Under the pieces are notes generated by a model, which ran no database searches, was not told the DNA's origin, and was given only the letters and a program-made list of their open reading frames with translations. The translations under genes were made by a program, and so were the position numbers. 64,000 nt of DNA from an uncultured Pelagibacteraceae bacterium (GTDB lineage: Bacteria > Pseudomonadota > Alphaproteobacteria > Pelagibacterales > Pelagibacteraceae): positions 1 through 64,000 of the forward strand of contig CACHGA010000004.1 in assembly GCA_902579285.1 (NCBI GenBank), written 5' to 3'. This document shows positions 1 through 64,000 of the stretch, piece after piece (within the stretch, counting starts at the first letter, position 1; each line of letters opens with the position of its first letter).

Positions 1-682
1 GTTTAATTTTCATTCCTTTTTTTAACTTTCCATCTAAAATCCTGACTAAAATTACTACCCCAAGATAACTATCATACCAACTATCTACTAATAAAGATTT
101 GAGTTTCGATTTTGGATCTCCTTTAGGTTCGGGTAGATCTTTTACTATTGACTCTAATATTTCTTGGATACCTTCGCCAGTTTTTCCTGAACATGAAATA
201 GCTTTTGATGTATCTATACCGATGACATCCTCTATCTGCTTTTTTACTTTTTCTGTATCAGCAGCAGGTAAATCAATTTTATTTAAAACTGGTACAATAT
301 GATGGTTCGTATCTAGTGCTTGGTATACATTAGCTAGAGTTTGAGCCTCAACACCTTGAGAACTATCGACAATTAATACTGACCCTTCGCAAGCAAGTAA
401 AGAACGGCTTACTTCATAACTAAAATCAACATGACCAGGGGTATCAATAATATTTAAAATATAATTTTTTCCATCTTTTGATTTATAATTTAATTTTACA
501 GTTTGGGCCTTAATAGTAATTCCCCTCTCTCTTTCAATATCCATGGAATCCAAAACTTGCTCTTTCATCTCTCTTTCTGAAAGACCGCCACAAATTTGGA
601 TTATTCTGTCAGCAATTGTAGACTTTCCATGGTCGATATGTGCGATAATCGCAAAATTTCTTACTTTATTTATATCTGACAT
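1..682 (-). CDS. lepA: Elongation factor 4 (LepA), N-terminal part, cut by window edge
   Basis: LepA is a ribosome-associated translational GTPase related to EF-G. The visible 227 codons start with [20 protein letters not shown], carrying the P-loop AHIDHGKST, then RERGITIK (switch I), DTPGHVDF (G3) and NKIDLP (G4). This order and spacing are diagnostic of LepA rather than EF-G or BipA. The ATG shares its A with the last base of the pheT stop (TAATG), so translation is probably coupled to pheT. The 3' part lies outside the window. Confidence 0.96.
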
Positions 683-3084
683 TAGGATCTTATTGTTCCA
701 CCAGTCTTGGCTTTAACAATATTTATTATTTTTTGACTTACTTCGTTTAAGTCTTTTTCTGAAAGAGTTTTTTCCATTGATTGAATTGTGATGTTTACAG
801 CTATAGATTTTTTTCCTTCAGGTATATTGCCACCTTCGAAGACATCAAATATCAAAACTTTTTTAATAAGACTTTTATCAACCTCCCTTATCATTTTTTC
901 TACATCTCCTGCTTTGTAATTTTTATCAATAATAAATGCAAAGTCTCTCTCAGATTTTTGAAATTCGGAAACAGAGTAGTTTCTTTTAGCAATTCTATAT
1001 TTTTTTGGGGGTTCTGGTATATTTTTAAGGAAAATCTCAAATCCACAAACATTTCCCTCTTTTAAATCTAAATTCGAAACTATGCCCGGGTGTATTTCCC
1101 CAAAAGAGGCCAGTTGATGGCTGCTTGGCGATTTAAAATTCACTGAACCAGATCTTCCAGGATTGAAATAGTTTTGCGCTTTATTACTAATGTATAAATC
1201 TTCCTCATTAATACCAAGCTCTATTAATGTTTTTATTACATCTGCTTTAACATCAAAAACGTCTATATTTCGTGTTTTAGAATCCCAGCTCTTCCTGTTT
1301 GTAACACCAGATTTCAAACCGCCTAAAACAACCTGCTGTTCTCCTGGTTTATTTCCAAAAAAAATTGGTCCAATTTCAAATAATGAAAGATCCAAGTAAC
1401 CTCTGTCCTGATTTTTTTTTAAGTAAATGATTAGGTTCGAAAATATTGACCTTCTTAATACATTTTGATCGCTTGAAATTGGATTTGTAATTTCTATTTC
1501 TTTTTTTCCTTGCGAAAAATGTTTATCTATACGGGAGTCTGTAAAGGACCAAGTTACTGCCTCTAAATAGCCTTTGCTAGCTACCGCTCTTTGAGAAAAA
1601 TGAAATAGTTTCTGTTTAAAATTTAAAGTTTCTTTTGATCTTTCTCTTTCAGGTCTAACATATGAAATTTTATCGAAACCCTTAATTCTTATTAGCTCTT
1701 CTATAAGATCTATATCTTCCTTTATATCAGGTCTCCAACTAGGTGGTAAAACTTTAATTTTTTTACCATTAATTTTAAGTGAACATCCAAGGGAAGTTAA
1801 AATCTTTTTAATTTCTGCGATAGTTATTGATAAGCCGATGACCTTAAAAAACTTATCTAGCTCCAAATCAATTATTGGTCTTTCATCTTTTAGTTTTCCT
1901 ACAATTGAAAAGGTGCTTGCCTCACCACCACACATATCTAATATCATACACATCCCAAGTTCTAATCCTAAAGTTGCAGAATCTGGGTCAATTCCTCTCT
2001 CAAATCTATATTTTGCGTCTGTATCAATACCTAAATTTTTAGAAGTTTTTCTTATTGAAGATGGGAAAAAATAGGCAGACTCTAATAAAATATTTTTTGT
2101 AGAAAGTTCTGTTCCAGATCTAGTTCCTCCAATTATTCCACCCAGACCTAAAACTCCTGTTTTGTCAGTTATTGCACACATGTTGTTATTGAGTTTGTAT
2201 GTCTTATTATCCAAAGCTTCAAAGGTTTCACCAGTTTTTGAATTTCTGACAATAATTTCCTTATCAATTTTATCAGCATCATATGCATGTAGTGGCCTAT
2301 TCAGATCGTACATTACATAATTAGTAGTATCTACAATTGCTGAGATAGGTTTTAAACCTAAAGATATAATTCTTTTTTTTAACCAATCAGGACTCTCTAT
2401 ATTTTTAACATTTTTAATATATACACTTCCAAAAAGACCGCAGCCCTGGTCCTTTTCTTTTTTAATCGAGACTTTAATTGGGTTTTTAAATTTTTGATTT
2501 ATTTTGATTGGAGGATGTTTTTTTAACTTTCCTAAACCAGAGGAAGATAAATCTCTTGCAATACCTCGAACACCCAAACAATCAGGTCTATTTGGAGTAA
2601 CTGATATATCAATAGATTTTTCACCTTTGCTTTTAAAATAATTTTTTCCAACATCCTTTTCTTTATTCCTTAACTCAATTATTCCATCACTTTCATGCGA
2701 AATATTAAGCTCACTTTCAGAACAGAGCATACCGTGAGACTCTACACCTCTAATCTTTACTACTTTCAATTTTAATTTTGTTTTTGGAATTACCGACCCT
2801 GGAGGAGCATATATAGTGACCAGTCCTTCTCTTGCGTTAGCAGCTCCGCACACAACTTTAATTATTTTGTTATCTCCAAGACTAATCTCGCAAAGTTTAA
2901 GTTTATCTGCATTAGGATGTTTTTCTGCCTTTATAACTTTTGCAACTTTAAAATCAGATAATTCACCATGGTTTTCTTTTATTCCCTCTACTTCAAGACC
3001 TATGCTGGTAAGTTTATCAATAATTTTTGAAAGAGTTGCGCTGGTAGCTAAATGATTTTTTAACCAAGACAAAGTTATTATCAT
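682..3084 (-). CDS. pheT: Phenylalanyl-tRNA synthetase beta subunit
   Basis: Beta chain of the heterotetrameric PheRS that charges tRNA-Phe in the cytoplasm. At 800 residues it has the normal bacterial length. An EMAP-like tRNA-binding OB fold covers about residues 40-150, B3/B4 editing and B5 domains follow (about 200-480), and the C-terminal ferredoxin-fold anticodon-binding domain occupies about 705-800. The start overlaps the pheS stop by 4 bases (ATGA) and the stop overlaps the lepA start, giving a coupled pheS-pheT-lepA unit. No truncation is seen. Confidence 0.97.
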
Positions 3085-4136
3085 CTGCTTAGCCCTCTAT
3101 AATTTGTTGGAACATCTAATGGGTCAAAACCAAAATAATTTAACCATCTATAGTCAGTTTCAAAAAAAGATCTAAGATCGTTAATCCCATACTTCAACAT
3201 TGCAAGCCTATCTATTCCCATTCCAAATGCGAAACCTTGAAATTTTTTTATATCAATTTTGACATTTTTTAAAACATTTGGATGAACCATTCCGCAACCT
3301 AGTATCTCGAGCCACTTGTCGCCTTCGCCAACAATAATTTTTCCGTTTTCTAATCTATAACCAATATCAACTTCTGCTGAAGGCTCTGTAAATGGAAAAT
3401 GGCTTGGTCTAAATCTCATTCGAATCTTTTTAACTTCAAAAAATTCTTTAACAAAATAGTCTAAGCATCCCTTTAAATGTCCCATATTAATATTTTTATC
3501 AATATGTAAACCCTCGAGTTGATGAAACATTGGTGAGTGTGTTTGATCACTATCACAACGGTAAGTTCTGCCCGGTACAATAATTTTAAATGGGGCCTTG
3601 CCACTTAGCATTGTTCTAATTTGGACTGGCGAGGTATGTGTTCTTAGTAGAATTTTTTTATTTTTATCTAAGTAAAAAGTATCATGCATATCTCTAGCGG
3701 GATGATCTTCGGGAGTATTTAAAGCTGTAAAATTATTATACTCACTTTCAACATCTGGACCCTCTGCAACAGAAAAACCAATTTCAGAAAATATTGATGA
3801 AATCTCATCAATAACTTGTGAGACAGGATGTATTTTTCCATTTGGCCTTTCCCGGGCAGGCAAGGTAACATCGACTTGATTTTTTTCTAGTTTTTGATTT
3901 ATTTCTAAATTTTCTAGTTCTTTAAACTTGTTATTAATAGATTCAGTAATTTTTTGTTTTTCATTATTTAAGGATGATGCTCGAATTTTTCTCTCATTTT
4001 CATTGAGTAAACCAAGTTTTTTAAATTCCTGGTTAATTTGACTATTTTTTCCTAAAAACTGAGATTTAAGATTTTGCAATTCTAACTTATCTTTTGCCTG
4101 AGATACTCTCTGAATTAATTCTCTTAAATCTACCAT
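3081..4136 (-). CDS. pheS: Phenylalanyl-tRNA synthetase alpha subunit
   Basis: Catalytic alpha chain of PheRS (351 residues, typical). An N-terminal coiled coil (about 1-90) is followed by a class II synthetase core. Motif 2 is visible in [19 protein letters not shown] and motif 3 in [17 protein letters not shown] near the C terminus. The gene lies 41 bases downstream of rplT and overlaps pheT by 4 bases. The infC-rpmI-rplT-pheS-pheT order matches the classical enterobacterial thrS-infC-rpmI-rplT-pheST arrangement. Confidence 0.97.
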
Positions 4137-4177
4137 TAGTTAGTTTTTACTCTAACTTTGTATAAGAAAAAACAATT

Positions 4178-4534
4178 TTATTTTATTGATAACTGAACTT
4201 TTTTAACAAGAGATTTGAAAGCTTCTGGATTATTATATGCTAAATCGGCTAGAACTTTTCGATCTAACTTAATCTTTGACTTGCTTAAACCATTAATGAA
4301 TTTAGAATAAGTCATTCCTTCTTCCCTAACTCCTGCGTTTATTCTTTGTATCCAAAGTGATCTAAATTCTCTTTTTTTTGCTCTTCTATCTCTATAAGCG
4401 TACTGCATGGCTTTTTCCATTGCTTGCCTAGCGATACGAATTGTATTTTTTCTTCTTCCGAATTGACCTTTTACAAATTTAAAAACTTTTTTATGCCTTG
4501 CTCTACTTACAACTCCTCTTTTGGTTCTAGACAT
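4178..4534 (-). CDS. rplT: 50S ribosomal protein L20
   Basis: L20 binds 23S rRNA early in 50S assembly and in several bacteria represses its own operon. The 118-residue product starts [20 protein letters not shown], with the basic N-terminal extension and the later conserved [20 protein letters not shown] typical of L20. It follows rpmI by one base. I saw no clear L20 leader pseudoknot upstream of infC-rpmI. Confidence 0.98.
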
Positions 4535-4535
4535 A

Positions 4536-4742
4536 TTAACCCCGTAAACTATATGGCATATAAGATTTTACAATTTTAGAATCTTGTTTAGTCATTATAG
4601 TTGTTCCTCTTTGTTTTCTAATTTGAGAATTTGTTCTTTTAATCATGCCGTGTCTTTTCCCTGCTTGAGGCATTTTTACTTTTCCAGATTTTGTTACTTT
4701 AAATCTTTTTTTTGCTGAGCTTTTTGTTTTTAATTTCGGCAT
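4536..4742 (-). CDS. rpmI: 50S ribosomal protein L35
   Basis: Small basic 50S protein, 68 residues from the chosen ATG ([20 protein letters not shown]), the canonical L35 N terminus. A longer reading from a TTG two codons upstream (4748) is possible, but the ATG gives the family-typical MPKLKT start. It lies between infC and rplT, its usual place. Confidence 0.96.
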
Positions 4743-4797
4743 AGTCAAGCAGTTATATATAGAATGTTTTTCGTAATCAAGATTTTTTTATAATGAC

Positions 4798-5343
4798 TTA
4801 ATTAGGCTGGATTATCATTATCATTTGCCGACCTTCAAATTTAGGCCTCACTTCGACTTGTCCTATTTCCTTAGTATCAATAATTATTCTTTCCATGAGA
4901 TCTTTTCCGAGTTGGATATGTTGCATTTCTCTTCCTTTAAATCTAACAGTAAATTTTACCTTGTCACCTTTAGTTAGAAATTTCTTAGCATTTTTAATTT
5001 TAAAATTATAATCATGTACTTCTGTTCCAGGTCTTAGCTTTAATTCTTTTAAATTTGATATTCTTTGGTTTTTTTTCGCTTTATTAGCTTTTTTTTGCAA
5101 ATCATATTTATATTTTCCAATATCCATTATTTTACAAACTGGCGGATTTGCATTTGGTGAGATTTCGATTAGATCAAGACCCTCAGCTTTTGCAGTTTCA
5201 ATTGCTTTTTTTATTGGCAAAACTCCAAGATTTTCTCCAGTACTATTTATAACTTGAACATCTAAACTTCTAATTCTCTCATTAGTTCTAGGACCTTGAA
5301 ATTTTGTTCTTCTCTGAAAGTAATTTGATTTTGGTTTATGCAC
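4798..5343 (-). CDS. infC: Translation initiation factor IF-3
   Basis: IF-3 prevents premature 50S joining and checks the start codon on the 30S subunit. The 181-residue reading has the N-domain (GPRTNERIR, then VLPIKKAIETAKAEGLDLIEISPNANPPVCKIMD) and the C-domain (LKELKLRPGTEVHDYNFK, VKFTVRFKGREM). The only initiator giving the full N terminus is a GTG at 5343-5341, directly after the thrS TAA, with no obvious Shine-Dalgarno sequence. A non-ATG start recalls the AUU start used for autoregulation in enterobacteria. The exact start is the weak point. Confidence 0.95.
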   Translation of the reverse strand: MHKPKSNYFQRRTKFQGPRTNERIRSLDVQVINSTGENLGVLPIKKAIETAKAEGLDLIEISPNANPPVCKIMDIGKYKYDLQKKANKAKKNQRISNLKELKLRPGTEVHDYNFKIKNAKKFLTKGDKVKFTVRFKGREMQHIQLGKDLMERIIIDTKEIGQVEVRPKFEGRQMIMIIQPN

Positions 5344-7263
5344 TTATTTAATTGGAAGATTGTTTAGCATTTTTAACTTTTCAATGGCTTTAGTAAATTT
5401 AATTGTTTCTTGTTTTTCGGAACCTAGTTTTCTTATTGTAACACTTTTATCAGTTATTTCTTTCTTACCACAAATTAAAATGAGAGGCGTTTTGGCTAAA
5501 GAGTGTTCTCTAATCTTATAATTTATTTTTTGATTTCTTAAATCCACTTCGCATTTTATACCTTCTTTAAAGAGGTCTTCAAATATTTTTTTTGCATAAT
5601 CATTGTGCTCTTCGGCTATAGGTAACACAACTGCTTGTAATGGCGATAGCCAAAATGGAAGTTTTCCTGCGTAATTTTCGATTAAGATCCCAATAAATCT
5701 TTCTAGTGATCCAAATAATGCCCTGTGTAACATTACGGGTATTTTCTTTGTTCCATCTTTATCTACAAAAGTAGCACCAAGTCTTTTTGGTAGATTTAAA
5801 TCAACCTGGAGCGTCCCACACTGCCAATCACGACCTATAGCATCCCGTAAAACAAATTCAATTTTAGGGCCATAAAATGCTCCCTCTCCTTTATTAATAG
5901 TATATTCCAATTTAGTTTTTTTAATTGCCTCAAGAAGAGCTTTTTCTGATTTATCCCAAACAGAATCGTTGCCTACTCTTTTTTCTGGTCTGTCTGAGTA
6001 TTTTAGAAAAACCTTGTTAAAACCCAAATCTTTATAAATATCTAAAATTAATTTTGTTACTGTAATACACTCGTCTGTTATCTGATCTTCTGTGCAAAAT
6101 ATATGTGCATCATCTTGGGTAAAAGCTCTAACCCTTAACAAGCCATGTAAAGCGCCCGACGGTTCATACCTATGTACTTTACCAAACTCAGATAACTTCA
6201 AAGGAAGATCTCTATAACTTTTTAATCCTTGATTAAAAACTTGGACACACCCTGGACAATTCATTGGTTTTACAGCAAAAATTTTTTCGTCTGGAGTTTC
6301 TGATGTAAACATTAAATCACCAAATTTATCCCAATGCCCAGATTTTTCCCAAAGAGTTTTGTCTAATAATTCTGGAGTATTAATTTCCTTATATCCAGCA
6401 TATCTTTGTTTTAATCTCATATACTCAATAAGTCTTTGAAATAAAGCCCATCCTTTTTCATGCCAAAAAACTGCACCAGGACTTTCCTCTCTGAAATGAA
6501 ATAGATCCATTTCTTTACCTAACTTTCTATGATCTCTTTTTTCTGCTTCCTCTAGTTTATTTAAATAATCATCTAGCTCTTTTTTTGAGCTCCAGCAGGT
6601 TCCATAAATTCTTTGCAGCATCTCGTTATTTGAATCTCCTCTCCAATATGCACCAGAAACTTTGGTTAGTTTAAATGCCTTACCAATTTTTTTAGAAGAG
6701 ATTAAATGAGGTCCTCTACATAAATCGTGCCAAGTATCGCCATGATGATAAACCGATAGCTCCTCATTTTCTGGGATACTCTCTATAATTTCTGCCTTAT
6801 ATTTTTCTCCCATCTTTTTAAAATGGGCAATTGCTTTGTCCCTTTCCCACACCTCTCGTTTTGTTTTAACGTCTTTATCTATTATCTCAGACATTTTTTT
6901 CTCTATTTTTTTTAAGTCAGAGTTTGTGAATGGTTCTTTTCTTGCAAAGTCATAGTAAAAACCATTTTCAATAACTGGGCCTATAGTTACTTGCGTACCT
7001 GGAAATAATTCTTGAACCGCCATAGCCATTATGTGTGCTGCATCATGTCTTATTACATCTAAACCTTCTTTATCTTTTTGGGTAATAATTTTGACAGATG
7101 AGTCATTTTGAATTGAATAGCTCAAGTCTTTCAGTTCACCGTTCACACTCATTATAAGTGCTTGCTTTATAAGGGATTTACTAATCTTTTCTGCAATCTC
7201 AAGTCCATTTGTCTTATTTTTAAAATTAAGTTTTTTTCCGTCAGGTAAAGTTATATTAGGCAT
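5344..7263 (-). CDS. thrS: Threonyl-tRNA synthetase
   Basis: Class II synthetase charging tRNA-Thr. At 639 residues it is full length: TGS domain (about 1-62), editing SAD domain (about 65-235, with HDAAHIMAMAVQ and the HHGDTWHDLCRGPHL segment), catalytic core (about 240-530) and anticodon-binding domain (about 535-639). The zinc-site cysteine lies in KPMNCPGC, motif 2 in RYEPSGALHGLLRVR and motif 3 in PVMLHRALFGSLERF. It begins directly after the glycosyltransferase stop and ends directly before infC. Confidence 0.98.
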   Translation of the reverse strand: MPNITLPDGKKLNFKNKTNGLEIAEKISKSLIKQALIMSVNGELKDLSYSIQNDSSVKIITQKDKEGLDVIRHDAAHIMAMAVQELFPGTQVTIGPVIENGFYYDFARKEPFTNSDLKKIEKKMSEIIDKDVKTKREVWERDKAIAHFKKMGEKYKAEIIESIPENEELSVYHHGDTWHDLCRGPHLISSKKIGKAFKLTKVSGAYWRGDSNNEMLQRIYGTCWSSKKELDDYLNKLEEAEKRDHRKLGKEMDLFHFREESPGAVFWHEKGWALFQRLIEYMRLKQRYAGYKEINTPELLDKTLWEKSGHWDKFGDLMFTSETPDEKIFAVKPMNCPGCVQVFNQGLKSYRDLPLKLSEFGKVHRYEPSGALHGLLRVRAFTQDDAHIFCTEDQITDECITVTKLILDIYKDLGFNKVFLKYSDRPEKRVGNDSVWDKSEKALLEAIKKTKLEYTINKGEGAFYGPKIEFVLRDAIGRDWQCGTLQVDLNLPKRLGATFVDKDGTKKIPVMLHRALFGSLERFIGILIENYAGKLPFWLSPLQAVVLPIAEEHNDYAKKIFEDLFKEGIKCEVDLRNQKINYKIREHSLAKTPLILICGKKEITDKSVTIRKLGSEKQETIKFTKAIEKLKMLNNLPIK

Positions 7264-8412
7264 TTATTTAATTAATTTTTTGTATTCTATAAATGTTGAA
7301 TTACACATTTGTTCTACATCAAATTTCTTTAATATATTTTTCCTACCTTCATTTCCAATTGATTGCAACTTGTCTTTATCCATTTCCATTAATTTATTTA
7401 AATTTTCTGCGAGTGCCTCGGGTTTTTCACTCTCAAATAAGAAGCCAGATTTGCCATTAACTATTGTCTCTTTCGAGCCCCCGTGATCACTGGCTAATAT
7501 TGGTCTTCTCATCGCTTGCGCCTCTACAGATATTCTTCCAAAAGCTTCTGGCTCAATTGAAGAAGATACTACTACATCTGAAATATAATAGGCAACAGGC
7601 ATTTCTCTTGTATGCTGTAAAAAAAATATATTATTTTTTAAATTATATTTTTCAATCATGGATAATAGCTTCTTGAAATAAGCTGATCTACCTTGATGAG
7701 ATCCAAGAATTATAGCTTGGAAATTTTCTTTTTTATGTTTTGTCTTTAATAGCTTTAATGACTCAATAAACATTTCTTGCCCTTTCCATCTTGTAAGTCT
7801 TCCAGGTAATAAAATTTTAAACTTTTCAGTATTAAAATTTACTAAAGACTTAAAACTTTTGACTTTTTCATTTGTTATATTTGAATTATCAAAATATTCT
7901 GTATTGATTCCCCTAAAAATAACTAACAATCTTTTTTGAGATGTAATTAATTTTCCATAATTTTTATGAATATGATTAAAAACAAAATTTGATCCAGCTA
8001 TAATTAAATTCGATCTTACCATTACTGAGTTGTAAAATTTTTTAAATTTATTCGAAAAATTATATACCCCGTGAAATGTGGTTACAAACTTAGCTCTTGT
8101 TATTAAACAAGAAAGAAAGCAAGACCAAGCGGGTGCTCTACTTCTGGCATGCACTACATCAATTCTTAAAAAAATTATAATTAAAGAGATAAAAATTGTG
8201 TTAATTAGTATAAGTAAAGGATTCTTCGATTGAACTGGAAGTTTAAAAACTCTTACCTTCTCCTTTCTAATGAATTTTAATAATGGGCCACCGCTTGTTA
8301 TAATATATGATTTACAATTTTTTTCTGCAAGATAATGAGCAATATCATAACAACCAGTTTCTGCGCCGCCATATCCTAATTTTGGAATAACTTGTAATAC
8401 TTTAAAACTCAT
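7264..8412 (-). CDS. GT4-type glycosyltransferase
   Basis: Probable GT-B retaining glycosyltransferase of family GT4 (382 residues), likely adding a sugar to a cell-surface glycan at the inner face of the membrane. Seen: N-terminal IPKLGYGGAETGCYDIAHYL (donor/acceptor loop), a central LLPGRLTRWKGQEMFIESL start of the second Rossmann lobe, and the EPEAFGRISVEAQAMRRPI motif near the end, where the E-x7-E pair binds the nucleotide sugar. A hydrophobic stretch near residues 65-85 may sit on the membrane. It overlaps galE by 4 bases, so both probably serve surface polysaccharide synthesis. The sugar transferred cannot be read from the sequence. Confidence 0.85.
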   Translation of the reverse strand: MSFKVLQVIPKLGYGGAETGCYDIAHYLAEKNCKSYIITSGGPLLKFIRKEKVRVFKLPVQSKNPLLILINTIFISLIIIFLRIDVVHARSRAPAWSCFLSCLITRAKFVTTFHGVYNFSNKFKKFYNSVMVRSNLIIAGSNFVFNHIHKNYGKLITSQKRLLVIFRGINTEYFDNSNITNEKVKSFKSLVNFNTEKFKILLPGRLTRWKGQEMFIESLKLLKTKHKKENFQAIILGSHQGRSAYFKKLLSMIEKYNLKNNIFFLQHTREMPVAYYISDVVVSSSIEPEAFGRISVEAQAMRRPILASDHGGSKETIVNGKSGFLFESEKPEALAENLNKLMEMDKDKLQSIGNEGRKNILKKFDVEQMCNSTFIEYKKLIK

Positions 8413-9377
8413 GAATTATTTTTTTCCCAGCTTAAAGCTGAACTTAAAATAATACTTAAATTATTAAAACTTGGTTTCCAATTAAATTCTTTTTTAAATT
8501 TATCACTATTGGCAACTGAAACTGCGATATCTTTTGGTCTTCTTGGTCCAATTTCTACTTTTAATTTATTTTTTAATATATTTTCCATCTCAGTAATTAC
8601 TTCTTTCACAGAATATCCACTGCCATAACCGCAGTTATAAATATTTGAACTCCGATTTTTTAAAAGATTATTTGCTGCTAAAACATGCATATCAGCTATA
8701 TCAGACACGTGTATAAAATCTCTTATAGCTGTGCCATCTTTTGTTTCATAATCATCGCCATTAATTATTATTTTTTTCCTCTTGTTTACAGCTACTTCAC
8801 AAAGAACTTTAATTAGATTTGAGGATGACTTGGCTATAAGTCCGGATCTTTTGCCTTTGTCTGCTCCTGCTACGTTAAAATATCTTAAAATCGTATAATC
8901 AATTTTATCTTTTTTTGAAATTAAAAAATTTTCTATTTTATATTTTGACTCTGCGTAAGGATTAATTGGTTTTAATTCACTTTCTTCTATTAAATTATTA
9001 GAATTATTATTTCCATAAACTCCAGCACTTGAAGAAAATATAATTTTTTTAAGATTATTTTTTATACATAATGAAAAAAATATTTTTGATTTTTCAAAAT
9101 TATGAAGTTCATATTTTTTAGGATATTTAACTGACTCGTCTACTCTTGTGAGGCCTGCAAAATGCATAACTAAATCAAATTTATTTTCTTTTAGAATTTT
9201 TTGTATTGAATTTTCATCAGCAATATCAAAATTAAAATGCTTAGCTTTTGTGGGAATTAGTGTCTTATTACCAGTTATCAAGTTATCAATTATTGTTACT
9301 GAGTGACCTTTGTCAATTAAGGATAATGCAGTGTGGCTTCCTATATAACCTGCACCACCAGTTAAGAGAATATTCAT
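8409..9377 (-). CDS. galE: UDP-glucose 4-epimerase (GalE-type SDR)
   Basis: Extended SDR enzyme interconverting UDP-glucose and UDP-galactose with bound NAD. Seen: the NAD motif GGAGYIGSH at residues 7-15, IDNLITGNK, the active-site SSSAGVYG segment and the catalytic Tyr/Lys in NPYAESK. Length (322) fits GalE. It opens the minus-strand run and is coupled by a 4-base overlap to a GT4 transferase. Related UDP-sugar epimerases acting on N-acetyl sugars cannot be excluded. Confidence 0.88.
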   Translation of the reverse strand: MNILLTGGAGYIGSHTALSLIDKGHSVTIIDNLITGNKTLIPTKAKHFNFDIADENSIQKILKENKFDLVMHFAGLTRVDESVKYPKKYELHNFEKSKIFFSLCIKNNLKKIIFSSSAGVYGNNNSNNLIEESELKPINPYAESKYKIENFLISKKDKIDYTILRYFNVAGADKGKRSGLIAKSSSNLIKVLCEVAVNKRKKIIINGDDYETKDGTAIRDFIHVSDIADMHVLAANNLLKNRSSNIYNCGYGSGYSVKEVITEMENILKNKLKVEIGPRRPKDIAVSVANSDKFKKEFNWKPSFNNLSIILSSALSWEKNNS

Positions 9378-9450
9378 ATAGATGAATTTAACATTTATTT
9401 AAATCAAATCACAAAATAATATATTATCAGATTAATTATATTTAATTTAT

Positions 9451-10227
9451 ATGAAAAAATTTAGATACCTAAAAATATCGAAAACAAAAAAACTTAGATA
9501 TTTAGTCAATTATTACAAAAAAAAACTATATATAATTTTTTTACCCGGTTTTATGTCAGATATTGGTGGTAAAAAGCCTATAGCATTTAATAACTATGCA
9601 AAAAAAAATAAATTAGGTTTTTTAGCAATAGAATATTCTGGACATGGTAAGTCGTCTGGAGAGTTTATAAGAGGAAATATAAGTAAGTGGTCGAATGATG
9701 TTAAAAACTCAATTAAAAAAATTGTTAAAAAAAATAGCTTTATTCTAATTGGCTCGAGTATGGGTGCTTGGATTTCATTAAATCAATTTAAACATTTTAA
9801 AAATCAAATCAAAGGTTTTGTGGGTATCGGTTCCGCTCCAGAATTTTTAGAAAGACTTATGTGGAAGAAATTCCCAAAAAAAATAAGGCAGGAAATAATG
9901 TCAAAAGGTATTAGTATAATTAAGCATGGTGATCCAAGTAATAAACAAAAACAATATGAATATCCTGTAACCTATCAATTGATTAAAGATGGAAGAAAAA
10001 ATAAAGTTTTATCAAAAAAAATAAGTCTGAGAATAAATGTAACTATGTTTCATGGTCAAAAGGATGAAGCAGTTCCAGTCTCTTTTTCGAGGAAGGTTTT
10101 AGCCTTATTCACAAATGCTAAAAAAAGAATAGTAGTCGTAAAAAATGGAGATCATAGTCTTTCAAACAAAAAAAGTATGAATAGAATTACCTCTGAATTA
10201 GATAGAATAGTTAAAAATATTTTTTAA
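9451..10227 (+). CDS. Alpha/beta hydrolase
   Basis: Serine hydrolase of the alpha/beta fold, 258 residues, no signal peptide. The oxyanion region is FLPGFMSDIGGKK, the nucleophile elbow is GSSMGAW, the Asp is probably in GQKDEAVP and the His in NGDHSLS near the end. The pattern resembles the ABHD10/thioesterase-like branch common in alphaproteobacteria, so an acyl-thioesterase or esterase role is plausible but not shown. It sits alone on the plus strand between two sugar-epimerase genes and converges on the next gene with a 17-base overlap. Confidence 0.75.
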   Translation: MKKFRYLKISKTKKLRYLVNYYKKKLYIIFLPGFMSDIGGKKPIAFNNYAKKNKLGFLAIEYSGHGKSSGEFIRGNISKWSNDVKNSIKKIVKKNSFILIGSSMGAWISLNQFKHFKNQIKGFVGIGSAPEFLERLMWKKFPKKIRQEIMSKGISIIKHGDPSNKQKQYEYPVTYQLIKDGRKNKVLSKKISLRINVTMFHGQKDEAVPVSFSRKVLALFTNAKKRIVVVKNGDHSLSNKKSMNRITSELDRIVKNIF

Positions 10228-11209
10228 GGATATATTTATGATGCAACATCCAAAAATAAAGGTCTGCAACAACTTTTTTTAAGTTTCTTTTAGGTTCCCA
10301 TTTATAAATTTTTTTTACATAACTTAAATCTGAAATAAAATAAGGCACATCATAAGATGAGGTTTTTTTAATTTTTCCAATCTTAATTTTATTTTTAGTT
10401 ATATTAGTTGCTAGTTTGGTTAATTGTAAAAGATTAATTGAGTTTTTCTTACCTCCACCAACATTTAAAAGTTTATTATTTATTTTTTTTATTTTTTGAA
10501 TTTGTAACAAAATTAATTCACAAAGATCATCAATATGAAGAACATCGCGTACTTGTTTTCCAGTGCCACTAAAACCAATATAATTAAGTTTTAAATTATT
10601 AAGATGTCTCCATAACCATAAACTTACAAAACCTTGTTCTTCTTTACCAAATTGCCAGGGGCCAGATACTAAAGCAACTCTATTAATTAAGTATTTTATT
10701 TTATGTAAATAAGCATATTCCTTTATTAATAACTCTGAACTTAGTTTTGTAAATCCATAAATAGACTTTGGATTATTTATATTAAAGTTTTCTTTAACTG
10801 TTCCTTTTTTTTTAAGTTTGTATAAATTTTCAATCGAATAAACTCTTGAACTTGATAGATAGATTATATTTGAATTATCTTTAGCACATTTCTTTAAAAT
10901 ATTAAAAGTCCCTAATAAGTTGGAATTGAATACCTCCTCAATCTTTTTTCTAGATGCTTCTATAGCTGGTTCTGCAGCACAATGTATTACTAAATCAAAC
11001 TTTTTTAATCTTTTTATGCTACTGAATTTGGAAATATCTATTTTAATGTTTGGAATTTTATTTTCTGTGATTCTATTTTTATTTAAAGTTGAACCTTTTC
11101 TAGATAAATTATCAATGCTAGTAATTTGTGCTGTTTTAATTTTTTCTTTCAAAAAAATAGCAAGGCTTGAGCCTATAAACCCACAACCACCCGTAATCAG
11201 TATTTTCAT
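10211..11209 (-). CDS. NAD-dependent sugar epimerase/dehydratase
   Basis: Extended SDR of 332 residues. Seen: NAD motif GGCGFIGSS at residues 7-15, the aspartate/strand pair SIDNLSRKG, HCAAEPAIEASRK, the SSSRVYS serine segment and the Tyr/Lys of SIYGFTK. It belongs to the UDP-glucose 4-epimerase / nucleotide-sugar dehydratase group; the substrate is unknown. Its start is 6 bases after the gltB stop on the same strand, so it may be read through from gltDB, while its neighbours in function are the other sugar genes nearby. Confidence 0.8.
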   Translation of the reverse strand: MKILITGGCGFIGSSLAIFLKEKIKTAQITSIDNLSRKGSTLNKNRITENKIPNIKIDISKFSSIKRLKKFDLVIHCAAEPAIEASRKKIEEVFNSNLLGTFNILKKCAKDNSNIIYLSSSRVYSIENLYKLKKKGTVKENFNINNPKSIYGFTKLSSELLIKEYAYLHKIKYLINRVALVSGPWQFGKEEQGFVSLWLWRHLNNLKLNYIGFSGTGKQVRDVLHIDDLCELILLQIQKIKKINNKLLNVGGGKKNSINLLQLTKLATNITKNKIKIGKIKKTSSYDVPYFISDLSYVKKIYKWEPKRNLKKVVADLYFWMLHHKYILKKYF

Positions 11210-11215
11210 TTATTG

Positions 11216-14200
11216 TTATCCGGTCTCTAAAATATTTTTCTTTAGAGTAATTGGATTTTGCAGTTTATTCAACATTTCTATTGGACAAACTTGTTTAAAA
11301 TTTGCAACTTCGTCAGAAAAGTTTTGTAAAATTTGTTTGGATATTTCAGATTGAGTTTCTGAATTATATTCTTCCAGAACAGTTTTCAACCTTTCTTTCC
11401 AATATTTAGTTTCTGGTTTCTGCCAAACAACACTTGCGGAATTTACATAGTTCTCAAAAATATTTTCTGGGTCATAGACAAATGCCATTCCTCCTGTCAT
11501 TCCAGCAGCAAAGTTGTCTCCTACTCTGCCCAAGATGTAAACTTCACCTCCAGTCATATACTCACAACCATTTGCGTCGCAACCCTCAATTACTGAAATA
11601 GCACCTGAATTTCTTACTGCAAATCTTTCCCCAGCTTTGCCTGCTGCAAATAATTTTCCTGACGTCTCTCCATACAGAACTGTATTACCAATAATTGTAT
11701 TTTCATTTGATTTAAAATTATTTTCTTTTGAGGGCACTACTACAATTTTTCCACCAGATAATCCTTTTGCTACATAATCATTTGCATCACCAAACAACTT
11801 AATTTTAATACTTTTACATAAAAAAGCTCCTAAGGATTGGCCTGCGGAACCTTCTAAAAAAATATTTAATGCTTCACTTGTAAAATTTTCTCCAAACTTT
11901 TTAAAAATGTAATGGGATAATTTTGTTCCAATTGCTCTATCTGTATTCTTTGCAACTGCATTTAATGTCATTTTTTTGTTTGGTTTTATTTCATCCTTAA
12001 CCTGGCTCCATGCTTTTTCATCAATATTGTTATCAGGCACATGGTTTATTAAATCGTTCTCTGAATATCTTGCGTTGTCTCCCGGATCAGTTTTTACCAG
12101 CAAAGGATTTAAATCTAAATCATCGAGATTAGGTGAGCCTCTACTGACCTGATGAAGTAAATCTGTTCTTCCAATAACATCTTTTAAAGACCTAAATCCT
12201 AAAGAAGCTAAAATTTCTCTTACTTCCATAGCTACAAAAGTAAAAAAATTGACAACTTTTTCTGGTGTTCCTGTAAACTTCGCTCTAAGTTTTTCATCTT
12301 GCGAGCAGACTCCAACAGGACATGTATTTGAATGACATTGTCTAACCATTATACATCCCATGGCGATAAGTGATGATGTACCCATACCAAATTCTTCTGC
12401 ACCCATCATAGCTGCCATCACAACATCTCTACCAGTTTTTATTCCACCATCAGTTCTTAAGGTTACCTTGTGTCTAAGTTGATTAAGAGTAAGAATTTGA
12501 TTTGCCTCTGTTAATCCCATTTCCCATGGAACGCCAGCATATTTTACACTCGTTTGAGGGCTTGCACCTGTTCCGCCAGAATGCCCAGAGATTAAAATTA
12601 TATCCGCCTTAGCTTTCGCAACTCCTGCTGCAATGGTTCCTATACCAGTTGAAGCAACTAATTTTACTCCAACCCTAGCTTTTGGATTCACTTGTTTTAA
12701 ATCGTAAATTAATTGAGCTAAATCTTCTATAGAATAGATATCATGATGAGGCGGAGGAGAAATCAAAGTTACTCCGGGAGTAGAATGACGTAATCTTGCA
12801 ATTTCTTTTGTGACTTTGAACCCAGGTAACTGTCCACCCTCTCCAGGTTTTGCACCTTGTGCAATTTTTATTTCGATCTCTTTACAATTGTTTAGGTATT
12901 TAACAGTAACTCCAAATCTTGCTGATGCCACTTGTTTTACCTTAGAATTTGCAGAGTCTCCATTTTCTAAAACTTTGAATCTTTTTTCATCCTCACCACC
13001 TTCTCCGCTGCATGACGCACCTTTTATTCTATTCATTCCTATTGCTAAAGTTTCATGTGCCTCTGATGAAAGAGCACCATGGGACATACTTCCGCTTCCA
13101 AACCTTGGGGTGATCTTTTCAATGGGCTCTACTTCCTCAATATTTATAGACTTGTTTGAAGTTCTAAATTCTAAAAGATCTCTTAAATTTGTTGGGTTAA
13201 GTTTATGGATTCCATCAGTATACTTTTTAAAGAGATCATATGAATTTTTGCCAACAGAATGCTGAAGTAAATGAATAAGATTTCCTTGAAATTGGTGATC
13301 CTCACCAGTTTTTCTGTATTTATAAAGTCCGCCAATTGGGAGCACTACGACATTTTTCTGATGAGCTTTTGAATGCAATTCTTTTATTTTTTTCTCAATT
13401 CCTGAAACTCCGATACCTGATATTCTAGATACCATGCCAGGAAAGTAGTCTGCGACTAATCCTCGACTTAAACCAACAGCTTCAAAATTGCATCCACCTC
13501 TATAAGAACTTAATACAGATATTCCCATTTTAGACATTATTTTTAATAGTCCAGCATTTATTGATCTTTTAAATCTAAGAACACAGGATTCAAAATCTAA
13601 TTTACCAAATAATTTTTTATCAAATCTCTGGCGAATACTATCAATTGCTAAGTAAGGGTTTATTGTAGTTGCGCCAACTCCTATAAGAACTGCGAAAGAA
13701 TGAGTATCCATTGCCTCAGAAGTTTCAACATTGATAGAAGCGTAACCTCTGATACATAATTTTACTAAATTTGAATGCACCGCACCAACTGCTAAAATCA
13801 TTGGCACAACAGCTCTTTGATCTGAAATATTCTTATCAGAGAGAATTAAGTGATTTGCACCTTCTCTAACTGCCACTTCAGCTTCAACTCTAATTTTTTC
13901 AATTCTTTCTTTTAAACTTTCATTTACATTAAAAGTACAATCTATAACTTTCACTTTTTCAGAAAATATTGATTTAAATTTTTTTAATTGCGAATTGCTA
14001 AGTATTGGGCTGTCAAGAACATATATATTTTCTTTTGTTAAATTTTCAAAATCTAAGATGTTTCCCAGATTTCCAAATCTTGTTTTTAAACTCATCACAT
14101 TATTTTCTCTCAAAGAGTCGATTGGCGGATTTGTAACTTGACTAAAATTTTGTCTAAAATAATGTGAAATCGGTCGGTAATGGTTTGATAACACAGCTAC

Positions 14201-15715
14201 AGGTGTATCATCACCCATTGATCCTGTTGCTTCTTTGGCATCTTCGACCATTGGGTGCAGTATTAATTCTAAATCTTCAATACTGTATCCCGAAAGATAT
14301 TGTCTTCTTCTCAAATCCTCCTCTGAAAAATTGGCAAACTCTTTTTCTGTTGTTATTTTTTTATCTAAATGAATTATTTGTTTATTAAATTGTTTATAAT
14401 CTTTTGATAAATAGTCTTTAATTTCTTTATCTTTGTAAATCTTGCCTTTCTTTAAATTAACAGCAATTAATTGCCCTGGTCCAAGTCTTCCTTTCTCTAT
14501 TATTTTTTTTTCAGGAATTTCGACCATTCCTGTTTCTGATCCTGCGCAGAATATCTTGTCAGTAGTAATTGAATATCTTAGTGGTCTTAATCCATTTCTG
14601 TCTGTTGCGGCTATAGCCCATTTACTATCTGAAGCACAGATTGCAGCGGGACCATCCCAGGGCTCAATTGTGCTGTTAAGAACATCAAAAAGTTGTTGAT
14701 GAGATTTTGGTAAAATTTTATTTCTTTTTGACCATGCGTCTGGCATCATCATAAGTTTAATTAGTGGAACTGTTTTTCCAGAATGTATTAATAGTTCAAA
14801 AACATTATCTAATGCAGCTGAATCAGAGTTTCCAGGAGTAATAACTGGTTTAAGATCTTCTACATTCTTAAATAATTTACTCGACATGTCTTGTTCATGA
14901 ATTTTCATCCAATTTATATTTCCTTTGAGGGTATTGATTTCTCCATTATGGGCTACACATCTGAATGGCTGAGCTAATTTCCAGCTAGGAAAAGTATTTG
15001 TTGAAAATCTTTGGTGAAAAATAGCATATCTTGAAATAAATCTTTTATCTTTAAGATCTGGGTAAAAATCAGATAGAGCTTCTGCTAAAAACATTCCTTT
15101 ATAAATAATAGAACGAGAGCTTAGTGAACAAATATAGAGATCATTTATTTGTTGGCCTCTTGTAATTTTTAATATTTTTTTTCTAGACTCATAAAGTAAT
15201 CTTTCAAGATCGTCTCTATCCATCAGTTTGTTACTTTTAAAAATTACCTGAGTAATTTCAGGTCTATTTGAGTCTGCTGTTTGGCCAAGAACAGCTGGAT
15301 TTACTGGGACTTGTCTCCAGCCATAGATATAAAAATCATTTTCGATTAAAACTTGCTCAATAATTGTTTTAGATTTTTCTTGTTCTGAGTACTCAGTTCT
15401 TGGTAAAAAAATCATACCAACACATATTTGATTTTCACCTTCATGGGTATGACCTGTATCTTTTATTTTTTCCAAAAAAAATTCTTTTGGTATTTCAATA
15501 CAAATACCCGCACCATCGCCAGATTTGCCATCGGCATCTACGGCACCTCTGTGCCAAACCGCTTTAAGGGACTGAATTCCATATTCAACCACTTCTCTCT
15601 TTTTTTTAGCATCAAGTGAGGTTATGAGACCGACTCCACAAGCATCATGCTCAAATGATGGGTCGTAAGAGTGGTTTTCTTCCAAGAGTTTTTTATTTTC
15701 TTTATATAATTTCAA
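11216..15715 (-). CDS. gltB: Glutamate synthase (NADPH) large subunit
   Basis: GOGAT alpha chain converts 2-oxoglutarate and glutamine into two glutamates. At 1499 residues it is full length. After a short propeptide comes the class II amidotransferase Cys26 in HDACGVG, then the central domain, the FMN-binding synthase domain (RFGSGSMSHGALS, then GEGGQLPG and SGHSGGTGASP) and the 3Fe-4S cysteines in CIMVRQCHSNTC. The C-terminal GXGXG beta-helix is visible in GGEVYILGRVGDNFAAGMTGG. It overlaps gltD by 4 bases; with it this is the main ammonia-assimilating enzyme seen here. Confidence 0.98.
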   Translation of the reverse strand: MKLYKENKKLLEENHSYDPSFEHDACGVGLITSLDAKKKREVVEYGIQSLKAVWHRGAVDADGKSGDGAGICIEIPKEFFLEKIKDTGHTHEGENQICVGMIFLPRTEYSEQEKSKTIIEQVLIENDFYIYGWRQVPVNPAVLGQTADSNRPEITQVIFKSNKLMDRDDLERLLYESRKKILKITRGQQINDLYICSLSSRSIIYKGMFLAEALSDFYPDLKDKRFISRYAIFHQRFSTNTFPSWKLAQPFRCVAHNGEINTLKGNINWMKIHEQDMSSKLFKNVEDLKPVITPGNSDSAALDNVFELLIHSGKTVPLIKLMMMPDAWSKRNKILPKSHQQLFDVLNSTIEPWDGPAAICASDSKWAIAATDRNGLRPLRYSITTDKIFCAGSETGMVEIPEKKIIEKGRLGPGQLIAVNLKKGKIYKDKEIKDYLSKDYKQFNKQIIHLDKKITTEKEFANFSEEDLRRRQYLSGYSIEDLELILHPMVEDAKEATGSMGDDTPVAVLSNHYRPISHYFRQNFSQVTNPPIDSLRENNVMSLKTRFGNLGNILDFENLTKENIYVLDSPILSNSQLKKFKSIFSEKVKVIDCTFNVNESLKERIEKIRVEAEVAVREGANHLILSDKNISDQRAVVPMILAVGAVHSNLVKLCIRGYASINVETSEAMDTHSFAVLIGVGATTINPYLAIDSIRQRFDKKLFGKLDFESCVLRFKRSINAGLLKIMSKMGISVLSSYRGGCNFEAVGLSRGLVADYFPGMVSRISGIGVSGIEKKIKELHSKAHQKNVVVLPIGGLYKYRKTGEDHQFQGNLIHLLQHSVGKNSYDLFKKYTDGIHKLNPTNLRDLLEFRTSNKSINIEEVEPIEKITPRFGSGSMSHGALSSEAHETLAIGMNRIKGASCSGEGGEDEKRFKVLENGDSANSKVKQVASARFGVTVKYLNNCKEIEIKIAQGAKPGEGGQLPGFKVTKEIARLRHSTPGVTLISPPPHHDIYSIEDLAQLIYDLKQVNPKARVGVKLVASTGIGTIAAGVAKAKADIILISGHSGGTGASPQTSVKYAGVPWEMGLTEANQILTLNQLRHKVTLRTDGGIKTGRDVVMAAMMGAEEFGMGTSSLIAMGCIMVRQCHSNTCPVGVCSQDEKLRAKFTGTPEKVVNFFTFVAMEVREILASLGFRSLKDVIGRTDLLHQVSRGSPNLDDLDLNPLLVKTDPGDNARYSENDLINHVPDNNIDEKAWSQVKDEIKPNKKMTLNAVAKNTDRAIGTKLSHYIFKKFGENFTSEALNIFLEGSAGQSLGAFLCKSIKIKLFGDANDYVAKGLSGGKIVVVPSKENNFKSNENTIIGNTVLYGETSGKLFAAGKAGERFAVRNSGAISVIEGCDANGCEYMTGGEVYILGRVGDNFAAGMTGGMAFVYDPENIFENYVNSASVVWQKPETKYWKERLKTVLEEYNSETQSEISKQILQNFSDEVANFKQVCPIEMLNKLQNPITLKKNILETG

Positions 15716-17151
15716 GCTGCCACCCCTTTTCTCAGTTCAATCGATTTTAAATATTTTTCGATTTGAACTGCTGCATCTCTTCCGTCTCTTATGGCCCAAA
15801 CAACTAATGATGCACCTCTTACAATATCTCCCGCAGCAAATACTCCAGGTATATTGGTCTGCATTGAAGTTAAATCAATTTTTATTGTGCCCCATTTAGA
15901 TACAGCTAAATTTTCAGAATTAAATAATTTTGGTAAATTTTCAGGATCAAAACCCAAAGCTTTTATTACAATGTCAGCTTCTAACTCATAATTTGAGTTC
16001 TCAATAATGACTGGTTTTTTTCTTCCAGAGGAGTCTGGATCCCCTAATTTCATTTTCTGAACTTCAACAGCTTTAACGTTTTTTTGTCCAATGAATTTTT
16101 TTGGACTAGATAACCATAAAAATTCTACTCCTTCCTCTATAGCATTACCCACTTCTCTAGCAGATCCAGGCATATTTTCTCGATCTCTTCTATACAAACA
16201 TTTAACTGATTTTGCATTCTGTCTTACTGCTGTTCTGACACAGTCCATTGCAGTATCGCCACCTCCAACTACTACAACTTTTTTATTTTCAGCATTAAGG
16301 GTGCCGTCATCAAATAATTTTACCTTATCACCTAGACCTTTTTTATTTGATGCTGTTAAAAATTCCATTGCAGGAAAAATATTTCCTAGATTGTTTCCCT
16401 CAATATCCACGTTCCTAGGTTTATAAACACCAGTAGCAATTAATACAGCATCATGTTTTTCTTTTAATTGTTCAAGGGTTGCATCTTTTCCAACTTCAAA
16501 ATTCTGTTTAAATTTAATACCTGAGTCTTTTAAAAGTTTAGTTCTTCTTTCAACAACAAATTTTTCTAATTTAAAATTAGGTATACCATAGATTAATAAA
16601 CCACCTGGACGATCGTACCGATCATAAACTGTTATTTGATAACCAAGTTTTCTTAGTTCTTCTGCACAAGCCAATCCAGCCGGACCTGCACCAATAATAC
16701 CAACGGACTGTTTTTTTTGTTTTTCAACTTTTATGGGTTTAACCCATCCTTTTTCCCACGCAGTATCAGTAATATATTTTTCAACGGAACCAATTGTAAC
16801 AGTTCCATGACCTGATTGCTCAATTACACAATTGCCTTCACATAATCTATCTTGTGGGCATATTCTTCCACAAACTTCTGGCATGTTATTTGTGCTTTGA
16901 GAGAGTTCATATGCATCTTGTAATCTTCCCTCAGCAGTTAATTTTAACCAATCTGGAATATTGTTATGTAATGGGCAGTGAACTTGGCAGAAAGGAACTC
17001 CACATTGTGAACATCTGCTAGATTGCTCTTTAGCTTTCTTATTAATATATTCGTCGTAAATTTCCTTAAAATCTGTTTTTCTTTGATCAACGGATCTTTT
17101 GGGAGGATTCTGTTGATCCAGATTTACGAATTTTAACATTTTTTCAGACAT
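15712..17151 (-). CDS. gltD: Glutamate synthase (NADPH) small subunit
   Basis: Beta chain passes electrons from NADPH through FAD and Fe-S clusters to GltB. The 479-residue product has N-terminal cluster cysteines (SSRCSQCGVPFCQVHCP and CGRICPQDRLCEGNC), FAD motif GIIGAGPAGLACAEEL near residue 150, NADPH motif VVVVGGGDTAMDCVRTA near 290 and the terminal GVFAAGDIVRG typical of the family. It is first in the gltD-gltB unit and divergent from uppP. Confidence 0.97.
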   Translation of the reverse strand: MSEKMLKFVNLDQQNPPKRSVDQRKTDFKEIYDEYINKKAKEQSSRCSQCGVPFCQVHCPLHNNIPDWLKLTAEGRLQDAYELSQSTNNMPEVCGRICPQDRLCEGNCVIEQSGHGTVTIGSVEKYITDTAWEKGWVKPIKVEKQKKQSVGIIGAGPAGLACAEELRKLGYQITVYDRYDRPGGLLIYGIPNFKLEKFVVERRTKLLKDSGIKFKQNFEVGKDATLEQLKEKHDAVLIATGVYKPRNVDIEGNNLGNIFPAMEFLTASNKKGLGDKVKLFDDGTLNAENKKVVVVGGGDTAMDCVRTAVRQNAKSVKCLYRRDRENMPGSAREVGNAIEEGVEFLWLSSPKKFIGQKNVKAVEVQKMKLGDPDSSGRKKPVIIENSNYELEADIVIKALGFDPENLPKLFNSENLAVSKWGTIKIDLTSMQTNIPGVFAAGDIVRGASLVVWAIRDGRDAAVQIEKYLKSIELRKGVAA

Positions 17152-17250
17152 CGGCAGAACATAGTTAAATTAGAGATAATTTAAAGTAAAATTAGGTCAC
17201 TATTATTTACTTATTTAATAAAAAACCCTTTATTTTATGTATATTTCGTC

Positions 17251-17265
17251 GCATAACAGATATGC
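17251..17265. repeat. Small palindrome in gltD/uppP divergent region
   Basis: Bases 17251-17265 read GCATA-ACAGA-TATGC, a 5-base inverted repeat with a 5-base centre, followed by a short T run. It lies in the 167-base divergent gap between gltD and uppP and could be an operator or a weak hairpin. The arms are short and chance occurrence in AT-rich DNA is possible. Confidence 0.3.
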
Positions 17266-17318
17266 AATTTTTAAGATGAACTCATTGGTTGAATTAAATA
17301 TAAATCAACTGTCATTTC

Positions 17319-18089
17319 ATGGAAAATATAATTCAAATTCTTTTAATCTCAATAATACAAGGTATAGCTGAATTTATCCCGGTGAGCTCATCGGCTCATA
17401 TTAATTTATTATCTAATTTACTTGATTACGAAAAATTTGAGCTTGCAATTAACGTCAGTGCACATTTCGGGTCTTTGGTTGCTGTTTTGTTTTATTTTAA
17501 TAAAGAAATTTATAATTTTTCAAAAAACAAGAATTTATTTTATAAAGTAATAATTGCATCAATACCAATTTTTATAATTGGTTTTATTTTAATAGAGCTT
17601 GAAATAATTTCAAATTTAAGAACCATAGAGATAATGGGATGGGCCACAATTATTTTTGGTATTTTGTTGTATATTTCGGATAAATTTAAAATCAAACTTA
17701 AAATGAAAAATAACTTCACATTTAGAAACGCAATAATAATTGGTTTTTATCAGACATTAGCTTTAATACCAGGGGTAAGCAGATCTGGTATAATAATAAC
17801 TGGTGCCAGATTTTTAAAGTTTAATAGAGTTGATGCTGCAAAAATATCTTTTTTACTTTCTATTCCTGCTTTGGGAGCATGGAGTTTGTATGGTGTTTTT
17901 GACTTAATAAAGCAAAATGATCAAATATTAACTGTGAGCTCGATATTAACAGCTTTTCTGTCATTTGTATTTTCCTATATCACCATCAAATATTTTTTAA
18001 TATATCTGAAGAAATTCAATCTTAATTTGTTTGTAATTTACAGATTAATACTAGGAATAATATTATTATCAGTAGTATACTTAAAGTAA
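17319..18089 (+). CDS. uppP: Undecaprenyl-diphosphatase (BacA/UppP)
   Basis: Integral membrane phosphatase recycling undecaprenyl pyrophosphate to the lipid carrier used for peptidoglycan and surface glycans. The 256-residue protein shows the family signatures QGIAEFIPVSSSAH near the N terminus (active-site Glu and Ser) and PGVSRSG near residue 150, with about seven to eight hydrophobic segments. It is close to several nucleotide-sugar genes, consistent with a polysaccharide locus. Confidence 0.96.
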   Translation: MENIIQILLISIIQGIAEFIPVSSSAHINLLSNLLDYEKFELAINVSAHFGSLVAVLFYFNKEIYNFSKNKNLFYKVIIASIPIFIIGFILIELEIISNLRTIEIMGWATIIFGILLYISDKFKIKLKMKNNFTFRNAIIIGFYQTLALIPGVSRSGIIITGARFLKFNRVDAAKISFLLSIPALGAWSLYGVFDLIKQNDQILTVSSILTAFLSFVFSYITIKYFLIYLKKFNLNLFVIYRLILGIILLSVVYLK

Positions 18090-18211
18090 AATTGTTAAGA
18101 GTATTAAAATGATTAAAACAGAAAAAAAAATAGTATTACAGATTTTTGTAGGGATAAATGTGTTAAAAATTTCATACTTAGATTTTATAGCGAAAAAGGA
18201 TACCTAAATCA

Positions 18212-19258
18212 ATGTCAATTGTATTAGTAACTGGTTCTTGTGGGTTAGTCGGCTCTGAAGCTTCAGCTTTTTTTTCAGAAAAAGGATTCGATATTATTGG
18301 AATAGATAATAACTCTAGAAAATTATTTTTTGGAAAAGATGGTGATGTCAGTTGGGTTAGAAGAAAATTAGAGAAAAATATAAAAAATTATAAACATTAT
18401 AATATAGATATCTCTGAACTAAATGCTGTAAAAAAAATATTTAAAAAATATAAAAAAAATATAAAACTAGTAATCCATTCTGCTGCACAACCTTCGCATG
18501 ATTGGGCGAAAAATAATGTATTTAAAGATTTTGACGTAAATGCAAGGGGGACGATTAACTTACTGGAAATGACTAAAAACTATTGCTTCGATGCACCCTT
18601 TATTTTCATGTCTACAAATAAAGTATATGGTGACAATCCAAATAAACTTCCATTAGAAGAAAAATCAACTAGATGGGAGATAAAAAATAATCATTCATTT
18701 AAAAATGGAATTACAGAAAACATGTCGATTGATAACTGTGTACATAGTTTTTTTGGAGCTTCAAAGAGTTATGCTGATCTTGCAGTGCAAGAATATGGAA
18801 AAAATATTGGTCTTAAAACAGTATGTTTTAGAGCAGGATGCATAACAGGACCTAATCACTCGGGTGCAAGACTTCATGGATTTTTATCATATTTAGTAAA
18901 AACTGCTTTAGACAAAAAAAAATATTACATTTTCGGTTACAAGGGTAAACAAGTAAGAGACAACATTCATAGTTATGATGTTGTAAATTGTTTTTGGCAT
19001 TTTTTTAAAAAACCCAGAATTGGTCAGATATATAATATGGGTGGAGGTAGAAAATCTAATTGCTCTATAATAGAAGCAATAAATACTATTTATAAACTTA
19101 CAGGTATCTCAATTAAAAAAAAACTTAAGAAACAAAATAGAGTTGGCGATCATATTTGGTATGTTTCGAATATGAAAAAGTTTAAAAATCATTACCCTAA
19201 ATGGAAACAAATATATAATTCTGAAAAAATTATTGATGAACTTTTGTCATCAAGATAA
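18212..19258 (+). CDS. CDP-paratose 2-epimerase-like SDR
   Basis: Extended SDR of 348 residues. The N terminus TGSCGLVGSEAS and GIDNNSRKLFFGKDGDVSW resemble CDP-paratose/CDP-tyvelose 2-epimerases, which invert C2 of dideoxyhexoses in O-antigen synthesis. An STNKVYGDNP segment and a late NMGGGRKSN motif are also present. At the SDR catalytic Tyr/Lys site the sequence reads HSFFGASK, so Phe stands where Tyr is expected while Lys is kept. I recall similar FGASK forms in this subfamily but cannot confirm it. Its tail overlaps the convergent hisH by 9 bases. The actual sugar is unknown. Confidence 0.75.
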   Translation: MSIVLVTGSCGLVGSEASAFFSEKGFDIIGIDNNSRKLFFGKDGDVSWVRRKLEKNIKNYKHYNIDISELNAVKKIFKKYKKNIKLVIHSAAQPSHDWAKNNVFKDFDVNARGTINLLEMTKNYCFDAPFIFMSTNKVYGDNPNKLPLEEKSTRWEIKNNHSFKNGITENMSIDNCVHSFFGASKSYADLAVQEYGKNIGLKTVCFRAGCITGPNHSGARLHGFLSYLVKTALDKKKYYIFGYKGKQVRDNIHSYDVVNCFWHFFKKPRIGQIYNMGGGRKSNCSIIEAINTIYKLTGISIKKKLKKQNRVGDHIWYVSNMKKFKNHYPKWKQIYNSEKIIDELLSSR

Positions 19259-19897
19259 TTTTAAAAAATTTGATATAATTTCTAATCCTTTTTTTCCACT
19301 CTTCTCAGGATGAAACTGACATCCAATGAAATTATCTTTTGATACTATGGCTGGGATTTTATGCCCTCCAAAATTATAAGTTGCCGCAATATTCTTCTTT
19401 TCAATTGGATCTACAAAAAATGAGTGTACAAAGTAATACAGATCATTTTCATTTATTGATTTTACAAATTTAGAAAATTTATCATTAATAAATTGATTAT
19501 TTAAATCAACTTTAAACCATCCCATACTAGGTATTTTAAGTCTTTTATTTTCTAAGGAAATTGTAGGAAGTTTTTTTACATTTCCATTAATTAATCCTAA
19601 TCCTTTGCTTATTCCAAACTCTTCACTGCTATCAAAAAATAATTGTAAACCTAGACAGATACCAAGAAGAGGTATTTTTTTATCTCTGGTTTTCATTAAT
19701 GTTTCAGTTAATTTATTTTTTTCTAAATTATCCATAACTTTTTTAAAAGCACCAACGCCTGGAAAAAAAATTTTATCTGCTGACAAAATTTTGTTAGAAT
19801 TAGTTGTGACCTCGACATTATTGTCAAATATTTCTACAGCCTTTTTTAAACTAAGAATGTTGCTACTACCGGTATCAACTATAATAATTTTACTCAA
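19250..19897 (-). CDS. hisH: HisH-type glutamine amidotransferase
   Basis: Class I amidotransferase subunit of imidazole glycerol-phosphate synthase, supplying ammonia from glutamine to HisF. The 215-residue product has FFPGVGAFKK, the nucleophile Cys in GICLGLQLFFD and the His/Glu pair in FHPEKSG, all typical of HisH. No hisF, hisA or other early his gene is adjacent; it lies between a sugar epimerase and tRNA-Arg. HisH paralogues with HisF partners also work in surface-sugar amidination, so the role may be histidine synthesis or sugar modification. The family call is firm, the pathway is not. Confidence 0.82.
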   Translation of the reverse strand: MSKIIIVDTGSSNILSLKKAVEIFDNNVEVTTNSNKILSADKIFFPGVGAFKKVMDNLEKNKLTETLMKTRDKKIPLLGICLGLQLFFDSSEEFGISKGLGLINGNVKKLPTISLENKRLKIPSMGWFKVDLNNQFINDKFSKFVKSINENDLYYFVHSFFVDPIEKKNIAATYNFGGHKIPAIVSKDNFIGCQFHPEKSGKKGLEIISNFLKLS

Positions 19898-19920
19898 GTA
19901 ATTTCTCTCCTTGCTTTATC

Positions 19921-19998
19921 TGGAGGTCCCAGAAGGATTTGAACCCTCAACCTTCTCGTCCGTAGCGAGACGCTCTGATCCAATTGAGCTATGGGACC
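19921..19998 (-). tRNA. tRNA-Arg (anticodon ACG)
   Basis: On the minus strand the sequence folds as a cloverleaf: acceptor GGTCCCA pairs with TGGGACC, anticodon stem TCTCG/CGAGA encloses loop CTACGGA with anticodon ACG, and the T arm contains GGTTCAAATCC. The 3' CCA is encoded (19921-19923). An ACG anticodon implies A34-to-inosine editing to read the CGN box. Confidence 0.96.
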
Positions 19999-20090
19999 AC
20001 AATTCATTCAAGTATCAAAGAAATTACCAACTTTAAAGGGTTTTTATATGGCATTGATATAAGTTAAAATAGAATGTAATTAGTCTATTC

Positions 20091-21275
20091 ATGGCTGAAA
20101 AAAAATCAGTAGTAATTACATCGGCAGTCAGAACGGCCATTGGTTCTTTAGGGGGAACTCTGAAGAATATACCGGCATATAAATTGGGCTCTTCTGTAAT
20201 CTCTAGTGCAATTAAAAAATCTAATTTAAAGCCCTCGGAAATTGACGAAGTTATAATGGGGCATGTATTAACTGGTGGAGCTGGACAGAATCCAGCTCGA
20301 CAAGCTGCTATCGAGTCTAAATTACCAAAAGAAATTCCTTCATATGTTGTAAACCAAGTTTGTGGTTCAGGTTTAAGATCTATAGCTTCTGGTTATCATT
20401 CTATACTTTCTGGTAATTCAAATATTGTAATTGCGGGCGGTCAGGAAAGTATGTCACAAGCTCCTCACGTAGTTCATCTAAGAAATGGAAAAAAATTAGG
20501 AGATACAGAACTGGTTGACTCTATGATTAAGGATGGCCTTTGGGATGCATTTAATGGATATCATATGGGGATCACAGCAGAAAATGTTGCACAGCAATTT
20601 CAGGTAACAAGAAAAGATCAAGATAAATTTGCTTTTGACTCGCAGTCAAAAGCATTGAAAGCACAAAAGGAAAATAAATTTGATGATGAAATAGTGCCTT
20701 ATGAAATTGAACTTAAAAAAGGTAATACTACTTTTAATAAAGATGAGCACCCAAGAGCTACTACATCGTTGGATACTTTAAGTAGGTTAAGAGGAGCATT
20801 TAAAAAAGATGGAACTGTAACTGCTGGGAATGCATCAGGTATTAATGATGGTGCAGCAGCTGTTATTTTAATGTCAAAGGAGGAGGCAGAAAAAAGAGGG
20901 TTAAAACCTCTAGCAGAAATTAAATCATGGGCATCATGTGGAGTAGACCCATCAATCATGGGAACAGGACCAATACCGTCTTCAAAAAAAGCATTGGAAA
21001 TTGCCGGCTGGTCTTCTAAAGACTTGGACTTAATAGAAGCCAATGAAGCTTTTGCCGCTCAAAGTTGTGCTGTTGTAAAAGAACTCTCACTTCCAATGGA
21101 AAAGGTAAATGTAAACGGTGGTTCAATTGCCCTTGGCCATCCAATTGGTGCTTCAGGCACGAGAATTTTTGTCACACTAATTCATGAAATGTTAAAAAGA
21201 GATTCCAAAAAGGGTCTGGCTACGCTATGTATTGGGGGAGGTATGGGTGTTGCCATGTGTATTGAACGAAAATGA
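20091..21275 (+). CDS. Acetyl-CoA acetyltransferase (thiolase)
   Basis: Biosynthetic-type thiolase condensing or cleaving acetoacetyl-CoA. The 394-residue protein has the acylated Cys in VNQVCGSGLRS near residue 90, the active-site His in NGGSIALGHPIGASG near 350 and the second Cys in ATLCIGGGMG near the end. PhaA/AtoB-type length. No other beta-oxidation or polyhydroxybutyrate gene adjoins it. It is followed with a 4-base overlap by a small membrane-protein gene. Confidence 0.94.
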   Translation: MAEKKSVVITSAVRTAIGSLGGTLKNIPAYKLGSSVISSAIKKSNLKPSEIDEVIMGHVLTGGAGQNPARQAAIESKLPKEIPSYVVNQVCGSGLRSIASGYHSILSGNSNIVIAGGQESMSQAPHVVHLRNGKKLGDTELVDSMIKDGLWDAFNGYHMGITAENVAQQFQVTRKDQDKFAFDSQSKALKAQKENKFDDEIVPYEIELKKGNTTFNKDEHPRATTSLDTLSRLRGAFKKDGTVTAGNASGINDGAAAVILMSKEEAEKRGLKPLAEIKSWASCGVDPSIMGTGPIPSSKKALEIAGWSSKDLDLIEANEAFAAQSCAVVKELSLPMEKVNVNGGSIALGHPIGASGTRIFVTLIHEMLKRDSKKGLATLCIGGGMGVAMCIERK

Positions 21276-21412
21276 AATTATCTAAACCAAGAAAAAAACT
21301 AAAAAATAGAGCAATCAGTAAAGTACCATTTACTGTAAGAGGATATCAGTATTACTATGGAGCAATAATTTTAGTAGTTCTATTAATTGGTTTTAGCCAA
21401 GTATTTTCTTAA
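21272..21412 (+). CDS. Small single-pass membrane protein
   Basis: A 46-codon frame starts with an ATG overlapping the thiolase stop (ATGA). The product has a basic N terminus (MKLSKPRKKLKNRAISK), an aromatic stretch GYQYYYG and one hydrophobic segment AIILVVLLIGFSQVF to the end, so it would be anchored with the basic end in the cytoplasm. The overlap and clean charge/hydrophobic partition support a real gene. I recognise no family. Confidence 0.6.
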   Translation: MKLSKPRKKLKNRAISKVPFTVRGYQYYYGAIILVVLLIGFSQVFS

Positions 21413-21508
21413 TAAAATTTTCTGAATTAATACCTGAGAGTTTATATCGGGTCTTTTCTTTTTAAATATAAGTCTTAAAAGTTGCATAAAACATATTGCA
21501 AAATCCAA

Positions 21509-21551
21509 GTGTCAAAAAAGCGGATAAATTGTGTCAAAAATTGTGTATAAT
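21509..21551 (+). promoter_or_regulatory. Candidate aceE promoter with direct-repeat operator
   Basis: Two copies of GTGTCAAAAA begin at 21509 and 21531, 22 bases apart, about two helical turns, and TTGTGT recurs at 21541. A TATAAT box at 21546-21551 ends 6 bases before the aceE ATG (21558), with no Shine-Dalgarno sequence in between. This suggests a transcript beginning at or next to the start codon. No good -35 is present at normal spacing, so an activator bound to the repeats is possible. Inference only. Confidence 0.5.
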
Positions 21552-21557
21552 AAATGA

Positions 21558-24500
21558 ATGGCTAAGAATATATCTGTTCCTGATATAGGTGATTTTAAGG
21601 ATGTTGAAATAATCGAAGTACTTGTAAAACCTGGTGACCAAGTAAAAAAAAATGATCCAATTGTTACTTTAGAGAGCGACAAATCAAGTGTCGAGGTACC
21701 CTCCCCAATTGAAGGTAAGATTTCTGAATTAAAAGTAAAAATTGGAGATAAGGTTTCTGAAGGAAGTATTCTTGCTACTTTAGAAGGTAGAAATGAAGAG
21801 AAAGATGAAATTGCCTCTCCAAAAAAAGAAATTAAAGAACCCAAAAAAGAAATAGTTCAACATACAGAAAAAACAAATGGGCTTACGAATGGCAAAGAAA
21901 CAACTTATGCTCAACCAATTTCTAAAGATGATATAGATCCTGCGGAAACACAAGAATGGTTAGACTCACTTAGGGCTGTAGTAAAGTCAGACGGATCCTC
22001 TAGAGCTGGTTATCTACTAAAAAAAGTAATTGATGAAGCATATACTCAAGGATTAACTTTGCCTGATACAAGAACTACACCTTATATTAATACTATACCA
22101 GCAACAGCTGACGTCAGATCTCCGGGAGATCAAAATTTAGAAAGAAAAATAAGAGCTTACATAAGATGGAATGCAGCTGCCATGGTTGTTAAAGCAAACA
22201 AAAAAAATCCAGAGTTAGGTGGTCACATTGGTACTTTTGCATCTGCAGCAACGTTGTATGACGTCGGTATGAACCATTTTTGGAGAGCAAAAAATAATAA
22301 GTTTGGAGGAGATTTAGTTTATTTTCAAGGTCACAGTGCACCAGGTATGTATGCAAGAGCTTTTTTAGAGGGAAGAATATCAGAAAAACAATTGGATAAA
22401 TTTAGACAAGAAGTTGAAAAAGGTGGGTTGTCTTCTTACCCACATCCATGGTTGATGCCAAAATTTTGGCAGTTCCCAACTGTATCTATGGGACTTGGAC
22501 CAATGATGGCAATTTATCAAGCAAGGTTTACTAAGTATTTAATTAACAGAGGTCTTTTAAAAGATCAGGACAGAAAAATTTGGTGTCATTTGGGTGATGG
22601 TGAAATGGATGAACCTGAAAGTTTTGGTGCAGTCGGACTAGCAGCAAGAGAGAAGCTTGATAATTTAATTTTTGTTATTAATTGTAACCTTCAAAGATTA
22701 GATGGCCCTGTAAGAGGTAATGGAAAAATTATTCAAGAACTTGAAGGAAGATTTAGAGGGTCAGGTTGGAATGTAATTAAAGTAATTTGGGGATCTTACT
22801 GGGATCAGCTTTTGTCCAAAGACAAAACTGGTTTACTAGTTAAAAGAATGACTGAAGCAGTTGACGGTGAATATCAGGCATTCAAAGCAAAAGGTGGTGC
22901 TTATGTAAGAGAGAAATTTTTTGGTAAATATCCCGAATTAAAAGACTTGGTGGCAAATATGACTGATGCGGACATTTGGAAACTAAATAGAGGCGGACAT
23001 GATCCTCATAAAGTTTACTCGGCTTATCATGCTGCTGTTCAATGCAAAGGTAAGCCAACTGTCATTATAGCTAAAACAATTAAAGGTTATGGAATGGGTA
23101 AATCTGGTGAGAGTATAAATACAACACACCAACAAAAGAAGTTAGACGAGGAAGATTTGTTATTTTATAGAGATAGATTTAATGTGCCGCTTACTGATAA
23201 ACAGGTTAAAAATATTGAATATTACAAACCAGCAGAAAATTCACCAGAAATAAAGTATTTAAAAAATTGTAGAGTTAAGCTTGGTGGACACATTCCTGAG
23301 AGAACTACTTTTGCTAAACCTGTTAAAACACCCCCTCAAGACATCTTTGAAAGTTTTATGAAGTCCACGGGTGATAAGGAAATGTCAACTACCATGGCCC
23401 TTGTAAGAATGCTTGCGAATTTACTTAGAGATAAAAATGTTGCTCCAAGACTAGTGCCAATCATTGCAGATGAAGCAAGAACTTTTGGTATGGAAGGTTT
23501 TTTTCAAAAAATTGGTATCTATGCGCATGAAGGTCAAAAGTATGAACCTGTGGACTCTGAGCAATTAAGTTCTTACAGAGAAGATAAAAGTGGCCAAGTT
23601 TTACAAGAAGGTATTACAGAGGCAGGAGCAATGTCATCATGGATTGCAGCTGGAACTTCTTACACAAATCATGATTTAGAAATGGTTCCCATTTATTTAT
23701 TTTATTCAATGTTTGGTTTTCAAAGAATTGGAGATTTAGCATGGGCTGCTGCAGATTCTCAGACCAGAGGTTTTTTGATTGGAGCAACATCCGGAAAAAC
23801 AACTTTAGCAGGAGAAGGTTTGCAGCACCAAGATGGACATAGTCTACTCATGGCATCTGCAATACCTAACTGCGTAAGTTATGACCCTACTTTTTCATAT
23901 GAGATGGCGGTTATTTTTAGAGATGGACTTAAGAGGATGCATGAAAAAAAAGAAAATATTTATTACTACATAACTGCAATGAATGAAAATTATACTCATC
24001 CAGAAAAACCTGCTGGTTCAGATCAAGGAATTTTGAAGGGGATGTATTTGTTTAAAAGTTATAAGGGAAAAGGAAAAGCAAAAGTACAGATGTTAGGATC
24101 TGGATCAATTTTAAGAGAAATTATTAAAGCCGCTGAAACTTTATCAAAAGATTACGGAGTAGATTGTAATGTTTGGAGTGCTACTAGTTTCAATGAATTA
24201 AAGAAAGATGGTATGGAAGTTGAAAGAAGAAATTTATTAAATCCAAAAGAGAAGCCTAAAAAAAGTTATGTACAAAAATGTTTAGACTCTCAAGAGGGAA
24301 TTATATTTGCAGCATCAGATTATATAAGATCACATACAGACCAAATAAGACCATATCTTAATAAACCATTCTATACATTGGGAACTGATGGTTTTGGAAG
24401 AAGTGATACAAGAAAGGAATTAAGAAAATTTTTTGAAGTTGATAAAAAGCATATTGTTACATACACTTTAAGCGCATTAGCAAAAGAACAATTGATGGCT

Positions 24501-24572
24501 TCAGAACATGCAGAAAAAGCAATTAAAAAATACAATATTGATCAAACAAAAGTTTTTCCAACAAAATTATAG
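21558..24572 (+). CDS. aceE: Pyruvate dehydrogenase E1 (AceE type) with N-terminal lipoyl domain
   Basis: Homodimeric thiamine-diphosphate E1 decarboxylating pyruvate and acetylating lipoate. At 1004 residues it is over 100 longer than usual because residues 1-78 form a biotinyl/lipoyl domain with the modifiable Lys42 in ESDKSSVEVP. A charged linker follows (about 80-125), then E1 proper. The E1 part has GHIGTFASAATLY, the ThDP segment GDGEMDEPESFGA and the AceE-type QHQDGHS region. AceE proteins normally carry no lipoyl domain. The domain is nearly the same as that of AceF, 6 bases downstream, which suggests a local duplication. Confidence 0.95.
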   Translation: MAKNISVPDIGDFKDVEIIEVLVKPGDQVKKNDPIVTLESDKSSVEVPSPIEGKISELKVKIGDKVSEGSILATLEGRNEEKDEIASPKKEIKEPKKEIVQHTEKTNGLTNGKETTYAQPISKDDIDPAETQEWLDSLRAVVKSDGSSRAGYLLKKVIDEAYTQGLTLPDTRTTPYINTIPATADVRSPGDQNLERKIRAYIRWNAAAMVVKANKKNPELGGHIGTFASAATLYDVGMNHFWRAKNNKFGGDLVYFQGHSAPGMYARAFLEGRISEKQLDKFRQEVEKGGLSSYPHPWLMPKFWQFPTVSMGLGPMMAIYQARFTKYLINRGLLKDQDRKIWCHLGDGEMDEPESFGAVGLAAREKLDNLIFVINCNLQRLDGPVRGNGKIIQELEGRFRGSGWNVIKVIWGSYWDQLLSKDKTGLLVKRMTEAVDGEYQAFKAKGGAYVREKFFGKYPELKDLVANMTDADIWKLNRGGHDPHKVYSAYHAAVQCKGKPTVIIAKTIKGYGMGKSGESINTTHQQKKLDEEDLLFYRDRFNVPLTDKQVKNIEYYKPAENSPEIKYLKNCRVKLGGHIPERTTFAKPVKTPPQDIFESFMKSTGDKEMSTTMALVRMLANLLRDKNVAPRLVPIIADEARTFGMEGFFQKIGIYAHEGQKYEPVDSEQLSSYREDKSGQVLQEGITEAGAMSSWIAAGTSYTNHDLEMVPIYLFYSMFGFQRIGDLAWAAADSQTRGFLIGATSGKTTLAGEGLQHQDGHSLLMASAIPNCVSYDPTFSYEMAVIFRDGLKRMHEKKENIYYYITAMNENYTHPEKPAGSDQGILKGMYLFKSYKGKGKAKVQMLGSGSILREIIKAAETLSKDYGVDCNVWSATSFNELKKDGMEVERRNLLNPKEKPKKSYVQKCLDSQEGIIFAASDYIRSHTDQIRPYLNKPFYTLGTDGFGRSDTRKELRKFFEVDKKHIVTYTLSALAKEQLMASEHAEKAIKKYNIDQTKVFPTKL

Positions 24573-24578
24573 TGTTTA

Positions 24579-25832
24579 ATGCCTGAAAAAAAAATATTAG
24601 TTCCAAATATCGGAGATTTTAAAAATGTTGAAGTGATTGAGGTATTAGTTAAGTCAGGAGAACAGATCAAAAAAAATGATCCCTTAATTACTTTGGAAAG
24701 TGATAAATCAAGTGTAGAAGTTCCTGCAACTGATGAAGGAAAAATCAATAAGATTATTGTTAAAGTTGGTGACAAAGTTTCAGAAGGAAGTGAAATATTA
24801 TCATTAGATTCTGTAAGTAAAAAGGAAGAAAGTAAAAAAGCAGTTGAGATAAAAGAAAATATTCCTGAAAAGAAAATAGTAACTGAAACTCCAAAAGAAA
24901 TAGCTCCTGTAGTAAAAAAATTGAGTAAAGACGGTGTATCATCTGCTAGTCCAAAGGTAAGAAAATTTGCAAGAGAATTAGGTGCTGATATCGTTCAGAT
25001 ACCTGGATCACAAAGAGCTGGTAGGGTAACTGAAGATGATGTGAAAAAATTTGTAAGATCCCAAGTATCAGTTAATGAAGGAAAGGTTGAAAAGAAAGTT
25101 TACAAGGATGAGTATCCTCATGAAGCATTCGGAGAAGTAGAAAAAAAAGACCTTCCTAGAGTGAAAAAATTATCAGGACCTCAACTTGTTAGATCATGGA
25201 CTGAGATCCCTCACGTTACTCAACATGATGAGATAGATATAACTGAAATGGAACAGTTTAGAACAACTTTAATTGATAACTATACTGGTGAAAGGATCAG
25301 AATAAGTCCTTTAGCATTTATAACTAGAGCTGTGGTAAACGCACTTAAAGAGTATCCAAATTTTAATTCCTCTATAGATCCTGAGAACAATAAATTAATT
25401 TTTAAAAAGTATTACCATGTTGGTTTTGCCGTTGACACACCACATGGTTTGATGGTTCCAAAAATGAGAAATGTTGATCAAATGGGTTTAAAAGAAATTT
25501 ATGAAGAGCTTAAAAGAGTAAGTAAATTATGTAAGGAGCTAAAAATTAATAAAAAAGAATTCTTTGGTGGTTCAATGACAATATCAAGCCTTGGCGGTAT
25601 CGGGGGAAATTTTTTCACACCAATTATAAATCCTCCTGAAGTAGCAATTTTAGGAGTGGGAAAAACATTCGAAAAAGTGAAGAAAGTAAATGGTCAGTTT
25701 ATCGAAAGAAAAATATTGCCAATCTCTTTGTCATATGACCATAGAGTTATAGATGGTGCTGAAGGTGCAAGATTTTGTGTCCATTTATCTAAAAGCTTAG
25801 GTAAAGATTTTGCATTCAAGCTAGCTGTCTAA
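24579..25832 (+). CDS. aceF: Dihydrolipoyl acetyltransferase (pyruvate dehydrogenase E2)
   Basis: E2 core transferring acetyl from lipoyl-lysine to CoA. The 417-residue product has one lipoyl domain (1-78, Lys43 in ESDKSSVEVP), a peripheral subunit-binding domain (about 125-165, ASPKVRKFARELG and RVTEDDV) and a catalytic domain (about 190-417) ending in SLSYDHRVIDGAEG with the active His and Asp. Many AceE-partnered E2 proteins have several lipoyl domains; here there is one, with another on E1. No E3 gene lies in the window. Confidence 0.95.
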   Translation: MPEKKILVPNIGDFKNVEVIEVLVKSGEQIKKNDPLITLESDKSSVEVPATDEGKINKIIVKVGDKVSEGSEILSLDSVSKKEESKKAVEIKENIPEKKIVTETPKEIAPVVKKLSKDGVSSASPKVRKFARELGADIVQIPGSQRAGRVTEDDVKKFVRSQVSVNEGKVEKKVYKDEYPHEAFGEVEKKDLPRVKKLSGPQLVRSWTEIPHVTQHDEIDITEMEQFRTTLIDNYTGERIRISPLAFITRAVVNALKEYPNFNSSIDPENNKLIFKKYYHVGFAVDTPHGLMVPKMRNVDQMGLKEIYEELKRVSKLCKELKINKKEFFGGSMTISSLGGIGGNFFTPIINPPEVAILGVGKTFEKVKKVNGQFIERKILPISLSYDHRVIDGAEGARFCVHLSKSLGKDFAFKLAV

Positions 25833-26729
25833 ATGAATAAAAAAATATTTTCTCTAATTTGCGCAGTGTCTTGTTCATTAATTTGGGGAACAGCATTTGT
25901 TGCTCAGGATATGGGTATGGACTATATAGGACCTTATACATTTTCTGCTGTCAGATTATTGCTAGGATTTTTTACCCTATTACCTTTTTTTTTTATTTTT
26001 GAATTTAAAAAAGTCAAAGAGACAAAATTAAGTTTTGAAAAAATATTTATTTATCTTTTTTTTCTTGGTTTTTTCTTAGCAGGTGGAAATATTTTCCAAC
26101 AAGTTTCTCTTTTGTATACTGATGTTGCAAATTCAGCAGTTTTTACAGTTTTGTATGTAGTGATTGTTCCTATAATAGCCTACTTTCTTTTCTCAAAAAA
26201 AATTCATAATTCTGTTTGGCCTTCAGTTTTGTTGTGTTTAGTCGGAGGTTTATTTTTAAGTGAACTTGGAAATCTACGTGTGAGATTTGGTGACTCTTTA
26301 GTTGTAGTAGGTGCTTTTTTTTGGGCCTTCCACATAGTATTTATATCTAAATTTTTAAAGATTTTTAATTATCCAATCACAATTGCAACTTTTCAATGTT
26401 TAAGTGCCTCTTTAATCTCCTTTATACCAGCTTTCTCCTTTGAATTTATTTCGCTAAAACTTATATCAATGGAGACTGCTGAATTAATATATGCGGGAGT
26501 ATTATCAAGTGGAATAGCTTTTATGTTACAGGTTTTTGGGCAGCAAAATCTTTCCCCTGCACCTGTTGCTATTATTTTTTCTCTAGAGGGTGTTTTTGGA
26601 TCCATTGCGGCTTGGATATTCTTAGATCAATATTTAAATGAATTTAAAATATTTGGAATAATAATAATTTTATCAGCAGTTATTTTCTCACAACTAGCTC
26701 CAATGTATGGTAAAAGAAAACATGGATGA
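25833..26729 (+). CDS. EamA-family (DMT) transporter
   Basis: Inner-membrane protein of 298 residues with about ten transmembrane segments and two EamA repeats (about 8-140 and 155-290). The N-terminal signature SLIWGTAFVAQDMGMDYIGP and the second-half GVLSSGIAFMLQVFGQ are typical of drug/metabolite exporters. The substrate cannot be told. It starts directly after the aceF stop and overlaps the thioesterase gene downstream, so the three may be co-transcribed. Confidence 0.88.
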   Translation: MNKKIFSLICAVSCSLIWGTAFVAQDMGMDYIGPYTFSAVRLLLGFFTLLPFFFIFEFKKVKETKLSFEKIFIYLFFLGFFLAGGNIFQQVSLLYTDVANSAVFTVLYVVIVPIIAYFLFSKKIHNSVWPSVLLCLVGGLFLSELGNLRVRFGDSLVVVGAFFWAFHIVFISKFLKIFNYPITIATFQCLSASLISFIPAFSFEFISLKLISMETAELIYAGVLSSGIAFMLQVFGQQNLSPAPVAIIFSLEGVFGSIAAWIFLDQYLNEFKIFGIIIILSAVIFSQLAPMYGKRKHG

Positions 26730-27102
26730 AACTAATTCAGGTTACTCAAAACATATTGGTGGCCTTAAGGGGAAGAAAATAGATGACTCTAACTTTGAAT
26801 ATGAAACTAATGTTAAAGAAATTCATCTAAATACTGCAGGGATGGCGCATGGTGGCTTTCTAACATTCATTGCTGACACCGGTATGGGAAATGCGGCTCA
26901 CAGAGTTGCTGGTGATAAAAGGTGTGTGACTATATCTTTAGAGATGAAATTTATTTCTGCAGGTAAATTGGGCGATAAACTTATTGCAAAAGTTAAAGTG
27001 CAAAAAAAAACTAACACTTTAGTATTTTTGACATGTGAAATAATAAATTCAAATGGTGTAGTTGCTGTTACCTCGGGAGTTTGGAAAATACTTAAATCTT
27101 AA
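26722..27102 (+). CDS. PaaI-type hotdog thioesterase
   Basis: Acyl-CoA thioesterase-like protein of the hotdog fold, 126 residues from the chosen ATG. AGMAHGGFLTFIADTGMGNAA is the PaaI/4HBT signature containing the catalytic Asp, followed by VTISLEMKFISAG. The ATG at 26722 overlaps the EamA stop by 8 bases; an alternative ATG at 26707 adds five residues. The substrate is unknown. Its end overlaps the convergent next gene by 11 bases. Confidence 0.83.
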   Translation: MDETNSGYSKHIGGLKGKKIDDSNFEYETNVKEIHLNTAGMAHGGFLTFIADTGMGNAAHRVAGDKRCVTISLEMKFISAGKLGDKLIAKVKVQKKTNTLVFLTCEIINSNGVVAVTSGVWKILKS

Positions 27103-27580
27103 TCAAAATAGATCTATACAAGAAAATTGATGGGTAAGAAAAAATCAGTGTAGAGAGAAAGGTATTACCAAAAAATGGGATGGCTAATATATAACACTCT
27201 ATAATTCCTGTTAAATTTTTTTCGTACATTTCCCCTAAAAGCCAAACACCAAAGTTTGAAATTATAAAAAAAACTAATGATCCAAAAAAACTATAAAAAA
27301 TTAAATTTTTATAATTAATTTTTTCTCCTATTTTGAAAAATGTATAGGAAATTATGAGTAAAGAAATGTATACGAAGAAAATATTATTATGAAATCCAAG
27401 AAAAATATCTGCAATTAACATGGATATGATCAGGGTTAAAAATGAAATATAAATATTTTTGAAAAAATAACCGCTTAAGATTGCTACTGCTATAATTGGA
27501 GTAAAATTAGGTGGGTGTGGTATCAGCCTGGCTAGAGCTAAAATTAATATTAAAGAAATAGGTAAAATTTCTTTTTTCAT
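27092..27580 (-). CDS. Small multi-pass membrane protein, possible S-component (DUF6580-like)
   Basis: A 162-residue integral membrane protein with about five hydrophobic segments. ALARLIPHPPNFTPIIAVAILSG near the N terminus resembles the DUF6580-type proteins often found next to TonB receptors; this is family recall, not a search. It starts 6 bases after the TonB-receptor stop and so lies in the transcript behind the cobalamin riboswitch, suggesting inner-membrane cobalamin or corrinoid uptake. No ECF or BtuCD ATPase is adjacent. Confidence 0.6.
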   Translation of the reverse strand: MKKEILPISLILILALARLIPHPPNFTPIIAVAILSGYFFKNIYISFLTLIISMLIADIFLGFHNNIFFVYISLLIISYTFFKIGEKINYKNLIFYSFFGSLVFFIISNFGVWLLGEMYEKNLTGIIECYILAIPFFGNTFLSTLIFSYPSIFLYRSILIKI

Positions 27581-27586
27581 TAAAGA

Positions 27587-29536
27587 CTAGTATATTTTTT
27601 TAAAACCAATATTTAAAGATCTTTCTGGTGCAGAAAACTGAAGAGCTTGACTATATTTTTCATCAAATATATTAGATAAATTAACAAAAGCTCTATAATC
27701 TCCATAAAAAAAGTTCATTCCAACATCACTCACTATGTAAGAACTTAATCTCATATCTCTAAATGACCCCCCGGCCTCATTAGTATTACCGTAATCCCTT
27801 GCAGTATCTGACCACTTTGTTTTCCAGTTAAAATTTATTTTATTAGAAAAACTATAATCTGCACCAAAATTTAGCAAATGTCTTGGAACTCTCACCATTT
27901 GTGAGTTTAAAAAATCACCTGCACTACCAGGTCCCATGTCTGGGTCATCAAAATCTGCGCCATCATATGTTGAGTTATATGTATATCCTAAACTTAAATT
28001 TAAACTTTTTGCTGGTTTGTAGCTCGACAACAATTCAAGTCCTTTAGATCTTACCACACCTGGCATGTTTTTTGGGGTCCAACCTGCAGCCTTCCAACCT
28101 TCAATAGTATCTTCATATTTATGATTAAAAAATGTTAAATCAAAATTTAATCCTGCATTAGTAAAACTTTTTTCTACTCCGAAATCGTAGCTCCTACCTT
28201 TTTCAGCAACAAGATTATCTGGAGCTCCACTTTTGTAAAATTCATATAAAGAAGGAAACTTAATACCTGTGCCATAAGATGATTTAAATTTTGTACCGAG
28301 TACATCTGACAAGTAAACTAACGAAATTCTTTCACTGTCTTCATTTAAAGATTGGCTATGCTTATCAAATCTAACTCCAAATGTTGCAAATAAATTATTT
28401 GTAATCTTTGATTGAACATCAATATATTGGGATGTTATTTCCTCACCTTTTTTAAAATCAGTAGGGGACCCCCAGCTGCCTTTAAAATCATATGGATTAT
28501 ATCTCATTTCCTCAAATTCTTTTTCTATTCCAAAAACCATATTATGATTAGAATTAATTTTAAAATTATTTTGAAAATTTATAGTATCTCTATATGACCA
28601 ATAATCTTGTTCTATAACTGCATTGGTAAATTGGTTTACTACATTGTCTGCTGTTCTACTCATATACCCTTGGTTTAAAATTAGATTGCTTTTTAAACTT
28701 TCATTTATCTCATATTCAATTTCGAAAGTTGCAGATGTATCTTTTTCATGTGAGCTATTATCAATTTGATTAAAAGATGAGTTGATAGCATCATAATTTA
28801 ATTTAGAGTCTGTAAACTTATAGATGCCCCTTAAATTTAAATTATCATAAATTTTGTAACCATAATTCACTAAAAAAGTATGATTTTTATATGAATCATT
28901 TTCATCATTATGATTCATTGCTGAAATTCCATCTGTTTGAAATCTTTCAATACCGACGTAAAAATCTTTTCTCTCATCTGCTCCACCATACGATAAATTA
29001 AGGTTATGAGTTTCGTTAGAACCAAATTGGTATGAATAATTTGGTTTAAATTCACCAGTACCTTTTTTTGAAAAAATATTTATTGTTCCGCCCATTGCAC
29101 CACTTCCATAAATAGAACTTTGATTGCCTTTTAAAATTTCAACTCTTGAAATTTGTCCAGTTAAAATATCATCAAAATAAAAGTCATTTTTGGGAGTTGA
29201 AGAGTCTGATTTTTTTACACCATCAACATAGACTGTAGAATAGGCTTTGGGAAGGCCTCGAAGTTGAATTCCCATTTGAGTTCCTGCCCCTCCTGTTTGA
29301 AAAAAATTCAAACCCGTGGTTGCACTATCAAGTGCTTCTCCCAAAAATACCTCATCTAAATTTTCTAAATCACTTTCAGAAAGAACTTTTACGGAAGTAC
29401 CAACGGTTGAGATCGATTGTGGTGTTTTACTTGGAGCAATTACTATTACTGGAATATCGTCGCTATAAGCTAATTTTACAAAATGAATATTTAAAATTAG
29501 AAAACAAATTATTGTTAAGTTTAACTTTTTAAGCAT
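27587..29536 (-). CDS. btuB: TonB-dependent outer-membrane receptor, BtuB-like
   Basis: Outer-membrane beta-barrel of 649 residues for energised uptake. A signal peptide covers about 1-25 (hydrophobic core TIICFLILNIHF). Then come a TonB-box-like stretch IPVIVIAPSK, a plug domain to about 155 (ILKGNQSSIYGSGAMGGTIN is the plug signature) and a barrel ending in an aromatic/basic C terminus (NIGFKKIY). A strong AAGGAG ribosome-binding site precedes the ATG, and a cobalamin riboswitch lies upstream, making cobalamin or a related corrinoid the likely ligand. No TonB-ExbBD genes are in the window. Confidence 0.88.
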   Translation of the reverse strand: MLKKLNLTIICFLILNIHFVKLAYSDDIPVIVIAPSKTPQSISTVGTSVKVLSESDLENLDEVFLGEALDSATTGLNFFQTGGAGTQMGIQLRGLPKAYSTVYVDGVKKSDSSTPKNDFYFDDILTGQISRVEILKGNQSSIYGSGAMGGTINIFSKKGTGEFKPNYSYQFGSNETHNLNLSYGGADERKDFYVGIERFQTDGISAMNHNDENDSYKNHTFLVNYGYKIYDNLNLRGIYKFTDSKLNYDAINSSFNQIDNSSHEKDTSATFEIEYEINESLKSNLILNQGYMSRTADNVVNQFTNAVIEQDYWSYRDTINFQNNFKINSNHNMVFGIEKEFEEMRYNPYDFKGSWGSPTDFKKGEEITSQYIDVQSKITNNLFATFGVRFDKHSQSLNEDSERISLVYLSDVLGTKFKSSYGTGIKFPSLYEFYKSGAPDNLVAEKGRSYDFGVEKSFTNAGLNFDLTFFNHKYEDTIEGWKAAGWTPKNMPGVVRSKGLELLSSYKPAKSLNLSLGYTYNSTYDGADFDDPDMGPGSAGDFLNSQMVRVPRHLLNFGADYSFSNKINFNWKTKWSDTARDYGNTNEAGGSFRDMRLSSYIVSDVGMNFFYGDYRAFVNLSNIFDEKYSQALQFSAPERSLNIGFKKIY

Positions 29537-29539
29537 ATG

Positions 29540-29692
29540 GCTCCTTTTTTCACGCCACTGCTTTATTTTGCAGAACTAGGCTTTTCCTGGCCATCATTCA
29601 ACAGGGGTCTATACTGGGTGGCGCTCCGACTATACGGTTGCAGGGACAGCCAATGAATTACACACTGATTTCCCACCATGCATTTCAGTATT
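29540..29692 (-). promoter_or_regulatory. Cobalamin riboswitch upstream of the TonB receptor
   Basis: On the minus strand the leader carries GGTGGGAAATCAGTGTG, then the conserved B12 box GGCTGTCCCTGCAACCGTAT (about 29633-29652), then GTCGGAGCGCCACCCAG. ATACTG (29686-29691) and CAGTAT (29611-29616) can close the aptamer. Downstream, GTGGCG (29553-29558), just before the AAGGAG ribosome-binding site, is complementary to the aptamer's CGCCAC (29618-29623), which suggests translational control. The aptamer is clear; the switching model is inference. Confidence 0.92.
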
Positions 29693-29735
29693 AAGTTGAA
29701 AGTAACATAATAAACCTAATTTTAAAACAAATTTT

Positions 29736-31841
29736 TTAAATTGATGTGTGGATGGTTTTTTCCACTTGGTTTTCCAAAGTTTTTTTAACGCTTGAACTTG
29801 AGGTATTCATAAAAAAATCATGTTGACGCATCATCTCTAACATTTTCATAAATGTTTCAACCGGATTGTTAAATTTATGGTTTTTAATCTGGCTATTAAT
29901 TTTTTCTGAACGCTCTTTAGATAAATAAAAAGATATTTCTGCGCCGCCATTAAATTCGCTTATAGGTCTTTCACCTTTATCGGTACTCATCCATTTTATA
30001 AAATCATAACTATAGGATTTTGAGAAGTCTTGGGGTTTCTTTCCTTCAATATACTCTTTCATATTTAATAATTTTCTAGAATTATAGTCTATAATTTCTT
30101 TAAGTTGGCTAATATAAGTTTCAGCTAATTTTTTTTCGAAACGTTCGTTAATCATTTCACTTATCACTTCAAATATTTTTTGATCCATCTGAGCTTTATG
30201 CTTAAATAAAATCTTTGCTGTAAAATAATGATTTAATTTAGAAAATTTATCAGCTAACATTTTACCATCTTTGTCTTTTTCACTATACTTCTCAAATAAT
30301 TGTTCCTGGGTATCAAACAGTTCATCTTTTGTTTTTTGTCTAAGCTCAGTTAGTAATTTGCCAATATCATCACTGCTATCTACTAAATCTTTATCGATTT
30401 TTAAAATAAAGTCTATAGGATTAATTTGTAGTGATAACATAAATTTCATTGTCTCTAAATAGAAAGTCGAATTCCACAATAAAAAAACAAAAAAGTTTAC
30501 TGGCCTCATATCTATGATCTCCTTTTCTGTCATTGAATTTGTTTCTGTTATAATTTTTTCAGTTTCAATTACAGTCTGACCAGAATAAATTCCAAAGCCT
30601 TTATCTAACATTCTGTATTTTGTTTTAATGCCATGCTCCTTCAAATATTCAGGTTTAGCCATTTCTGTACCCTCTAATACTTGACAGTTAAAGGTTACAA
30701 TTTCGTCAAAACCTTGTTTAAAAACATTTCTTAAACCATTTAAATAACTTTCTTTCGTTTCACCAGGAAGTCCTAGAATTAAATCTGTATGTGTCCTTAG
30801 GCCTTTTAATTTAATGTGCTTTCTAACTTCATTAAATTTATCAAGAGAAATATTCGCTCTTTTAACATTTTTCAAAGTATTTTGGTCCATGGATTCATAT
30901 GCAATTGTGATTCCCTTCCCTAAAACTGAACCCAAAGTTTCTGCGATTCCAATAACTCTTTCTGAAGAATTTTTTGCCCACTGAGTCCAGACAGTTTGTG
31001 GCCATCCGTAATTATCGTAACAATCTCTTATAATCTTTGCTATATCCTGGTCTCTTCTATGCATCCCAAAATTTGAGTCTGCTAGATAAAAGTAAGAACT
31101 GTGTTTGGAACGCTGAGCTATATATTCCAATTCTGATTTTATTCTTCCTAAACTATATTGATTTGCCTTACGCAACCATTCATCTCCCCATCCACAAAAA
31201 GTGCACTTAAAGGGACATCCTCTCATTGTTTCTGTTAATGGGATTAAATATTCCACATCAAAAAATTTATCTAATACTCCTTCAAGATATGGTGAAGGTA
31301 TTTCATCTAAATTTGAATATCTTTCGTTAATATTACCCATTGTAACTTTCTTTTTTTGGTGATCGTAATAAGCCACATTGTTAATAATTGGACTTTCCTT
31401 CGACTGATGAGGTAACTCATTTTTAGTGTAATAATTTATAATATTTAGAAGACCTGTCTCGCCCTGATTTACAACAAAATAGTCAAGATATGGACGGTTT
31501 AAAAAATATTTTTCCATATCGAAAGTATTAAAACTAGGACCCCCCATTAAAGTTGTTACTTTAGGAAACTCTTTTTTAAATAACTTTAACAACTGTATAT
31601 TTAAATTATAATTCCAAGTATAATTTGCTAACCCAATTATATCAGGCGGATTTTCTCTTGCTGCTTCAATCATTTCTCCTGGAAATTTAAACAGTTTAAA
31701 ATTTAACTTCGCACCACCCTTATAAAATTTTTGTGCGTGAACACTTATCGTTCCTAGATTTAATGGGAATGTGAATGGACCATAAGACCTGTAATTATTA
31801 CAAAGGTCTCCTAGATAAATGTTAATTGACGATTCTTTCAT
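29736..31841 (-). CDS. B12-binding-domain radical SAM protein
   Basis: A 701-residue protein with an N-terminal cobalamin-binding-type Rossmann domain (about 1-150, with PPDIIGLANYTWNYN and VTTLMGGPSFNTFD) and a radical SAM core (about 190-420) holding the cluster motif CPFKCTFC, preceded by TETMRGC. A long helical C-terminal region (about 430-701) is of unknown function. Members of this class are often B12-dependent methylases or ring-modifying enzymes. The DxHxxG base-off motif is not visible, which is common in this class. It lies just upstream of the cobalamin riboswitch and TonB receptor. The substrate is unknown. Confidence 0.88.
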   Translation of the reverse strand: MKESSINIYLGDLCNNYRSYGPFTFPLNLGTISVHAQKFYKGGAKLNFKLFKFPGEMIEAARENPPDIIGLANYTWNYNLNIQLLKLFKKEFPKVTTLMGGPSFNTFDMEKYFLNRPYLDYFVVNQGETGLLNIINYYTKNELPHQSKESPIINNVAYYDHQKKKVTMGNINERYSNLDEIPSPYLEGVLDKFFDVEYLIPLTETMRGCPFKCTFCGWGDEWLRKANQYSLGRIKSELEYIAQRSKHSSYFYLADSNFGMHRRDQDIAKIIRDCYDNYGWPQTVWTQWAKNSSERVIGIAETLGSVLGKGITIAYESMDQNTLKNVKRANISLDKFNEVRKHIKLKGLRTHTDLILGLPGETKESYLNGLRNVFKQGFDEIVTFNCQVLEGTEMAKPEYLKEHGIKTKYRMLDKGFGIYSGQTVIETEKIITETNSMTEKEIIDMRPVNFFVFLLWNSTFYLETMKFMLSLQINPIDFILKIDKDLVDSSDDIGKLLTELRQKTKDELFDTQEQLFEKYSEKDKDGKMLADKFSKLNHYFTAKILFKHKAQMDQKIFEVISEMINERFEKKLAETYISQLKEIIDYNSRKLLNMKEYIEGKKPQDFSKSYSYDFIKWMSTDKGERPISEFNGGAEISFYLSKERSEKINSQIKNHKFNNPVETFMKMLEMMRQHDFFMNTSSSSVKKTLENQVEKTIHTSI

Positions 31842-31883
31842 AATTAAAATATATTAGTTTAAAAGATCATGATTTCAAGCTTT

Positions 31884-32276
31884 TTAAAACTGCTTAATTG
31901 CTAAATCTTGATCTTGAATATATTTAAAACCATACTTCAAAGATAATTCAGCTTTATGAAGTTCGATACCCATATCACCTGCGTGCTGTAACGTTGAGAT
32001 AAACCTTTCTCTTATCAATGTATTAGTTATTTCTATTGCTGTTTTACCTTGTATTGTTGCAACCATATCATGTAACGGATTGTTGCCTAGTTTTGAAAAT
32101 TTACAGTATCCTACTCTAATTAATTTTTTCTTTCGATCAACTGCAATTAAAAAATAGCCTTTTGGATCCATTTTCCAATCTTTAATTCTATGATATTTTG
32201 CATTAATATTTTTTTTGATTTTTTTACCAATAGGATACCATCGCCCCTGAATAACTTTTTTATTATTTTTTTTCAT
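31884..32276 (-). CDS. DUF4346-like protein
   Basis: A basic 130-residue protein without signal peptide or membrane segment. DPKGYFLIAVDRKKKLIRVGY, later HDMVATIQGKTAIEITNTLI and LHKAELSLKYGFKYIQDQDL resemble the DUF4346 domain, elsewhere seen attached to pterin-binding enzymes; this is recall without a search. Its start overlaps the TRAP permease stop by 14 bases and it is followed 42 bases later by the radical SAM gene, placing it in the same transcript. Function unknown. Confidence 0.62.
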   Translation of the reverse strand: MKKNNKKVIQGRWYPIGKKIKKNINAKYHRIKDWKMDPKGYFLIAVDRKKKLIRVGYCKFSKLGNNPLHDMVATIQGKTAIEITNTLIRERFISTLQHAGDMGIELHKAELSLKYGFKYIQDQDLAIKQF

Positions 32277-34638
32277 AATTAAAATTGTCTTTTCTTATAT
32301 AATTAAAGTAACCAAAAATAAATAATACTACTAGAGAAAAAGGATAAATAATTGCTTTGTTAGGTCTGTCTAAGTTTTCAATTTTAAATTCACTAATTAC
32401 ATCTCCTGTTTCTATTCCCATTTTTTTTGCTAAACTATTCCATTTTAAATTATCAACTGTAATTCTTCCATCTATATTTTTTAAAGTTATACCAGCCTCT
32501 TCTAAAGAGTACTGATTTTCAAAACTTTTTTTATCTATCACAAAAAGTCTATACCGATCCCCGTACTCTGTTCTCCTTGTTACTTTAATATGTACATCCC
32601 TATTCGGTTCAAACTCAATCAAATTAATTTGTTCAACATTAAGTTGTTTATTTTCAAATTTTGGATAAAATTTATCCAAAATATATCCTGGTCTAAATAA
32701 TGACATTGCTACTACAATAAAAATAATAATTTCATACCATCTAAGTTTATTTATAAACCAACCCTGTGTTGCTGAGGTAAATACCAAAATTGCTATCAGA
32801 GAGGTTGTAACAACTAAAAATCCATGCCACAAACTTTCTATACCAATTAATAATAATTCATTATTAAAAATAAATACTATTGGAAGTATTCCGGTTCTTA
32901 AACTATACCAAAAAGCTTGTATTCCTGTTTTGATTGGATCTGCTCTTGAAATTGCTGCTGCTGCATAAGATGCCAAACCAACGGGAGGCGTGACATCGGC
33001 CATTAATCCATAATAAAAAACATATAAATGAATTGCAATTAGTGGAAAAATATAACCAGAAGCATTTCCTACTTCTACAACTACCTGGGCCATCAAAGCG
33101 GCAACAACCAAATAGTTTGCAGTTGTTGGCAAACCCATTCCCAAGATAATACAAAGTAAAGCGGTGAGTACTAATAAAGTTATTATATTCCCACCAGATA
33201 TTGCTTCTACAATAACTATTAAGTTGTTGCTTAACCCGGTAGACGCTACTGCGCCTACTATTATTCCTGCAGTTGCTATCGCGATTGCTACGCTGATCAT
33301 ATTGATTGCTCCTTTTTCAAGACCGCCAACAACTTTGTTAAAACCTACTTTAAGGGCATTAGACAAACTAAGATCATTTTTCTTTGCATCTAATAATTCT
33401 TTTACAAAAATTATTATCATTAATGATAATATTGAATAAAATACTGATGAAGCGGCTGTCCATCTTTCAACTAATAGCAAATAAATAAGAATAAAAATTG
33501 GAATTAGAAAGTGAATTCCTCCTAAAAAAGTTTCTCCCAATTTAGGTATTTCACTTTCGGGTAATCCTTTAATATTTAATTTCACGGATTCTAAATGTGA
33601 AATATAAAATAAAGCAATGTAGGAAATAACCGCTGGTAAAAACGCATGAGTTATAACAGTAAAATATGATATGCCTAAAAGTTCTGCCATAACAAAAGCT
33701 GCAGCCCCCATAATTGGTGGCATAATCTGTCCGTTTACAGAAGCAGCTACTTCAACGGCTCCAGCCTTGACTGGCGGTAAGCCAGTTTTTTTCATAATTG
33801 GTATTGTGAATGTTCCAGTAGTTACAGTATTTGCAACAGACGAACCAGAAATCAAACCGGTTAATCCTGAGGCTAAAATTGCTGCTTTTGCCGGACCGCC
33901 TCTCATTTTTCCAACTAAAGCAAATGCTAAATTTAAAAAATATTTTCCACCTCCGGCAACATCTAAAATTGCGCCAAATAATACAAATAGAAATATAAAA
34001 CTGACTGAGACACTTATTGGTATCCCAAATATTGCCTCTCCTCCAAACCAATGATAACCTACTAATCTTGTCAGAGATAATCCTTGATGCGAAATAAGAT
34101 CTGGCATTGATTGTCCAAATACTGAGAAAAGTAAAAAAATTAATGCAATAACTACTAGTGGAATTCCAATAGCTCTTCGTGTGGCCTCTAACAAAAGAAT
34201 AATTCCTAAAGATCCCAGTATAACTTCATAAGGTATAGCAAAACCAAATAAATTTGTTTTGGCCATTATTCCTTGTCGATAAACTAAGCCTTCATAATCA
34301 AAGAATATATATAATGTTGCCACTAAACCTATAATTACTAAGAAAATATCAAATATAGATATTGGTTTGTCTCTACTTTTCTTAAGACCTGGATACGCTA
34401 AAAAACATAACGCTAATCCAAATGCAAGATGGACTGACCTTGCTGGTACATCGATTATCTTTCCGAAATCTAATATAAATGGCAAAGGAGATGCATACCA
34501 AAGCTGAAATAATGACCACGAAATAGCAATCGTAGCAACAAGTTTTAAATTCCAATTTTTTAATTTTCTTCTCGAACCACCTTCTTCATCAAATCTTTCA
34601 AAAAAATTTGGTTTGTCTGGATCTGGTGCTGAACTCAT
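32263..34638 (-). CDS. TRAP transporter fused permease (TAXI type)
   Basis: Inner-membrane secondary transporter with small and large TRAP domains fused in one 791-residue chain. Seen: many hydrophobic segments, the DctM-like signature ASGLTGLISGSSVANTVTTG and VNGQIMPPIMGAAAFVMAE, then LGMGLPTTANYLVVAALM and ADVTPPVGLASYAAAAIS. A soluble C-terminal region (about 665-765, DUF3394-like, with the PDZ-like NSLAKKMGIETGDVI) precedes a last membrane segment. It works with the TAXI receptor encoded upstream; a strong hairpin separates the two genes. The substrate is unknown. Confidence 0.93.
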   Translation of the reverse strand: MSSAPDPDKPNFFERFDEEGGSRRKLKNWNLKLVATIAISWSLFQLWYASPLPFILDFGKIIDVPARSVHLAFGLALCFLAYPGLKKSRDKPISIFDIFLVIIGLVATLYIFFDYEGLVYRQGIMAKTNLFGFAIPYEVILGSLGIILLLEATRRAIGIPLVVIALIFLLFSVFGQSMPDLISHQGLSLTRLVGYHWFGGEAIFGIPISVSVSFIFLFVLFGAILDVAGGGKYFLNLAFALVGKMRGGPAKAAILASGLTGLISGSSVANTVTTGTFTIPIMKKTGLPPVKAGAVEVAASVNGQIMPPIMGAAAFVMAELLGISYFTVITHAFLPAVISYIALFYISHLESVKLNIKGLPESEIPKLGETFLGGIHFLIPIFILIYLLLVERWTAASSVFYSILSLMIIIFVKELLDAKKNDLSLSNALKVGFNKVVGGLEKGAINMISVAIAIATAGIIVGAVASTGLSNNLIVIVEAISGGNIITLLVLTALLCIILGMGLPTTANYLVVAALMAQVVVEVGNASGYIFPLIAIHLYVFYYGLMADVTPPVGLASYAAAAISRADPIKTGIQAFWYSLRTGILPIVFIFNNELLLIGIESLWHGFLVVTTSLIAILVFTSATQGWFINKLRWYEIIIFIVVAMSLFRPGYILDKFYPKFENKQLNVEQINLIEFEPNRDVHIKVTRRTEYGDRYRLFVIDKKSFENQYSLEEAGITLKNIDGRITVDNLKWNSLAKKMGIETGDVISEFKIENLDRPNKAIIYPFSLVVLFIFGYFNYIRKDNFNYEKK

Positions 34639-34654
34639 TATGAGACAATAAAAA

Positions 34655-34684
34655 AAAAGGCCCAGTTAATCAACTGGGCCTTTT
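34655..34684 (-). terminator. Hairpin between TAXI receptor and TRAP permease
   Basis: AAAAGGCCCAGTT (34655-34667) pairs perfectly with its complement at 34672-34684 around a 4-base loop, a 13-bp stem ending in an A/U run on both sides. Read on the minus strand it lies 11 bases after the receptor stop and 16 bases before the permease start. It probably ends most receptor transcripts and lets a fraction continue, setting receptor above permease. It may also stabilise the receptor mRNA. Confidence 0.88.
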
Positions 34685-34695
34685 AAATAAATAGC

Positions 34696-35694
34696 TTACA
34701 TTAAGCCTTTTTCTTTATAATATTTAACTGCTCCTGGGTGTAATGGTGCAGATAAACCATCTACGATCATTTTCTTTGGATCTAGATTAGCAAATGCAGG
34801 GTGTTGTTTTTTGAAATCATCAAGATTTTCAAAAACAGCTTTTACAACTGCATATACTAAGTCTTCTGGCACTGCTTCACTTGTTACAACTGAAGCCATA
34901 ACACCGAAAGTAGTTACATCTTTTTTAGAAGTTTTGTAAGTACCTTTTGGAATTGTTGCAAATGCATAAAATGGGTTGTCAGCAACTAATTTTTTTACAG
35001 GGTCTGTATCTAAATTAATGATACTCGCGCCACATCCATCAGTTGATTGAGCAACACCTGCATTCGGAACACCAACAGTATATCCAAATGCATCGATTTT
35101 TTTATCACAAAGTGCGCCTGATTGTTCTGAAGAAGTAAGTTCAGATGTTGATCCAAAATAACCAGTATCAACTCCATGAGCTTCCATTAAAACTTCAAAA
35201 GTTCCTCTTTGACCAGATCCTGGGTTTCCAATATTAACTTTTTTTCCCTTTAAACTATTCCAGTCTTTTATTTTAGAACCTTTTCTAGTAATTATTTGAA
35301 ATGGCTCAGGGTGAGCTGAAAAAACAGCTCTTAAGCCATTAAAAGGTTTTACTTTATCAGGTCGAGTTCCATTATACGCATGATACTGCCAGTCTGATTG
35401 TGCAACACCAAACTGAAGTTCACCCTGCATGATTTGACCTATATTGTAAGTCGAACCACCTGTTGAGGGAGCTGAACAACGTAATGCTTTATCTGTCCCC
35501 TTTTTTCTTCCGTGTTCTGCAGATTGAATTTTTGCTACCATTTTGCATATAGCATTGCCAACTTGAAAATAAACTCCAGTTGGTCCACCTGTTCCTATTG
35601 AAAAGAATTCAGCAGATTTTGCTATAGTTGTTAGAGGCAAACTGACCGCAAATAAAAACAACGCTCCAGAGATTGTTGAGATTGCTTTTTTCAT
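34696..35694 (-). CDS. TAXI-family TRAP solute receptor
   Basis: Periplasmic binding protein of 332 residues capturing substrate for the TRAP permease. A signal peptide covers about 1-27 (SGALFLFAVSLPLTTIAKSA). The TAXI hallmarks are FFSIGTGGPTGVYFQVGNAIC, the CSAPSTGGSTYNIGQI segment and LKGKKVNIGNPGSGQRGTFEVL. A strong ribosome-binding site AAGGAGGAAG precedes the ATG. TAXI systems elsewhere carry dicarboxylates or amino acids; the ligand here is unknown. It is followed by a hairpin and then the permease. Confidence 0.94.
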   Translation of the reverse strand: MKKAISTISGALFLFAVSLPLTTIAKSAEFFSIGTGGPTGVYFQVGNAICKMVAKIQSAEHGRKKGTDKALRCSAPSTGGSTYNIGQIMQGELQFGVAQSDWQYHAYNGTRPDKVKPFNGLRAVFSAHPEPFQIITRKGSKIKDWNSLKGKKVNIGNPGSGQRGTFEVLMEAHGVDTGYFGSTSELTSSEQSGALCDKKIDAFGYTVGVPNAGVAQSTDGCGASIINLDTDPVKKLVADNPFYAFATIPKGTYKTSKKDVTTFGVMASVVTSEAVPEDLVYAVVKAVFENLDDFKKQHPAFANLDPKKMIVDGLSAPLHPGAVKYYKEKGLM

Positions 35695-35795
35695 AATCTT
35701 CCTCCTTGATTATTTAAATTAGGGAAATGTTATCAATTCGAAATACAATATGTAAGGGTAAAAGCTTATATTGGACAGATTATGCAATCCGTAAA

Positions 35796-37031
35796 TTAAA
35801 GGTTTTTATGCCATTCAGCTAATTTTTTTGTTCCTTCAACAACATTTGGAGCGTACTTTTTAATTAGGTCATCATCTAGTTTTTTTCTACTAGTAATATT
35901 TTTTAAAAACATATCGCCATCAAAATCAGTAAAGCTTAATCTTGCAAGCATTTTCTCAGGTTTAAAACCAAAATCAGATCCAGGTAACAAAGCTACACCA
36001 GATTTTGAGAGAATATCATCGCACATTTCGCTTGATGTCTTAAACTTTGAATTTAAAAATTCAGGCATTAAATAAAATCCCCCTTGTGGAGGATTAATTA
36101 ATATTTTATTTGATTTTAAATTTGTATAAACATAGTTGCCCACACTTTTTAAAATATTTGTAGTTTTAGACTTATAGTCTTCATAATTTCCTTCGTATGC
36201 TTCTACTGCAGCATATTGTACTGGGCTATTTACGGTAGAATAAGACTCGCTTGCAAGAGTTTTTAATGCACTAATAAATTCTTTATTGCCGCTCGGCGAT
36301 GCAAAAAAACCTAGCCTCCAACCACCAGCGCCACACCATTTGCTTAGTCCACCACTTATAAATGTTCCTTCTGGATAAAACTTAGATATAGATAAGTAAT
36401 TTTGATCAAAGGTCAAATCTGTGTAAATTTCATCAGATAAAATCTTAATTTTATATTTTTTTGCAATCAATGCAATTTCCTTTAAGTTTTTACAAACGGT
36501 TCCTGATGGATTATTTGGGGAATTAATTATCAATATTATATTTTTATTTCCAATTGACTTAATTTTTTTTTCTATATCTTCTGCTATTGGAAACCAATTA
36601 TTGTCTCTCGATGTCTGAAGCCAATGAACTTTGTTCTCTGCTATTTTTGCTTGGGGTTCATATGAAACCCAACTTGGTGCTGGCAAAATTATTTCACCGT
36701 TAAACGCTATATGCATTAATAGCATTGCTTCTTTGGACCCTGGAGTAATAATTATATTATCCTTATCATAACGTAATCCGGTTTTTTTAAGTAACGATTC
36801 TGAAATTACTTTTCTAAGTTTATTTAAACCTTGCATCGGAAGGTAATCTTTTTTACTGGCATTTTCTTTCAATGCCAAGACTATTTTTTCTGGAATAGGA
36901 AATGGTGATTGACCAAAACCAAAATTATAAATCTTGTTGCCTTTAAGAGATAATTTTTTTGCTTTTTCATTTATAGCTAAAGTGGCTGAAGGTTTTAGAT
37001 CTCTAATATTTTTTTTTACAAAATCGTTCAC
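35796..37031 (-). CDS. PLP-dependent aminotransferase class I/II
   Basis: Fold-type I aminotransferase of 411 residues related to aspartate aminotransferase. Seen: NFGFGQSPFPIPEKI near the N terminus, IITPGSKEAMLLMHI, INSPNNPSGTVCKN, SDEIYTDLTF and the PLP lysine with its arginine in GGLSKWCGAGGWRLGFF near residue 245. Substrate specificity cannot be read. It ends 101 bases before the TAXI receptor start, and is divergent from the helicase gene. Confidence 0.88.
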   Translation of the reverse strand: MNDFVKKNIRDLKPSATLAINEKAKKLSLKGNKIYNFGFGQSPFPIPEKIVLALKENASKKDYLPMQGLNKLRKVISESLLKKTGLRYDKDNIIITPGSKEAMLLMHIAFNGEIILPAPSWVSYEPQAKIAENKVHWLQTSRDNNWFPIAEDIEKKIKSIGNKNIILIINSPNNPSGTVCKNLKEIALIAKKYKIKILSDEIYTDLTFDQNYLSISKFYPEGTFISGGLSKWCGAGGWRLGFFASPSGNKEFISALKTLASESYSTVNSPVQYAAVEAYEGNYEDYKSKTTNILKSVGNYVYTNLKSNKILINPPQGGFYLMPEFLNSKFKTSSEMCDDILSKSGVALLPGSDFGFKPEKMLARLSFTDFDGDMFLKNITSRKKLDDDLIKKYAPNVVEGTKKLAEWHKNL

Positions 37032-37075
37032 AATTGATTAACTTACTACAGTTTAAATTTATTAAAATAGAACGT

Positions 37076-37107
37076 TTGACAAAGTGATTCGGTCATGATT
37101 TAATCAT
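37076..37107 (+). promoter_or_regulatory. Promoter with overlapping palindrome before the helicase gene
   Basis: TTGACA at 37076-37081 is followed after 17 bases by TTTAAT (37099-37104), a good sigma-70-type promoter directed at the helicase start (37166). The palindrome ATGATT-T-AATCAT at 37095-37107 overlaps the -10 box and could bind a dimeric repressor. A second TA-rich -10-like box lies near 37130. Prediction only. Confidence 0.55.
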
Positions 37108-37165
37108 CTTTTGTTCTCGGTGCTAACCTATATATAGTATTTAAAAGAAAAAATAACACTAAACA

Positions 37166-39631
37166 ATGAAATCTCATTTAAATGAAATAATTGCAGTCCT
37201 GGGTCCGACAAATACAGGCAAGACACATATGGCAATAGAGAAAATGTTTGAATTTAACTCAGGTATTTTTGGTCTTCCCTTAAGATTATTAGCAAGAGAG
37301 GTTTATGACAAGTGTGTAAAAAAAATTGGCTCTAATAAAGTTGCTTTAATTACTGGTGAAGAAAAAATTATTCCTAACACTGCCCAATATTTTATTTGTA
37401 CAGTCGAAGCAATGCCAAAAGGTAAAGTAGTTGACTTTATAGCTGTTGATGAAATTCAAATGTGTGGTGATCGAGAAAGAGGCCATATTTTTACTGATAG
37501 ACTTTTAAATTTTAGAGGAGAGATACTAACAATGTTTTTAGGATCCCAAGTAATGAAAAATATTGTTTCACAAATAATACCAGAAACACGTTTTATTGAA
37601 CAGCAACGTTTCTCAAAACTTTCTTATAATGGACATAAAAAGATTTCAAGGTTAGAGAGAAAAAGTGCGTTAATAGCCTTTTCGGTTGAAGAAGTTTATG
37701 CAATTGCTGAATTAGTAAGAAGACAGAAAGGTGGTGCAGCTGTTATAATGGGATCTTTAAGTCCTAAAACAAGAAATTCTCAAGTTGAAATTTACCAATC
37801 AGGCGATGTTGATTACTTAGTAGCAACAGACGCAATTGGGATGGGACTCAACATGGATATTGAGCAAGTAAGTTTTTCAAGTTTAAAAAAATTTGATGGA
37901 AAAAAAATTAGGCGTCTTAGAACAACAGAAATTTCACAGATAGCCGGAAGAGCTGGTAGATATAAAGTGGATGGATCATTTGGTGTAACTGGCGGATGTG
38001 AAAATCTTCAATCAGACGAAATTGAAAGAATTGAGGGTCACAAACTTGATGAAATTAAATTTTTATTTTGGCGAAATTCGGATTTGAATTTTAATAGTGC
38101 AGAAGATTTAATTAGATCTCTTGAAAAAAAACCTTCAAGTAAAAACTTTTTAAAGATCTCAGACTCACTTGATGAAAATGTTCTGAAATATCTTGTAAGA
38201 GATAAAAAACTTAAATTTTCTAATAATAAATTGGAATTATTATGGGATTGTTGCCAAATTCCAGATTTTCAAAAAAAAGCTTTTACACATATAGATGTGG
38301 TTACTAAAGTCTTTAATTTTTTAAATACAGGAAAAAATACAATACCGAATGATTATATGAAGATACAATTAAAAGGTCTTGATAAATACCGGGGCAATAT
38401 AGATATGATATCTAATAAAATTTCAAATGTAAGAACCTGGTCATATGTTGCAAACAAAAAAAATTGGGTAGAAAATTCTGATTACTGGATACAAATGAGT
38501 AAAAATATTGAAGATAGCTTATCTGATAAACTGCATAATGAAATTACAAAAAGTTTTATCGATAAAAGAATTAGTGTTTTATCTCGAGGTCTTAAACAAG
38601 ATATGAAGCTGAAAACTGAAATTAATACAAAAGATGAATTAATAATTGACGGTCAGCTTATTGGAAAACTAAAGGGTTTAAAACTAAATTTGGAATTTAC
38701 ATCGGGTACATTAGATACCGATGTTAAATCCTTAAAGAAAGCTGCTAGACAGGGTATTTCGGAAGAATTAATCGGTAGAGTTAAAGAAATTATAAAGAAT
38801 CAAGAGATAGAATTTAGTCAAAACTATAAAATAATCTGGAAAAATCACTCAATTGCAAAACTAAGAAAAGGTAATAATTACCTTCATCCTGAAATTGAAA
38901 TTATTGCAGATGAAAATTTAGAAATTAATTCAAAAGCGGAGTTATTATTTTTTTTAAACACTTGGTTAAAAAACTACGTTGCTGAGGAATTAAAAGACTT
39001 AATAAATTTAATCGAAAAGGAAAATAAAAATAAGTATTTAAGAGCTCTTTCATTCCAGCTTTATGAAAATAATGGAGTACTAAAAAGATCAGACGTGGAA
39101 GATATTGTAAAAGCCATATCAAAAGAAGACAGAAAACAATTTAGAATGTTGGGTATAAAAATTGGTAGATACCACATTTTCCTACCAAAAATGCTTAAAC
39201 CAAAGGCAGTTGCTTTAAGAATCATGCTTTGGAAGTTTTATAATAATATTAATGATAGTAGAGAAATTCCCAAATCTGGATTAAACTTTTTAAGCGATAA
39301 TCAAAACAAATTTGACAAAAAGTTTTTGCTTTTATGCGGATTTGAAAATTTTGGGAATTACTATATAAGAGTTGATATTCTAGAGAAATTATTCTTAAAA
39401 ATTCTTGATAGCACAAAAAATGGAAAATTTAAAATAAACTCTGAAATGATTAACCTTTTAGGATGCTCAAAAGAAATTTTTTATAAAGTTATGCAGTTGA
39501 TGAATTATAGGCGTGAAAAAAAAGATGAAGATATATTTTTTTATAAAGGCTTTAAAAAAATAAATAAAGTTAAGTTTTTTAAAGGAAAAAACAATCCATT
39601 TCAAAAGCTATCCTCTCTTAACTTAAAATAA
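37166..39631 (+). CDS. SUV3-like ATP-dependent RNA helicase
   Basis: DExH-type helicase of 821 residues related to mitochondrial SUV3, probably unwinding RNA for degradation. Walker A is GPTNTGKT at residues 13-20, Walker B is AVDEIQMCGDRERGH near 95, LVATDAIGMGLNMD near 225 is motif V, and QIAGRAGRYKVDG near 255 is motif VI. The long C-terminal half (about 300-821) is Lys-rich and only weakly recognisable. It opens a plus-strand cluster with TerB-like, ferredoxin and CarD genes; its stop shares a base with the next ATG. Confidence 0.88.
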   Translation: MKSHLNEIIAVLGPTNTGKTHMAIEKMFEFNSGIFGLPLRLLAREVYDKCVKKIGSNKVALITGEEKIIPNTAQYFICTVEAMPKGKVVDFIAVDEIQMCGDRERGHIFTDRLLNFRGEILTMFLGSQVMKNIVSQIIPETRFIEQQRFSKLSYNGHKKISRLERKSALIAFSVEEVYAIAELVRRQKGGAAVIMGSLSPKTRNSQVEIYQSGDVDYLVATDAIGMGLNMDIEQVSFSSLKKFDGKKIRRLRTTEISQIAGRAGRYKVDGSFGVTGGCENLQSDEIERIEGHKLDEIKFLFWRNSDLNFNSAEDLIRSLEKKPSSKNFLKISDSLDENVLKYLVRDKKLKFSNNKLELLWDCCQIPDFQKKAFTHIDVVTKVFNFLNTGKNTIPNDYMKIQLKGLDKYRGNIDMISNKISNVRTWSYVANKKNWVENSDYWIQMSKNIEDSLSDKLHNEITKSFIDKRISVLSRGLKQDMKLKTEINTKDELIIDGQLIGKLKGLKLNLEFTSGTLDTDVKSLKKAARQGISEELIGRVKEIIKNQEIEFSQNYKIIWKNHSIAKLRKGNNYLHPEIEIIADENLEINSKAELLFFLNTWLKNYVAEELKDLINLIEKENKNKYLRALSFQLYENNGVLKRSDVEDIVKAISKEDRKQFRMLGIKIGRYHIFLPKMLKPKAVALRIMLWKFYNNINDSREIPKSGLNFLSDNQNKFDKKFLLLCGFENFGNYYIRVDILEKLFLKILDSTKNGKFKINSEMINLLGCSKEIFYKVMQLMNYRREKKDEDIFFYKGFKKINKVKFFKGKNNPFQKLSSLNLK

Positions 39632-40065
39632 TGACCAAATTTTCAAACAAAAAAGATCAAAATAATATTGAATTAATAAAAATAGTATCATTACTAATAC
39701 ACGCTGCAAAAATTGATGAAAATTATACAGAGAAAGAAAAAGATTTAATAAATAATTTTATAAATATTTTCTCAAAAAGACATCCGAATACTTTACAAAA
39801 TAAAACTTCATTTGAAATTTTAGAAGACGCTGAAAAATATGAGAAAGACTCAAACCATATCTTAGAATTCACAAGAGAAATAAAAAAAATGGATTTAGAT
39901 ATAAAAACTTTTGTTCTTGAGACACTTTGGCAAATTGTTTTATCTGATAATAAGTCTGGAATATATGAAAGTAATTTAATTAGAAGAATTTGTGGTTTGC
40001 TATATATACCAGACAAAATTAGTGGCAAAATAAAATTGAGTATAATTGAAAAAAATAAAGTATGA
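39631..40065 (+). CDS. TerB-like protein
   Basis: A 144-residue soluble, mostly helical protein. [28 protein letters not shown] and later [22 protein letters not shown] look like the two helical repeats of TerB/DjlA-N domains, with acidic residues that may bind a metal. The function of stand-alone TerB proteins in alphaproteobacteria is unknown. The ATG overlaps the helicase stop (TAATG) and its end overlaps fdxA by 4 bases. Confidence 0.72.
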
Positions 40066-40403
40066 CTTATTTAGTAAAAGATGAATGTATAAAATGTAAA
40101 TTAATGGACTGTGTAGAGGTTTGCCCTGTAGATTGTTTTTATGAGGGAGAAAATATGCTAGTAATTCATCCTGAAGAGTGTATAGATTGCGGAGTGTGTG
40201 AACCTGAATGTCCTGTCGATGCAATTGTTGCAGATACATCGTACAATGAAAGTGATAAAAGTAAATGGTTAGAAATAAATGATAAATTCTCAAAATTATG
40301 GCCAAACATAACTAAAAAAAAGGATCCACCTAAAGATGCAGATCAATACAAGAATGAAAAAAATAAATATGATAAATATTTTTCAGAGAAACCAGGGAAA
40401 TAG
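40062..40403 (+). CDS. fdxA: 7Fe ferredoxin (FdxA type)
   Basis: Small electron carrier of 113 residues. The first cluster cysteines are in [18 protein letters not shown] (3Fe-4S-type spacing C-x7-C-x3-C) and the second in [12 protein letters not shown] (C-x2-C-x2-C-x3-C, 4Fe-4S). [15 protein letters not shown] between them is typical of alphaproteobacterial FdxA. The C-terminal tail is Lys-rich. It sits between a TerB-like gene and CarD, an arrangement I recall as common in alphaproteobacteria. Confidence 0.93.
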
Positions 40404-40405
40404 AA

Positions 40406-41050
40406 ATGGGTAGAAAAAAAAAGAAAAAAAAGGTTAAAGTTTTAAAAAAGAAAATTGAAAAAAAAAAGGTAAATTTACCAGTTAAAACTTCCACTGGGGA
40501 TCAAAAAATTGAGATTAAAAAAATTAAAAAACAACCAACTGAAAAAAAGATTTATGGTGTGAATGATTTTGTAGTTTATCCTAAAGATGGCGTAGGTAAA
40601 ATTGTGAGTATTGAAAAAGCTAAGATAGGTGGTATAGAAAGTCAAAATTATAAAATTGAAATTGCAAAAGATAAACTTACACTTCAGTTGCCTATTAATA
40701 AGCAATCACATTTGAGACCAATATGTTCAACTCATCAAGTGAATAAGTGTATTTCGATTCTTAAAAGTAAACCGAAAATAAAAAGAACAATGTGGAGTAG
40801 AAGAGCACAAGAGTATGAACAAAAAATAAATTCTGGAAAAATTTATGAATTAGCTGAAGTGGTAAGAGATTTAAATAAAAATACAAATACTATTGCAGAT
40901 CAATCCTATAGTGAAAGACAATTATTTGAAAAAGCTTATGATAGATTAGAAAGCGAATTTGAGGTCGTTTTAAAGATTTCTCAAGAAGATGTTAAAAAAA
41001 GAATGGATAAAGCATTAGGTAGAGAAGAAAAACTAGAAGAAATGCAATAA
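40406..41050 (+). CDS. carD: CarD/CdnL-type transcription regulator
   Basis: RNA-polymerase-binding regulator that stabilises open promoter complexes, notably at rRNA genes. The 214-residue protein has the RNAP-interaction domain at about 50-110 (YGVNDFVVYPKDGVGKIVSIEK, LQLPINKQSHLRPI) and the helical C-terminal domain with WSRRAQEYEQKINSGKIYELAEVVRDL. It carries about 45 extra N-terminal residues that are almost all lysine and hydrophobic, longer than usual. It is followed by a strong terminator shared with the convergent polybasic mini-gene. Confidence 0.92.
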   Translation: MGRKKKKKKVKVLKKKIEKKKVNLPVKTSTGDQKIEIKKIKKQPTEKKIYGVNDFVVYPKDGVGKIVSIEKAKIGGIESQNYKIEIAKDKLTLQLPINKQSHLRPICSTHQVNKCISILKSKPKIKRTMWSRRAQEYEQKINSGKIYELAEVVRDLNKNTNTIADQSYSERQLFEKAYDRLESEFEVVLKISQEDVKKRMDKALGREEKLEEMQ

Positions 41051-41051
41051 A

Positions 41052-41088
41052 AAAACGCTCTTTCCGTGAGATTTGGAAAGAGCGTTTT
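41052..41088. terminator. Bidirectional intrinsic terminator
   Basis: AAAACGCTCTTTCC (41052-41065) pairs perfectly with GGAAAGAGCGTTTT (41075-41088), a 14-bp stem with a 9-base loop. The A run on one side and T run on the other let it end carD from the left and the polybasic mini-gene from the right. Confidence 0.93.
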
Positions 41089-41101
41089 CAGAGAAAACTA
41101 T

Positions 41102-41173
41102 TTATCTTCTTCTTCTTCTTTTTTTAGCTTTCTTCTTAGCCTTTTTTTTCTTTTTTTTACGTCTTTTAGCCAT
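41102..41173 (-). CDS. 23-residue poly-lysine/arginine mini-protein
   Basis: On the minus strand an ATG at 41173 opens 23 codons ending in TAA. After Met, Ala and Ala12/Ala16 every residue is Lys or Arg (20 of 23), starting MAKRRKKKK and ending in five arginines. GGGAG at 41184-41180 is a good ribosome-binding site 6 bases from the ATG, a TTGACA promoter lies upstream and a strong terminator starts 13 bases downstream, so it is a complete transcription unit. It may bind nucleic acid or the ribosome. I recognise no family. Confidence 0.72.
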   Translation of the reverse strand: MAKRRKKKKKKAKKKAKKRRRRR

Positions 41174-41223
41174 CGTTATCTCCCTTTTTTTAAACAAATC
41201 GAAGTGATTCGTTAATTGATTCG

Positions 41224-41251
41224 ACTTTAAGTTTTTTTGAATAGATGTCAA
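41224..41251 (-). promoter_or_regulatory. Promoter of the polybasic mini-gene
   Basis: Reading the minus strand, a perfect TTGACA (41251-41246) is followed after 16 bases by TAAAGT (41229-41224, four of six -10 bases), placing the transcript start near 41217 and a leader of about 44 bases before the ATG. Two GAATC copies lie between. The stretch from 41252 to 41381 is A/T tracts with no further gene visible. Confidence 0.55.
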
Positions 41252-41381
41252 ATATAAACTAACTGAGCTTTTTTTAAAAAAAATTAAAATAAAAACTTTT
41301 TTATGATTTTTTTTAATTAGTTAAGAAAAGCAAGTAAAATCAATGGTTATTTAAATATGTTTTAAATTAAAAAAATTTTAA

Positions 41382-43064
41382 TTAAGAATAAAGATTTTCT
41401 AAATCTTGTTTATACTTTTCTATAATTTTTTTTCTTTTAAGTTTTAAAGTTGGTGTCATTAAACCATTTTCGATTGTAAACTCTTGCTCAATTAACTTAA
41501 ATTTTTTTATTTTTTCAATAATTGATAATTTTTTATTAAAGTCATTAATAATACTTCTTATAGTTGAATCTTTTTTTTCTTTTGGATCTACTACTATTAA
41601 TGCAACAAGATAATTTTTTTTATCTCCATAAACTAAACATTGTTTAATTTTTTCATTTGTACAAATTAAATTTTCAATTTTACTTGGAGAAATATTGTCG
41701 CCACCATGATTAACAATAATATCTTTTTTTCTATCAGTAATTTTTAAATACCCATTAGATTCTATTTCCCCAATATCTCCAGTATGTAACCATCCATTTT
41801 TAATTATCTCTTTTGTTTCTTTTTCTTTGTTCCAATATCCTAACATCACATTTTCTCCTTTAACTAAGATTTCACCATCTTCGGCTATTTTGATTTGATT
41901 AGTTCTAAAAGGTGGTCCTACTGTTTCAACCTTGATATTTCCAGGAAGATTGCAGCTTACCACCGGTGATGTTTCAGTTAACCCGTATCCCTGTAGAGTT
42001 GGCAAGCCTATCGCATTTAAAAATTCCCCAACATTTTTGTCTAATGCTCCACCCCCTGAGACAAAAGCTTGTAGATTTCCACCAAATTGACCTTGAATTT
42101 TTTTTCTTACAAGCAATTGGCATAAAAAATTTAATATTTTTTCATGAGGTTTAAGTTGTTGATTATTTAATACCTTTTTTCCTAAATCTAATGTCTTTAA
42201 AATGAGAGACCTTTTAAGTCCTGATTGCTTAGTAAAATTAGTATTAATTTTATTAAATAAATTTTGATAAAACCTCGGTACAGCGGTCATAATCGTTGGT
42301 TTTGCTAAAGACATATTTGATATGAGTTTTTCTAAACTTTCTGCATAAAAAACTTTTGCTCCAATAAGTATTTGAATAAATTGAACAGCATGTTCATATG
42401 AGTGAGAAAGAGGCAGCCATGTTAAAAAAACTGGATCTTTTTTTTTAATTAGAGGATCTAATAGTTCTAAGGCACCTTCACAGTTTGCCAAAATACCTCC
42501 GTGACTTAAAATAACACCTTTAGGATTACCAGAGGTGCCTGAGGTATAAATTATACATGCTGGCATATTTCTTCTCAGATTTAAATTAATTTTTCTTTGG
42601 AAACCTTTTTCATCAAAAATATCTTGTATTAATAAGCTCTTCATCTCAATACTTTCAAAAGATATGATCTTTTGAAATTTGGGATCAACAAGATTTTTTA
42701 TTTTTTTAAATTGGTTATTATTTGAAACAATTATTAATGATGGTTTGCAATCGTTAAAAATGTACTCGTAGTCGCTTGATGAATAAGTTGTAAATATTGG
42801 TACTGATATACCTCCTGCATTCATGATAGCTATGTCGGATATCAACCAATATGGCCGGTTCTCAGAAAGAATTAAACATCTGTCACCATCATTAATTAAA
42901 GAATTAATTTTATATGAAAGTTTATAAATTCTTTCTGTAATATCTTCCCATGTATAATATGGTTTTCCAGGTTTGAGCCATTTTAAAAATTGTTTTTTTG
43001 GGTCTATTTCTTCTAACTTTTTAAAATATAATTCAACAAGACTATTTAGGTTCGAAACTTTCAT
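41382..43064 (-). CDS. Long-chain acyl-CoA synthetase-like AMP ligase
   Basis: ANL-superfamily enzyme of 560 residues activating a carboxylic acid, probably a fatty acid, with ATP and CoA. The AMP-binding P-loop IIYTSGTSGNPKGVILSH is near residue 175, LQGYGLTETSPVVSCN near 345, GWLHTGDIGEI near 410 and TDRKKDIIVNHGGDNISP near 430. FadD-type in arrangement; chain length cannot be told. It is monocistronic between two AT-rich gaps. Confidence 0.9.
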   Translation of the reverse strand: MKVSNLNSLVELYFKKLEEIDPKKQFLKWLKPGKPYYTWEDITERIYKLSYKINSLINDGDRCLILSENRPYWLISDIAIMNAGGISVPIFTTYSSSDYEYIFNDCKPSLIIVSNNNQFKKIKNLVDPKFQKIISFESIEMKSLLIQDIFDEKGFQRKINLNLRRNMPACIIYTSGTSGNPKGVILSHGGILANCEGALELLDPLIKKKDPVFLTWLPLSHSYEHAVQFIQILIGAKVFYAESLEKLISNMSLAKPTIMTAVPRFYQNLFNKINTNFTKQSGLKRSLILKTLDLGKKVLNNQQLKPHEKILNFLCQLLVRKKIQGQFGGNLQAFVSGGGALDKNVGEFLNAIGLPTLQGYGLTETSPVVSCNLPGNIKVETVGPPFRTNQIKIAEDGEILVKGENVMLGYWNKEKETKEIIKNGWLHTGDIGEIESNGYLKITDRKKDIIVNHGGDNISPSKIENLICTNEKIKQCLVYGDKKNYLVALIVVDPKEKKDSTIRSIINDFNKKLSIIEKIKKFKLIEQEFTIENGLMTPTLKLKRKKIIEKYKQDLENLYS

Positions 43065-43178
43065 ATTAAGATTAATAAATGTAAACTTTATTTTTTAAAT
43101 TTCTTAAATTAAATTTTATAAAATTTATTTTTATTCATTTCTATTTTATTTTAAATAGTCTAAAAGTTAGATTAAATA

Positions 43179-44477
43179 ATGAATTTTTTAAAGAAAATAT
43201 TTTCCCCAAGTTGTTTGATAATATCAATATTTATATTGATTTATACTTTTTATAAGTCTCAAATAGTTTTTGATGGAGAAAGGAGTGAATATTATAGAGT
43301 TTATTATATTATATCAGCAGTATTAATTATTTTTTCAATTTTAACTTTTTTTTTAAATCAAATTATTAAAGAATATTTAATAATAACAATAGCCAGTATT
43401 TTATTCTCTGTGTATTGTTTTGAAGCATACTTGCCTTTCAAAGATAATCAAAAAATAAAAAATAAGGAAATAACTTATAAAGAACAAACTGGTCGGATTT
43501 TTGACAAAAGATACAGATCTGAAATTTATAAAGATTTAAAAAAAACTGATAAGGACATAAAAGTAATAATATATCCTTACGATTATATAAAAAATTATAA
43601 TGATATTTATCCACTGTCTGGAATTTCAAATTCAAAAACTATCAATTGTAATGAGAATGGTTACTACTCTATTTATAAAAGTGACCGATATGGATTTAAT
43701 AATCCAGACTCAGAATGGGACGCTAATAAAAAAGAATTTTTAATTGTAGGTGACTCTTTTGCTTTGGGTGATTGTGTTAATAGACCAGATGATATCGGAT
43801 CAGTACTTAGACACTTATCAAATAAGTCGGTTTTAAATTTAGGATATGCGGGTCATAATCCATTATTGGAATATGCAACATTAAGAGAATATTATGCGTC
43901 TGGTGTAAATAAAGTTTTATGGCTTTATTATGAAGGAAATGATTTACAAGGTTTAAGTCATAAATTTGAAAATAAATTTTTTTTGAACTACATAAAAGAC
44001 TTAAATTTTAAACAAGACCTTAAAGTAAGACACGAAGAAATTAATATTTTGGGAAATAATATTTTGAGTCAAAGAATTAAAGAAAAGAGAAATGTTTTTA
44101 AACTTGGAGATTTTATTAAACTTTTTAATACTAGATATCTAATTACTAATAAAAATAAAAAAGTAGTTTTAACTTATTCTGACTTCGAAAAAATAATCAA
44201 ATTAAGTAAAGAATTAGTATCGAGAAATAATTCAAAGTTTTACTTCGTCTATTTGCCTGAGTTTAAACGTTACAAAGGAAACTATGAAAATAATAGCTAC
44301 TTATATGTAAAAAAAATTATAGATAAACTTGGAATACCTTTTATTGATATTCATGCTGAAGTATTTAAAAATGAGTCGAACCCACTTGACCTTTTTCCTT
44401 TTAATTCAGACGGCCATTATAATGAAAGTGGTTACAATAAAGTTGCAAGGGCCATCTATAGGTTAACCCAAGATTAA
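43179..44477 (+). CDS. Membrane-anchored SGNH-hydrolase-like protein
   Basis: A 432-residue protein with three hydrophobic segments in the first 90 residues (about 10-30, 42-62, 65-85) and a soluble domain. EFLIVGDSFALGDC is a GDS block I and FNSDGHYNESGYNKVARAI is a block V with His, giving a likely catalytic Ser/His pair; WLYYEGNDLQGL may be the Asn block. Such proteins often add or remove acetyl groups on envelope glycans. Orientation and substrate are unknown. Monocistronic. Confidence 0.7.
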   Translation: MNFLKKIFSPSCLIISIFILIYTFYKSQIVFDGERSEYYRVYYIISAVLIIFSILTFFLNQIIKEYLIITIASILFSVYCFEAYLPFKDNQKIKNKEITYKEQTGRIFDKRYRSEIYKDLKKTDKDIKVIIYPYDYIKNYNDIYPLSGISNSKTINCNENGYYSIYKSDRYGFNNPDSEWDANKKEFLIVGDSFALGDCVNRPDDIGSVLRHLSNKSVLNLGYAGHNPLLEYATLREYYASGVNKVLWLYYEGNDLQGLSHKFENKFFLNYIKDLNFKQDLKVRHEEINILGNNILSQRIKEKRNVFKLGDFIKLFNTRYLITNKNKKVVLTYSDFEKIIKLSKELVSRNNSKFYFVYLPEFKRYKGNYENNSYLYVKKIIDKLGIPFIDIHAEVFKNESNPLDLFPFNSDGHYNESGYNKVARAIYRLTQD

Positions 44478-44478
44478 T

Positions 44479-44565
44479 TGGTGGGCAAAGAGAGACTCGA
44501 ACTCTCAAGGTATTGCTACCATTGGATTTTGAGTCCAACGTGTCTACCAGTTCCACCATTCGCCC
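44479..44565 (-). tRNA. tRNA-Leu (anticodon CAA)
   Basis: On the minus strand, acceptor GGGCGAA pairs with TTTGCCC, the D arm contains GGTGGAACTGGTAGACACG, the anticodon stem TTGGA/TCCAA holds loop CTCAAAA (anticodon CAA, reading UUG), and a long variable arm marks tRNA-Leu. The T arm has GAGTTCGAGTCTC and CCA is encoded (44479-44481). It lies on the opposite strand to its neighbours. Confidence 0.96.
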
Positions 44566-44630
44566 ACAGACCCTAATTTATATTTGTACAATCATTATGT
44601 TTTGAATTAATTTACTTATCAATATAAAAA

Positions 44631-45227
44631 ATGATAAAAAAAATATATGATAAGTGTGTAGCTTGGGCTGGGCATAAGTATGCCAAACCCCTTTTAGCTT
44701 TCGAGTCTTTTATAGAAAGTTCGTTTTTTCCAATTCCACCTGACGTTATGATAATTCCGATGGTGGTTGCAAAAAAAGATCAATTTATTCGTATAGCATT
44801 AATAGCTACAATTTTTTCTGTATTAGGTGCACTTTTTGGATATTTAATTGGTTATGTTTTTTTTAATGAGATAGGTGTTAAAATATTTGAACTTTATGGA
44901 TATGAAGATCCTAATTTCTTAAAAGATAAATTTTCTACAAAAGGTGGTTTTTTTTCTTGGTTAGGAATTCTTGTGACTGCTGGATTTACTCCATTGCCCT
45001 TTAAACTTTTGACTATTTCGAGTGGCTTTATTCATTTTAATTTAATTTTTTTTATAATAATTTGTGTTCTAACAAGAGGGTCGAGGTTTTTTTTAGTGGC
45101 ATTTTTAACTTACAAATTTGGTCAAAAATTTGGGCCGTTCCTCGAAAAGGAGGGCACTAAATGGTCAGTTATTATAACTATTTTTGTTTTGGTTATAGCA
45201 GGTGGATTTTATTTTTTATTAAAGTAA
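44631..45227 (+). CDS. YqaA/DedA-family membrane protein
   Basis: VTT-fold inner-membrane protein of 198 residues with about four to five hydrophobic segments. FESFIESSFFPIPPDVMIIPMV and the later GFTPLPFKLLTISSGFIHFN are the YqaA-type signature. DedA-family proteins take part in lipid flipping and membrane homeostasis; the exact role here is unknown. dsbB follows 3 bases downstream. Confidence 0.88.
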   Translation: MIKKIYDKCVAWAGHKYAKPLLAFESFIESSFFPIPPDVMIIPMVVAKKDQFIRIALIATIFSVLGALFGYLIGYVFFNEIGVKIFELYGYEDPNFLKDKFSTKGGFFSWLGILVTAGFTPLPFKLLTISSGFIHFNLIFFIIICVLTRGSRFFLVAFLTYKFGQKFGPFLEKEGTKWSVIITIFVLVIAGGFYFLLK

Positions 45228-45230
45228 AAA

Positions 45231-45713
45231 ATGGAAAAAAATTTTAACAAAATTTTATTGGCTATTTTAGCATTCTCAATACTATCAATTTTTTCTGCTT
45301 ATTTTATTGAATACGTTTTAGGTCATAAACCTTGCAAACTTTGTTTGTATCAAAGATATCCTTATTTTGTGTCAGTTTTTTTAATTCTTAATATTCTCGT
45401 TTTAAAAAAATATGTAAAATTAACTTTATTTACTCTTTCTTTGGTGTCTTTTTTTGGATCGGCAATTGCATTTTATCATTTTGGTATTGAACAAGGTTTT
45501 TTTAATGAGGCTCTGATTTGTGAAGCTAAAAATTTTGAAAATAATTTAAGTAAAGATGAATTATTAAAAAGTCTAAAAGAAAATACTATAAGTTGTAAAA
45601 CAGTCACTTTCAGAGTTTTTGGCCTGTCACTTGCTTCAATAAATACTATTTTATCATTTATATTATTCGGTATATTTGCAAAATTGTGCAAAAATTATGA
45701 AAGAAACAAATAA
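45231..45713 (+). CDS. dsbB: Disulfide bond formation protein B
   Basis: Inner-membrane quinone reductase that reoxidises DsbA. The 160-residue protein has four hydrophobic segments, the first cysteine pair in GHKPCKLCLYQRYP and a second pair (Cys in LICEAK and in TISCKTV) in the periplasmic loop. It overlaps the coq7 start; Coq7 makes ubiquinone, the electron acceptor of DsbB. No dsbA is in the window. Confidence 0.92.
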   Translation: MEKNFNKILLAILAFSILSIFSAYFIEYVLGHKPCKLCLYQRYPYFVSVFLILNILVLKKYVKLTLFTLSLVSFFGSAIAFYHFGIEQGFFNEALICEAKNFENNLSKDELLKSLKENTISCKTVTFRVFGLSLASINTILSFILFGIFAKLCKNYERNK

Positions 45714-46230
45714 AAAAACTTTAGAAGAAATTATAAGAGTAGATCATGCCGGTGAGAGAGGTGCAATTAAGATTTATGAAGGCCAACTTCTTGCTTTAAG
45801 CACTTTTAGAAAAGATGAAAAATTAAAGAAGTTGATTAAGGATATGAAAGAACATGAAAAAGAGCATTTTGAATATTTTGAAAAAGAAATTCAAAAAAGG
45901 AATATCAAGCCAACAATATTTTTGCCTCTTTGGGATTTACTGGGTGTAACACTTGGATTTGGCACAACATTACTTGGCCAAAAAGCTGCTATGCTTTGTA
46001 CTGCATCAGTTGAAGAGGTAATATGTGATCATTACAAAGATCAATTAGATAAGCTTGGGGATGATGAAAAAGAATTAAAAAAATCAATAAAAAAATTTAG
46101 AGAAGACGAAGATGATCATAAAAATATTGCTTATGATGAAGGAGCAACTAAGTCAGGTCTTTACTCTGTGCTAGATAAAATAATTCAAAATACTTCTAAA
46201 ATTGCTATTAAAGTATCTGAGAAAATTTAA
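45697..46230 (+). CDS. coq7: Demethoxyubiquinone hydroxylase (Coq7)
   Basis: Di-iron monooxygenase of ubiquinone synthesis. From the ATG at 45697 the product has 177 residues; a TTG at 45676 would add seven. The iron ligands lie in EIIRVDHAGERGAIKIYEGQ, KEHEKEHFEYFE, SVEEVICDHY and EDEDDHKNIAYDEGA, forming the repeated E/ExxH pattern. The ATG lies inside the end of dsbB (17-base overlap), so translation is coupled. Confidence 0.95.
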   Translation: MKETNKKTLEEIIRVDHAGERGAIKIYEGQLLALSTFRKDEKLKKLIKDMKEHEKEHFEYFEKEIQKRNIKPTIFLPLWDLLGVTLGFGTTLLGQKAAMLCTASVEEVICDHYKDQLDKLGDDEKELKKSIKKFREDEDDHKNIAYDEGATKSGLYSVLDKIIQNTSKIAIKVSEKI

Positions 46231-46800
46231 TTAAGGTTCTAATTCTATATCCCAATATAAATAATCCATCCAACTTTCATGTAAAAAATTTGGTGGAAAA
46301 TTCCTTCCATTTTTATGAAGATCATCAACTGTTGGGACAAATGGTTTTCTTTTTAGTCTCAAATCGCATTTGCTATAAAGTTTTCCGCCCTTTTTAACGT
46401 TACATGTAGAACAAGCGGTAACAACGTTCTGCCAGTCCGTTTTACCACCTTTAGATTTTGGAAGTAAATGATCAAATGTAAGATCTTTTTTATCACCACA
46501 GTATTGGCACGTAAATTTATCTCTAAGAAAAACATTGAAACGTGTAAAATTTGGATTTTCAGATGGTTTTATAAAACTTTTTAATGCAATTACACTTGGT
46601 AACTCCATTTCAAATGATGGGCTCCTGACTTTCCTTTTATATCTTGAAACAATACTCACTCTATTTAAAAAAACAGATTTAACTGCATCCTGCCAGCACC
46701 ATAAAGATAGCGGATAATAACTTAAAGGCCTAAAGTCGGCATTCAAAACAAGTGCCGGACATTTTTCCAGTGGAATTTTTTCACTTGAACTAATAATCAT
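46231..46800 (-). CDS. HNH endonuclease family protein
   Basis: A 189-residue protein with an HNH zinc/metal fold: CQYCGDKKDLTFDHLLPKSKGG followed by CSTCNVKKGG (two CxxC pairs plus catalytic DH). The N-terminal ALVLNADFRPLSYYPLSLWCWQDAVKSVF is typical of a widespread stand-alone bacterial HNH family. The cellular role is unknown. It is convergent with coq7, with stops adjacent. Confidence 0.88.
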   Translation of the reverse strand: MIISSSEKIPLEKCPALVLNADFRPLSYYPLSLWCWQDAVKSVFLNRVSIVSRYKRKVRSPSFEMELPSVIALKSFIKPSENPNFTRFNVFLRDKFTCQYCGDKKDLTFDHLLPKSKGGKTDWQNVVTACSTCNVKKGGKLYSKCDLRLKRKPFVPTVDDLHKNGRNFPPNFLHESWMDYLYWDIELEP

Positions 46801-46866
46801 TATTTATGCTAACTTATGAAAACAAAATTATCAAGATATAAATTTGTTACACTTCATCAATAAATA

Positions 46867-47511
46867 TTATAAATTTTTTTTTAAAAACTCTAGACCAATG
46901 CTTAGACCTTCTGTGGGAATACGATGCTCACAATTTTGAAAAATTTTTGTATTTATTTTAATTTTTTTACTTATAAAAAATTCTTTAGATGCTAAAAAAT
47001 TATCCAAAGGTACAACCTGATCAATATCGCCGTGCATTAAATAAATTTCTGGTTTTGAAACTATATTTTTTTCTAAATGTTCTTGATTAATAATTTTGCC
47101 AGAGTAACCAATCACACAACTAATCTTATCTTTTCTTTTAAGTGCTGTCTGCAATGATATCATGCAACCTTGGCTAAATCCAACCAAAGCTAATTTGTTA
47201 ATATTTATTTTATTGTGCTCTATTACTTCATCAATAAATTTGTTTAGTTTATTTTCTGCCATTAAAGATTTTGAGAGGGTTTCTTCAGGTGTTTGATACA
47301 TTAAATCGAACCATTGGAAACCAGAGGGATTGACTTTACATATTTCAGGTGCATCTGGGCATAAAAATAAAGTTTTGGGTAAAAAATTTTTCCAGTAATT
47401 TGCGACAATAGAAATATCATTGCCATCTCCTCCGTAACCATGGCAAAGTATAACAGCACTTTCCGTTGTCTTGATTGAATTAATAATTTTTGTATTTAAA
47501 GAATATTTCAT
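46867..47511 (-). CDS. Phospholipase/carboxylesterase-family hydrolase
   Basis: Alpha/beta hydrolase of 214 residues in the carboxylesterase/acyl-protein-thioesterase group. Seen: ILCHGYGGDGNDI (oxyanion hole), nucleophile Ser in VGFSQGCMI, acid in LMHGDIDQVVPL and His in CEHRIPTEGL. No signal peptide. The substrate is unknown. It follows the TlpA-like gene by 11 bases. Confidence 0.87.
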   Translation of the reverse strand: MKYSLNTKIINSIKTTESAVILCHGYGGDGNDISIVANYWKNFLPKTLFLCPDAPEICKVNPSGFQWFDLMYQTPEETLSKSLMAENKLNKFIDEVIEHNKININKLALVGFSQGCMISLQTALKRKDKISCVIGYSGKIINQEHLEKNIVSKPEIYLMHGDIDQVVPLDNFLASKEFFISKKIKINTKIFQNCEHRIPTEGLSIGLEFLKKNL

Positions 47512-47522
47512 TAATCATAGAC

Positions 47523-48038
47523 CTATATGAAATTGTTAATCCATTCTATAAATTTTTTGTCCTCGAAATTAATATCTCCAATAATTCTAGCAAATTCATT
47601 TCCCTCTTTATTTAATAAAATAGTAGTAGGAACACCTCTAAGCTTAAATTGTTTAGTTAGCTCAAATTCCGGATCAAAATAAATTTTAAGATTTTTTAAA
47701 TTTAAATCTCGATAAAATTTTCTAGTTTTATCTGTATTGGGTTTTTCTAAATTAATAGGGTAAATAAGAATATGTTTATTTAAATTACTAAAATTATCTA
47801 ATGAGGGCATTTCTTTTCTACAAGGTTCGCACCAAGTAGCCCAGAAATTTATTACCTTAATCTTGCCATCATTTTTATTAACTTCGATATCTTTGAGGTA
47901 AAAATCCTTAAATTTTACCTGGGAAACTTGTAATGGATTTTTATGAAGAACTATATTATTGAATGGTAATGGTTCAGCAGCAATTAAAAAATTGAATTTG
48001 AAAAAAACTAATAATATTAAAAACTTTAAAATATTCAT
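47523..48038 (-). CDS. TlpA-like thioredoxin-family protein
   Basis: Periplasmic or membrane-anchored thiol reductase of 171 residues. A hydrophobic N-terminal segment (about 5-21) is followed by a thioredoxin fold with the redox motif FWATWCEPCRKEMPSL and the cis-Pro GVPTTILLN. TlpA helps cytochrome oxidase maturation in rhizobia. It is divergent from argH (24-base gap), as in other alphaproteobacteria where tlpA faces argH-lysA. Confidence 0.9.
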   Translation of the reverse strand: MNILKFLILLVFFKFNFLIAAEPLPFNNIVLHKNPLQVSQVKFKDFYLKDIEVNKNDGKIKVINFWATWCEPCRKEMPSLDNFSNLNKHILIYPINLEKPNTDKTRKFYRDLNLKNLKIYFDPEFELTKQFKLRGVPTTILLNKEGNEFARIIGDINFEDKKFIEWINNFI

Positions 48039-48062
48039 ACTTGAATAGGTTTAACATACAAA

Positions 48063-49451
48063 ATGAAAAATAAAAATAAGACTGTTTGGTCAAATAGATT
48101 CGGAAAAACTAATTCTAAAAATTTTCAAAGAATTGGTTCTTCAATAAATATTGATAAAAGACTTTATAATGAGGATATTCAGGCATCGATTGTTCATGTG
48201 CAAATGCTAGCAAAGAAAAAAATAATTCCAAGAAAAGATGGAATTAAAATAATCAAAGGGTTAAAAAAAATTAAAACTGAAATCGATAAAAATAAATTTA
48301 AATTTCAGGAAAAGTTTGAAGATATTCATCAAAATATTGAAAAGAGACTTTTTCAAATTATTGGTGACTCTGCAGGCTATTTGCACACAGCGAGATCTAG
48401 AAATGATCAGGTAGTAACAGATTTTAAAATGTGGGTTAAAAAAGCTTCATTGGATATAAATGAAACAATCAATTTGTTGATTAAATCTCTTTTAAAAAAA
48501 GCATCTAGAAATATTGATACTGTCATGCCTGGCTTTACCCATTTAAAGAATGCACAACCAATTTCTTTTGCACATTATCTGCTCGCTTATGTTGAGATGC
48601 TTTATAGAGATAAAAAAAGATTTAAAAATAATATAAGTTTAATTGATGAATGTCCTTTGGGATCTGCAGCTTTAGCTGGAACCTCATTCAATATTGATAG
48701 AAATTATACTGCTAAAAAACTTGGTTTTAAAAAACCTACAAGTAATTCAATCGACTCGGTTTCTGACAGAGATTTTGCTATAGACTTTTTGTCTGCGTCT
48801 GCTACTTGCGCAATGCATTTATCTAGATTGGCTGAAGATTTTATAATCTTTAATTCAGAAGCTTTTAGTTTTATTGAATTCACTGATAAGGTTCTCACAG
48901 GTTCGTCAATAATGCCCCAGAAGAAGAATCCAGACCCTGCTGAATTAATAAGAGGAAGAACGGCAATAAATTATGGAAATTTAAATTCTATGCTTACAAT
49001 CATGAAGGGTTTACCAATTTCTTATTATAAAGATTTGCAAGATGATAAAGAATTAGTTTTTGATAGTTTTGATACTTTAATAGACAGTTTGACGATGTCT
49101 ATTGAACTTATTGATAACTTAAATACTAAAAAAAATAATATGAAAAATATGGCCCAGAAAGGTTATACAACTGCTACTGATTTTGCTGATTACTTAGCTC
49201 AGAAAAAAAATCTGCCTTTTAGAAAAGGTTATGCTATTTCCTCGAAATTAGTAAATTATGCTGAGAGAAAAAAAATAAGGTTAGATCAGCTTTCTTTAAA
49301 AGAGATTAATAAATTTATTAAAAATACTGAAATAAATATACCGAAAATATTTGATATTGTGAATTCAATGAATTCAAAAACCTCATATGGAGGCACATCA
49401 GCAAAAAATATAAAAAAAATGATTAAAAAGTATAAATCTTATTTGAATTAA
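48063..49451 (+). CDS. argH: Argininosuccinate lyase
   Basis: Last step of arginine synthesis, splitting argininosuccinate into arginine and fumarate. At 462 residues it is full length, with AGYLHTARSRNDQV and the superfamily signature GSSIMPQKKNPDPAELIRGR near residue 280. It overlaps the lptM start by one base (TAATG) in the argH-lptM-lysA unit. Confidence 0.97.
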   Translation: MKNKNKTVWSNRFGKTNSKNFQRIGSSINIDKRLYNEDIQASIVHVQMLAKKKIIPRKDGIKIIKGLKKIKTEIDKNKFKFQEKFEDIHQNIEKRLFQIIGDSAGYLHTARSRNDQVVTDFKMWVKKASLDINETINLLIKSLLKKASRNIDTVMPGFTHLKNAQPISFAHYLLAYVEMLYRDKKRFKNNISLIDECPLGSAALAGTSFNIDRNYTAKKLGFKKPTSNSIDSVSDRDFAIDFLSASATCAMHLSRLAEDFIIFNSEAFSFIEFTDKVLTGSSIMPQKKNPDPAELIRGRTAINYGNLNSMLTIMKGLPISYYKDLQDDKELVFDSFDTLIDSLTMSIELIDNLNTKKNNMKNMAQKGYTTATDFADYLAQKKNLPFRKGYAISSKLVNYAERKKIRLDQLSLKEINKFIKNTEINIPKIFDIVNSMNSKTSYGGTSAKNIKKMIKKYKSYLN

Positions 49452-49573
49452 TGCGCAAAATAGTTTTGATATCATTAATATTTTTTTTCATACAAGGTTG
49501 TGGAAAAAAAGGTAATCCGGAATACCAAGCAATAAAAATAGAGCAAAATAACATAGTAAATTTTAAAATATGA
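49451..49573 (+). CDS. lptM: Small lipoprotein LptM (YifL-like)
   Basis: A 40-codon gene whose ATG shares the last base of the argH stop and whose TGA overlaps the lysA ATG. The N terminus is a lipoprotein signal (KIVLISLIFFFIQGC) with Cys17 as the lipidated residue, followed by GKKGNPEYQ, matching the CGxKGxP start of LptM, which assists LptD folding in the outer membrane. Position next to lysA matches other proteobacteria. Confidence 0.85.
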   Translation: MRKIVLISLIFFFIQGCGKKGNPEYQAIKIEQNNIVNFKI

Positions 49574-50790
49574 GTTTGAATTATAAAAGCCAGAACCTAT
49601 TAATAAATAATATATCTATAAAAAAAGTTGTTAAAGGAAATCCAACACCTTTTTATCTTTATTCATACGAAAAAATTAGAAATAATTTTAAAAATTTTTC
49701 TAATTACTTTAAAAAAGTAGATCCGCTAATATGCTTTTCAGTCAAATCAAACTCGAATGTATTTATAATTTCAGAACTTGGTAAATTAGGATCAGGTGCT
49801 GATGTGGTTTCAAAAGGCGAGCTAATGAAAGCATTAAAAGCTAAAATTAAACCAAATAGAATTGTTTTTTCTGGAGTGGGAAAAACTGAAAGTGAACTTT
49901 TACATGCAATTAAGAAAAGAGTTTTGTTAATAAATATTGAGTCAGAGAGCGAAGCAATATTGATTAACAAATTATCAAAAAAACTTAATCGTATTACTAA
50001 TATTGGTATCAGAATAAATCCTGGCGTAGACGCAAAAACTATATCTAAAATTACGACTGGTAAATTAGATAGTAAATTTGGGCTTATTAAATCTGATTTT
50101 TTAAAATTTTGTAAAAACTCAAAAAAATATAAAAATATTAAAATTAAAGCGATTAGCGTTCACATTGGGAGTCAAATAACCTCAATTGGTCCATATAAAA
50201 AAACTTTGGATTTTTTATTGAAAACTATTAAATCAAGCAGAATAAATTTTGAATTTGTAGATCTGGGTGGTGGATTTGGAATTCCCTATAATAAAAGGGA
50301 GAAAATAATTGATATTAAAAATTATGCTAAATTAGTTGAAACCTTTAAAAATAAACTAAGCTGTAAAATTATTTTTGAACCTGGAAGATTTATAATAGGA
50401 AATACAGGAACACTAATATCGAAAGTTGTTTTTGTAAAAAAAAGTGGGAAAAAATATTTTATTATTATTGATGCAGGTATGAATGATTTTATGAGACCTG
50501 CATTGTATAATGCAAAACATGAAATTATTCCAGTGCTGAAATCAAAAAAAAGAATTAATGGAGATGTAGAATTTGTTGGACCAATTTGTGAAAGCTCAGA
50601 TACTTTTCTCAAATATAAAAACTTTACATCAGTAAGTGAAGGAAGTTTGGTTGCAATTACAAACGTTGGTGCTTATGGATCTACGCTTTCCTCAAATTAT
50701 AATACTCGACCTTTAGCAGCTGAAATTATTATTAAAAAAGGTCAAATAAAAGTAATTAGAAAAAGACAAAAGATTTCTGAGATCATTTAA
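49570..50790 (+). CDS. lysA: Diaminopimelate decarboxylase
   Basis: PLP enzyme for the last step of lysine synthesis. The 406-residue protein has PLP-binding Lys59 in CFSVKSNSN, the SVHIGSQ and LGGGFGIPY phosphate-binding segments, EPGRFI and the active-site Cys in GPICESSDTF. It overlaps lptM by 4 bases. Full length, no oddities. Confidence 0.97.
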   Translation: MSLNYKSQNLLINNISIKKVVKGNPTPFYLYSYEKIRNNFKNFSNYFKKVDPLICFSVKSNSNVFIISELGKLGSGADVVSKGELMKALKAKIKPNRIVFSGVGKTESELLHAIKKRVLLINIESESEAILINKLSKKLNRITNIGIRINPGVDAKTISKITTGKLDSKFGLIKSDFLKFCKNSKKYKNIKIKAISVHIGSQITSIGPYKKTLDFLLKTIKSSRINFEFVDLGGGFGIPYNKREKIIDIKNYAKLVETFKNKLSCKIIFEPGRFIIGNTGTLISKVVFVKKSGKKYFIIIDAGMNDFMRPALYNAKHEIIPVLKSKKRINGDVEFVGPICESSDTFLKYKNFTSVSEGSLVAITNVGAYGSTLSSNYNTRPLAAEIIIKKGQIKVIRKRQKISEII

Positions 50791-50793
50791 TAG

Positions 50794-51501
50794 ATGATAT
50801 TTTTAAGGTCATTTTTTTTTAATATTTTTCTTTACTTTGGAATTGTAAGTGCATGCATAATTGCAGTACCACTTTTAGCTATGAAGGATAAGTATATGAT
50901 TTGTGCTGGAAAAATCCTCTCAGATTATATCGTATTTTTAGTCAAAGTTTTTCTCGGTGTTTCAATTGAATTCAGAGGTCTAGAAAATCTTAAAAAACAT
51001 GAAAAATATTTTATTGCATCAGCACATCAATCCATGTTTGAAACTTTTGCTTTACAAACCGTTTTACCGGGCCCAATTTTTATATTAAAAAAAGAGTTAA
51101 TGAGAATACCTTTGTTTGGCTGGTGTTTAAAAAAAATCGGAGCAATTGATATTGTTAGAGATACTGCAACAAAAGAAAATTTGAGTTTTTTTGATAAAAT
51201 TTTAGATAGAACAAGCAAAAGTAAAAGACCATTATTAATTTTTCCACAAGGCACAAGAGTTCCTTACAAAGAACGTCGTCCATTTAAAAAAGGAGTGGGA
51301 AGAATATATAATTCGATAAAATTGCCATGTATTCCGGTAGCCTTGAATTCGGGTAAGGTTTGGCCAAAAAATAAATTTAATAAATATCCGGGTAAGATTA
51401 CAATATCCTTTCTTAATCCTATAAATTCTGGTTTAGAGAAGGAAAAATTTATAAATATACTTGAGACAAATATCTATAATGAAATTGACTCTATAGACTA
51501 A
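50794..51501 (+). CDS. plsC: 1-acyl-sn-glycerol-3-phosphate acyltransferase
   Basis: Inner-membrane acyltransferase making phosphatidic acid. The 235-residue protein has an N-terminal membrane segment (about 5-30) and the acyltransferase motif SAHQSMFET (an H-x4-E variant of H-x4-D), followed by IFPQGTRVP and CIPVALNSG. Alphaproteobacterial homologues commonly have the HQSxxET form. It lies 3 bases after lysA. Confidence 0.9.
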   Translation: MIFLRSFFFNIFLYFGIVSACIIAVPLLAMKDKYMICAGKILSDYIVFLVKVFLGVSIEFRGLENLKKHEKYFIASAHQSMFETFALQTVLPGPIFILKKELMRIPLFGWCLKKIGAIDIVRDTATKENLSFFDKILDRTSKSKRPLLIFPQGTRVPYKERRPFKKGVGRIYNSIKLPCIPVALNSGKVWPKNKFNKYPGKITISFLNPINSGLEKEKFINILETNIYNEIDSID

Positions 51502-52386
51502 CTATTTTCTTCCAAAATCTGGTTTATCAGTTTCCTGGCCAGCTTTAATTATTGATTTTCTTAATTCTTTAGACTTGCTAAAAATTTCTAAAAGTTTTTT
51601 ACTATTTTTATCAGAAATTACTTTTTTAAATTCGTCTAAATTCTTACTAAACTTATCTATAGCCTGTATTATTAAGTCACTATTATCGATAAATATATCT
51701 CTCCACATTGTTGGATCGGATGCTGCTATTCTTGTAAAATCTCTTAAACCTCCAGCGCTATATCTAATAATATCATTTTGTATTTTTTCATCGTAACCCA
51801 TAACAGTTTTTACAATATTATATGCTACTACATGTGGTAAATGACTTGTAATAGACAAAATTTTATCGTGCTCCACAGCGGACATTATTTTTACTTTGCT
51901 GCCCAATTTTTCCCAAAAAAGTGAGACTTTTTTAATGTCTGACTCTTTTGCATTTTTGCCAGGAGTAATTATGGTCCATCTATTTTCAAATAAATTTTCT
52001 TGTCCTGCTAAAGGTCCACTTTTTTCTGTCCCAGCTACTGGGTGTGATGGTATCCAATTTATATCTTCTAATTTGGGCTTCTGTCCTTTTTTTACGGAGA
52101 GAGTATCAGTTAAAATTGATCCATTTTTAAGATTTCCCTTTATTTCCTTGATCACCGAACTAAAGCTGCTTGATGGAGTGCATATTAAAACTAAATCAGA
52201 ATTTTTTACAGCCTCTGCCGGACTTGAAAACATTTCGTCAGATAAATTATACTTTTTCACGACTTCCATAACAGATTTATTATTATCGAATGTAATTATT
52301 TTTTTAATTGAACTTTTTTTCTTCAGGCCCTTAAATATTGATGAACCTATTAAACCACAGCCAATAATTGTTATTTGATCAAACAT
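51502..52386 (-). CDS. tyrC: Prephenate/arogenate dehydrogenase
   Basis: NAD(P)-dependent dehydrogenase for tyrosine synthesis, 294 residues. The N-terminal dinucleotide fold reads IIGCGLIGSSIFKGLKKK, then IPSHPVAGTEKSGP and the helical dimer domain with SITSHLPHVVAYNIV and FTRIAASDPTMWRDI, typical of TyrA/TyrC proteins. No chorismate mutase domain is fused. It overlaps hisC by 8 bases and ends directly after plsC. Confidence 0.94.
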   Translation of the reverse strand: MFDQITIIGCGLIGSSIFKGLKKKSSIKKIITFDNNKSVMEVVKKYNLSDEMFSSPAEAVKNSDLVLICTPSSSFSSVIKEIKGNLKNGSILTDTLSVKKGQKPKLEDINWIPSHPVAGTEKSGPLAGQENLFENRWTIITPGKNAKESDIKKVSLFWEKLGSKVKIMSAVEHDKILSITSHLPHVVAYNIVKTVMGYDEKIQNDIIRYSAGGLRDFTRIAASDPTMWRDIFIDNSDLIIQAIDKFSKNLDEFKKVISDKNSKKLLEIFSKSKELRKSIIKAGQETDKPDFGRK

Positions 52387-53461
52387 TGAAAATTTTTTTT
52401 AAAGTTAAAATTAATTTTTTATTTTCATGGCTATTTCCAATTGTAACCCTTAAAGAATTTTTAATATTATAAACTTCCATTTGCCTTACTAAAATTCCTG
52501 AATTTGCTAATTTGTTAAATACTTGGGTTGAGTTTAACTTTACATAATCAAAATTAAAAAGAAAAAAATTAACATTTGTTTTATTAGTTGTAATTCCTAT
52601 TTGGTCAGCGACTTCAAATATTTTTTCCGCCCATAAAGTATTGTGGTCGACTGCCTTTTTTAACCATTTGCTATCTTGCACAGCTTGCGTGGCAGCAAAA
52701 AGAGCGGGTCTGCTAACATTAAATGGCGGTTTTATTTCATAAAGCTTCTTAATAATATTTTTTGAACCATAGCCCCAACCTATTCTTAATCCTGCTAAGC
52801 CATAGATTTTAGAGAAAGTTCTTGTCACTATTACATTTTCGGATTTGGAGAATAAATCTATTCCTGATGAGTAATTAGGATCATTAATATATTCATAGTA
52901 AGCATCGTCTATGACTAACAAAATATCGCTCCTTAGTTTTTTTCTTAATTTAATAATTTCAGATTTGTCTAGATATGTCCCTGTCGGATTATTAGGATTT
53001 GCTAAAAAAACAATTTTAGTTTTTTTGTTTACACAATTTAAAATCGACTCGACTGAGGCATTAAAATTTTCTTCTTTAGCATATCTTACTTTAGCTCCAA
53101 ACATTCTGCTATAAATTCTGTAAATTATAAAACTGTATTCTGGAACAATAACTTCGTCCCCTTTGCTTAAAAAAAGTTTACATACTAATTCAAAAATTTG
53201 ATCAGAACCAGATCCAAGTATGATTCTCTCTTTCTTAAGATTAAATTTTTTTGCAAGAACTTTCCTGAAAAAAGTTCCATCTGAATCCGGGTATCTAACA
53301 AATCCTCTACCTATTGAGCTATAAGATTTAACAGCCTTTGGACTTGGTCCTAGAGCTGACTCATTTGCCGAAAGTTTTATAGGGCTTCTTCTGCTTTTAA
53401 ATAAACTAAGACCAGCAACATACTTCTCGGCTATGATTTTTCTTGGTTTGGGTAATTTCAT
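52379..53461 (-). CDS. hisC: Histidinol-phosphate / aromatic aminotransferase
   Basis: PLP aminotransferase of 360 residues. Seen: LSANESALGPSP, GSGSDQIFEL, FLANPNNPTGTY, IDDAYYEY and the PLP lysine in TRTFSKIYGLAGLRIGWGYG. Paired with tyrC by an 8-base overlap it probably also serves aromatic amino-acid transamination, as in other bacteria with this hisC-tyrC pair. Divergent from metX. Confidence 0.93.
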   Translation of the reverse strand: MKLPKPRKIIAEKYVAGLSLFKSRRSPIKLSANESALGPSPKAVKSYSSIGRGFVRYPDSDGTFFRKVLAKKFNLKKERIILGSGSDQIFELVCKLFLSKGDEVIVPEYSFIIYRIYSRMFGAKVRYAKEENFNASVESILNCVNKKTKIVFLANPNNPTGTYLDKSEIIKLRKKLRSDILLVIDDAYYEYINDPNYSSGIDLFSKSENVIVTRTFSKIYGLAGLRIGWGYGSKNIIKKLYEIKPPFNVSRPALFAATQAVQDSKWLKKAVDHNTLWAEKIFEVADQIGITTNKTNVNFFLFNFDYVKLNSTQVFNKLANSGILVRQMEVYNIKNSLRVTIGNSHENKKLILTLKKIFNV

Positions 53462-53529
53462 AATATTTTAGATGTCTTACATTAAAAGCAACTTAATTTG
53501 TATAACGTAAATTAAAATATTTGAATAAA

Positions 53530-53558
53530 TTGACATGTTTGTGGCGATTTAGTATACA
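53530..53558 (+). promoter_or_regulatory. metX promoter
   Basis: TTGACA (53530-53535) and TATACA (53553-53558) are separated by 17 bases, a near-consensus sigma-70-type promoter. The predicted start near 53565 coincides with the first base of the SAM-II aptamer. Confidence 0.8.
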
Positions 53559-53565
53559 TTCGCCT

Positions 53566-53617
53566 AGCGCTGATTTAACCAAATTGCGAGCGCTGAGTAA
53601 ATGCAGCTAAACAGGGA
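53566..53617 (+). promoter_or_regulatory. SAM-II riboswitch
   Basis: The leader contains AGCGCT (53566-53571) pairing with AGCGCT (53589-53594), the conserved loop GATTTAACC and the 3' segment TGCAGCTAAACAGGGA, the SAM-II (metA-type) pattern. Loop bases TTGC (53584-53587) pair with GCAG (53603-53606) to form the pseudoknot. It closely resembles the crystallised Sargasso Sea SAM-II RNA as I recall it. SAM binding should switch off metX-metW. Confidence 0.96.
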
Positions 53618-53625
53618 TTTTTTTT

Positions 53626-53651
53626 ACCCAGTTTAGCTGGGTTTTTTTTTT
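53626..53651 (+). terminator. Riboswitch-controlled intrinsic terminator
   Basis: ACCCAG (53626-53631) pairs with CTGGGT (53637-53642) and is followed by a run of Ts to 53651, 12 bases before the metX ATG. GTTTAGCTG (53631-53639) inside the hairpin is exactly complementary to CAGCTAAAC (53604-53612) of the aptamer, so the two structures exclude each other. Confidence 0.88.
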
Positions 53652-53663
53652 GGTAAAAACAAA

Positions 53664-54791
53664 ATGGAAAATATTAAAAAATTAAATATATCTAAGTCTC
53701 TATTACTTGACTGTAAACAAATGGTTAAAGATTTTCCTTTAGCATATGAGACGTACGGAAAATTAAATGAAAATAAAGACAATGCTATATTAGTGTTTCA
53801 TGCTCTTACAGGTGATCAATTTGTAACCGGATTAAACCCAATAACTAAAAAGGAAGGTTGGTGGGGAACTGCTGTTGGGCCAGGTAAGGCAATAGATACC
53901 GATAAATATTTTGTGATATGTGCAAATGTAATTGGTGGGTGTATGGGTTCGTGGGGTCCTAAAGAAGTAGACAAAAAAACAAATGAACCATATGGTTTAA
54001 GTTTTCCAGTGATTACAATAAGAGATATTGTTAGAGCGCAGGAAACACTTTTAGATTATTTGGGTGTAGAAAAACTTCTCTGTGCTACGGGTGGCTCAAT
54101 GGGTGGAATGCAAACACTACAATTTTGTGCAACATTTCCAAATAGAACATATTCAGCAATGCCAATTGCCTGTAGCACAAGTCATAGTGCGCAAAATATT
54201 GCACTTAATGAATTAGCCAGACAGGCTGTGATGGCCGATCCAGTATGGGATAAAGGGAAATATATTAAAAAAAACGTTCAACCAAAAAATGGTTTAGCAG
54301 TTGCAAGAATGGTTGGTCATATAAGTTATTTATCTGAGAAAGGTATGCAAGAAAAATTTGGTAGAAAACTTCAAGAGAGAGGTGACTATGATTTTAGTTT
54401 TAATGCAGATTTTCAAGTTGAAAGTTATTTAAGACACCAGGGTTTTGCATTTGTAGAAAGGTTTGATGCCAATTCAATTTTATATATTACAAGAGCAATG
54501 GATTATTTTGATTTATCAAGACAATATAAAGGTGGATTGACCGAGGCGTTTAAAAATCAGCAAACAAAATTTCTTGTGATATCATTTTCTTCTGATTGGC
54601 TTTATACAACTAAAGAAAATAAAGATACGGTAATTGCTCTAAACGCAGCTGGTACGGATGTTTCTTTTGCAGAAATTAAGACTGACAAAGGTCATGACTC
54701 TTTTTTAGTAGATGAGCCAGAGTTTTTAAAAACTATAAAAGGTTTTATAGACTCAATGCATATTAAATTTAAAAATGAAAAAAGAATTTAA
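53664..54791 (+). CDS. metX: Homoserine O-acetyltransferase (MetX)
   Basis: Activates homoserine for methionine synthesis. The 375-residue alpha/beta hydrolase has nucleophile Ser145 in ATGGSMGGMQ, the ANVIGGCMGSWGPK region, the acid in ISFSSDWLY and the His in KGHDSFLV. MetX proteins may use acetyl- or succinyl-CoA; this cannot be told here. It is under SAM-II control and overlaps metW by 17 bases. Confidence 0.96.
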   Translation: MENIKKLNISKSLLLDCKQMVKDFPLAYETYGKLNENKDNAILVFHALTGDQFVTGLNPITKKEGWWGTAVGPGKAIDTDKYFVICANVIGGCMGSWGPKEVDKKTNEPYGLSFPVITIRDIVRAQETLLDYLGVEKLLCATGGSMGGMQTLQFCATFPNRTYSAMPIACSTSHSAQNIALNELARQAVMADPVWDKGKYIKKNVQPKNGLAVARMVGHISYLSEKGMQEKFGRKLQERGDYDFSFNADFQVESYLRHQGFAFVERFDANSILYITRAMDYFDLSRQYKGGLTEAFKNQQTKFLVISFSSDWLYTTKENKDTVIALNAAGTDVSFAEIKTDKGHDSFLVDEPEFLKTIKGFIDSMHIKFKNEKRI

Positions 54792-55368
54792 AGTTATAGC
54801 TGAATTACTTCCAAATAACATCCGAGTACTAGATGTTGGTTGTGGAGATGGATCTTTAATGGATCTTTTAATAAAAGAAAAAAATATAGAAGCTAGAGGA
54901 TTGGAAATAAAGGAGGAGTATGTAAAAAAATGTATTTACAAAGGTCTATCTGTAATTGAAGGTAATGCAGAGACAGAACTAAATCAATTTCCTGATCAAT
55001 CATTTGATTATGTTATTCTAAGTCAAACACTTCAAGCTTTTTATAGTCCAGAAAGAGTATTGAAAGATTTATTAAGAGTTGGAAAATGTGCGATTGTATC
55101 AATACCAAATTTTGGTTATTGGAAAGTAAGAACAAGTTTATTGCTTTTTGGAAAAATGCCTGTAACAAAAACATTACCTTATAGTTGGCATAACACACCT
55201 AATCTCCACATGTGTACAATAAAAGATATGTATAATTTTTGTGCAGAAAAAGATATTAATATTGATAAAATTTTGGGATTAAATGGTGATAGGACTTCTC
55301 AAATTAAAAAAAATAATCTAGAGATTAAAAACCTTTTTTCAAAAATTGGGATATTTGTATTAAGTTAA
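54775..55368 (+). CDS. metW: Methionine biosynthesis protein MetW
   Basis: SAM-binding methyltransferase-like partner of MetX, 197 residues. Seen: RVLDVGCGDGSLMDLL (motif I), FDYVILSQTLQAFYSPERVL, VSIPNFGYWKVR and LPYSWHNTPNLHMCT, all typical of MetW. It helps MetX activity in several proteobacteria. The ATG lies within the metX end, so the two are coupled. Confidence 0.95.
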   Translation: MKKEFKVIAELLPNNIRVLDVGCGDGSLMDLLIKEKNIEARGLEIKEEYVKKCIYKGLSVIEGNAETELNQFPDQSFDYVILSQTLQAFYSPERVLKDLLRVGKCAIVSIPNFGYWKVRTSLLLFGKMPVTKTLPYSWHNTPNLHMCTIKDMYNFCAEKDINIDKILGLNGDRTSQIKKNNLEIKNLFSKIGIFVLS

Positions 55369-56079
55369 ATGTTAGAGATCAAAATAATAAAATGTTTAGA
55401 AGATAACTATAGTTATTTACTTAAGGATAAAAAAACAAATTTAGTTGCAGCAGTTGATCCCTCCGAATTTAAAGCTGTAGATGAAGAAATAAATAAAAAT
55501 TACAAGAAACTAGATTTTATATTAAACACACACCATCATTTTGACCATGTTGGTGGAAATTTACAATTGAAAACAAAATATAATGCAAAAGTTGTTTGTT
55601 CAGCTTATGATCAAAATAAGGTTCCAGGCGCAGATATTAAAAAGAGGGATAACGATTATTTTATTTTTGGAGAAACTAAGTTTAAGGTAATTCATGTTCC
55701 AGGTCATACCCTTGATCATATCGTTTTTTTTTCTGAAACTGATAAAGTATTATTTTCTGGAGACACTTTATTTTCACTTGGGTGTGGAAGAGTATTTGAA
55801 GGATCATATGAACAAATGTTCAATTCATTAGAAAAAATTAAAGAGCTACCAAAAAGTACAAAAATTTATTGCGGCCATGAATACACAAAAAATAATGCAA
55901 AATTTTGTACAAAAATCGATAAAGACAATTTAAAACTAAAAAAAAGAGTTAAAGATGTTACAAATAAAACTAATTTAGATAGGCCGACAATTCCAATTAC
56001 ATTGGAAGAGGAAATTGAGACTAATACATTTTTAAGATATGATGTAAAAAAAATAAAAAAAAACTTTAGAATTAGATAA
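55369..56079 (+). CDS. gloB: Hydroxyacylglutathione hydrolase (glyoxalase II)
   Basis: Metallo-beta-lactamase-fold enzyme hydrolysing S-lactoylglutathione. The 236-residue protein has NTHHHFDHVGGN (binuclear metal site), VPGHTLDHIVFF, SGDTLFSLGCGRVFEG and CGHEYTKNNAKF. It follows metW directly and is ended by a small hairpin. Confidence 0.95.
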   Translation: MLEIKIIKCLEDNYSYLLKDKKTNLVAAVDPSEFKAVDEEINKNYKKLDFILNTHHHFDHVGGNLQLKTKYNAKVVCSAYDQNKVPGADIKKRDNDYFIFGETKFKVIHVPGHTLDHIVFFSETDKVLFSGDTLFSLGCGRVFEGSYEQMFNSLEKIKELPKSTKIYCGHEYTKNNAKFCTKIDKDNLKLKKRVKDVTNKTNLDRPTIPITLEEEIETNTFLRYDVKKIKKNFRIR

Positions 56080-56081
56080 TG

Positions 56082-56101
56082 CTTCAAAAGTTGAAGTTTT
56101 T
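56082..56101 (+). terminator. Weak terminator after gloB
   Basis: CTTCAA (56082-56087) pairs with TTGAAG (56091-56096) around AAG, followed by five Ts. The stem is short, so termination may be partial. It ends the metX-metW-gloB unit. Confidence 0.55.
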
Positions 56102-56145
56102 AAAAAATTAAGGATTTTAAAAGATCAATTTTAACATCATTCACC

Positions 56146-56173
56146 TTGACTTGATAGGTCACAGAGTTATATT
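56146..56173 (+). promoter_or_regulatory. rplU-rpmA promoter
   Basis: TTGACT (56146-56151) and TATATT (56168-56173) with 16 bases between form a good promoter, placing the start near 56180, about 20 bases before the rplU ATG. It may drive the whole rplU-to-rppH run. Confidence 0.65.
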
Positions 56174-56198
56174 GCCTTAAATTAAATAGGTTTATTTT

Positions 56199-56624
56199 AT
56201 GTCTTTTGCAATAATAGAAACAGGTGGCAAGCAATACAAAGTATCTGCTAGTAATATTTTAAAAGTAGAAAAACTGAATATTGTTAAAGGAAAAAAAGTT
56301 GAGTTTAAAAAAGTCCTCCTAGTTAATGATGATAAAAATACTGAAGTTGGAAATCCAACTGTTGAAGGTGCATTAGTAGAAGGTTTAGTTTTAGACAATA
56401 TTAAAGATAGAAAAATTTTAGTTTTTAAAAAAAGAAGAAGACAAAACTCAAGAAAAAAATATGGGCATAGACAGCATCTTTCAAAAATCCAGATTACTAA
56501 AATTTTGTCAAAAGGTGGAAAAGTAATTTCTGAGATAAAAGATAAAAAAATGAGTTTGTCAAAAGAACAAAAATCAGATAAAAAAACCGTAAAGAAAAAA
56601 GAAGTAGATAAAAAGAAGAAATAA
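56199..56624 (+). CDS. rplU: 50S ribosomal protein L21
   Basis: L21 binds 23S rRNA with L20. The N-terminal 103 residues are canonical ([13 protein letters not shown], then [24 protein letters not shown]). The product is 141 residues because of a C-terminal tail of about 38, almost entirely Lys, Ser, Glu and Asp. rpmA follows in 5 bases. Confidence 0.96.
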
Positions 56625-56629
56625 AACAA

Positions 56630-56884
56630 ATGGCAACAAAAAAAGCAGGTGGATCATCGAAGAACGGTCGAGATAGTGCCGGTCGTCGTCTAGGCGTTAA
56701 AAGATATGGCGAACAATTAGTTAAGCCTGGTAATATAATAGTCAGACAAAGAGGCACTAAAATTCATCCTGGAAATAATGTTGGCATGGGTAAAGATCAT
56801 TCAATTTTTTCTCTTATTGCAGGAAAAGTTAAATTCAAAAAAACCAAGTCAAATAGAACTTTGGTTTCTGTAGTTCCCAAATAA
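56630..56884 (+). CDS. rpmA: 50S ribosomal protein L27
   Basis: L27 reaches the peptidyl-transferase centre with its N terminus. The 84-residue product has [20 protein letters not shown] and [20 protein letters not shown], fully canonical. Lies between rplU and obgE as usual. Confidence 0.98.
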
Positions 56885-56901
56885 ATTCAGTAGAAAAATA
56901 A

Positions 56902-58984
<2,083 letters not shown>

Positions 58985-58985
<1 letters not shown>

Positions 58986-60226
58986 TGAATTATATTAAAA
59001 ATATTGGAGAAAAATCTTTAAAAGCATTTGAGAGTTTAAAGAATGTAGAACATTCAAAAATTAAAAGAGTATTGAAAGAATATGCGTTTCAAGTGAAGAA
59101 AAATAAGTTAAAAATTTTAAGGGAAAATTCAAAAGATATAAAAAAAGCTCAAAGAAAAAAACTAATAGACAGATTAATATTAAATAGCGCAAAGATTAAC
59201 CAGATTATATCAAGTGTAAAAGCAATTGAAAAATTTAAAAACCCTATTGGTCAAGTTTTATCTAAATGGAAAAGATCAAATAAATTGAAAATTGAGAAAG
59301 TATCAATTCCAATAGGCGTTATATGCGTGATATATGAGAGTAGACCTAATGTCACAGCAGACGTGGCTGCGCTATGCTTAAAATCTGGTAACAGTGTAAT
59401 CTTGCGAGGTGGTTCCGAGGCCTATTATACAAATAGATTTTTAGCGAACCTTTTTAGGAAAGCCTTAAGAAAAAATAAAATTGATGAAAATTGTGTCCAA
59501 TTTATTGAAAAAAAAGACAGAAAAATAGTCGACTTTATTCTTTCTAAAATGAACAATTATATTGATTTGATTGTTCCACGTGGCGGAAAAAATTTAGTCA
59601 GAAAAGTTCAGAAATTATCTAAAGTAAATGTAATCGGGCATCTTGAAGGGTTGTGTCATATTTATGTAGATAAAGATTCAAATTTAGAAATGGCTAAAAA
59701 AATTATAATTAATGCCAAGATGAGAAGAACAAGCATATGTGGAGCATTAGAAACTCTTCTAATAAATGACAAGATTTTATCATCTCATGGCACCAAGATT
59801 ATTCATGCTTTAATTAAAACGGGTTGTGAGGTTAGAGTAGATGATAAAATAAATAAATTATTCAATTTTAGATTAAAAAAGGCAATTGAAAAAGATTGGC
59901 AAACAGAATACTTGGACTCAATAATTTCAATTAAATCAGTAAAAGGTGTAGATGAAGCTGTGTCTCATATTTTGAAATATGGCACTATGCACACAGATAG
60001 TATTATTTCTAATAATTATAAAACTGCAAAAAGTTTTCTAAAAGGTGTTAATAGCTCAATCGCGATGCATAATGTTTCAACACAATTTGCTGACGGGGGA
60101 GAATTTGGATTTGGTGGTGAAATTGGAATTTCAACTAATAAAATGCCACCAAGAGGTCCGGTCGGCATTAATCAGTTAACTTCATACAAGTACATTGTAA
60201 AAGGTAATGGTTCAATAAGATCGTAG
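58985..60226 (+). CDS. proA: Gamma-glutamyl phosphate reductase
   Basis: Second step of proline synthesis, an aldehyde-dehydrogenase-fold enzyme of 413 residues. Seen: IPIGVICVIYESRPNVTADVAALC, ILRGGSEAYYTN, the catalytic Cys in KMRRTSICGALETL and GEFGFGGEIGISTNKMPPRG near the end. It forms a coupled pair with proB. Confidence 0.97.
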
Positions 60227-60229
60227 CTG

Positions 60230-60778
60230 ATGGGTTTGCCAAAGAAAAATCTTAAAAGAATTGGAGTTTTAGGCGGTACGTTTGATCCACCGCATTTAGG
60301 TCATTTGGAGATTTCAAAATTTGCTATAAGAAAATTAAAGCTAAAGTTTTTGATTTGGGCAGTAACAAAGAAAAATCCTTTAAAGAAAAAATCTTACTTT
60401 TCTTTACAAAAAAGAATTAATTTTTCAAAAAACTTGATTTCGAAGGTTGGTAGAATTAAAATTGAAACTTATGATGATATAGTAAAGTCATCTAAAACTA
60501 TTAATTTAGTAAAGTATCTTAAAAAAATATATAGAAAATCAGAAATATTTTTCTTAATAGGTTCTGATAACCTTTTAAATTTTCATAAATGGCACGATTG
60601 GAAAAAAATTTCAAATTTTTGTAAAATTGTCGTTTTTCCAAGAACAGGCTATTCAAAAAAGGCTTTTAAATCTAAAGCGTATAGTTACCTTGGAAAACAA
60701 AAAATTCAATTTATTAAGTCAAAAAGGATCAATATTTCTTCTTCAAAAATAAGAAAAAATTATTTAAAGTATAATTGA
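60230..60778 (+). CDS. nadD: Nicotinate-nucleotide adenylyltransferase
   Basis: NAD synthesis enzyme of 182 residues. The nucleotidyltransferase motif is GGTFDPPHLGHLEI, with FFLIGSDNLLNFHKWHDWKKI and the terminal SSSKIRKN typical of NadD. The stop shares a base with the rsfS ATG. Confidence 0.96.
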   Translation: MGLPKKNLKRIGVLGGTFDPPHLGHLEISKFAIRKLKLKFLIWAVTKKNPLKKKSYFSLQKRINFSKNLISKVGRIKIETYDDIVKSSKTINLVKYLKKIYRKSEIFFLIGSDNLLNFHKWHDWKKISNFCKIVVFPRTGYSKKAFKSKAYSYLGKQKIQFIKSKRINISSSKIRKNYLKYN

Positions 60779-61125
60779 TGGAAGTTTTAAAACAAAAAAA
60801 AATAATAGAAAAAGTCCTAAATGACAGTAAAGCTAAAAATATAATATCAATAAATCTTAAAGGTAAGTCTTCAATAGCTGATTATATGATAATAGCCTCT
60901 GGATCGTCTTCGAGACACATACAATCTTTGTCAGAAATAATTGTAAAAGAATTGGATAAAAGCGGTTTAGGAAAATACAATATTGAAGGAAAAACTAGTG
61001 CAGATTGGAAATTAATAGATGCAATCGATATAATCGTTCATATATTTCACCCTGAAAAAAGAAAATTTTATGATTTAGAAAAAATGTGGTGTGATCCATC
61101 TGAAATTGGCGGGGCAGTTACATGA
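60778..61125 (+). CDS. rsfS: Ribosome silencing factor RsfS
   Basis: Binds L14 to block subunit joining in starvation. 115 residues from the ATG at 60778; a TTG at 60775 would add one. Seen: IADYMIIASGSSSRHIQSLS, GKTSADWKLIDAIDIIVHIF and HPEKRKFYDLEKMW. Overlaps nadD by one base and ctpA by 4. Confidence 0.95.
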   Translation: MEVLKQKKIIEKVLNDSKAKNIISINLKGKSSIADYMIIASGSSSRHIQSLSEIIVKELDKSGLGKYNIEGKTSADWKLIDAIDIIVHIFHPEKRKFYDLEKMWCDPSEIGGAVT

Positions 61126-62255
61126 TTAGAATTTTTAAAATATTAATACTATTTTTTATATTTACAGGAAATCTTCATAGTAATACGAATGAAAAGCTTT
61201 ATAAAAAAATTGATTTATTTGGAGAAGTTTTAGAGAAAATAAAAAAAGAATACGTAGAAGATGTAGATCAATCTGAAATGCTGGACTCTGCAATTAATGG
61301 TGCGCTTCAATCTCTAGATCCTTATTCTGCTTACATGAACCCTGAGCTTTTTAAAAGTATGGAAACAGACACAAGGGGAGAGTTTGGTGGACTTGGAATT
61401 GAGGTTGGTATGGAGGCTGGAGTAGTGAAAGTAATTTCCCCAATCGATGATACCCCGGCATCTAAAGCAGGTATAAAAGCTGGGGATTACATTGTAAAAA
61501 TTAATGACAAGCAAGTTCAAGGGAAATCACTGATGGAAGCAGTTAAAATGATGAGGGGTCCAATCGATTCAAAAATAAAACTTACAATTAGAAGAAAAGG
61601 TGAAAAAAAGGCGCTCGAGAAGATTTTAAAAAGAGAAATAATTCAAATTAAATCTGTTGAAGCTAAAATTGTTCAAGAGAATATTGCTTATATAAAATTA
61701 AAAGCCTTTAATAGCAACAGTAGCCAACAACTAAATAAAAAAATAAATGATTTTGAAAAAAAGAATAGCCCAATTGGTTATATTCTTGATCTTAGAAATA
61801 ATCCTGGCGGACTTTTAACTCAAGCAGTAAGTATTACAGATTTTTTCTTAGATGATGGAGAAATTGTTTCGACTAAAGGCAGAAAAAATATTGAGAATAG
61901 AAGATTCTTCGCAAGAAAAGGAGATAAGGTTAATGGAAAACCGTTAATAATTATTATTAATAACGGATCTGCATCAGCATCAGAAATAGTTGCTGGGGCA
62001 CTTAAAGATCACAAAAGAGCAATTATACTTGGAGAAAAAACATATGGTAAAGGGTCGGTTCAATCAATTATTCCACTAAGTGACGGAGGAGGAATAAGAT
62101 TAACTGTCTCAAAATATTATTTACCTTCAGGGAAATCGATTTCAGATGTTGGGGTTGCTCCTGACATTTTTATTGAAGAAAAAGGGGAAAACTTTAAAGC
62201 AAATAGCCCATCAGATAATCAATTAAATTACGCTTTAAAACTTTTAACTTTGTGA
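61122..62255 (+). CDS. ctpA: C-terminal processing protease (S41)
   Basis: Periplasmic serine protease of 377 residues. A signal peptide covers 1-20, a PDZ domain about 85-165 (VISPIDDTPASKAGIKAGDYI) and the S41 core follows, with the catalytic Ser in NNGSASASEIVAGAL and Lys in GEKTYGKGSVQS. Probably trims lipoprotein or envelope enzymes. Coupled to rsfS and rppH. Confidence 0.95.
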   Translation: MIRIFKILILFFIFTGNLHSNTNEKLYKKIDLFGEVLEKIKKEYVEDVDQSEMLDSAINGALQSLDPYSAYMNPELFKSMETDTRGEFGGLGIEVGMEAGVVKVISPIDDTPASKAGIKAGDYIVKINDKQVQGKSLMEAVKMMRGPIDSKIKLTIRRKGEKKALEKILKREIIQIKSVEAKIVQENIAYIKLKAFNSNSSQQLNKKINDFEKKNSPIGYILDLRNNPGGLLTQAVSITDFFLDDGEIVSTKGRKNIENRRFFARKGDKVNGKPLIIIINNGSASASEIVAGALKDHKRAIILGEKTYGKGSVQSIIPLSDGGGIRLTVSKYYLPSGKSISDVGVAPDIFIEEKGENFKANSPSDNQLNYALKLLTL

Positions 62256-62725
62256 TGACCTCAAAAAAATTACCTTTGAGATTAGGTGTTGGTGTAGTAC
62301 TTCTAAATAAAAAAAATCAAGTTTTTGTTGGTAAAAGAAAAGACAATCCCATAGATAAATGGCAAATGCCGCAGGGTGGTGTTAATACTGGTGAAAATTT
62401 AATTGATGCAATGAAAAGAGAGCTTCATGAAGAAACTAGTATACAAAATATAAAAATTCTTAATGAGATTGATGGTTGGTTTGAGTACGAATTACCAAAA
62501 AACCTTTTGGGGAGAATTTGGAGAGGAAGATATAGAGGACAGAAACAAAAATGGTTTGTTGTAAAGTTTTTAGGCAATGATGGAGAAATTAATTTACAGA
62601 CAGATAAACCAGAGTTTATAGAGTGGCGATGGTTAGATATTGAAAATTTACCAAATGTAATCGTTGATTTTAAAAGGAAAGTTTATGAGCAACTTTTGCC
62701 AAAAATAAGAAATTTTATAAACTAA
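62255..62725 (+). CDS. rppH: RNA pyrophosphohydrolase (RppH)
   Basis: Nudix hydrolase removing pyrophosphate from mRNA 5' ends. 156 residues from the ATG at 62255 (a GTG at 62252 adds one). Seen: WQMPQGGVNTGE and the Nudix core RELHEET, then WFEYELP and KWFVVKFLG, typical of RppH. Shares one base with the ctpA stop and overlaps the convergent atpC by 11 bases. Confidence 0.95.
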   Translation: MTSKKLPLRLGVGVVLLNKKNQVFVGKRKDNPIDKWQMPQGGVNTGENLIDAMKRELHEETSIQNIKILNEIDGWFEYELPKNLLGRIWRGRYRGQKQKWFVVKFLGNDGEINLQTDKPEFIEWRWLDIENLPNVIVDFKRKVYEQLLPKIRNFIN

Positions 62726-63101
62726 TTTGTGATAAGCAGTCTATTTTATGAGAAATAATATATCGTTTTTTATCATCTAAATTTTCCTGGTTTAACTCTT
62801 TTTTGCTGTCTTCAAGCATACTGAAAATAAGATCTTTTGAAAGACTTTCGAGGTCAATAATTGTTGAGGATAATATTGTTAGATTGTTTTTTGAAAACTC
62901 AACTGTTCCTTCCTCTACAAAATATTTCTTTTTATTTTCATTAATATTTATGATTCCCGGTCTTAAAAAAGTAATTATAGATATGTGATCATGTAAAATG
63001 GTCATTTCACCTTCAAATGAGGGTATGGTTATTGACTTTCCTTTTTCTGCAAAGAGTTTTTTTTCTGGAGAAACAATTTCTATATTAAAATTTTCATCCA
63101 T
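62715..63101 (-). CDS. atpC: ATP synthase epsilon subunit
   Basis: F1 epsilon chain, 128 residues. The N-terminal beta sandwich has IEIVSPEKKLF, ITIPSFEGEMTILHDHISIITFLRPG and the helical C-terminal part is short. Starts directly after the atpD stop and is last in the ATP synthase unit. Confidence 0.92.
   Translation of the reverse strand: MDENFNIEIVSPEKKLFAEKGKSITIPSFEGEMTILHDHISIITFLRPGIININENKKKYFVEEGTVEFSKNNLTILSSTIIDLESLSKDLIFSMLEDSKKELNQENLDDKKRYIISHKIDCLSQISL

Positions 63102-64000
<899 letters not shown>

Follow-up and report, generated by a model that had tools for sequence, protein, structure and literature searches.

The short Lys/Arg-rich frame that faces carD in a 64,000-nucleotide stretch of Pelagibacteraceae DNA (hereafter the window) is almost certainly a real gene: a convergent frame of the same kind was found at each of the 101 carD loci of the order that were distinct and readable, starting with ATG at 100 of them and with GTG at one. 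Its product, a mini-protein of 23 residues in the window, is best regarded, with a probability of about 0.5, as a disordered polycation that would coat nucleic acids, with chromosomal DNA as the main partner, and that would stand at the streamlined end of a family resembling the tail of histone H1. Few bacterial groups on Earth are more abundant than SAR11, whose genomes are highly streamlined, and a mini-gene that is kept at every readable locus of such a group is likely to be important. Such a gene is easily missed, lying below the usual limits of gene finders and being hidden by low-complexity filters, while trypsin would cut its product into very short pieces; a trypsin-based underestimation has been noted for the Lys-rich protein AlgP (PMC9239181).

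Conservation and expression signals of the frame

The carD gene was used as the anchor for gathering loci from the Pelagibacteraceae and their sister family, and the opposite strand downstream of it was inspected; ten additional carD loci ended too early to be judged and are outside the 101. In the window the frame encodes MAKRRKKKKKKAKKKAKKRRRRR, in which 19 of the 23 residues are Lys or Arg (20 in the original prediction, a miscount by one) and the other four are M, A, A and A. From base composition only, the chance of at least 19 K/R in 22 codons is p ~6e-15, a value that leaves the poly-purine bias out of account, so that conservation is the real test of the frame. The single GTG start belongs to locus L126, where it is followed by AKKRKAAKKTSKKRKSPRRKPAKKATKRRR.

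Apart from the start Met and a single V, the 113 Pelagibacteraceae sequences, 20–50 aa in length, are composed entirely of K, R, A, T, P, G and S. N, E, D, Q, I and L are absent, although several of them are one base away from Lys or Arg codons (Asn, Glu, Gln and Ile are single-base neighbors of Lys codons). The pN/pS ratio, counted ungapped within length classes, was 0.32 and 0.39 in the true frame of the two best-sampled classes vs 0.69–0.80 in the other frames; the values of the two smaller classes (0.56 and 0.91) were noisier and were undercut by one of the other frames, so that the case for a gene leans on the conserved synteny (101/101) and on the restricted alphabet of residues. Taken together, the alphabet and the pN/pS point to selection at the protein level. 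Arg at position 5 is present in 113 of the 113 sequences, Arg at position 4 in 101 and a C-terminal Arg in 108, so the Arg residues at positions 4–5, like the Arg run at the end, show clear conservation, and Lys and Arg are not freely exchanged. A chance purine-rich open reading frame is ruled out by the conservation across loci.

The perfect -35 box and the well-placed ribosome-binding site claimed in the original prediction are both present in the window (Table 1), and GGGAG or GGAG begins 10–11 nt 5' of the ATG in 112 of 117 measured leaders. The strong terminator claimed behind the gene was borne out by folding as a 15-bp stem with a 9-nt loop (-21.2 kcal/mol, z -5.8), albeit a simple pattern scan reported no terminator after the mini-gene, apparently because of the 9-nt loop. 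T-runs flank the stem on both strands, indicating that the terminator is shared with the convergent carD; the two stop codons are 34–68 nt apart in the relatives. The transcription unit is compact, roughly 165–170 nt with the transcription start as predicted. The original prediction had named in advance an outcome that would speak against it, namely a conserved position without the frame or the ribosome site; instead, the frame was kept throughout and the ribosome site with its spacing in nearly all measured leaders, which strongly supports a free-standing mini-protein gene.

Table 1. Features of the mini-gene locus (positions in the window)
Feature	Position	Strand	Basis
carD (CdnL-type), 214 aa, with Lys-rich N-terminal tail of ~48 aa; convergent neighbor and synteny anchor	40406..41050	+	Pfam
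Bidirectional intrinsic terminator common to the mini-gene and carD	41051..41089	both	folding, z -5.8
Mini-protein ORF, 23 aa	41102..41173	-	homologous frame at 101/101 readable carD loci
Ribosome-binding site GGGAG, 6 nt 5' of ATG	41180..41184	-	sequence; spacing kept in leaders
Leader RNA hairpin AACGAATC-ACTTC-GATTTGTT (predicted)	41193..41213	-	folding; helix enrichment over shuffles
CGAATC, invariant; 5' hairpin arm, with the GANTC target of CcrM	41206..41211	-	104/104 distinct leaders
-10-like box TAAAGT, weaker, 16-nt spacer after TTGACA	41224..41229	-	consensus match only
-35 box TTGACA, exact	41246..41251	-	pattern scan

The leader and its invariant CGAATC

All 121 upstream regions, taken without pre-selection, contain CGAATC, and this hexamer is unchanged in every one of the 104 distinct leaders while the flanks drift. 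The distance from the start of TTGAC to the start of CGAATC is 38–42 nt in 117 of 117 measured leaders, which places the hexamer just past the predicted transcription start. A helix of at least 7 bp was found in 87.5% of 88 distinct leaders vs 2.2% after shuffling of the downstream part. The 3' arm is often GATTTG and elsewhere GATTCG; in the former case the helix is maintained only thanks to G.U pairing, which speaks for a structure formed by the RNA rather than a palindrome in the DNA. A pure DNA palindrome was rejected as the general case, since most leaders pair the 3' arm via G.U and a 4-bp Watson-Crick helix alone is left in half of them. The 5' arm stays constant even where its partner shifts, indicating a sequence-specific constraint as well.

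Both GcrA and a CcrM-type RAMA domain were detected in 10 of 10 genomes checked, which together with the conserved GANTC (104/104) is the combination expected of a CcrM/GcrA-controlled promoter. A CcrM homologue has been reported in SAR11, and a conserved promoter GANTC was used earlier as a sign of methylation control (PMC3973325). The occurrence of GANTC in the window is 0.59 of the expected, about sixth among 24 comparable motifs, without special depletion. The invariant CGAATC may be explained either by the RNA hairpin or by methylation control.

All 10 genomes searched have the pattern TTGAC-N33-36-CGAATCA at the mini-gene locus, and one further match turned up in only one of them; on account of this near-absence elsewhere, a regulon defined by the leader was rejected; the hairpin pattern, where it matches, is unique to the mini-gene locus. 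No Rfam family matched the leaders at the curated threshold, and the main text of a structured-RNA survey of the SAR11 isolate HTCC1062 has no mention of carD, lysine or short ORFs (PMC2704228).

Several minor observations concern the surroundings of the leader. The window has a second CGAATCA at 41217–41223, 12 nt upstream of the invariant copy and partly kept in the closest relatives. At loci of the genus g4 type (e.g. L043) the promoter region equivalent to 41210–41240 contains TTAATGTTTAATTAAC, a TTAA-N7-TTAA arrangement resembling a CtrA site, perhaps by chance in AT-rich DNA. Just upstream of the Arg-rich mini-gene of L126, downstream of carD, lies a tRNA-like sequence with, by eye, the anticodon CCT (Arg); tRNA matches near the mini-gene were also found at L113 and L195.

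Length series and candidate functions

In the sister family the same slot is occupied, in the same orientation, by a gene for a 40–91-aa protein (e.g. MEELKVIFAKAKKKAKKKAAPKKRKAAPKKK..., MEELKVIFAKAKKKAKKKAAPKK... and MEELKVIFAKARKKAKKKAAPKKKRKAAKRKPAKKKAAPKKKKRKAAK...), also accompanied by TTGACA and CGAATCA, i.e., by a promoter and leader of the same kind. Its composition is that of the C-terminal tail of histone H1, with K/A/P repeats. Some Pelagibacteraceae genera have forms of 24–50 aa, such as MAKKRKKAAKKKAPAKKKKVAKKRKPAAKKKAPAKKRKPAKKKTAKKRKR, and the relatives of the window have 20–25 aa, with intermediate lengths in g5 (31 aa), g12 (34–50 aa) and g9 (29–38 aa). Over the order the length thus spans 20–91 aa, changing by whole codons with the frame kept throughout. 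Along this series the K+R fraction climbs from 0.59 to 0.80, while A+P+T+S drops from ~0.31 to 0.14 (0.31–0.33 in the sister family and g12 vs 0.14 in the clade of the window); the 20–25-aa forms, with ~80% K/R, have little Ala and almost no Pro. Since low-complexity sequences of this type give no meaningful E-value, the long and short forms are taken as homologous because of their common position, orientation and leader, together with a short stretch resembling AK.RKKAKKKA.

In the most likely reading, the gene of the window is the streamlined extreme of this H1-tail-like series, which looks just as would be expected of an H1-like tail trimmed by genome streamlining; the direction from long to short is suggested by the graded lengths. 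If so, the natural gradation from 91 to 20 aa would show how far an H1-like tail can shrink. The mini-gene is probably inherited vertically within SAR11. No free-standing counterpart was present at the 30 best CarD loci outside SAR11, the start pattern had only one, unrelated, match outside SAR11 in 230 genomes of the class, and the N-terminus of the sister-family protein gave one spurious match in 385 genomes; on these grounds a wider alphaproteobacterial gene was rejected. A phage origin was rejected, the start pattern MAKRRKKAKK being in no viral contig and the mini-protein having no PHROG match.

Bacterial H1-like proteins bind DNA by Lys-rich tails or Lys/Ala-rich repeats (Hc1/Hc2, BpH1, AlgP), some of them, such as Hc2 and BpH1, being variable in length with the frame kept (PMC2848022; PMC9239181). 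The mini-protein resembles this group (Hc1/Hc2 of Chlamydia, BpH1 of Bordetella, and the C-terminal tails of AlgP and PhaF of Pseudomonas) in its Lys-rich, low-complexity sequence, in its repeat-related length variation with an intact frame, in the K/A/P composition of the sister-family and g12 forms and in an SPRR motif in one genome (L126). In contrast, the forms in the clade of the window have only 20–25 aa vs 165–237 aa in Hc2 and 154–195 aa in the AlgP tail, and they have Arg clusters at both ends, hardly any Pro and no N-terminal domain. Neither short nor long forms matched a Pfam or NCBIfam profile at E up to 1, a negative weakened by the bias filters, and neither the mini-protein nor its leader corresponds to a family in Pfam, NCBIfam, PHROG, Rfam or PDB. 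The mini-protein is not filed as an H1-like member, because the composition agrees only in part in the clade of the window, no profile matched and DNA binding is a prediction; that it may work like an H1-like protein is put forward as a hypothesis by analogy.

According to this hypothesis, the mRNA would be translated to high amounts, and the peptide would be disordered and bind nucleic-acid phosphates by charge. With chromosomal DNA as its main partner, it would help to neutralize and compact the DNA of a tiny AT-rich cell, while the leader hairpin would stabilize or regulate the mRNA, perhaps via feedback or cell-cycle (CcrM/GcrA) control. Binding to DNA, RNA or the ribosome is plausible for the mini-protein, and the longer homologues favor an H1-tail-like nucleic-acid binder, albeit the composition of the 20–25-aa forms is H1-like only in part, and a site on rRNA could be an equally good fit for the Arg clusters conserved at the two ends. 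A more specific version is a tentative proposal: SAR11 chromosomes might be condensed by a protamine-like peptide of 20–25 residues, streamlined from an H1-tail-like protein, whose dose is set by the invariant element of the leader, be it the hairpin or GANTC, in step with growth or replication. If true, few of the known architectural chromatin proteins would be as small. The gene also provides a testable lead to the way in which very small AT-rich cells neutralize DNA or tune ribosomes.

The strongest competitor of the H1-tail-like reading, to which we give roughly one chance in four, is a lineage-specific small ribosomal protein that would occupy a pocket of the rRNA and regulate its own synthesis through the leader hairpin. 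The known proteins of this kind are equally small and basic (bS22 and eL41 are 55–65% positively charged and bL37 has 24 aa) and the bacterial ones were found through cryo-EM density (PMC10085706; PMC5876184). Like bS22, eL41 (uS22) and bL37, the mini-protein is very short, highly basic, lineage-restricted and easily missed by annotation; moreover, it is always kept at carD loci, its Arg clusters are fixed, and base pairing of the leader with the Shine-Dalgarno or start region is also possible in the sister family, g9 and g12. However, its length, unfixed and with repeat-like expansions, is unlike the near-constant length of a protein fitting one rRNA pocket. Its short forms have ~80% K/R, and Ala and the start Met are the only hydrophobic residues. 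A helix would find no hydrophobic positions in the mini-protein, in contrast to the many in bS22 (PMC10085706). In PDB, including the chains of solved ribosomes, the 23-mer had no match at E up to 10, a weak negative as short biased queries get filtered, and the long form gave a chance-level match to L29 only.

Rather doubtful is a role as counter-ion or organizer in which the partner, instead of DNA in particular, would be some other polyanion (bulk mRNA or tRNA, or polyphosphate). The H1-like AlgP is associated with polyphosphate granules and keeps them spaced (PMC9239181), and the charge pattern by itself confers no specificity, but no gene of polyphosphate or RNA metabolism adjoins the mini-gene in the window, and the literature on H1-like proteins points mostly to DNA. 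It is highly improbable that the transcript works chiefly as a small RNA or that the frame is incidental to an RNA rich in purines, as the compact unit with its 5' hairpin and strong terminator might suggest, given the amino-acid-level constraint, the reading-frame pN/pS, the replacement of ATG by GTG in one genome, the kept ribosome-site spacing and the whole-codon length changes. The open literature contained no description of the mini-gene that could be found, most subscription papers being beyond the search.

The neighboring carD gene

The identity of CarD was confirmed by Pfam PF02559 and PF21095, and its Lys-rich N-terminal extension, which the original prediction had pointed out, is present. 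The relatives with names that CarD brought up belong to SAR11 without exception, and the window lies in a genome of this group. The mini-gene and carD are convergent and share a terminator but not a promoter, so that the link between them is one of place; no functional tie is supported. In composition the mini-protein is like the Lys/Ala-rich tails of alphaproteobacterial CarD/CdnL proteins, and the genes adjoin, but its gene is distinct, lies on the other strand and has a promoter of its own, without sign of a common origin. The mini-protein and the CarD tail shrink in parallel (r 0.95), a correlation that was set aside as two-clade confounding.

The CarD tail itself (40406–40549 in the window) is highly variable, with ~50–65 aa in most relatives of the window and 108–125 aa in the sister family. 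It is Lys/Ala-rich and H1-like in several alphaproteobacteria outside the order (L205, L210, L216 and L226), and in another one (L209, 860–1500) it seems split over two frames, either by a repeat frameshift or by a sequencing error. Poly-Lys N-terminal tails also seem to be present on several SAR11 enzymes: a 507-aa protein resembling, by eye, acetyl-CoA synthetase (L168 and L167; G000:C1 near 15670 and G001:C1 near 34427) has the long Lys/Arg-rich start MAKRSKKKKSKKRRKKLFKKRKLNSKKKK..., and an aminomethyltransferase-like protein in g3 (L181) has a short Lys/Arg-rich tail.
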